From a virus, in the IMG/VR virus record IMGVR_UViG_3300030117_005698, positions 1 through 24,305 of that record: a stretch of 24,305 bases of DNA; one strand, given 5' to 3'. The notes under the pieces were generated by a model that ran no database searches, was not told where the DNA came from, and worked only from the letters and a program-made list of their open reading frames with translations. How positions within the stretch are numbered: position 1 is the stretch's first letter; each line of letters opens with the position of its first letter. This document shows, piece after piece, positions 1-24,305 of the stretch. Both the position numbers and the translations under genes were made by a program.

Positions 1-300
1 CTCGAGGTATGATGATAGTTCCGGGTCCGGCGTCCGGAGTCCGGAACCGGCGAACCGGCGAACCGGCGACCGAAACCGCCAAACCATATCCGCGACGGTC
101 GATCTCTTTATATTATGTCCGGCGTCCGGCGAAGAGGGAGATCCGGCGCGGTTCTTCGAGTAACCTCGAGCTCACGTATTGACCGGACAAGACTAAGCGG
201 CGCGTCTCGTGATAGTTTCCGGACCGGACGGACCGGACGGACCAAAGAAACGGACGACCGGCGGAACCTCGAGCACCCGACGGTTCGACCGGTTTAAACT
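1..300. repeat. CCGG-dense non-coding left end
   Basis: No convincing coding frame is seen here; the open stretch at 115-297 on + is an Arg-rich translation of repeats. I count 16 CCGG tetranucleotides in 300 bases where about one is expected. There are three tandem AACCGGCG units around 46-67 and a tandem ACCGGACGG unit around 223-242. A TGATAGTT(T)CCGG block occurs at 12-24 and 210-222, and again at 1743-1755 inside a coding region. A near-perfect palindrome centred on GTTTAAAC lies at 288-303, just upstream of the promoter. The stretch may be regulatory or a packaging/end region; its role is unknown. Confidence 0.6.
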
Positions 301-328
301 GGTGTATCGATTTTATTTTGTTTTATAC

Positions 329-357
329 TTGACAACCCGGTATAGGTCCTATAAACT
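329..357 (+). promoter_or_regulatory. Sigma-70-type promoter for the 401-1410 unit
   Basis: TTGACA at 329-334 is followed after 17 bases by TAAACT at 352-357; TATAAA at 350-355 (15-base spacer) is an alternative -10. It lies 44 bases upstream of the first + gene. The palindrome at 288-303 sits about 25 bases upstream of the -35 and could be an operator. Confidence 0.65.
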
Positions 358-400
358 ATAAACATGTCGAGACACAACCCACTCGGCAAGGGAGTAAACA

Positions 401-1045
401 ATGCTGGTTAAAGAGGCACAAGAAATAATCGGTCACGCGTCAGGACTGGGCAAACCGTCTAAAATGCCTGGCTATTCCACGTCGCTACCTGCGTCAGAGT
501 GTAACGTTGGATCGAAACTGCGCAAGATCAAGGGATCGGTCTGTGCGGGTTGCTATGCCTTCCGCGGTAAGTACGGAACGCCATCCGTTCAAAAGGGTCT
601 GCATCGACGTCTGGCAGCCATCGACCGTCCGCGGTGGGTCGAGGCCATGACGTTCATGATCGAGCGTTACACGAATCCCGCGGATGCATATTTTCGCATC
701 CACGATAGTGGAGACTTTCAATCCGTGGAGCATATCAACCGATGGATACAGGTTGCTCGTCAGCTACCAAACGTCAAGTTTTGGGCTCCGTCTAAGGAAT
801 ACGCAGCCGTTCGCAAGGTAAAGAAGGCTACGAAAGACTGGCCCGAAAACCTGGTGATCCGCATGTCGGCGCCTATGCTGGGTGTGGACGGACCGAAGGC
901 ATGGAAACGCGACGGTATCCCTTATTCGACCGTCAACCACGGAGACGGCCACGAATGCCCAGCACCGACCCAGGACAACGAATGCGGAGACTGTCGCGCA
1001 TGCTGGGACGCTACCGTAACCAAAATCGACTACCACAAGCACTGA
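401..1045 (+). CDS. Gp88-family phage protein
   Basis: The 214-residue product resembles the phage 'gene product 88' family, known mainly from actinobacteriophages and of unknown biochemical function. Supporting features are a CAGCYA motif (C48, C51) after C34, an RIHDSGDF segment near residues 99-106, a FWAPSKE segment near 127-133, and a C-terminal cysteine cluster (C186, C195, C198, C201) ending in CRACWD. Seven cysteines in two clusters suggest metal or Fe-S binding, but that is inference. The start is supported by GGGAG about 7 bases upstream of the ATG. It is first in a two-gene unit with its own promoter (329-357) and a terminator at 1473-1515. Confidence 0.7.
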   Translation: MLVKEAQEIIGHASGLGKPSKMPGYSTSLPASECNVGSKLRKIKGSVCAGCYAFRGKYGTPSVQKGLHRRLAAIDRPRWVEAMTFMIERYTNPADAYFRIHDSGDFQSVEHINRWIQVARQLPNVKFWAPSKEYAAVRKVKKATKDWPENLVIRMSAPMLGVDGPKAWKRDGIPYSTVNHGDGHECPAPTQDNECGDCRACWDATVTKIDYHKH

Positions 1046-1056
1046 GGAGGTGACCC

Positions 1057-1410
1057 ATGAATACACGAAAGATCATCGAAACGCTCGAGACACAGACTGA
1101 CTCTATCTTCACGCATGCATTCCGTATAGAAAACGCAGTGCATGGTGTGGAGGAATCGAGCGAGGCAACGCGCCACGAACACACCCAATCTATCCGAGAG
1201 TCCGTAGAAGCCGTCCAGACGGCGGCTGGGCTGCTCGAGAATAAGATAGAGGAGCTAACCGGCGCCCATATCGAGACGGACCGACCAGACGCGCGTGTGG
1301 TCGCCATGTGGCTCGAAGACTTGGACAAGCTTAGTCAGTCAGGGTTCAGTCACGAGATACAGTTGAGCCTAAGTCAGCTGTCCGAACACCTGCAACAGTT
1401 CCGATCTTGA
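1057..1410 (+). CDS. Small coiled-coil protein, unknown
   Basis: A 117-residue acidic protein without cysteines that I do not recognise. It is almost entirely helical in appearance, with heptad-like spacing of Ile, Leu and Val from about residue 5 to 70 and a second Leu/Ser-rich helix near the C-terminus, so a coiled-coil or helical-bundle protein is likely. The ATG follows GGAGGTGA closely and lies 11 bases after the upstream stop, so it is probably co-transcribed with the Gp88-family gene. A hairpin and a strong terminator follow directly. Confidence 0.65.
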   Translation: MNTRKIIETLETQTDSIFTHAFRIENAVHGVEESSEATRHEHTQSIRESVEAVQTAAGLLENKIEELTGAHIETDRPDARVVAMWLEDLDKLSQSGFSHEIQLSLSQLSEHLQQFRS

Positions 1411-1416
1411 CGACCC

Positions 1417-1445
1417 GGTTCACTGGTGATACGTTACCAGTGACC
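1417..1445 (+). promoter_or_regulatory. Hairpin with TACG loop
   Basis: CACTGGTGA (1421-1429) pairs with TTACCAGTG (1434-1442), with one G.T pair, around a TACG loop. The stem extends through GGT/ACC with a single bulged T at 1420. No T-run follows, so it is not a terminator by itself. It may protect the mRNA 3' end or be an operator; CACTGGT recurs in the adjoining terminator. Confidence 0.45.
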
Positions 1446-1472
1446 GAAGGTCAACTGTAAAGTTCACTCCCG

Positions 1473-1515
1473 CCCCCACTGGTTTGACATTTCGTCATCC
1501 GGTGGGGGTTTTCTC
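1473..1515 (+). terminator. Rho-independent terminator
   Basis: CCCCCACTGG (1473-1482) pairs with CCGGTGGGGG (1499-1508), with one T.G wobble, and is followed by TTTTCTCG. It ends the 401-1410 unit 10 bases before the stop codon of the convergent - strand gene at 1525. Confidence 0.85.
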
Positions 1516-1524
1516 GTGTCTGGA

Positions 1525-1890
1525 CTACTCTAACTCTCGAGCGTCCCCGCCATAGACGTCAGGGTCCGGCGTTTCGTCGTCTGACTTGCTCATCATACGG
1601 TCGCACAGTGCCTCGAGACGGTCAGCCTGTCCGGCGTGCTTCTTTGAAGCCTTCCGAAGTTCCTTGACGACTTCCATGATCTCAGCATGGTCGTCCGGCG
1701 TCATTTCAGAGGCCATATCCGGCGATTCGGGCGGCTCTTCCATGATAGTTTCCGGTTCTTCCGGGTCGGAGGCCGACATAATCATCATTTTCCGGGCTTT
1801 TGCGAAGCCGGGACCGGAAAAGTCGGGGTGTTCGTCGCCCATGGCCGCTTTTTTGACCATGATAACCATTTTTGGGGATTGTCCGTGCAT
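1525..1890 (-). CDS. Met-rich acidic protein, unknown
   Basis: A 121-residue protein that I do not recognise. Methionine makes up 13 of 121 residues, which is unusual. The N-terminal third is basic and Met-rich, the centre is Pro/Glu/Asp-rich, and a helical segment (roughly 68-100) contains the only cysteine. GGAG lies 8 bases upstream of the ATG inside the tail of the small-terminase-like gene, and only 3 bases separate the two genes, so they are probably co-transcribed. The DNA is rich in TCCGG like the left end of the window. A head-assembly role would fit the neighbour but is a guess. Confidence 0.55.
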   Translation of the reverse strand: MHGQSPKMVIMVKKAAMGDEHPDFSGPGFAKARKMMIMSASDPEEPETIMEEPPESPDMASEMTPDDHAEIMEVVKELRKASKKHAGQADRLEALCDRMMSKSDDETPDPDVYGGDARELE

Positions 1891-1893
1891 GTT

Positions 1894-2409
1894 TTAACTC
1901 CGGTTTCCGGCTACGATGCGAGCCAGACGCTCATCGAAGTCAATATCGACCGCGACGGCAGTAGTTTGACCCGATTCCGGGCCGGAAATCAAGCCGCAGC
2001 GGTCTAAAATAACCTCTGAAGCCTTCACTCTGTCTTTTGGATTGATGCCGGGGTCACGAACTATCTCCACGAGGGCCGATAGAGCGTCTTCCGCGGCGGA
2101 TTCGAGATCTTGGCCTATTACTTTCCGTCGATATTCGGCCCCGGCTCTGATCGAGGAAGCGATCTCAGGCTCAGATGACCACTTCCAGACCGTCGAGGCA
2201 CGTATTTTGAGCCTTCGAGCAACGTTCGAGACGGTGTACCCGGCTTCGAGTAGTCGAGCCGCCGACGCTCGAAGTTCTGGTTCGCCTTTGAATCGACTCT
2301 CTTCGACCAGCATCTCGACGATCTCTTCTTCGCCGACCGCGGCAACGATTGTCGGCACGATCGAGAGCGGCTGATTCGCTGGGGCAGTTGTTTCGTCCAT
2401 GTCATCCAT
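1894..2409 (-). CDS. Helix-turn-helix protein, small-terminase-like
   Basis: From the ATG at 2409 the product has 171 residues. A helix-turn-helix segment lies near residues 50-77 (AGYTVSNVARRLKI, then STVWKW). It is followed by a long helical region and the pattern DRVKASEVILDRCG near 126-139, the layout seen in many phage small terminase (TerS) subunits. TerS binds the packaging site on phage DNA and hands it to the large terminase. The longer frame from GTG at 2427 is possible. No ribosome site precedes either start, and a TATACT at 2416-2421 on this strand would start transcription at about the ATG, so a leaderless mRNA is plausible. No large terminase gene adjoins, so a transcriptional or replication role remains open. 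The gene starts 25 bases from the 2434-2717 repeat array. Confidence 0.6.
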   Translation of the reverse strand: MDDMDETTAPANQPLSIVPTIVAAVGEEEIVEMLVEESRFKGEPELRASAARLLEAGYTVSNVARRLKIRASTVWKWSSEPEIASSIRAGAEYRRKVIGQDLESAAEDALSALVEIVRDPGINPKDRVKASEVILDRCGLISGPESGQTTAVAVDIDFDERLARIVAGNRS

Positions 2410-2415
2410 GAGATC

Positions 2416-2421
2416 AGTATA
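2416..2421 (-). promoter_or_regulatory. -10-like box of a possible leaderless promoter
   Basis: TATACT on the - strand lies 6 bases before the ATG at 2409. The -35 position (2439-2444, CAGTCG) does not match TTGACA and overlaps the first array sites. Any activity would therefore probably depend on what binds the array. Confidence 0.35.
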
Positions 2422-2433
2422 ACACACCCGAAA

Positions 2434-2717
2434 TGTTACGACTGCTACGACATTGTAACGACCCCGTCGTTACATCGAGACAGCAGGTTCGACCGAAACA
2501 ATGAGCCAAAAATATCTATGTTACGACATGAAGTGTTCTATAGGTACGTGTGAGAGGGCCGATTCACTGACTTAACCGATAAATCGTAAATCTGACTTTC
2601 AGAACCCCCTCTCAACGCAGGGGTCGTAACATTGGAAAAAATCAGTCGAGAGCTCGCTTTGATCCTGCATTATCAGGTGCTACGACGGGTCGTAACATTG
2701 TCGTTACAGTCGTAGCA
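2434..2717. repeat. Two-fold symmetric array of ten 9-mer sites
   Basis: The 9-mer TG(T/C)(T/A)ACGAC occurs ten times. On + it is at 2434, 2443, 2454, 2519 and 2678; inverted copies start at 2466, 2623, 2689, 2700 and 2709. The four left sites (2434-2474) and four right sites (2678-2717) have the same internal layout in opposite orientation: two abutting copies, a 2-base gap, a third copy, a 2-3 base gap, and one inverted copy. Two single copies (2519-2527 +, 2623-2631 -) sit symmetrically between, and the whole is symmetric about position 2575. The centre carries TGAGAGGG (2551-2558) and its complement CCCTCTCA (2607-2614). The 390 bases between the flanking genes hold no supported gene. Candidates are a replication origin, a packaging site or a master operator. 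Confidence 0.85.
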
Positions 2718-2781
2718 GAATGTCAAGAGAATGTCAGGAGATTACTACCAGACTGGCATAATACTGACGACCTGGTATTAT
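2717..2781 (+). promoter_or_regulatory. Promoter and operator-like repeats for the + operon
   Basis: CTGGCA at 2753-2758 is followed after 17 bases by TATTAT at 2776-2781. An inverted repeat ATAATAC (2758-2764) / GTATTAT (2775-2781) spans the spacer and the -10. Upstream is a tandem 11-base direct repeat, AGAATGTCAAG (2717-2727) and AGAATGTCAGG (2728-2738), one helical turn apart. Together this looks like a regulated promoter for the genes from 2819 onward. Confidence 0.5.
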
Positions 2782-2818
2782 CTAAGAGTCAACAGGGCAG
2801 GAGCCCAAAGGAGTGAAC

Positions 2819-3166
2819 ATGCTTGACACAATCAACTACCAGACCCACAACGACACCGACGTCAACATCGACGGTACTTATCTACAGGGCTACGTCTCTG
2901 CCAGTTACGACACGTTGAAGACTCTGTTTGGTCAGCCCACTGAGTCGGATGGTTACAAAATCGACTGTGAATGGAACGTCGAGTTCGACGACGGTACTGT
3001 CGTAGCTATCTACAACTGGAAGAACGGCTTCAACTACCTGGGTGCCGATGGTCTACACCCCAGTCAAATCAACGAGTGGCACGTTGGCGGCCACGACTCT
3101 GACGCTATGCACCGAATCATTGAAACGCTTGCAGCGTACCGTGAAGCATCCCAGGGAGGTGAGTGA
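2819..3166 (+). CDS. Small acidic phage protein, unknown
   Basis: A 115-residue acidic, aromatic-rich protein. AAAGGAG lies 5 bases before the ATG at 2819, which favours it over the upstream GTG at 2813. Segments such as VSASYDTLKTLFGQPTES and EWNVEFDDGTVVAIYNWKNG resemble small phage proteins in which a 'YDTLVKLFGEP' element precedes a beta-strand region; no biochemical function is known to me. It is first in the + operon. Its stop overlaps the next start as TGATG inside a 14-base junction that recurs four times. Confidence 0.7.
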   Translation: MLDTINYQTHNDTDVNIDGTYLQGYVSASYDTLKTLFGQPTESDGYKIDCEWNVEFDDGTVVAIYNWKNGFNYLGADGLHPSQINEWHVGGHDSDAMHRIIETLAAYREASQGGE

Positions 3167-3336
3167 TGGAAGAGTACGTCTATATCAAAGTGAAGCTGGT
3201 GCTCAAGCCAGGACAAACCGAAAAGTCGATTCAAGACATCGTATCGGAGTGCGACTATGGGTTTCGACATGATGCGATTGTTGAGACTGAGATCATCGAC
3301 ATCCACGACTACCAAGTATCAGAAGGAGGTGAGTGA
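3166..3336 (+). CDS. Small acidic protein (56 aa), unknown
   Basis: A short gene of 56 residues whose ATG overlaps the preceding stop (TGATG) and follows GGAGGTGA. The start MEEYVYIKVKLVL, then a helix and a second hydrophobic strand (AIVETEIIDIH), suggests a small alpha/beta fold. Like the gene before it, it ends in Gly-Gly-Glu because the same 14-base junction encodes the C-terminus and the next ribosome site. I do not recognise it. Confidence 0.7.
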   Translation: MEEYVYIKVKLVLKPGQTEKSIQDIVSECDYGFRHDAIVETEIIDIHDYQVSEGGE

Positions 3337-3638
3337 TGAACGAACAAGAACTTAAAAGCCTGGTACGTGAGCACGGACCTGGTGAGTTTCAGATAAACGA
3401 CGGCGACTTCCCTGTCTTGGGCGACAACGAACCACTGCCTCACGGTAATGAGGGCGACTACGTGTCGTTCGTCGTTGCTGGTCGTAGGTTCACAGCGTGC
3501 GCCTCGACGCGCCAATGGACAGAGGACGAAGACTGCAACGGGGGCAACGCGCTACTTCGGGGCGGCGAAGACTACCGAGACAGTGAACTAATCGAGGCCG
3601 CTATTCAAGAATGCGGTAACCCCAACAACTGGAGGTGA
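3336..3638 (+). CDS. Small acidic protein (100 aa), unknown
   Basis: A 100-residue acidic protein with three cysteines and no recognisable domain. The ATG at 3336 overlaps the previous stop (TGATG) and follows GGAGGTGA, so it is preferred over GTG at 3333. The middle (GDYVSFVVAGRRFTACAST) looks like a pair of beta strands. It sits in a string of coupled small genes, so an accessory or host-takeover role is likely, but this is inferred from position only. Confidence 0.65.
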   Translation: MNEQELKSLVREHGPGEFQINDGDFPVLGDNEPLPHGNEGDYVSFVVAGRRFTACASTRQWTEDEDCNGGNALLRGGEDYRDSELIEAAIQECGNPNNWR

Positions 3639-3641
3639 GTG

Positions 3642-3845
3642 ATGAGTAAGCAACAACAACTTAGAGAGCAGAGGCGAGTTCTCTCAGGGGTGACAGTCCG
3701 ATGCTACGGCAGCCGAACCGGTACTGGGAAGACCCGCTGCGGGTGGGTGGGAGACAGCAGTGAGGTACGAGTTGTGCCGTTTGGAGAGCATCGCTGCCCC
3801 CAGTGCGATGGAAGCACCACCCCCAACGCGAAGGGAGGTGAGTGA
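3642..3845 (+). CDS. Small zinc-ribbon-like protein
   Basis: A 67-residue basic protein. Two cysteine pairs, one near residues 22-33 (VRCYG then TRCGW) and one near 52-55 (CPQC), plus a His just before CPQC, look like a small treble-clef or zinc-ribbon unit. Such proteins often bind nucleic acid or other proteins; the partner cannot be read from sequence. ATG 3642 follows GGAGGTGA and is 3 bases after the upstream stop. It ends in KGGE, produced by the repeated junction. Confidence 0.6.
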   Translation: MSKQQQLREQRRVLSGVTVRCYGSRTGTGKTRCGWVGDSSEVRVVPFGEHRCPQCDGSTTPNAKGGE

Positions 3846-4042
3846 TGAGTAAAAGCGCAGAATCAAAGTTTGTACAGGCAGGCATCGACGCTCGTGAGAA
3901 GCGCAAGGCGGCTCGTATTCGACGCCGCAACTGGCTGGCTGTACAGGCTTGGCGACACCCTGGGGCAGGAGCCCATGTCGATAGGAAGAAACAACAAAAC
4001 AAGAAAGCCTGTCGTGGACAGGTAAAGGAGACAGACCGATGA
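3845..4042 (+). CDS. Small highly basic protein (65 aa)
   Basis: A 65-residue protein with many Arg and Lys (for example REKRKAARIRRRNW near residues 17-30), suggesting nucleic-acid binding. The ATG overlaps the preceding stop (TGATG) and follows GGAGGTGA. It overlaps the next gene by 4 bases (ATGA). No family is recognised. Confidence 0.6.
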   Translation: MSKSAESKFVQAGIDAREKRKAARIRRRNWLAVQAWRHPGAGAHVDRKKQQNKKACRGQVKETDR

Positions 4043-4326
4043 GTCAACCCGAAATCCAATACCCCATCACAATCAGCTACTCGATCGCAAAGACGGGTAT
4101 GATTGCCTTCGACGCGTTGCTGTTTCATACAGAAACGCATGAGCCCACCGAGGTCCTTATCGAGGGCTTGTGGGAAGCCGCCGACCCATCTGTCGGTATC
4201 GAGAGCGGATACCTTAACGACATCAAGGTGATGTCGCTCGACGAAGGCGAACTGGACATGGATGACTACGGTGGAGAAGACGTCATCCAAAACCTGGCCG
4301 TTGAATACTGGGAGGAAGAACTATGA
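4039..4326 (+). CDS. Small acidic protein (95 aa), unknown
   Basis: A strongly acidic protein without cysteines. Alternating hydrophobic residues at the start (YPITISYSIAKTGMIAFDALLF) suggest beta structure; the C-terminal half is Asp/Glu-rich and ends in EYWEEEL. AAGGAGA precedes the ATG. It overlaps both neighbours by 4 bases, indicating translational coupling. Acidic small early phage proteins are sometimes DNA mimics or inhibitors, but nothing here proves that. Confidence 0.65.
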   Translation: MSQPEIQYPITISYSIAKTGMIAFDALLFHTETHEPTEVLIEGLWEAADPSVGIESGYLNDIKVMSLDEGELDMDDYGGEDVIQNLAVEYWEEEL

Positions 4327-4655
4327 AATCCGACCGCTTAGTTACTGCGTGCTGCGAAGCATATGACACTTTCTGGGGCGACCTGCACATGTGCAGACAG
4401 TGCGGTCGACCCAACCCTGAGATGATCGAGGGCTCTATCTGGGAGACTTGGAGACTCGGCGGTAACATTATCGTCAAGGGCTACATCGACCACAACGACA
4501 ACAGCGTTGTCTGGTTCCCCGAAGGCGCGACACTCGACGGGACGGCTGCGCTGGCTATCTTTCCTGACTACGACGAGGATTGGACCTGCCCCACTCTCTG
4601 GGCTGAGTGTGCGACACTTGAACAGGCCGACAAGATTATGAGGGATGAGCCATGA
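4323..4655 (+). CDS. Zinc-binding-like protein (110 aa), unknown
   Basis: The N-terminus carries a cysteine pair (C10, C11) and a CRQC pair near residues 24-27, a likely zinc ribbon. The rest is a mixed alpha/beta region rich in Trp with three further cysteines. GGAGGAAG precedes the ATG, which overlaps the upstream stop (ATGA), and the gene overlaps the next by 4 bases. I do not recognise the family. Confidence 0.6.
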   Translation: MKSDRLVTACCEAYDTFWGDLHMCRQCGRPNPEMIEGSIWETWRLGGNIIVKGYIDHNDNSVVWFPEGATLDGTAALAIFPDYDEDWTCPTLWAECATLEQADKIMRDEP

Positions 4656-5158
4656 CAACCGAATACATAGTACACAGCAGCAGCTACCTGACGGTCACGG
4701 GACTGGTCAAGTGGGCGCTCAACAGCGACGACACGTCTCTGACGCAGGACAGTCGAAACAAAGCAGCGAAGCTGCTCAAGCTGGCCAGCACCATACCGAG
4801 TCTGCCCGCGGGGGTTCTTGTGGAGATGGTCGAGGGCTCCGCGGATATTCGGTACTACCCGAACTCAGACTGGCAGCAAGATAGAATCGAAGTAGTTTCG
4901 GAATCAACTATGCACGAAGACGAAGTCGACGGTCCTGTGTTCCAGGCAGAAGAGCAGGAACTCGACGCGCTACGACTCCCGAAACGAATCGCCAACCTGT
5001 TGACCAACGCAGGGATTCGGTCTGTCGAGCAGCTACTTCGACACAGTAAAGAAGATCTACTGGAGATACCAAGACTCGGACCTGGCGCTGTAGAACTGAT
5101 TCGTTTGGCACTGGCTGAGACTTGGGGCGCAGACCTACGTAAGTCTCGGAGGAAGTGA
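4652..5158 (+). CDS. Protein with C-terminal RNAP alpha-CTD-like domain
   Basis: A 168-residue protein. Residues about 104-157 match the C-terminal domain of the RNA polymerase alpha subunit: LDALRLPKRIANLLTNAGI, then SVEQLLRHSKEDLLEIPRLG and a closing helix. Against the E. coli DNA-binding determinant, the equivalents of R265, N268 and G296 are kept (R112, N115, G143), while those of K298 and S299 are Gly and Ala. Residues 1-100 are not recognised and end in an acidic linker, as if a separate domain is tethered to the CTD. A role in steering host RNA polymerase or binding UP-like DNA is inferred; a plain helix-hairpin-helix DNA-binding role is the alternative. It is coupled to its neighbours in the + operon (4-base overlap upstream). 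Confidence 0.75.
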   Translation: MTTEYIVHSSSYLTVTGLVKWALNSDDTSLTQDSRNKAAKLLKLASTIPSLPAGVLVEMVEGSADIRYYPNSDWQQDRIEVVSESTMHEDEVDGPVFQAEEQELDALRLPKRIANLLTNAGIRSVEQLLRHSKEDLLEIPRLGPGAVELIRLALAETWGADLRKSRRK

Positions 5159-5159
5159 C

Positions 5160-5888
5160 ATGCGTATCGGTGAACTGTTTGCAGGTATCGGTGGTCTGGG
5201 TCTCGGGCTCGAGACTGCCCAAGTCGGTCATGTCGTGTGGCAGGTCGAACAAGACGAATACGCGAGCAAGGTGCTCGCAAAGCATTGGCCCCGAGCCAAG
5301 AGGTATACAAATGTCGAAGACGTCGGAGCCCACAACCTCGAGCCTGTTGACCTACTCTGCGGCGGGTTCCCCTGCCAAGACCTGTCCATCTCCAACCAGA
5401 AAGGACAAGGACTGGAAGGTCAGCGAAGCGGATTGTGGTTTGAGTTTGAGCGAATCGCCAACGAACTCAGACCCGAATGGATCGTCATCGAAAACGTCCA
5501 ACACACATGGAAGCGGTGGGTGCCCGTCGTGCGGCGCCGACTCCACGCCATCGGGTATGCCAGCGTGCCACTTCGACTGTCAGCCGCTGACGTGGGAGCG
5601 TGGCATCGAAGGAGACGAGTTTTCATACTTGCCCACGCCGACAGCGAGCAGCTACGGCAGTTGTCGCGGAGGTGGACAGGGACGCACGGGCAAATGGAGA
5701 AAGAGTCTATCGGGCCGATTCGGTGGACCCCACGCACCGAACCACCGCGAGTGGATGATGGGGTTCCCCATCGGGTGGACCGAAATCGATGTCTTGGAAA
5801 CGCGGTAGTACCTCAGTGCAGCTACTTCATTGGCAACTTAATCAAACAACTAAACCCAACTGTAAAGGAGAATCAACATGTCCAATAA
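5160..5888 (+). CDS. dcm: Cytosine-C5 DNA methyltransferase
   Basis: This 242-residue enzyme transfers a methyl group from S-adenosylmethionine to C5 of cytosine in DNA. Visible motifs are I (FAGIGG, 7-12), IV with the catalytic Cys (GGFPCQ, 68-73, C72), VI (ENV, 111-113), VIII (HRRRR, 149-153) and X (GNAVVP, 213-218). The stretch between VIII and X, where target recognition lies, is only about 60 residues, so it is a compact phage-type enzyme and the target site cannot be predicted. GGAGGAAG precedes the ATG. The gene probably protects phage DNA from host restriction together with the adenine methyltransferase at 17289. Oddity: the +1 frame over most of its length encodes another recognisable phage ORF. 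Confidence 0.92.
   Translation: MRIGELFAGIGGLGLGLETAQVGHVVWQVEQDEYASKVLAKHWPRAKRYTNVEDVGAHNLEPVDLLCGGFPCQDLSISNQKGQGLEGQRSGLWFEFERIANELRPEWIVIENVQHTWKRWVPVVRRRLHAIGYASVPLRLSAADVGAWHRRRRVFILAHADSEQLRQLSRRWTGTHGQMEKESIGPIRWTPRTEPPRVDDGVPHRVDRNRCLGNAVVPQCSYFIGNLIKQLNPTVKENQHVQ
5311..5808 (+). CDS. ORF nested in the methyltransferase gene, phage 'SPAKT' family
   Basis: The +1 frame of the methyltransferase gene is open from 5155 and, from the ATG at 5311, encodes 165 residues. It resembles phage proteins often annotated as DNA-methylase-like: SLLTYSAAGSPAKT (11-24), then SDPNGSSSKTSNT (53-65), SYLPTPTASSYGS (105-117), and REWMMGFPIGWTE (136-148). The last two match the 'LPTPTA-SYGS' and 'EWLMGFPIGWT' signatures I remember from stand-alone phage genes. 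The same DNA in frame 1 encodes genuine methyltransferase motifs IV to X. No ribosome site precedes 5311, and expression is unproven. It could be an overprinted gene, or the reading-frame shadow from which the stand-alone family arose by misannotation. Confidence 0.4.
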   Translation: MSKTSEPTTSSLLTYSAAGSPAKTCPSPTRKDKDWKVSEADCGLSLSESPTNSDPNGSSSKTSNTHGSGGCPSCGADSTPSGMPACHFDCQPLTWERGIEGDEFSYLPTPTASSYGSCRGGGQGRTGKWRKSLSGRFGGPHAPNHREWMMGFPIGWTEIDVLETR

Positions 5889-6153
5889 CCCAACCAACAA
5901 AGGTTCCTCGGCCCAACGCGTCGAGCCTGCACTGGAGTTGCGTAGAGCACTCTACGACCTGGTAGACCAACACGTCGATGACGATCGTACACCAGGCGAA
6001 ATCATGCTCTGCTTGGCGACCCTCTGTATCGTCAACGGCATGGACCCCAAACACGCCGTCGAAGCCTTCAACGAGGTGTACGCCGATGTTTACCGCAGTC
6101 TCAATCACTTAACCATGAACCCGCTCGCGCAGGTAGTAAGGGAGGAAGCCTGA
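5878..6153 (+). CDS. Small helical protein (91 aa), unknown
   Basis: An acidic, probably all-helical protein. The ATG follows AAAGGAG and overlaps the end of the methyltransferase gene by 11 bases. The pattern MLCLATLCIVNGMDPKHAVEAFNEVY looks like a helical bundle, possibly an adaptor. The stop overlaps the next ATG by one base. No family is recognised. Confidence 0.6.
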   Translation: MSNNPTNKGSSAQRVEPALELRRALYDLVDQHVDDDRTPGEIMLCLATLCIVNGMDPKHAVEAFNEVYADVYRSLNHLTMNPLAQVVREEA

Positions 6154-6344
6154 TGCCACAAGTCCTGTCAGTTAAAGCAACACGTCCAGGGTCGTACATC
6201 TACTTGGTGGACATCAAAGACCATGGACTGGTGCAAGTGGTAGCCAACCCCAATGGCCTCGTCTCCAGTCAGGGTCGGCACCCTTACTCCATCGCTCGTG
6301 CCGCGATCAAAGCAGTCAAGCGTCACCGAAACCCTGACGTGTGA
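6153..6344 (+). CDS. Small basic protein (63 aa), unknown
   Basis: A 63-residue protein that looks like a small beta sheet (PQVLSVKATRPGSYIYLVDI, then LVQVVANPNGLV) followed by a basic helix (YSIARAAIKAVKRHR). GGGAGGAAG precedes the ATG, which overlaps the previous stop. Binding to nucleic acid through the C-terminal basic helix is plausible. No family is recognised. Confidence 0.55.
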   Translation: MPQVLSVKATRPGSYIYLVDIKDHGLVQVVANPNGLVSSQGRHPYSIARAAIKAVKRHRNPDV

Positions 6345-6349
6345 GCGCC

Positions 6350-6451
6350 GTGAATATCATACAAGAGTTTCTGCTGTTTACGTCGATTGTCTGGGTGCCT
6401 TGTTTGTTGGATGCGTTCGCTCTCTGGTACACAGGCAACGACAAGGTCTAA
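6350..6451 (+). CDS. Possible 33-aa membrane peptide
   Basis: A short open frame from GTG at 6350 (or 6341) encodes one hydrophobic segment, IIQEFLLFTSIVWVPCLLDA, then a polar tail. It begins just after the previous stop but has no clear ribosome site. Its position in a packed operon and the single transmembrane-like segment are the only support. Confidence 0.3.
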   Translation: MNIIQEFLLFTSIVWVPCLLDAFALWYTGNDKV

Positions 6452-6456
6452 CAGTA

Positions 6457-6488
6457 TTGACAAGTAGGTTGAGATGACCGACTATACA
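6457..6488 (+). promoter_or_regulatory. Probable promoter before the 6517 gene
   Basis: A perfect TTGACA lies at 6457-6462. The best -10 word, TATACA (6483-6488), is 20 bases away, which is long; ACTATA at 18 bases is an alternative. The position, in the only gap of this operon, supports a separate promoter. Confidence 0.45.
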
Positions 6489-6516
6489 AGTTATGGGGTT
6501 AACTCTGGGAGAAACC

Positions 6517-6924
6517 ATGCTTTGTCTTACCTTTAAGTTTAGTGGGCCTGATACTCAAGTGATGTGGAATCGGGCCTACAATCCTCTTTCAAAATACCTT
6601 GAGATTGAACACCTTGAAATCACAGAAGGTATGCGAAGCGGCCAAGGCACGGCTTCTGTGTATGGCTCGTTCCATCACCTCTCTGAGTTGATCAAGAAAC
6701 TGGGCGCGACTGTAGTAGACGAGTCCTACCCCACCGAAGAATCAGAAGACTCTGAGGTACCTGACGAAGTCATGAACCTTCTTGACCTGTCTGTGAAGAA
6801 CCTGCGCAAGGCCCTCGCCGCCAATGATTACAGTGCCTATGCTGCTGCACTGCTGGCGGCTGAGAATGCAGGGAAGACCCGTAAGGGGGTCGTTGAGCTT
6901 CTTGAAGCACTCATCGGCAAGTAG
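6517..6924 (+). CDS. Acidic protein with C-terminal helical repeat-like domain
   Basis: The ATG at 6517 has GGGAG 5 bases upstream; the in-frame ATG at 6493 would coincide with the expected transcript start and has no ribosome site. The product has 135 residues. The N-terminal half is beta-rich with an acidic linker around residues 70-80. The C-terminal helices (VKNLRKALAANDYSAYAAAL, then EN-GKTRKGVVELLEALIG) follow a pattern I associate with small helical domains at the ends of phage proteins, but I cannot name a function. It is last in the + operon and converges on the - strand operon. Confidence 0.65.
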   Translation: MLCLTFKFSGPDTQVMWNRAYNPLSKYLEIEHLEITEGMRSGQGTASVYGSFHHLSELIKKLGATVVDESYPTEESEDSEVPDEVMNLLDLSVKNLRKALAANDYSAYAAALLAAENAGKTRKGVVELLEALIGK

Positions 6925-6935
6925 CCTACGCTACT
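6920..6935. terminator. Small hairpin at convergent gene ends
   Basis: AGTAGC (6920-6925) and GCTACT (6930-6935) form a 6-base stem with a 4-base loop. It contains the stop codons of both converging genes. No T-run follows on either strand, so termination would be weak or dependent on collision. Confidence 0.3.
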
Positions 6936-7119
6936 CGCTTCTGAGCCCGTAGCCGTCCTTGTACCAACCGTCTCCCTTGAGAGAGAAGGTGGTGCTGGAC
7001 ACGACACGTTGTGTCTTTACTTTGCATGGCTTGCAGGTAGGGGCCTCTGCTTTGTCCATGCGTTGAAGCATCTCTTGCTTCTTCTTACAGACTGGACACT
7101 GGTATTCGTAGATCGGCAT
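6931..7119 (-). CDS. FmdB-like zinc ribbon protein
   Basis: The 62-residue product starts MPIYEYQCPVC and has a second CKPC pair, then the S-T-T-F and KGDGWYKDGYG elements typical of the FmdB/CxxC-CxxC small zinc ribbon family. These proteins occur widely in bacteria and phages and were first proposed as regulators; in phages the role is unknown. The ATG at 7119 overlaps the upstream stop (ATGA), so it is coupled to the DUF927 gene. A longer in-frame start at 7233 lies inside that gene and is unlikely. Confidence 0.85.
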   Translation of the reverse strand: MPIYEYQCPVCKKKQEMLQRMDKAEAPTCKPCKVKTQRVVSSTTFSLKGDGWYKDGYGLRSE

Positions 7120-9182
7120 CAGTCTTCCAATGCCAGGTCTGCGGTGCTTCTCTTGATGCAGTAGCAACGAATCGACACACCATCCACGCGCACCACTCGA
7201 GTTCTGTTTCGACCGCGGCCACGGTACAACCACTCACGCTCGTCCCATCGAGTAAGGAGTTCTTCAGGGTGGTAGCCCAGTTCCTTGAGTACCTCACGGA
7301 TTGTGAGCGCCGTCACTGCAATGTAGTCCCAGTCGTCCTTGCCGCTCCAGCTACCGCCCCAACCTGAGTTGGGTACGCGTGCAATGCCCATCGATGACGT
7401 ATCGTGTCGACCGTAGAACTTGCTTTGGTTTGCAGCGCACCAACTGACCAAGTCCTGCATTGCAGCCAAGGGTCGGTCGGCGTCTTCACCTGCGGCAAAG
7501 GCACTCTCGATCAAGTGGGCGAAGGGATCTTCAACAGGCTTGGGCACACCCAACTGGTGAACAATACTGGCAGCCACTTCGAGTACAGCCAGGTGAGCCG
7601 CGTGTCTTCGAGCCACTGCTGTCTTAGCGATAGCCGCGTAGCCGTCCCTGGAGTTGCGGAAGACTTCACGGATGCGGTCGTAGTTCTTGTGGTTGCTGAC
7701 CAGGTATTCGATGATGCGCCGCCCCAGGTGACCGTAGGTGCCCGCCAAATCGACCTGTAGGTTCTCGCTCATCTTGCCACCTGCCTTGGGGTCATCGCCC
7801 AGCGGCTTGCCCTTCAGACTCAGCACACGAGCTCGAGTACCTGCGTCTTGACTGAACGAGGTCGCAGCACCTTCTCCAGAACTGATGAGGACCGTGCGCC
7901 AAGAATCAATCCGGCGAGTACCATCCGGGTTGCCGCGACCGCGGCCTTGACCCTGGCAGAAGTCGTAGATGACGTCGCGAATCATCCGGGGATGACGCAC
8001 GCGTTTTGTTTCGTCGAGGATGAGCGGCAGACTGTGCAAGTATCCGGTGGTGCGCTCAATCCAGACTTTGGTGGCGTCCCAGCTATACATGGCAGTGGGG
8101 TAGCTGTCAGATGGTTTACCCCATACAGACGCAGCCAATCGAAGCGCAGTAGTCTTACCGCCTGAAGTCTCACCACTGAAGTCCACGACGAAGCCAGGTA
8201 GCTTCAACACTTCGAGGATGGGTGCCGCGGCAGATGCGTAGATTGAGATCATCATGTACGGGTATTCGAGCACGTTCTCGATGGCTGAGCGCCAGTCGGC
8301 CCAACTACCCTTGGATTGCCAACCTTGTGAGATGGTCTCCAATCCTGGGGGTGCTGTCAATGCGAATGACGATGGCTTCTTGTCAATCGTGTAGTGTTTG
8401 TCTGGCAGAAGAAACCCACCGTCTGGCAGCCACCCCATGCGAGACGCCGACTGCACTGCGGGGAATCGATGGTTGTTCTCGGCTTCGAAGTCAGCCAGGT
8501 AAGAAACCACTTGTGAGATATGGTTGCTGCTGACTGGCGCCTCGAGGTCTGCCAGCGACATGATACGCGAGGTGTCCAAGATCGTCCGGCGATCGATGAC
8601 TCTCGAACACCATCCGGCGGGACCGCGCCAAACGACTTGTCGCTTCGCTTCTCCGGTGAGCACGTCGATGGTACGGCCCGAAATAAAGATGGGCGCAGGC
8701 GCCACGCGACTCCGGTTGATGTCACCATCCATACCCGCACTAAGGCGGTAGACGCCAGAGACGTCAATCTCATAACCTCGCGGCACACGTAGCATATCGA
8801 GTATGGACTTCTCCACGACGGTTGCAGGCGGTGCGCTGGCACCGAGTGCTGCGCTCATTGTGCAGAGCGCGAGCATTTCTTGTTCCATCATTGTCACTTG
8901 CGATTCAATGATCTTCTGCATGCGCTCGTCTGCGAGACGTTTGATGGCAGAACGAAGGTTCCTTGCCTTGTTTACTTGGCCGGGCACAGATTCAATGGTG
9001 GACAGCATTGTACTGATTCGTTCGCTGTCTCGCTTCCATTCGTCAGCCAAAGCATCGAGCACGTCAGGGTCTTGTACTCCTGCCCATGCTTTCTTTTTAG
9101 CTTCACTGTCTGCACTCTTCACTGCTTCGAGAAGCCCGCTCAAAATGTTTTCAGGTTCTTTTGTCACTCCCATGACGGTCAT
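7119..9182 (-). CDS. DUF927-family ATPase, probable replicative helicase
   Basis: A 687-residue protein with a DUF927 core: Walker A GETSGGKTT (337-345), Walker B LILDET (387-392) and the SSGE element (434-437) after a conserved Trp-Arg-Thr. DUF927 proteins are P-loop ATPases found in phages, plasmids and mobile elements, often fused or next to primase or helicase parts, and are thought to unwind or load at replication origins. The first 100 residues are helical and not recognised. GGAG lies 7 bases before the ATG. A terminator lies just upstream (9225-9262), so the gene may need read-through or its own weak promoter. No separate primase is visible in the window, so this protein may cover that step. 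Confidence 0.8.
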   Translation of the reverse strand: MTVMGVTKEPENILSGLLEAVKSADSEAKKKAWAGVQDPDVLDALADEWKRDSERISTMLSTIESVPGQVNKARNLRSAIKRLADERMQKIIESQVTMMEQEMLALCTMSAALGASAPPATVVEKSILDMLRVPRGYEIDVSGVYRLSAGMDGDINRSRVAPAPIFISGRTIDVLTGEAKRQVVWRGPAGWCSRVIDRRTILDTSRIMSLADLEAPVSSNHISQVVSYLADFEAENNHRFPAVQSASRMGWLPDGGFLLPDKHYTIDKKPSSFALTAPPGLETISQGWQSKGSWADWRSAIENVLEYPYMMISIYASAAAPILEVLKLPGFVVDFSGETSGGKTTALRLAASVWGKPSDSYPTAMYSWDATKVWIERTTGYLHSLPLILDETKRVRHPRMIRDVIYDFCQGQGRGRGNPDGTRRIDSWRTVLISSGEGAATSFSQDAGTRARVLSLKGKPLGDDPKAGGKMSENLQVDLAGTYGHLGRRIIEYLVSNHKNYDRIREVFRNSRDGYAAIAKTAVARRHAAHLAVLEVAASIVHQLGVPKPVEDPFAHLIESAFAAGEDADRPLAAMQDLVSWCAANQSKFYGRHDTSSMGIARVPNSGWGGSWSGKDDWDYIAVTALTIREVLKELGYHPEELLTRWDEREWLYRGRGRNRTRVVRVDGVSIRCYCIKRSTADLALED

Positions 9183-9224
9183 TGTTTATCTCCGATGTGG
9201 TCAGCATTGTTCATATCCCGTAAG

Positions 9225-9262
9225 CAAAAGGCGCCGCCCGACTACGCAGACGGACGACGCCT
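9225..9262 (-). terminator. Rho-independent terminator on - strand
   Basis: On the - strand AGGCGTCGTCCG (9262-9251) pairs with CGGGCGGCGCCT (9240-9229), with two U.G wobbles in RNA, followed by TTTTGC. It would end or attenuate transcription coming from the SMC-like and zinc-ribbon genes before the DUF927 gene. On + the wobbles become mismatches and no T-run follows, so it acts on - only. Confidence 0.7.
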
Positions 9263-9332
9263 AAACCCTGAGCCAAACCGAAAGGAGATACAGCATGGCT
9301 GTCCCCAATCTATCGAGTTCAGAGGGTACGTG

Positions 9333-9554
9333 TCAAGTCCGTCGTTTCCAACCGGACTTCAAGTCGTCTATACATATTTCAACTGTGTAGTCTCTCCACT
9401 CGCACTTGGTGCAAGATCGCACACGAGACACCCAGTCATCTGTGAACCATGACACCTCTTGCTTGGCAAGTCGCGCAGACTTACAACCTTGTGGCGTAAA
9501 CGCCGTCCGGCTGGAGTTTACGCGTGTCTTGCTGTCGCATCGAGGGCATTTCAT
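9333..9554 (-). CDS. Small zinc-ribbon protein (73 aa)
   Basis: Two cysteine pairs, CPRC at the start and CTKC near residue 48, with an RxRSC pattern, resemble the zinc ribbon at the N-terminus of NrdR-type repressors (MKCPxC...R..C..C). The ATP-cone domain of true NrdR is missing, so it is not NrdR. A basic tail (KSGWKRRT) fits nucleic-acid binding. The ATG overlaps the stop of the upstream SMC-like gene (ATGA). It is followed by the terminator at 9225-9262. Confidence 0.7.
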   Translation of the reverse strand: MKCPRCDSKTRVNSSRTAFTPQGCKSARLAKQEVSWFTDDWVSRVRSCTKCEWRDYTVEICIDDLKSGWKRRT

Positions 9555-11305
9555 TTGAACTGAGTAGCCTTTGGAAGCGGTACTAAGTTACCGGCTTCGA
9601 CTACTTGAAAGTTTCCGTCAGATAAGATCTCAGTGCAAGAGGCAAGATGCCCACCACTGATAATCTTTGCCGCAGCTTCGGCTTGCATCATGTGTATTTG
9701 CTCATCTGTATATCCGAGTCCGTGCAAGACTCGAATGGCATAAGTGCTTGTCACGTTGGTGCGCGAGACAAACTCAGACGGGACTTGCCCCAACTCCAGC
9801 TCCTCCTCGGGCTTTCCCTCGATTTGCTCTTCCAGCCACTTGTCCATGTCGATGATGGTCCAGTTCTTTGGGCTCCGACCCTTGGGTCGAATCGTGCTCG
9901 CCATAAGAACTTGTCCGTCGTACTTCGAGAAAGCGCGCATCACAGCGGACAAAGTCGAGCCGTCCCATGCACGATCTTCAGGTATCAAGACCGATGGTGC
10001 TTTGTTTGACGTTGACATCTGCATTGCAATCGCAGTTGTAACTGCCGCCCACTCGGCACCTGACAAAGCGCAGCAGAGTCTACCGTCTCTTCTGAGACCC
10101 ATACGAAACACTTCGCGGCCTTGGTCCTCGAGTTCGATACCGAAGTCCCATCCATCGGGCAAGAAGCCACTGACACCCTCTGAGAAGGTCTGACCGAACA
10201 CTCGAACAAGATGACCCACTGCATCTTCGCAGATCTTCTTCATCTCCTTGTATCGCTCAACCTGCTGCTTCATGTTCAGCGCAGTCTCTTTGGCTTGCAT
10301 GACTGTGTCCCACTTACTTGCCGCAGCAATCATGAGCGACAGTTTGGACTCAGCCACATTTAGTTGGTGCTTGATGGCGTCCAAGTCGTTTGACTGTGTG
10401 GACTCAGCTTCGAGTTGTGCGATTGTGCCGCGCTCTGCATCAGCGTAGTAAGTCGCACAGGCGACCAGGTGACTGTGACCGACTTCACTGCTGCAGCTGG
10501 GGCAGCTACTCATGTCTTCATCAACAGCCCAGTCCAAGACATACTTGTTTGCTTGAATGCGTTTGAGGTTGGGGTCGGTTGTACCGGCTGCTGAAGTGAC
10601 GAGCAACTCTCTAAGGCGCTTCGTTTCTTCAGAGAAATGATATATCTCTGTGTCGGATGGCCGCTCGTCCAGGTCTCCGCGCAACTTGTCGAAGACAGCC
10701 TCAGCCCCTTTGACTTCTTTGGCGCTCTCGCGTTGCGACTTTCCTGCGTACTCAGTAACCGCGGTCAGTGTTTCAATCTCGGATAGGTTGCGTCCGATGT
10801 GGTCAGCCAGGTCTTGGTAGCGAGCATGATAGTTGGCGGGAATCTGAGCAAGTATATCTTCTCGTGTTGCGTCTTTGGCAGCCCAAAGAACGAATGATTT
10901 ACGTGCAGTAGTTGAGCTACCTGCCAAGGCTTTGCGTACCAGACGCAAAGGTAGCGACATGCTGAGGTCCACCTCTGTGTCGTGTTGGGGCCGACCTACT
11001 TTGCCTTTCTCTGAGTTCAGTCTGTAGTAGGCTTCAGTGCCGTCGCTAACGACTGCCGTGCATTCAAGAAAGTCTCCGGGTGACAGGCTCATGAGTAGAG
11101 ACCCGTCTTTGACTTCGTTGCGATTGACGATGTCGTCTGCGGCAGCGCTTAACGCCAACTCAAGTGATTGAGTGACCGCGCTTTTGTGGGATGTGTTCGA
11201 GCCAACGAGAAGCGTATGCTTTCCAATCTCGACGTTCCACATGTCGCCGGTTGGACTTTTTACATTGCTCTCAATCTTTTTGATCCAGGGTCTTTCCTGT
11301 TTCAT
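9551..11305 (-). CDS. SMC/RecF/Rad50-like ATPase with CxxC hook
   Basis: A 584-residue ABC-type ATPase. The N-terminal P-loop reads GSNTSHKS (35-42), a long helical middle carries a CPSC zinc-hook-like motif (C268, C271), and the C-terminal lobe has a signature-like LSGAE (414-418) and a Walker B-like VLIPED (439-444). This is the layout of small Rad50/SbcC and RecF-like proteins that act on DNA ends with a nuclease partner; the RecB-like nuclease at 16315 is a possible partner. The P-loop Gly before Lys is His, which is unusual. AGGAG precedes the ATG by 6 bases, and a promoter (11340-11368) lies directly upstream. About 100 residues after the ATPase lobe are not recognised. Confidence 0.8.
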   Translation of the reverse strand: MKQERPWIKKIESNVKSPTGDMWNVEIGKHTLLVGSNTSHKSAVTQSLELALSAAADDIVNRNEVKDGSLLMSLSPGDFLECTAVVSDGTEAYYRLNSEKGKVGRPQHDTEVDLSMSLPLRLVRKALAGSSTTARKSFVLWAAKDATREDILAQIPANYHARYQDLADHIGRNLSEIETLTAVTEYAGKSQRESAKEVKGAEAVFDKLRGDLDERPSDTEIYHFSEETKRLRELLVTSAAGTTDPNLKRIQANKYVLDWAVDEDMSSCPSCSSEVGHSHLVACATYYADAERGTIAQLEAESTQSNDLDAIKHQLNVAESKLSLMIAAASKWDTVMQAKETALNMKQQVERYKEMKKICEDAVGHLVRVFGQTFSEGVSGFLPDGWDFGIELEDQGREVFRMGLRRDGRLCCALSGAEWAAVTTAIAMQMSTSNKAPSVLIPEDRAWDGSTLSAVMRAFSKYDGQVLMASTIRPKGRSPKNWTIIDMDKWLEEQIEGKPEEELELGQVPSEFVSRTNVTSTYAIRVLHGLGYTDEQIHMMQAEAAAKIISGGHLASCTEILSDGNFQVVEAGNLVPLPKATQFK

Positions 11306-11339
11306 TGTTTCTCCTACGGGTCAGGGTTTCCGTGTCGGT

Positions 11340-11368
11340 ATAATAACAACGCTACATTTAGCGGTCAA
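11340..11368 (-). promoter_or_regulatory. Sigma-70-type promoter for the SMC-like gene
   Basis: On - strand TTGACC (11368-11363), a 17-base spacer and TATTAT (11345-11340). It lies 35 bases before the ATG at 11305, directly after the stop of the preceding gene. It closely matches the other promoters in the window. Confidence 0.75.
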
Positions 11369-11370
11369 GT

Positions 11371-11796
11371 CTAAAAAACAACAGCTGACCAACCTTTCCA
11401 GTTGTCTTCGTTTGTGTCTTCCAAAGCAGTGATTTGTTTAAAGCGTCGTGTCTCGGGGCACCAACCAAACACATGTTTGTGTTCTTCGAGGAATCCTTTG
11501 ACGATCGAGGCCGTGGCGCGTCCCACTACTGGCTGTTCGCTTTCGACATCCATAGGTACTACAACTCCATGAAACATGGGTGTGCCGTCATAGTTACAAC
11601 CATGGGGTACATCATGGCACCATGCCTTCCAGCCTCCAAGAGCTGAGGCTCGAGATTGGAAATCGTCTCGACCGGGTACAACCTCCACCACCCAGTCAGG
11701 TAGGTTTAGTTGGTCGAGCAAAGTCTGGGACCACGAATCGATATCAGACACATCATCTTGACGGCTGTGCGCCAAGAACCATCGAGCTACATACAT
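11371..11796 (-). CDS. Unknown protein (141 aa)
   Basis: A 141-residue Trp-rich acidic protein that I do not recognise. The ATG overlaps the stop of the polymerase gene by one base, so it is translated with it. Segments DWVVEVVPGRDDFQSRA and PMFHGVVVPMDVESEQPVVG suggest an alpha/beta fold. Its place between the polymerase and the SMC-like ATPase suggests a replication accessory protein, by position only. Confidence 0.6.
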   Translation of the reverse strand: MYVARWFLAHSRQDDVSDIDSWSQTLLDQLNLPDWVVEVVPGRDDFQSRASALGGWKAWCHDVPHGCNYDGTPMFHGVVVPMDVESEQPVVGRATASIVKGFLEEHKHVFGWCPETRRFKQITALEDTNEDNWKGWSAVVF

Positions 11797-14555
11797 TAGA
11801 CTTCCTTTAAGTTTTTGCCGATGTCGGCTTCAGACGTGAGCACTACTTCCCATCCAGGCACAGTCAGAGTCATGCACTCTTCTACTTGCTGCCGCCACTT
11901 CTCCAACTGCTCTTCGCCTTCGTTGGGGACTTCGATGCAGATACTGTCGTGGCATTGGTGGATGAGACCTGTTCCTGGGCCAGCAAACCCAAACGGGAAC
12001 GCAGTGATAATTTCTTGTTCTGCCAATCGCATGAGTGAACTTTCAGCGGCCAGCACAGGGAAGTTGACGACTTCATTTTTCTTTCCATCAGACAAACTTC
12101 CAGATCGCCGACCCAGGACAGGTTCTTCCATATACCCTTGTTCTCTGTATATTTCGAGCATTCGAGTCCAGGCGTCCATCCATTCAGGTTCTGCTTCTAA
12201 CCATTGTTGGTGAAAATGTCGGACTTCTCTGGGCTCGATATCCAGGTACGGAAGTTTGCCGTCGTTTGTCTCTGTTGAGGTCAGAACTTGCCAAACTGTG
12301 CTGGGGTCTGCCCAGTAGATAGATGCGTAGCGAAACGTCTTCATGACATCCCGCATGGCCTTGGCTTGTCCGCCTATTGGTTTCTTGAGAAGGCTAAACC
12401 CATCTGGTCCCCAGCCGTCGGCATGTTTGAACTTGCTGCCAAAGATGTCATAGGCCAGTAGATTGTGTGGGTCTTTGTTCTCTACAAAGCATTCAAGCAG
12501 ACGCGGTATCTGCCAGAAACTTGCAGTGATTCGTAGGTGAGCTTGGTCTAAGTCAGCCCCGATGTAGGCTCGACCTGGTGGTGCGGCGAAGATACTCTTG
12601 AGCCTGCCTTGTCCTTTTCGGTTTCCGATGTTCTGTAGATTCGGGCCACTGGAGCTCAATCGACCGACACTGGTAGTGTGGGCGTTCCAGTTGCTGCGGA
12701 CACGACCGTCTTGCCATACCAGACCTTTCTTGGGGTCGACGTCTCTTCTCTGCATAGGCAAGAGGACTGTGCCGAGTATCTTGTTCTTTTCTCGACGGTA
12801 TAGACGTAGTTCATAGATGAAGGCTTTCTGCGCTTTCGACAGACCAGGGTTGGACAGATGACCTCGAAGTACAGCATCGCCTGTGCCGGGTAGTCCTGAC
12901 TCGGTAAAAAACTCTCGAGAATCCATGTGTGGTGGGATTGACAGCTTCCATTTGTTGTAGAAGAGATTCCGTATTTGATCTGCCGAGCCTGGGTTGAAGC
13001 CGTCATCGTTGACTGACTTCATGTCCAGTTTCTTCAAACCGATGTCTCGTGCCATCTCATCCAGCTTCTTTCGTCTCTTGTCGATACTGTTGGTGTATTC
13101 AATCTCGAGACCCATGCGGATCTTCTGGTCCACCCACACACCGTTGCGGTGCATCTCGAGACACATCTCTTGAGTCTTATGGTCTACCTCGAACAGGTTC
13201 CAAGGTTTATCTTCACCCCACCCACGAGGCTTGAACTCTTGGCTCAAGGGTCGGAAGGCACCTGCGTTTGATGAGGCATCGATGAGCGGTACAACGATTC
13301 TGGCATTGACCACTGAATCAACAATGTTGTAGCGCAACAACTCATCGTCGTCTGTTGCACCGGTTGCAATCTTCACACCTTTCTCGGATGTCTCCCAGCG
13401 CTCTACGTCTGTAAGGATGGATCCGATTGTCTTCAGTCCTTTGGGTAGGTCTGGTGCGCGGAACCGTGTAGGGAAGAGTGTATCCACCAGCGGGGCTGGA
13501 GTGACGCCAAGCCAGCGCTCGATGACTAAGCGGTCGAAGAACCCGGCATTGTGTCCGACCCATACTCGACCATCAGTCATTGCCGTCATGAGTATCTGCT
13601 TGATCGCGTCTTCGTCTTCTGGAGAGTAGAACCGAGTGCTACCGTCTGCTGATAAGATGCTGACACCGACGGCTTGTGAGACGGTTGCGATCTCTGCCCG
13701 TGCAGCTTTGCCCATCTTATCCAGGTCGGGTGTTGCAATCGCAATCGTGCGTAGCTTGCACGACATCGGGTCTTTCCCGTCGGTCTCAACGTCATATGAC
13801 CAGAAAGGGGCTGCCTGGCTCAACCAAGCTACAAGCTCATCGGGTGTGGGTCTCCACAAGATCTCAGGGTCTTGCCATCGAAGTCTGTTCTCGAACCAGC
13901 GAAACCCTTTCGCCAAGTCTGAATGAAGCACGCTGCGCCAACTGGGTGAACGCGCAACAAAAGAAGGGTGAAGCGTTGGCATCACCATATGAGCGCCGCC
14001 GCTGGGTGTTTGACACCATTCTTCGTCTACCCAAACAGGACCGCCTCTGGACGCATGAATCGATGCGCTCGTGCCTGTCAGTGCTTGTGTTGCAGTCTTA
14101 CCGAGAGTGATGATGTGTCGATACTCGGACGCACGATTCAACAACCGCGGACGGCAGCATGTAGCTGGATGCGGGATAGGGTCTTTGCCTTCTTTGCTTC
14201 GTCGTCGATTGATTTTGTCTAACTTCTTTTCCATACGAGCCCACGCGCCGGATGGTTGACCGGGGGGCTTACATAGGATGACGTTTGTTAGATCGATATC
14301 AGGCCGTTTCTTTCCAATAGCAAGCAGGGCATTGCCCCATTCACTGCCTGAACGGCCTATGAGGGGTCGACCTCTCGCGACCTCCTCAAGACCGGGAGAT
14401 TCAACTACAGCTAAGGTTGATGCTCCGTCGTGTATCTCAGGCGGTACGGGTGACCATTCGTCGCTTGCAAGGTCTCCACCTTTCCTGAGTGGGCAAATGT
14501 CACATCGTGCGCCATGATGTTGAGGGTCATAGCGTTTATTGAGAGGTTGCAACAT
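11796..14555 (-). CDS. Fusion of uracil-DNA-glycosylase-like domain, 3'-5' exonuclease and family A DNA polymerase
   Basis: The phage replicative polymerase, 919 residues. The ATG at 14555 has AAGGAG 4 bases upstream; the in-frame ATG at 14591 is worse placed. Residues 1-210 resemble Fe-S (family 4/5) uracil glycosylases: CDIC (C18, C21), C95, C133/C134, a VESPG...GRPLIGRSG segment and HPS (196-198). Residues about 250-430 are a DnaQ-like proofreading exonuclease (D255, E257, N336, D358, D413). The rest is PolA: motif A DLDQAHLR (668-675), motif B R735/K739/Y743, motif C HDS (869-871). Y743 matches the T7 polymerase Tyr rather than E. coli Phe762. Two residues are odd: His replaces the steric-gate Glu of motif A, and Ser the Glu of HDE. 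SPO1-type phages have a comparable fusion. It is part of the - strand replication operon. Confidence 0.93.
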   Translation of the reverse strand: MLQPLNKRYDPQHHGARCDICPLRKGGDLASDEWSPVPPEIHDGASTLAVVESPGLEEVARGRPLIGRSGSEWGNALLAIGKKRPDIDLTNVILCKPPGQPSGAWARMEKKLDKINRRRSKEGKDPIPHPATCCRPRLLNRASEYRHIITLGKTATQALTGTSASIHASRGGPVWVDEEWCQTPSGGAHMVMPTLHPSFVARSPSWRSVLHSDLAKGFRWFENRLRWQDPEILWRPTPDELVAWLSQAAPFWSYDVETDGKDPMSCKLRTIAIATPDLDKMGKAARAEIATVSQAVGVSILSADGSTRFYSPEDEDAIKQILMTAMTDGRVWVGHNAGFFDRLVIERWLGVTPAPLVDTLFPTRFRAPDLPKGLKTIGSILTDVERWETSEKGVKIATGATDDDELLRYNIVDSVVNARIVVPLIDASSNAGAFRPLSQEFKPRGWGEDKPWNLFEVDHKTQEMCLEMHRNGVWVDQKIRMGLEIEYTNSIDKRRKKLDEMARDIGLKKLDMKSVNDDGFNPGSADQIRNLFYNKWKLSIPPHMDSREFFTESGLPGTGDAVLRGHLSNPGLSKAQKAFIYELRLYRREKNKILGTVLLPMQRRDVDPKKGLVWQDGRVRSNWNAHTTSVGRLSSSGPNLQNIGNRKGQGRLKSIFAAPPGRAYIGADLDQAHLRITASFWQIPRLLECFVENKDPHNLLAYDIFGSKFKHADGWGPDGFSLLKKPIGGQAKAMRDVMKTFRYASIYWADPSTVWQVLTSTETNDGKLPYLDIEPREVRHFHQQWLEAEPEWMDAWTRMLEIYREQGYMEEPVLGRRSGSLSDGKKNEVVNFPVLAAESSLMRLAEQEIITAFPFGFAGPGTGLIHQCHDSICIEVPNEGEEQLEKWRQQVEECMTLTVPGWEVVLTSEADIGKNLKEV

Positions 14556-14612
14556 TACACTCCTTAAAGGGTGAGGCATCTGTAAAGCCATGCCTCCCTG
14601 CGCTCCTCAAGA

Positions 14613-15251
14613 TCAGCTAACGATCTGCTGAGCTGCCGATGGGGGAGGTGGCAGAGCAGCACCAACGGCGGGGGCGCCCGCTCCATTGGTGGGCACAGGA
14701 GCCACGCTCGCTGCTGTAGGCGGCAAGTTGAGGTTGTTAGTCGCAGCAGGCGCTGCAGCACTCGCTTGAGCTACCTCAGTATCCTTGAGTTGCTCGTAGG
14801 TAGCCTTGGATACCCAAGACTTGATGGTGCTGTAGGAGCCCTGGACACCTCTCTGGCCGGGGATGAACTCGACGTAACCTTTACGCTGAGTCTTGCTGGC
14901 GAGGAACCAGTCATCGTGAATGCCCTGAGCAGCTGTGATCTCCTGATAGGAGTAGCCCAGAGATTGAAGGATGGTGATGAGAGCGGCAGTGCGTCCGCGA
15001 ACTTGCTTCTCGGACAGACCAGGAACCTGAACAGCCTGACCGTTGTTGTCCGTGTCCCATGGAAGATGCACGAAGTCGAACATCTTGAATCCGTTAGGGA
15101 ACTGAACGTGGAACCGACGAGAGCCGAACTTGTCGCTGGACTTGTTCTCAATCTCGACGATGCTGACTTCGTAGTAGCCAGCTTTGGGGGGAGCGGTACC
15201 AAGAGCGGTAACGCCTTCGAATGCACTGCCAGGAATCATGAATGTAGTCAT
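14613..15251 (-). CDS. Probable single-stranded DNA-binding protein
   Basis: A 212-residue protein with a folded N-terminal part (about 1-155) and a Pro/Ala/Asn-rich disordered tail (about 160-212). The start MTTFMIPGSAFEG, then GYYEVSIVEIE and SRRFHVQFPNG, looks like strands of an OB-like fold, and LSEKQVRGRTAALITIL begins a helix. Its place between the polymerase and the Sak4-like ATPase, and the flexible tail, fit an SSB-type protein. The tail lacks the acidic tip of bacterial SSB. AAGGAG lies before the ATG. Identity is inferred mostly from position and general shape. Confidence 0.5.
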   Translation of the reverse strand: MTTFMIPGSAFEGVTALGTAPPKAGYYEVSIVEIENKSSDKFGSRRFHVQFPNGFKMFDFVHLPWDTDNNGQAVQVPGLSEKQVRGRTAALITILQSLGYSYQEITAAQGIHDDWFLASKTQRKGYVEFIPGQRGVQGSYSTIKSWVSKATYEQLKDTEVAQASAAAPAATNNLNLPPTAASVAPVPTNGAGAPAVGAALPPPPSAAQQIVS

Positions 15252-15290
15252 GAGCTTTTTTCTCCTTGAGGAATGGGGTTTGAGCCCCGG

Positions 15291-16277
15291 TTAAATGGTC
15301 GGAGGGGGAGGAGGCAGCACTCCACTGCTCTTCCTGTCTTCGACCTGATCAACGGTAAAGTCAAACAACCCACGTTGTTTGGTCAACCGCAAGACACCAC
15401 GAGCGATGCCGTCTTGACACGCCCATCTAAGATGCAAGGGATTCTTCTGAACCTTACTTGCAACATCTTGAACTACGATACGAGGATCGACCTTTGCAGC
15501 AACGTCTTCAGCGACAGCTTCTGCAATGTCGTCCTGCCACTCTAATCCGTCGATTCGGTCGAGTCGATAGTCGGACTCACTGGCACGCAGGATCTCTCGA
15601 ATATTACCTGGGGTACGCTTGGTGCATACGCCAGTTCGATCGCCGGTTACCCAATCGCTGTCGGTAGGATCGCAGTAGTAAACAGAAGGAAACCAAGGGT
15701 CGGGATAGCTGGGATCCACCATGGCGCGCACGTTGATGTCGCACCAAGAGGGGATCGTCTCCGTTTGGTTTCGAGAAGGAACGTCAGGCCCACCAGGACT
15801 GAATCGTCCGTCAGCATTAGAGCCGGGCTGACGCTCATGGAAAGTCATGGCCAGGTGGACGCCCAGGTGACGTGCGAGACCTGACATCTCCAGTAAGTAT
15901 CGGTTGAGTTGTTGGTAAGTCCAGAAGCGGTCTTTCTTACCGCTACGACCAACAGGTGCTTCAGACTCCCAGACCAGCATCGAGTTCTTGCAGATGTGGC
16001 TGGCGTCATCGATTACAACCGCACCGTACTGCGCCGCAACATTGCTGGCCGCCAACTGCTCGAGGAGCTGAACAAGCTCAGGTAGCGTCTTGGGTGGGTT
16101 GGGATGAACTGCAGGTGTGAAACCGAGTTCGTTTTGTGCGACAAGAGTGATCGCACTCGGAACACCAAGGAACAAAGCCTTGGGAAATGCGGCGAGCATA
16201 TCTGACGTTTTACGCTTCTTCGGCTTACCGTAAGACGCGATCATGACAGACGGATGCGTAGCTGTGCCATTGTTCAT
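15291..16277 (-). CDS. Sak4-like RecA-fold ATPase with altered P-loop
   Basis: A 328-residue P-loop ATPase of the phage Sak4/AAA_24 type, which act as recombination mediators or single-strand annealing partners in phage replication. The N-terminus gives strand VMIASYG then the P-loop GKPKKRKTS (17-25). Walker B is AVVIDDASH (86-94). The region AAFPKALFLGVPSAITLVAQ matches the family's usual continuation. The third P-loop Gly is Arg (R22), although Lys23 and Thr24 are kept. The C-terminus ends in a Pro-rich tail, as does its neighbour. AAAGGAG precedes the ATG by 7 bases. It is coupled to the probable SSB downstream, which supports a shared role on ssDNA. Confidence 0.75.
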   Translation of the reverse strand: MNNGTATHPSVMIASYGKPKKRKTSDMLAAFPKALFLGVPSAITLVAQNELGFTPAVHPNPPKTLPELVQLLEQLAASNVAAQYGAVVIDDASHICKNSMLVWESEAPVGRSGKKDRFWTYQQLNRYLLEMSGLARHLGVHLAMTFHERQPGSNADGRFSPGGPDVPSRNQTETIPSWCDINVRAMVDPSYPDPWFPSVYYCDPTDSDWVTGDRTGVCTKRTPGNIREILRASESDYRLDRIDGLEWQDDIAEAVAEDVAAKVDPRIVVQDVASKVQKNPLHLRWACQDGIARGVLRLTKQRGLFDFTVDQVEDRKSSGVLPPPPPTI

Positions 16278-16314
16278 GACATCTCCTTTATTGGGGTTTT
16301 TACTCAGGGTTCGC

Positions 16315-17274
16315 TTAACTTAGCGAGTTGGGTTTTCTTTGTCCAGGGGGAAGAGAAGATTCTCCGTAAAAGCACATACGGATTCCGCCGCAAGCACCGT
16401 ATCGGCCATAGCAGGTAGTTTCGTGTTGTGCCTTGGGCCAGCACCAGTGATCGCCGCGCAAGTCAAGTCGAGCCAGGTTGTGCTCTGCTTGCCAGAGCAT
16501 CTCGGCAAAGTGCGTGTCTCGGTGTGGTGTAGATGGTACGGTGGGTCGTGCGACCTTCCATGGATCTTGAGTCTCAATAAGATTCAAGGCGACACCACCA
16601 AAGTCGCGACCCCATATCTGCTTGCCCATGATACGGAACGCTGCGAAGCCTCCGTCGATTGCGTAAGCGTCGACACTCCTCGAAGCGACAACTCGAGCCT
16701 GGTGTTTGTGATCCCAAATCCAATACTTACCAGAGCGGTCTACAATGGCTAAGTCAAGTCTTCGAGTCAGTGTGAGCGGCTTACCATGGTCTGGGTGACC
16801 CGGACAGTCCAATGGAGTCGGTTCGATCTCTGCTTCTTCGGTGCGTACCCACAAGCCCCACTTACCATTCTTTGTTCCGAGCGTTGCTGTTACAGGGCAT
16901 TCCACTCCCCAGATACGACCTGGCGGTTCAGGGAAGCGAGCCATGTATCTGCGGTAGCATTCAATCATTCGATCCAAGTGCTCGTGCCCTTGTCCCTCTT
17001 TGTCGCAGTAAGCGAGGGCTGCGTCTTCGGGGCTCATCAAGTCTTCAGGATTGGAGATCCAGCTCTCATCAACCCAGCAACCGCCTTGTTGTGCGCCCCA
17101 GATTGCGTGTTGGTGTGCTTGTAGAATGTGGCCGATAGAACCTCGAGTCAACGCACTGGCGGGGATTAAATCAATATCCATACGATTGGTATAAGCAAAC
17201 AGTTGAGGGCACTTCATAAACTGACCGATTCTCGACCAGCCTCTTGCGCTTCTTCCTGCGTCAATCAATCTCAT
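16315..17274 (-). CDS. RecB/Cas4-like PD-(D/E)XK nuclease with Fe-S cluster
   Basis: A 319-residue exonuclease-like protein of the PD-(D/E)XK superfamily. Visible elements are SxxxxFMKCPQLF with C22, TRGSIGH (43-49), E125, D174 in LTRRLDLAIVD, and DHK (188-190) as the catalytic D...D-x-K core. A C-terminal Cys set (C288, C295, C301, with C278 nearby) with C22 would bind a 4Fe-4S cluster, as in AddB and Cas4. Phage members process DNA ends in recombination. AAGGA lies 8 bases before the ATG and only 14 bases separate it from the adenine methyltransferase gene. No cas1, cas2 or CRISPR array is present, so it is not a CRISPR adaptation gene. Confidence 0.85.
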   Translation of the reverse strand: MRLIDAGRSARGWSRIGQFMKCPQLFAYTNRMDIDLIPASALTRGSIGHILQAHQHAIWGAQQGGCWVDESWISNPEDLMSPEDAALAYCDKEGQGHEHLDRMIECYRRYMARFPEPPGRIWGVECPVTATLGTKNGKWGLWVRTEEAEIEPTPLDCPGHPDHGKPLTLTRRLDLAIVDRSGKYWIWDHKHQARVVASRSVDAYAIDGGFAAFRIMGKQIWGRDFGGVALNLIETQDPWKVARPTVPSTPHRDTHFAEMLWQAEHNLARLDLRGDHWCWPKAQHETTCYGRYGACGGIRMCFYGESSLPPGQRKPNSLS

Positions 17275-17288
17275 AAACCAATCCTTCG

Positions 17289-17777
17289 CTATGGTCGCTC
17301 AAGCGTGAGCATTCGGGGTGTTGTACCTTCATTGTCGGCTCCGTTGAACACAAGAACCGTAGATGGCGCAGGTGCCGCCCCCGCAGGCTGACCGCCTTTG
17401 TTAAATCGTAAACGACCTTTGATAAAGAATATGTATTGCGCTTTCATTGCAGCGTCATGCCACCAACGTGTATCTGTTCGAGCAAACACCAACACAACAA
17501 CGGTTTTACCCAAGGCTGCCTGCTCCGCGGCTTTAGCTACAAAGGCACCGACGGCTCTACCGTATGGTGGGTTCAGCCATATAGATTCTCCCGGCCATTC
17601 CGGCATACTCAAAGCGTCGGCTTCTTTGTCGAGAAACACATCGCATAAAGCGTTGTCCGATGATGCAGCAGCGTCGCAGTCAAAGTTGAACCACTCGTTG
17701 AGTGTGTCAAACAACCACGAGGGAGTCTCCCAAGCTTGGTGCTTTGAACTGAATAGTCCGTCGGCGGTCCACTTCAT
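17289..17777 (-). CDS. dam: Phage DNA N6-adenine methyltransferase
   Basis: The 162-residue product matches the phage Dam family: WETPSWLFDTL (16-26), FNFDCDAAASSDNALC (30-45), the catalytic NPPY (69-72) in place of DPPY, and FIKGRLRF near residue 120. These enzymes put a methyl group on N6 of adenine using S-adenosylmethionine, and shield phage DNA from host restriction. The family is normally about this size, so it appears complete. The ATG overlaps the stop of the upstream helicase gene by 4 bases. It is the second DNA methyltransferase in the window. The target site cannot be read from the sequence. Confidence 0.9.
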   Translation of the reverse strand: MKWTADGLFSSKHQAWETPSWLFDTLNEWFNFDCDAAASSDNALCDVFLDKEADALSMPEWPGESIWLNPPYGRAVGAFVAKAAEQAALGKTVVVLVFARTDTRWWHDAAMKAQYIFFIKGRLRFNKGGQPAGAAPAPSTVLVFNGADNEGTTPRMLTLERP

Positions 17778-19705
17778 GCGGCCCCCAACTTACTAATAAT
17801 GCTATCCACAATCGCTTCCTTGTCTTCAAGGCCAAGCAGTTTCTCGTCCAGCCCTTTGAGTTCGTCTGCTTTCAAGAACTTTTCAATAGGACCAAACTTC
17901 TCGACGAGAATATCGACCACTCGTTCGTCGTATGTACCAGATGCAACCACTACCTTAAGAAGTGTGGCGCGACCTCCGAGTCGATCGAACCGACCCTTCC
18001 ATTGCGTAAAGTCTCCAGGCTTCCAGGGAAGCATGGCGAAAATGGCGAGGTCCGCGGTTTGCATACCATCTACGGCAGTTCCGAAAGCCTGTCCTGTTCC
18101 CACCAGAACACAGGGTCCCTCCGACCCTCTGAACGAATCGACCATGTCGTCCCGTTCGACTTCACTTACACCACCATGGCCCATCCAAACCGGAACCTCG
18201 CCCAAAGCCTCGTCTCCGCGTTTCAGCGCCTTGCGGATCTGATGCGCCCACAACTCTGTTTCCCTTCTACGAGCTGTGAAGACAACGACTTTGCCGCCGC
18301 CCTTGAGTCCCTCCATAGTCTCTTGGACGACGTATTTTCTCTTCCTACTACATGCCTCAGCCAATCTGGCTTCAATGACACGCTCCCTGTCTAATGGATT
18401 TGTCGCTTGTTTGTGAAACGACTTGATTGCTTGATTAAAGGTTTGACCGTCACTCCATCGCTCCGACTTATTGAGCTGCTCTGACGGCAGGTACATGACT
18501 TGTACGCGAGTCGATGGAAGCTCAGAGTGAGACTCCGAGTAGGGTACTTCATGTGTAAAGAACGAGCACCGGGCTCTCAGTTCTGTGATGTGGCTCGACC
18601 CTGTGTCATCGAGTCCTCCAAAAGTCCCGTCTCGAGCATCACAATAGCGCTCAGCGAATCGTCTGTAGCTATGAGCGAAACCACCAGGAGATAGGAGATC
18701 CAGCTGTGACCAGAGCCTTCGAGGTCTACCGTCATCGAGTGGTGTAGCGGTTAGACCGATTCGTAGCTTCACACACGGATGCCTACTGGCTTCCATGATG
18801 GCAACGGCTCGATTGACTCTGTCTACCTTCGATCCTTTCCGTCCACTGGCTGTCGTTCTCTTCTTTTCAAACGATACGGTGCCGTCTTCTTCTTGTATGG
18901 CGACCCAGCGCTTTTGACTTCCGTGCATGTGGATCTCGTCGAAGATCAAAACATGTGGCTTCACTTTGTCAAGAACATGTGAGTTATCTGCTAACGACTC
19001 TGCTCCGATGATCACAAAGGGGCGCTGGTTGAAATCATGACACCACTGTATATATTCGTCGAGTGACTGGTCCTTCTTGCGTATGTCAGACACAGGCTTG
19101 ACGCGAAAAGGTTTGATGGTTGTGTATTCCTGAACTTGACTCCACCAAACATGTCGTGCCTTGGCTGGGCAGATCACAAGGATTGGGCTCAAGGGCCATC
19201 GCAGAGACGCCAGCAGAGATCCCAGAGTTTTACCTGAACCACAAGCCCAGACGTTCATCACATAAGGACGCTCCATGGCCCAGGAGATATTCATCAACTG
19301 GTACGGCGTTGCTGTCTCAGCGACGAACTCTTTGACTTCTCCGCGGTCAATACGAAGTTTTAGATGTCGTTTACCGGCATCAATCAAGTCTTGTCTTTGG
19401 TCGTCTCTCCAAGCTCGAATGCTTGCGGTGTCTCGAGCGGTCCCTTCATATTGAACACCCGCGCGCTGCAAATAGCCTTCGACAAGCCAACCCCCGTGAA
19501 TGGGTACAACAACTTCGTAGAACTGGGCCTCGCAACCTTCCAGTGATGGTGATGTAAGATCCAGTTTAGCTAATCGAATCTTCCAACTTCGAGCACCTCG
19601 ACGAACGCGCAAGTAAACCAAACAACCAGGCACAAGTGCCTCAAGCTGATGAAGTATGTCAGCTGAGTTGAAAACTTGGTATTCGATTCTGGGTTGATCC
19701 CACAT
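17774..19705 (-). CDS. SNF2/DEAD-like superfamily 2 helicase
   Basis: A 643-residue SF2 helicase. Motif I ACGSGKT (154-160), motif II DEIH (256-259) and motif III TATP (319-322) mark the first RecA-like domain. The second carries KVVVFTARRRETE (motif IV region), VGTGQAFGTAVDG (motif V) and QWKGRFDRLG (motif VI). It resembles phage UvsW-like and SNF2-type proteins that remodel branched DNA during recombination-dependent replication. The first 130 residues are not recognised. GAGGA precedes the ATG, and a promoter/operator region lies upstream. It is first in the long - strand replication operon. Confidence 0.9.
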   Translation of the reverse strand: MWDQPRIEYQVFNSADILHQLEALVPGCLVYLRVRRGARSWKIRLAKLDLTSPSLEGCEAQFYEVVVPIHGGWLVEGYLQRAGVQYEGTARDTASIRAWRDDQRQDLIDAGKRHLKLRIDRGEVKEFVAETATPYQLMNISWAMERPYVMNVWACGSGKTLGSLLASLRWPLSPILVICPAKARHVWWSQVQEYTTIKPFRVKPVSDIRKKDQSLDEYIQWCHDFNQRPFVIIGAESLADNSHVLDKVKPHVLIFDEIHMHGSQKRWVAIQEEDGTVSFEKKRTTASGRKGSKVDRVNRAVAIMEASRHPCVKLRIGLTATPLDDGRPRRLWSQLDLLSPGGFAHSYRRFAERYCDARDGTFGGLDDTGSSHITELRARCSFFTHEVPYSESHSELPSTRVQVMYLPSEQLNKSERWSDGQTFNQAIKSFHKQATNPLDRERVIEARLAEACSRKRKYVVQETMEGLKGGGKVVVFTARRRETELWAHQIRKALKRGDEALGEVPVWMGHGGVSEVERDDMVDSFRGSEGPCVLVGTGQAFGTAVDGMQTADLAIFAMLPWKPGDFTQWKGRFDRLGGRATLLKVVVASGTYDERVVDILVEKFGPIEKFLKADELKGLDEKLLGLEDKEAIVDSIISKLGAA

Positions 19706-19725
19706 GCTGTCCTCTCTGCACAGAG

Positions 19726-19752
19726 ACTATAGGGACTCAACCAACGTGTCAA
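19726..19752 (-). promoter_or_regulatory. Likely promoter for the replication operon
   Basis: On - strand TTGACA (19752-19747) and TATAGT (19731-19726) are separated by 15 bases, shorter than ideal. It faces the helicase gene and overlaps the operator-like repeats shared with the divergent XRE promoter. Confidence 0.5.
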
Positions 19753-19775
19753 GATAAAACTTGACGGGACGTCAA
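19748..19775. promoter_or_regulatory. Operator-like overlapping inverted repeats
   Basis: GTCAAG (19748-19753) and CTTGAC (19760-19765) form one inverted repeat with a 6-base gap. TTGACG (19761-19766) and CGTCAA (19770-19775) form another with a 3-base gap. They overlap the -35 boxes of both divergent promoters, the place expected for an XRE regulator to control itself and the replication operon. Confidence 0.55.
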
Positions 19776-19789
19776 CATAAAGCTACTAT
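19761..19789 (+). promoter_or_regulatory. Sigma-70-type promoter of the XRE regulator gene
   Basis: TTGACG (19761-19766), a 17-base spacer and TACTAT (19784-19789), 18 bases before the ATG. The short leader still holds AGGAGG. Confidence 0.75.
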
Positions 19790-19806
19790 CGGTTCAGGAG
19801 GTCACA

Positions 19807-20094
19807 ATGAAAAGTGCATTCAGCCAGTTTGTTCGTGAGCACAGAAAGAACCGTAACTGGAGTCTTGCAGAGCTCGCTCGTAGATCTGACCTAACACAAC
19901 CTGAAGTTAGTCGTCTCGAGACGGGGACTCGAACACCGACACTGCGTCATGTGCGCGGGTTGGCCGTCGCGTTTTCGGCATCAACCACACTTTACGAAGA
20001 ACCCGCTAACTACGGTGAGTGGATCAGTGAGTTGGTGGATTTGGGTCAGAGTAGTCGAGAACAACGATACGCAGACCGCAATCTTAGGACATAA
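19807..20094 (+). CDS. XRE-family helix-turn-helix regulator
   Basis: A 95-residue DNA-binding protein. Residues about 7-60 form an XRE/Cro-type domain: FVREHRKNRNWSLAELARRSDLTQPEVSRLETGTRTPTLRHVRGLA, with the recognition helix near TQPEVSRLE. The C-terminal 30 residues are not recognised. AGGAGG precedes the ATG. It is the only + gene between two - strand operons, transcribed away from the replication operon from an overlapping promoter region with inverted repeats, so self-regulation and control of replication genes is likely. It also converges on the late genes with an 11-base overlap. No integrase or Cro/CI pair is visible, so this does not by itself show a temperate phage. Confidence 0.88.
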   Translation: MKSAFSQFVREHRKNRNWSLAELARRSDLTQPEVSRLETGTRTPTLRHVRGLAVAFSASTTLYEEPANYGEWISELVDLGQSSREQRYADRNLRT

Positions 20095-20167
20095 GACGCC
20101 ACATGATGACGACAACGATGACGCATATCGCCAGTTGAATTTTGTCGGCGTCGCTCATCTTGTTCAT
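20084..20167 (-). CDS. 27-aa membrane peptide
   Basis: The ATG overlaps the stop of the upstream gene as ATGA, so it would be translated by coupling. The product has a polar start (MNKMSDADK) and one hydrophobic segment, IQLAICVIVVVIMW, followed by RLMS. It is last in the late operon and overlaps the convergent XRE gene end by 11 bases. It looks like a single-pass lysis or membrane-interference peptide. Support rests on coupling and hydrophobicity only. Confidence 0.5.
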   Translation of the reverse strand: MNKMSDADKIQLAICVIVVVIMWRLMS

Positions 20168-20496
20168 CCGTTTCTCGGACCCGAAAAGCGAATGACGTCG
20201 TCAAGCTTGCGATCAATCTCTTGGAAGAGTTTGTCTCTTTCATTGTTATAGCGATCTACCACGGCGTCGTATCTTTCACGGACAGCTTCAACTCGGATGT
20301 CGCTACGGTTCTCCAAATCTTCAAGTTGCTTCTGCCACCCTCGAACCATGGCGTCGTGCCGCTCTCTGTCTTCTACGCGGTGACGCTCCATTCTTTCTTC
20401 GAGTTGCTCTTGGTGTTTATTGCCTGTCCACCAAATGTAAATCAACATGGGGACGATACCTAAAGTCTCGAGTGCGGTAATTAACTCCAGGTCCAC
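20164..20496 (-). CDS. Membrane-anchored coiled-coil protein, spanin/holin candidate
   Basis: A 110-residue protein with one N-terminal transmembrane segment (about 9-24, LGIVPMLIYIWWTG) followed by a long charged coiled coil to about residue 95. This is the shape of an inner-membrane spanin (Rz-like) and of some BhlA-like phage holins. It starts with GTG after GAGG, 8 bases after the upstream stop. The adjoining gene codes for a short possible lipoprotein, which supports an i-spanin/o-spanin pair, though the order and the lack of overlap differ from lambda Rz/Rz1. Confidence 0.6.
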   Translation of the reverse strand: MDLELITALETLGIVPMLIYIWWTGNKHQEQLEERMERHRVEDRERHDAMVRGWQKQLEDLENRSDIRVEAVRERYDAVVDRYNNERDKLFQEIDRKLDDVIRFSGPRNG

Positions 20497-20504
20497 CTTG
20501 GCCT

Positions 20505-20726
20505 CTACTCTGACGGAATCGCCTCTTCTGGGGTTTCTTCTTCAACAAGTGTTTCAGGCTCTACCACTTCGTCTGGGGGTGCGACGATGGGTTGAACATC
20601 GATTAACTCACCCTCCGACTCTAAAATTTGAATCCGGTTGGCAAGTTCTTCCCAATCACCGTACCCATACTCAGGCTGGTCGGCAATTGCCACGGAAGCA
20701 CATGAAGTCAGTAAAAGCACAAACAT
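20505..20726 (-). CDS. Short exported or lipoprotein candidate (o-spanin-like)
   Basis: From the ATG at 20726, which has AGGAGG 8 bases upstream, the product has 73 residues. It begins MFVLLLTSCASVAIADQ: LTSC resembles a lipobox, while AIA-D could instead be a signal peptidase I site. The mature part is Glu/Pro-rich, like many o-spanins. The hydrophobic stretch before the Cys is very short and has no positive charge, so lipid attachment is uncertain. A longer frame to 20819 exists but overlaps the upstream gene. Confidence 0.55.
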   Translation of the reverse strand: MFVLLLTSCASVAIADQPEYGYGDWEELANRIQILESEGELIDVQPIVAPPDEVVEPETLVEEETPEEAIPSE

Positions 20727-20730
20727 TGAG

Positions 20731-20967
20731 TTATCCTCCTGGGTTAGCCCCGGTTCTTGGGAAAGCACGGTCCAATATTTGGTGGATCTCTTCTGCGGAT
20801 TCCTTAGTGGCTTCAACATCTTGTTGCGTCGTAGCCATGTCTACTTCCATTGCACGGATGCGGTCTTCAAGGTCGCCCATCTGACTGGTCAACCAACCAA
20901 ACACAGCGGCCATAGGAAGCGTCACCGCTCCGGCTCCAGCAGCAGCAGCGGTTTTAGCTTCCATCAT
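20731..20967 (-). CDS. Small membrane protein with coiled coil (78 aa)
   Basis: An Ala/Gly-rich hydrophobic segment (about 7-27, ending AAVFGWLTSQMG) is followed by a coiled coil (LEDRIRAMEVDMATTQQDVE). The start is one of two adjacent ATGs; the first overlaps the upstream stop as ATGA. The layout (hydrophobic N-terminus, then heptads) is shared with the next gene upstream, suggesting related or cooperating membrane proteins. A holin role is possible. Confidence 0.6.
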   Translation of the reverse strand: MMEAKTAAAAGAGAVTLPMAAVFGWLTSQMGDLEDRIRAMEVDMATTQQDVEATKESAEEIHQILDRAFPRTGANPGG

Positions 20968-21260
20968 TCTTCCTCGGATTTGTCAGGTTCTTCAGCCGGA
21001 ACCCAGTCACCGTCCTTGTCTGTCTTGAGGTGATCATGCCCTTCGATTGAAGGCTTCTCTTCCTCGGACTCATCCGGTAGTTCGGTGGCTTCAAGCTCTT
21101 CCGCTAACTCATCCAACTCAACTTGTTCGAGTTCAGGATGTATTTCCTCAAGCGCAGCAAGGCGTCTGTCCAAGTCTCTGATTTGAGTTTCACCAAACCC
21201 GAAAGCTGCGACTGCAGCGGCGGCTGCTGCGAGAAGTTTCTTTTTAGTTGCGTCTTCCAT
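20964..21260 (-). CDS. Small membrane-anchored acidic protein (98 aa)
   Basis: The N-terminus is short and basic (MEDATKKK), then an Ala-rich hydrophobic segment (LLAAAAAAVAAFGFG), a short coiled coil (IRDLDRRLAALEEIH), and a strongly acidic tail ending in SEEE. GGAG precedes the ATG at 21260 by 7 bases, and the start overlaps the upstream stop (TGATG). It shares its N-terminal layout with the gene at 20731 and may be a duplicate that diverged. Confidence 0.6.
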   Translation of the reverse strand: MEDATKKKLLAAAAAAVAAFGFGETQIRDLDRRLAALEEIHPELEQVELDELAEELEATELPDESEEEKPSIEGHDHLKTDKDGDWVPAEEPDKSEEE

Positions 21261-21487
21261 CACTCGTCTCCGTCCAAGATATCAAAAATTAGGTCGATCA
21301 TAATCGAGAATAGCCGCTTCTCTGCTGCCTCTCCAAGACCGGGGATATCCAGTTGGGCTGCTATTAGCGCAGCAACCCAATCGCGTCGAGCTTCTTCATC
21401 TTCAGGGAAGATTGCCTCAGCGCATTCAATCGCTTTCTTTATGATGTTTCGGCGGCGCTCACGCCGCTCTTGTCGGGTCAAAGCCAT
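21260..21487 (-). CDS. Small helical protein (75 aa), unknown
   Basis: From ATG 21487 (AGGAG 5 bases upstream) the product has a basic start (TRQERRERRRNIIKKAIE) and an amphipathic or hydrophobic C-terminal helix (LFSIMIDLIFDIL). It may be peripheral to the membrane. It precedes the membrane-protein cluster in the late operon with a 1-base overlap. No family is recognised. Confidence 0.55.
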   Translation of the reverse strand: MALTRQERRERRRNIIKKAIECAEAIFPEDEEARRDWVAALIAAQLDIPGLGEAAEKRLFSIMIDLIFDILDGDE

Positions 21488-21495
21488 GATTACTC

Positions 21496-21876
21496 CTAAG
21501 TAGTGATACCTACTCGAACGAGAACATCGCTGGCAGGAGCGCTTGTGCCCCCGGTGCCTGCCGTTGTCGTACAGGCCATGACGAGTCCCGTTCCGTAAGC
21601 AAACCCGTCGGGAAAGCAAAACTGCTTAGTTTTACCTCCAGCAACAGGGAAAATCCAGTCAGGATCGGTAGTACCTACAGTTACGTTGCTTGCATTGTTA
21701 TTGTCCCATAGCTTCACGTACACCTGCGTCGATGCGTTGGCTGAGTTGTCTACGTAGACAGTAAAGAACGTACCCGAAGTTGAGTCGACAACTTGGTCGG
21801 CATTATCGGCGACAGTATCTTCTGCGGTCGCTGTAAATAACGGGGCGGAATATTCGTCTGAAATAGAAATAGTCAT
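21496..21876 (-). CDS. Virion surface/decoration-like beta protein (126 aa)
   Basis: A Thr/Ser/Gly-rich protein predicted to be a beta sandwich. The core FTVYVDNSANASTQVYVKLWD and a KQFCFPDGFAYGTG segment align with the next gene upstream (LYVKFFD, RINFPDGMEFTTA), so the two are paralogues. Such proteins are common as phage head decoration or tail surface proteins. GAGGT precedes the ATG by 5 bases. Placement beside tail-fibre-like genes supports a virion role. Confidence 0.65.
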   Translation of the reverse strand: MTISISDEYSAPLFTATAEDTVADNADQVVDSTSGTFFTVYVDNSANASTQVYVKLWDNNNASNVTVGTTDPDWIFPVAGGKTKQFCFPDGFAYGTGLVMACTTTAGTGGTSAPASDVLVRVGITT

Positions 21877-21883
21877 GGCAACC

Positions 21884-22252
21884 TCAAGTAACTACAAACC
21901 GTATGGTCATTTTATTTGTACCTGCCCCCGTACCTGCCGCAGTGCCGCCAGACTGGTCACATGAGTAAGATACGGCAGTCGTGAACTCCATCCCGTCGGG
22001 AAAGTTTATACGCTTGCTGCCGCTTGTAGGTATCTCAACTACAAATATTGGAGGTGTGGTTCCTCGATCTACAACAGTCGCGTCGAAGAACTTAACGTAT
22101 AAAACATTGCTTGAGTCTGTGCTGACACAGTCTAAGTAGTGCATGGTTGCCGCGGCGCCGGTTACATCAACCTTGACGTTTTCGTCTACGTCAGTGTCTT
22201 CGAACATTTGGTACGTGAAGCGGGCGTCTGATGGTGATGCTTTGAGCGTCAT
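21884..22252 (-). CDS. Virion surface/decoration-like beta protein (122 aa), paralogue
   Basis: From ATG 22252 the product has 122 residues and shares the 'LYVKFFD...PIFVVEIPTSGSKRINFPDG' framework with the 126-residue protein downstream. It is a likely beta sandwich with a Gly/Thr-rich end. Only a weak AGGA precedes the start; a longer frame to 22279 overlaps the previous gene. A tail or capsid surface role is inferred. Confidence 0.6.
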   Translation of the reverse strand: MTLKASPSDARFTYQMFEDTDVDENVKVDVTGAAATMHYLDCVSTDSSNVLYVKFFDATVVDRGTTPPIFVVEIPTSGSKRINFPDGMEFTTAVSYSCDQSGGTAAGTGAGTNKMTIRFVVT

Positions 22253-22260
22253 GACGAATC

Positions 22261-22560
22261 CTAATGAAGATTGACCCAAGAACTACCAGCGTAGCCTTGG
22301 AACTTAGAGTCTGTTGTGTTGTAGATTATCATGCCGACCGCAGCAGTCAAAGCATCGCGTTGCGTCGTTGTTAACCTCGAAACTTTCAAAGCACCTGTCG
22401 TTGTCTCAACTACGAGGTCGCCCTGTGCCGTAAAGTCATGCGGCGTTCCTGCAGAGAACTGAAATCGGGGCGCGAGTGCTTCTTTTATTTGAGGTTCGAG
22501 TCTTTGTACGGTCTTTTGTCGAATGCGGCCCACCCGCGCTATATTGCGTCGGCTGGCCAT
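22261..22560 (-). CDS. Small tail-fibre-like structural protein (99 aa)
   Basis: From ATG 22560 the product has a basic start (MASRRNIARVGRIRQKTVQR) and a C-terminal pattern RDALTAAVGMIIYNTTDSKFQGYAGSSWVNLH-type ending, very common at the ends of phage tail fibre and baseplate appendage proteins. GGAGG lies 11 bases before the ATG. The gene lies between other virion genes in the late operon. Confidence 0.65.
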   Translation of the reverse strand: MASRRNIARVGRIRQKTVQRLEPQIKEALAPRFQFSAGTPHDFTAQGDLVVETTTGALKVSRLTTTQRDALTAAVGMIIYNTTDSKFQGYAGSSWVNLH

Positions 22561-22567
22561 GAGTCTG

Positions 22568-22789
22568 CTAACCTCCAGCGGCTGTGATGATCGCATCAAT
22601 CTTTCCGGTGACCAAGCGCCGCATGTCATCGTTGCGGTCGATATCATCTCGGCGAGAGTCAGGAACCCATAACACAACAATCTTGCCTGGACCCAAACCC
22701 TCGATATCTTCACCTGTTTGTTCGTCGTAGGGATCGACCAACTGAGGGTAACAGTCGATGGCGTAACAAACATCAGCACTATCGGACAT
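22568..22789 (-). CDS. Small acidic protein (73 aa), unknown
   Basis: ATG 22789 is preceded by GGAGG with 5 bases spacing, which favours it over an upstream TTG. The product is acidic, with PGKIVVLWVPDSRRDDID suggesting a beta strand and loop, and two cysteines near residue 8-13. It overlaps the end of the previous gene by 11 bases. Placed among structural genes, it may be a virion accessory protein. Confidence 0.6.
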   Translation of the reverse strand: MSDSADVCYAIDCYPQLVDPYDEQTGEDIEGLGPGKIVVLWVPDSRRDDIDRNDDMRRLVTGKIDAIITAAGG

Positions 22790-23630
22790 CGTTACCTCCA
22801 ACGTATTTCTGGACTAAGAAATGAGTAATAGTGCAAGCCTCTGTCGTACCTCCACTGAAACGGGCCAACAGCGAAGGACCAAGGTACGGCCCGGTATTGC
22901 TATCTCCATCCCAATAGCCTTCATTAGTCGAGGCCAAAACAGACCGGTAATCTCTACCAAACGCGATGTTGGTGAATGACGAGTCATGAGGTGTGTGAGG
23001 AATGACTGTAGCGCCCTCGATAATCGAGAACTCCCAGCGACCTGCTTCTGGGCGCATAAACAACTGCATGCACAATGTGCTTGGTTCGCCGCTCGCAACG
23101 TCACTGCTATTAGTGTTGCTGCCTGTTGAGTATGGTCCACCTGTTCGGTGAGCCAGGTGATACTCGTTGTTGGATGAGTTTTCACGCCTATAAGTGGCTT
23201 TGACCATCGGGATTCGTTGCGTGTCTTCCCAAGCGTGTCCTGTGGCGACCAACTTGACAGCGTCCAGATTGCTGCGGAACGTAATGCTGTTCACCACCAT
23301 GGCGACTCGGAAACAAGGCCAGCCTCCGCTTTCTAACTTCGGAATCCCTGTTCCTTTGAAGAGAAAGTTAGAATGCTTGTTAGACGCCGAGGCATTGCTG
23401 AAGTTGCATACCAACCCTGTGCCGTTGACGATAGCGCAACTGGCATTGTTACCCGTATCCCAAATATCATTCATCCAAAACGTATGACCACCAACAGTAT
23501 TCTCTTGGTTCTTGGTCATTGTTTGGTCCGGCAAATCAGCAAAGTTCAGACGGCAGACATCGACCCACCCGCCTCTCTTGGGCTGGTGGTCATCTGACGT
23601 TTGACCGATTGTTCGTACACGCCTACTCAT
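22779..23630 (-). CDS. Probable virion/tail surface protein (283 aa)
   Basis: A 283-residue Ser/Asn/Gly/Thr-rich protein with a beta-sheet appearance. The pattern around residues 105-250 (WPCFRVAMVVNSI, then RWEFSIIEGATVIPH and FGRDYRSVLASTNEGYWDGD) resembles concanavalin-like lectin domains used by phages for receptor binding, but I cannot prove that. No ribosome site precedes the ATG; the preceding gene stops 3 bases upstream, so it may be translated by re-initiation. It lies in the late operon. Confidence 0.6.
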   Translation of the reverse strand: MSRRVRTIGQTSDDHQPKRGGWVDVCRLNFADLPDQTMTKNQENTVGGHTFWMNDIWDTGNNASCAIVNGTGLVCNFSNASASNKHSNFLFKGTGIPKLESGGWPCFRVAMVVNSITFRSNLDAVKLVATGHAWEDTQRIPMVKATYRRENSSNNEYHLAHRTGGPYSTGSNTNSSDVASGEPSTLCMQLFMRPEAGRWEFSIIEGATVIPHTPHDSSFTNIAFGRDYRSVLASTNEGYWDGDSNTGPYLGPSLLARFSGGTTEACTITHFLVQKYVGGNDVR

Positions 23631-23633
23631 AAA

Positions 23634-24008
23634 TCACGCGATACTATTGACGAAACCGTGGACTGTAATGACATTTGTTGTGCCCGCAAACGCCGTGATT
23701 TTCTTGGTGTTATGCAAGATTAAACCAGGTACAACCTGCGTTAACCCAGATTCAGGCGGAATGGTTACTTCAATGTGACCGGTATCATCGGTCTGATTTC
23801 CCCATTCAATCGTAAGTTTCACGCCAGCCGTGGACGTGTTTGTAGCGTACAACCAAACTTCATCAAACGTACCTGCTGTCGTTCCTGCTACCGCTGTGTG
23901 AATCAGCGTTCCGTTTGGAGAGCCACCACCCAAACCGCTGGTGGCAGCGACCAATATGCCTTCGCCGTCGGCTGCTCCGGTTAAGTGTGCTTTTGTAAAT
24001 GTCGCCAT
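23634..24008 (-). CDS. Virion surface/decoration-like protein (124 aa)
   Basis: A beta-rich protein with DEVWLYATNTSTAGVKLTIEWG and a following IEVTIPPESGLTQVVPGL segment, a framework I recognise from small phage virion proteins of this size. It shares the general design of the two proteins at 21496-22252 (strand, YVK/VKL-type strand, Pro-Asp or Pro-Gly turn) but with little direct identity. GAGGAAG precedes the ATG. It lies directly after the tail-fibre-like gene that runs off the window. Confidence 0.65.
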   Translation of the reverse strand: MATFTKAHLTGAADGEGILVAATSGLGGGSPNGTLIHTAVAGTTAGTFDEVWLYATNTSTAGVKLTIEWGNQTDDTGHIEVTIPPESGLTQVVPGLILHNTKKITAFAGTTNVITVHGFVNSIA

Positions 24009-24017
24009 AGCTTCCTC

Positions 24018-24305
24018 TTAGCTGAATACTTGAATAGCAATGATTTGGTCAGCCGAACTTGCCGCGCCGCCAGGTAAACTGTCGTTGTTCGCCAACCCCG
24101 TAGCTGCAGCTCCAACATCGACGTTCAAAACGCCGTTTGACTCGCTCATGGCGGTACCCGCTATTGCGCTGCAGAAATCTGAAATGCTTTCTTTGCGGCT
24201 GGCGTTGCTATCGTTAGCATCGATGATTGCAATGCTGTCAGCCGCGACATCTACAACAGCAGCACTAAGACCGTTCAGGTCGATGGCACCGCCTGAAGCG
24301 GTAAG
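24018..24305 (-). CDS. C-terminal part of a tail-fibre-like structural protein (partial)
   Basis: An open frame of 95 residues continues beyond the right edge, so the start is not seen. The segment ADSIAIIDANDSNASRKESI followed by SDFCSAIAGTAM is a pattern repeated in many long phage tail fibre and appendage proteins ('...FIDSDDSNATKKTTISD...'). The C-terminus ends in IIAIQVFS. It is upstream, in transcription, of the decoration-like genes and is probably the main receptor-binding or tail fibre gene of this region. Confidence 0.6.
   Translation of the reverse strand, partial: LTASGGAIDLNGLSAAVVDVAADSIAIIDANDSNASRKESISDFCSAIAGTAMSESNGVLNVDVGAAATGLANNDSLPGGAASSADQIIAIQVFS

Follow-up and report, generated by a model that had tools for sequence, protein, structure and literature searches.

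The closest described counterparts of the locus analysed here are the replication origins of SaPI and PICI elements. SaPI Rep uses its C-terminal domain to recognise an iteron origin that immediately follows the rep gene (PMC7581432), and PICI origins consist of two iteron sets on either side of an AT-rich region (PMC6092414). SaPI origins have been likened to that of SV40, with repeats in opposite orientation recruiting two head-to-head helicase hexamers (PMC9894130). For SCCmec Cch2, the C-terminal domain binds direct repeats downstream of its own operon, and the protein works with a family-A polymerase (PMC7581432).

The stretch of DNA that we analysed, the window, is a 24,305-base IMG/VR virus record. 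It contains an array of 9-bp iterons in two mirrored arms, and we consider it very probable that this array is the replication origin of the phage, with iterons that would be bound by the C-terminal HTH_56 domain of a DUF927 helicase and two facing assemblies that would start bidirectional copying. Four lines of evidence lead to this prediction: the symmetry of the sites, the conserved geometry of such arrays, their linkage to DUF927 genes, and a helicase that is homologous to both SaPIbov1 Rep and Cch. The kind of origin is already known. What is new is its detached, phage-borne form and a common spacing rule; a limited literature search returned no description of the phage-borne form, the separation from the initiator gene or the spacing rule.

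A mirrored array of ten sites

The motif TGYWACGAC has ten exact matches in the 24,305 bases, all of them inside 284 bp (2434–2717). The expectation from shuffled sequence is 0.85, and a count of ten was reached in none of 100 shuffles. A search of 2400–2750 for sites with one mismatch returned none. About position 2575.5 the sites fall into five mirror pairs; in every pair the two members lie on opposite strands and agree within 1 bp. When ten sites were placed at random 20,000 times, five such pairs never arose. The sites, strands and coordinates given by an earlier sequence-only reading of this DNA are exact, and the two-fold symmetry that it described is confirmed. The array and the genes discussed with it are as follows.

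1894–2409, − strand: TerS-like (phBC6A51-like) HTH gene, from PHROGs and fold; adjoins the array
2434–2474: left arm, with + iterons at 2434, 2443 and 2454 and then a − iteron at 2466; exact matches, positions kept in the related contig L004
2519–2527, + strand: left inner iteron, facing the centre; exact match, inner role from the comparison of 43 arrays
2528–2622: central segment, proposed melting region, its function inferred
2623–2631, − strand: right inner iteron, facing the centre and 104 bp from its left counterpart; exact match, role from the array comparison
2678–2717: right arm, with a + iteron at 2678 followed by − iterons at 2689, 2700 and 2709, mirroring the left arm
2753–2781, + strand: sigma-70-like promoter match before the rightward operon; consensus match only
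7119–9182, − strand: MCM-like helicase with DUF927 and HTH_56 (Cch winged-helix), proposed initiator; Pfam, and matches to 8tch and 5dgk in both sequence and fold
11796–14591, − strand: family-A DNA polymerase, from Pfam and PHROGs; putative replication role

The array lies between divergent genes. On its left the HTH gene starts at 2409, 25 bp away, and on its right is a rightward operon that starts near 2813, with the promoter-like match (2753–2781) 36 bp from the array; both distances hold as previously reported, the promoter being a consensus match only. The AT content of the central segment is 54%, only a slight excess over the 47% of the whole window. A DNA hairpin in the array centre gave an unconvincing z of −2.0, and cumulative GC skew in long contigs does not turn clearly at the array, running mostly in one direction through it.

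Conservation of the sites was seen in L004, a 70-kb contig whose HTH protein is 95% identical to that of the window. All ten sites are present in the same layout, and several of their letters differ, always within the Y/W degeneracy. A layout that is kept while letters change in this way is what would be expected of functional sites. When viral contigs were scanned for the exact two-site pattern, at least eight sites were found only in L004/L014 and in L015, and the other matches were mostly small clusters. L015 is a distant, 42-kb record, in which an eight-site TGTTACGAC array lies just 3' of a primase-helicase gene with CHC2 zinc-finger, DUF927 and HTH_56 domains; no relative of the HTH protein was found in this record.

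The DUF927 helicase and the arrays beside its genes

The product of 7119–9182 is homologous to SaPIbov1 Rep and to SCCmec Cch. Its Pfam matches (PF06048, E 2e-44; PF18662, E 7e-8) are both over the cut-off, and its sequence matches SaPIbov1 Rep (8tch) at E 1.2e-35, with the C-terminal part included, as well as SCCmec Cch (5dgk). An AlphaFold2 model with a mean pLDDT of 81 matches the folds of 8tch (Z 30.8) and 5dgk (Z 28.3), and residues 565–687 of the model match TcpK (Z 12.5, rmsd 2.4), a relaxosome protein whose structure was solved bound to oriT DNA.

Our search for DUF927 relatives yielded 73 loci. All 12 long DUF927-bearing contigs of the window's phage group contain the array, one array each. 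We located the densest two-strand repeat cluster at 32 distant DUF927 loci (24–34% identity). In 25 of them it begins no more than ~190 bp 3' of the stop codon of DUF927, usually 2–15 bp past it, and in the remaining seven it lies 1.6–4.5 kb 3' of the stop. At L073 and L094 a stray match heads the list of sites; the arrays themselves follow the stop by 20 and 5 bp, respectively. THSA-485A, FP_Epona, AC844P1 and the staphylococcal island PT1028, the last examined as a 2.8-kb rep-origin stretch, have an array 2–26 bp after the DUF927 stop. By the same repeat-cluster method, Roseburia phage Jekyll, phiRg507T2_3 and vB_Pae_U10 have no clear array beside DUF927. No two-strand cluster of at least six was present in the controls, for which we used shuffled loci, stretches lacking DUF927, and regions of the same genomes outside any array.

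Clusters of GCTGCACC repeats before DUF927 in several relatives were also considered as arrays and rejected; we judged them to be coding, for alanine, proline and lysine repeats. A histone-H1-like protein with Ala/Pro/Lys-rich repeats, apparently on the opposite strand, lies before DUF927 in L033 (6680–6812), L040 (9580–9755) and L052 (9560–9710).

To compare geometries, 43 arrays were set in one orientation and centred, the inner sites facing inward by the centring rule; the arrays of G019, G023, L072 and L092 failed the automatic centre rule. The median inner gap of the 43 arrays is 107 bp. Of the sites that lie 38–60 bp outward, 68 face outward and three inward; of those at 60–106 bp, 108 face inward and 52 outward. 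Many of these arrays come from related phages, forming 12 independent clusters at 60% identity. With one array per cluster (n = 12), the 38–60 bp shell has 14 outward sites vs. two (p = 0.004), and the region beyond 60 bp has 31 inward vs. 13 (p = 0.01). The iteron consensus drifts among arrays (TGTTACGAC, TGTTACACC, GTTTCACCT, ATAGTTCCC, TATAGTCCA and others), so that orientation and spacing are largely kept while the iteron sequence changes. The AT content of the centre is above the locus mean in 42 of the 43 arrays (mean 68% vs. 49%).

On balance we lean towards the view that a single origin grammar serves the DUF927 MCM-like initiators of phages and islands alike: an inward-facing inner pair ~100–115 bp apart, an outward site ~40–60 bp beyond it, and then mostly inward tandem sites 9–12 bp apart. 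Under such a grammar, spacing and orientation would be kept as sequence drifts, the origin could leave the initiator gene, and the pattern may encode the loading of two opposed helicase rings.

The HTH gene and other possible roles of the array

The gene nearest to the array encodes a protein that resembles terminase small subunits in PHROGs. Its best fold matches are phBC6A51 and the Sf6 TerS (gp1), both weak, from a model whose pLDDT of 61 is too poor for a firm call. Relatives were seen in five viral contigs in a first scan, and none was found in 50,697 phage records at E 0.01, a set that includes the array-bearing FP_Epona and THSA-485A. The sequence-only reading had named a looped master operator and a pac/cos site recognised by this protein as possible roles of the array, and had pointed to the array's place beside the HTH gene as something to look for in relatives. 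That place is kept in about eight of them, with the array directly before the HTH gene in G002, G004, G005, G016, G017, G023, G026 and G027, but in five others the two are kilobases apart: by 2.7 kb in G025, by about 9 and 11 kb in G003 and G022, and at opposite contig ends in G018 and G019.

These arrangements bear on the idea that the array is bound by the TerS-like HTH protein, which would control the divergent operon as well as its own gene, perhaps through looping. A position 25 bp from the HTH gene and between divergent genes is a usual place for an operator, and the adjacency in about eight relatives is in keeping with it. However, the array has parted from the HTH gene in the five relatives just named, the HTH genes of L030–L042 have no array in front, and phages without the HTH family, complete genomes among them, have the same kind of array beside DUF927; we regard an operator read by this protein as very unlikely. 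Less likely still is a pac/cos packaging site recognised by the same protein, which its TerS-like character in PHROGs and, weakly, by fold (phBC6A51, Sf6 gp1) would favour. In most long relatives neither the array nor the HTH gene adjoins TerL, which lies about 10–17 kb from the array (TerL was located by PHROG 2; PF03237 gave no terminase), and in distant phages that are devoid of the HTH family the arrays with this geometry come after the DUF927 gene and not after terminase genes. Co-variation of the iterons with HTH_56 or with the TerS-like HTH was non-discriminating, as both proteins diverge together.

A different proposal supplements the origin reading and does not replace it: the helicase-bound origin might also repress the flanking genes through outer iterons that overlap their promoters. 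Just ahead of the HTH start is a TATACT box, and the region upstream of this box extends into the outermost left site; on the − strand, a TTGACA-18-GACAAT match extends into the right arm. Both promoters are matches to a consensus alone, though, and the array lies away from the HTH gene in G003, G022 and G025; we hold such dual use to be possible but doubtful.

Comparison with known origins and a proposed mechanism

Iterons bound by a phage initiator are found in lambdoid phage origins, where the initiator is the O protein. The lambda initiator is not a helicase, and its iterons form one tandem set; in the window, by contrast, a helicase is the proposed initiator, and the iterons are divided between two arms that mirror each other.

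The likeness to SaPI/PICI origins of the SaPIbov1 class, with their DUF927-type Rep, is closer. Both have a homologous initiator helicase and, on either side of a centre, short iterons arranged as two oppositely oriented arms. The order of sites in the window (three rightward sites 9 and 11 bp apart, one leftward and one rightward, a centre of 104 bp, then one leftward, one rightward and three leftward) is near-identical to that of PT1028 (three rightward sites 9 and 11 bp apart, one leftward and two rightward, a centre of 98 bp, then one leftward, one rightward and one leftward). The sequence-only reading knew of no named element with this layout, which does not stand given that SaPI/PICI origins are alike in kind (PMC6092414, PMC9894130) and that the PT1028 pattern is so similar. 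The array of the window differs from these origins in being borne by a phage of ~70 kb (size judged from relatives), in its iteron sequence and in a centre that is only slightly AT-rich. It also lies 4.4 kb 3' of the stop codon of the initiator gene, not directly behind the gene; we take the direct adjacency described in PMC7581432 to be typical of SaPI/PICI origins, not defining. Because it is not directly downstream of the rep gene, we describe the array as a variant of the SaPI/PICI type.

SCCmec Cch has the DUF927 fold (5dgk), as does the helicase of the window, while Cch2, for which no more than three iterons were found, is of a different helicase family. The likeness to SV40 and papillomavirus origins, where T-antigen and E1 form double hexamers, is functional only, in that mirror sites seat two opposed rings (PMC9894130). 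The recognition domain of T-antigen and E1 is N-terminal (PMC7581432), in contrast to the C-terminal domain proposed for the helicase of the window, and we claim no homology between the origins.

From homology and geometry we infer iteron binding by the DUF927 protein, loading of a double ring, melting and origin activity. The HTH_56 winged-helix C-terminal domain of the helicase would bind the 9-bp iterons. Since the arms are mirror images, they would seat two helicase assemblies face to face across the ~100-bp centre; the rings would melt this centre and then travel apart in opposite directions, whereupon the phage's family-A polymerase and other replication proteins would begin bidirectional copying. 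The family-A polymerase (11796–14591) is a probable partner in replication, and other replication and recombination genes are also encoded in the window. The distance of 4.4 kb to the helicase gene, the 54% AT of the centre and the want of a clear GC-skew turn count against an origin, as do the three phages in which DUF927 has no clear array beside it, the four arrays that failed the centre rule and the relatedness of many of the arrays. A replication origin was among the roles that the sequence-only reading had considered possible, and it is this one that the linkage of arrays to DUF927, the shared geometry and the homology to Rep and Cch strongly support.

For DUF927 phages, both uncultivated and cultivated, a replication origin is hereby predicted and a candidate initiator named. 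More than 40 arrays with varied iterons and a largely kept geometry offer material for testing the opposed placement of self-loading MCM-like helicases, and the question of how an opposed pair is placed is common to viral (T-antigen, E1) and archaeal/eukaryotic MCM initiation.

Several other features of the window and its relatives were observed. The family-A polymerase (11796–14591, − strand) has an N-terminal uracil-DNA-glycosylase-like domain (PF03167 in addition to PF00476). A small protein encoded at 4652–5158 (+ strand) matches the RNA polymerase alpha C-terminal domain/helix-hairpin-helix family (PF03118, E 1e-8). A C5-cytosine methylase gene lies at 5160–5888 (+ strand) and a Dam-type adenine methylase gene at 17289–17777 (− strand). 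A second cluster, of ACCTCGAG-type sites, is located between divergent genes at 1–370, where it is clipped by the start of the window, and five ACCTCGAG-type copies, on both strands, are present in L003 at 2150–2390.

Follow-up and report, generated by a model that had tools for sequence, protein, structure and literature searches.

A virus C5-cytosine DNA methyltransferase gene with a probable second chain nested in its +1 frame

One locus of the 24,305-base virus record analysed here at its full length (the window) very probably specifies a C5-cytosine DNA methyltransferase built from two polypeptides, as in M.EcoHK31I, with the gene for one chain (beta) nested out of frame within the gene for the other (alpha). 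The signs that can be read from the sequence are dual coding, nested start signals, a motif IX that beta has and alpha lacks, and relatives in which one chain holds the parts in canonical order. Translation of beta would begin in frame +1 at a start within the alpha message, and beta would supply motif IX and probably the target-recognition segment, with it presumably the seat of specificity. The two chains would assemble into one DNA-methylating enzyme, as M.EcoHK31I does, and its role might be, for example, the shielding of the viral genome from host restriction.

The same record also encodes a DNA polymerase, a primase/helicase and a helicase. Alpha (frame 0; Table 1) matched PF00145 (E 3.7e-37) and TIGR00675 (E 1.9e-31), and the part aligned with HhaI covers residues 13-172 of that enzyme; this domain together with the catalytic PCQ of motif IV places alpha among the C5-cytosine methyltransferases. 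Its motifs I, VI, VIII and X are named after the conventional motif set of such enzymes. The open stretch in frame +1 begins with a GTG at 5155 and has an ATG at 5311 and a stop at 5808, giving an alpha/beta overlap of about 500 nt, and the longer frame +1 ORF from 5155 was matched by phrog_1008 (E 3.5e-11). The first-pass annotation had described two frames open over the same DNA of a C5 methyltransferase gene, the frame +1 signatures SPAKT (5368-5382), LPTPTASSYGS and EWMMGFPIGWTE (within 5734-5784), and 3' bases that read DGVPHRVDR in frame 0 and MGFPIGWTE in frame +1; all of this was found as described, with VDDGVPHRVDR at 5751-5783 in frame 0. It had also assigned motifs IV to X to frame 0, where methyltransferase motifs do lie but motif IX is absent. 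The gene just 5' of the methyltransferase (4652-5158, + strand) encodes a C-terminal domain similar either to the one in RNA polymerase alpha (PF03118, E 1.3e-8) or to a helix-hairpin-helix. On the minus strand, 11796-14591 encodes a single chain of 931 aa that combines a domain of uracil-DNA glycosylase (PF03167, E 1.3e-11) with a DNA polymerase of family A (PF00476, E 1.3e-29).

Table 1. Features of the methyltransferase locus in the window
Feature	Position	Strand	Basis
Ribosome-binding site of alpha, GGAGG	5148-5152	+	read from sequence
Alpha (242 aa), chain of the C5-cytosine methyltransferase with motifs I-VIII and X, without IX	5160-5888	+	PF00145, TIGR00675
Alpha motif I, FAGIGG	5178-5195	+	sequence; conventional motif name
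Likely ribosome-binding site of beta, GAGGT, 6 nt before ATG	5300-5304	+	sequence; start and Shine-Dalgarno enriched in relatives
Beta (165 aa), frame +1 ORF nested in alpha, with motif IX and the probable specificity region	5311-5808	+	ORF, shuffles, constraint, motif-IX profile
Alpha motif IV, GGFPCQD, with catalytic cysteine; SPAKT (5368-5382) in frame +1	5361-5381	+	sequence
Strong synonymous-codon constraint common to relatives	5448-5784	+	70 non-redundant genes, z up to 39
Alpha motif VI, IENV	5487-5498	+	sequence; conventional motif name
Alpha motif VIII region, RRRRVFILA	5607-5633	+	sequence; conventional motif name
Beta LPTPTASSYGS, position of target-recognition segment	5629-5661	+	sequence, relatives
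Beta motif IX, APNHREWMMGFPIGWTE	5734-5784	+	motif-IX profile, sequence
Alpha motif X, LGNAVVP	5793-5813	+	sequence; conventional motif name

The second frame was compared with synonymous-codon shuffles in which the alpha protein and the codon usage were held constant. Among 82 genes (the window, L002 and 80 IMG/VR relatives, near-duplicates included; 200 shuffles), frame +1 was stop-free between motifs IV and X in 52, against a null mean of 3.2 and a maximum of 7, and frame +2 in 1. The breakage of frame +1 in relatives, which had been named as possible counter-evidence, was far rarer in this set than expected, with 38 stops in total against 340. Frame +1 contained WxMGFP in 79 genes (shuffle mean 2.0), PTPT in 62 (4.1) and GxPxGWT in 68 (0.3). 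For the window alone, 5311-5805 was stop-free in 9 of 2000 shuffles; openness by itself is weak evidence, because another gene in the window has a 165-codon open +1 run. Against a beta profile built without the window, the window's frame +1 scored 71.6 bits, and the maximum over 2000 shuffles was 47.7 bits.

Synonymous-site constraint, proposed at first pass as a check, was clearly present in a set of 70 genes (non-redundant at 70% identity; median between pairs 43.8%), for which the sharing of codons where two genes have the same residue was measured against 100 shuffles. In the N-terminal part of alpha, up to about 5448, it stayed near expectation with isolated columns of z up to 6.5; it reached z 17 at 5460 and peaked at z 39 over the VDDGVP segment, i.e. 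over the beta motif. Since the constraint rises past about 5448, the conserved beta core should start between alpha motifs IV and VI, and the region 5311-5448, SPAKT included, is variable among relatives. Altogether, strong selection on the second frame, and with it genuine dual coding, is strongly supported by these comparisons. Overprinting, one of the two possibilities first suggested for this locus, is borne out by stops, motifs other than SPAKT, constraint and start signals, all of which depart from the synonymous shuffles.

The beta block LNPxWVEWLMGFPxGWT has the spacing of C5 motif IX. A motif-IX profile was built from ordinary plasmid methyltransferases, and as a control motif IX was recovered in 9 of 9 ordinary enzymes, each left out in turn (p 0.003). 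When 172 beta/alpha pairs were scored (176 genes minus 4 dropped for length; p<0.05), the profile was significant in 159 beta chains (frame +1) vs 8 alpha chains (frame 0). With 18 beta members scored singly, the best segment was the LNPxWVEWLMGFPxGWT block in all 18, significantly (p<0.05) in 17. In the window, 6 of 1000 shuffles scored as well as beta, whereas 270 of 1000 did so for alpha, in which motif IX was thus not significant by this profile. In three small plasmid-borne enzymes from enterobacteria, motif IX is in frame. By this measure the second frame encodes the motif IX of the same enzyme and no unrelated protein, and the two frames, first read as two separate protein families, are better described as parts of one enzyme. 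The profiles phrog_1008, phrog_26627, phrog_27243, phrog_31772 and phrog_10223 represent the beta protein, phrog_1008 matching 18/18 and phrog_26627 15/18 members of the beta profile A3; all five are labelled 'DNA methyltransferase' or unknown, with the nesting unmentioned.

Relatives in which the parts are fused were found by a scan with an actinobacterial relative as query. In its 80 best loci the motif IX/X part lay in the alpha+1 frame in 59, in frame with alpha in 16 and in the alpha+2 frame in 3, and 2 loci at contig ends had no alpha. Fourteen of the 16 in-frame loci were single ORFs (L343, L344, L345, L346, L347, L348, L349, L355, L356, L361, L370, L398, L399 and L404), 13 of them distinct at 80% identity. 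These 13 carry motifs I-VIII, two to four PTP repeats and motif X in one ORF; the motif IX pattern stands 24-27 residues before X in 12, and L347 has a variant of it. The canonical order of the blocks in the fusions shows the beta blocks to be methyltransferase parts. By its position, beta probably holds the specificity region of the enzyme. The N-terminal beta profile was still matched in frame +1 in all 14 single-chain genes, which the two-chain model did not predict. L115 and L225 have the look of fusions, but contain frame breaks, possibly sequencing errors. In three other loci (L372, L374, L381) the N- and C-terminal beta parts are in different frames several hundred bases apart, perhaps due to insertion. 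Insertions resembling homing endonucleases (labelled by eye) were seen in alpha or in the alpha/beta overlap of L182 (1144-2643, HNH-like) and L155 (2260-3522, LAGLIDADG-like).

Beta starts were surveyed in 176 non-redundant genes (217 in all). In 149 of the 176, frame +1 has an ATG followed by an uninterrupted reading frame (shuffle mean 21), and in 113 such an ATG is preceded by a Shine-Dalgarno match of 4 nt or more, against a null mean of 7.7 and a maximum of 15. The starts fall in two clusters, 17-23 codons before and 17-18 codons after motif IV, and the window's ATG, judged by its position relative to motif IV, belongs to the first. The beta N-termini of L215, L244, L202, L211 and L246 have EQLTLF shortly after the start; it resembles the sliding-clamp-binding pentapeptide, and may be a mere mirror of VDLICGG in alpha.

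These start signals bear on another possible route to beta, in which ribosomes translating alpha would make a programmed +1 frameshift and so produce an alpha-beta fusion chain, in place of internal initiation. Such a fused order does exist in the single-chain relatives, and the step from alpha to beta was always +1 in the main scans. We nevertheless consider frameshifting very improbable. Codon constraint on beta already sets in ahead of alpha motifs V-VIII; a shift downstream of motif VIII leaves this unexplained, and one upstream of it would sacrifice catalytic motifs. In addition, ATG with Shine-Dalgarno is strongly enriched in frame +1.

Structure prediction and profile-profile comparison gave less clear results. 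AlphaFold2 models of beta from the window (27 rows) and from L222 (125 rows) were weak (mean pLDDT 58.9 and 71.9), and with them no structural match for beta, including to the solved small domain of C5 methyltransferases, was obtained in the PDB; beta had no Pfam match. With hhalign, beta was compared to six ordinary enzymes and SETWPRSGMTRGG was aligned against TATFRNAGIMRNG (E 5.6e-5, probability 66). The matched stretch of the ordinary enzymes lies between motifs VIII and IX and is not motif IX. This match was set aside because the beta stretch overlaps alpha V-VIII and the alignment is shallow. The weak beta models, the hhalign result that missed motif IX, the N-terminal beta segment kept in frame +1 by single-chain relatives, and the predicted target-recognition domain (TRD) in the large chain of M.EcoHK31I (PMC3404938) were counted against the two-chain model. 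It is very unlikely that beta is instead an unrelated protein that overprints an already complete methyltransferase and acts independently, for example as a regulator or anti-restriction factor: the failure of weak models and Pfam to give a match and the N-terminal segment kept in frame +1 in 14/14 single-chain genes would suit such a protein, but motif IX is found in beta and is missing from alpha, and the fusions have the canonical order.

There is next to no probability left for the reading that the alternate ORF merely follows from amino-acid conservation and codon bias and that database matches are wrong-frame translations. It does hold for SPAKT: a SPAKT-like motif is in 65/82 genes vs a null mean of 59.5 and maximum of 67, and is uninformative, since GGFPCQD of motif IV nearly forces it and shuffles have it almost as often. 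Long open +1 runs in other window genes also speak for this reading. It is rejected, as far as sequence allows, by the other tests, in which the real genes stood apart from shuffles that preserve both the alpha protein and its codon usage.

The two-chain reading was followed into the distribution of beta. When phages were searched by tblastn with the window beta, no more than 2 records came back, each having a methyltransferase in its other frame; a profile was needed. Loci of profile A3 were classified for the best 80 of 503 viral and the best 80 of 305 genomic ones. The profile overlapped alpha in frame +1 in 141 of these 160; 16 called 'adjacent' proved on reading to be 15 overlapping ORFs and one single-chain gene (L226), and 3 without a methyltransferase were cut by contig ends. 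Profile and ORF reading together kept the alpha/beta pair in 155 of the 160 best loci (156 minus L226). In the 80 best loci of a second beta profile, 79 were alpha+1 and 1 alpha+2. The first-pass suggestion that a stand-alone family descends from the alternate frame was not sustained: no stand-alone beta with room upstream occurred among the 240 best loci fetched with alternate-frame profiles (some contigs shared), and all five loci without a methyltransferase near the match (3 in the A3 scans, 2 in the scan with the actinobacterial relative) were contig-end cuts. Among 11 alpha/beta loci in annotated records, both genes were annotated in 4 (EagleEye, Rani, Catdawg, Lilbooboo), only the beta frame in 2 (SOVA965, Mwe-JY08), only alpha in 4 and neither in 1. 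The 'DNA-cytosine methyltransferase' of SOVA965 is the beta frame, and alpha is unannotated there, which makes it a stand-alone record of the sort the first-pass annotation referred to; 'stand-alone' ORFs in databases can be this frame called alone in the same way.

The small chain of M.EcoHK31I is encoded out of frame inside the large-chain gene, an arrangement reportedly known from 1995, and the window has the same out-of-frame nesting, 5311-5808 lying within 5160-5888 in frame +1. The motif layout of M.EcoHK31I (YGGCCR) is also alike: motif IX is in its small chain, and the large chain has I-VIII and X. Because this partition and nesting are already known, the window is another case of a known kind. 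It differs in that the TRD, predicted in the large chain of M.EcoHK31I, would lie in beta here. M.AquI (CYCGRG) is likewise a split enzyme and has the partition of an actinophage variant (EagleEye, Catdawg, Lilbooboo) in which alpha ends after motif VIII and beta carries IX and X; the window type, unlike M.AquI, keeps motif X in alpha (5793-5813), so its beta is no M.AquI-type small chain with IX and X, and has the overlap of about 500 nt. Genes 50/51 of Paenibacillus phage Rani are similar in that a frame +1 gene lies within a DNA-cytosine methyltransferase gene, with the remark 'g50 Internal gene', but gene 51 is called hypothetical and given no function. In PMC3404938 the large chain of M.EcoHK31I is credited with the predicted TRD besides motifs I-VIII and X, its small chain with motif IX alone, and M.AquI is described as split between I-VIII and IX-X; M.EcoHK31I is called naturally split (PMC3439449). 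No account of this overlap or of its breadth in phages was found in searches of listings and abstract openings of open-licence papers. The two-frame methyltransferase arrangement seems to be known, rarely described and under-recognised in its breadth in phages, where it looks common.

It is possible, though we hold it only tentatively, that the majority of this class of mobile C5 methyltransferases, whether from phages, prophages or some plasmids, consist of two chains with the specificity subunit in a second frame, that the N-terminal beta segment overprinted on V-VIII has a role of its own, as suggested by its being kept in frame +1 in all 14 single-chain fusions, and that PTPTA repeat modules are exchangeable recognition units moving between frames. 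For many methyltransferase genes of phages, the annotation gives a single protein or a lone second-frame fragment. If both chains are needed, the annotated ORF cloned by itself would yield no active enzyme, the wrong chain would be credited with specificity, and several PHROG families would belong to a single enzyme. At this locus two proteins that probably interact are encoded on shared DNA, in a well-conserved arrangement, and the single-chain relatives make the origin of the two-frame locus testable.
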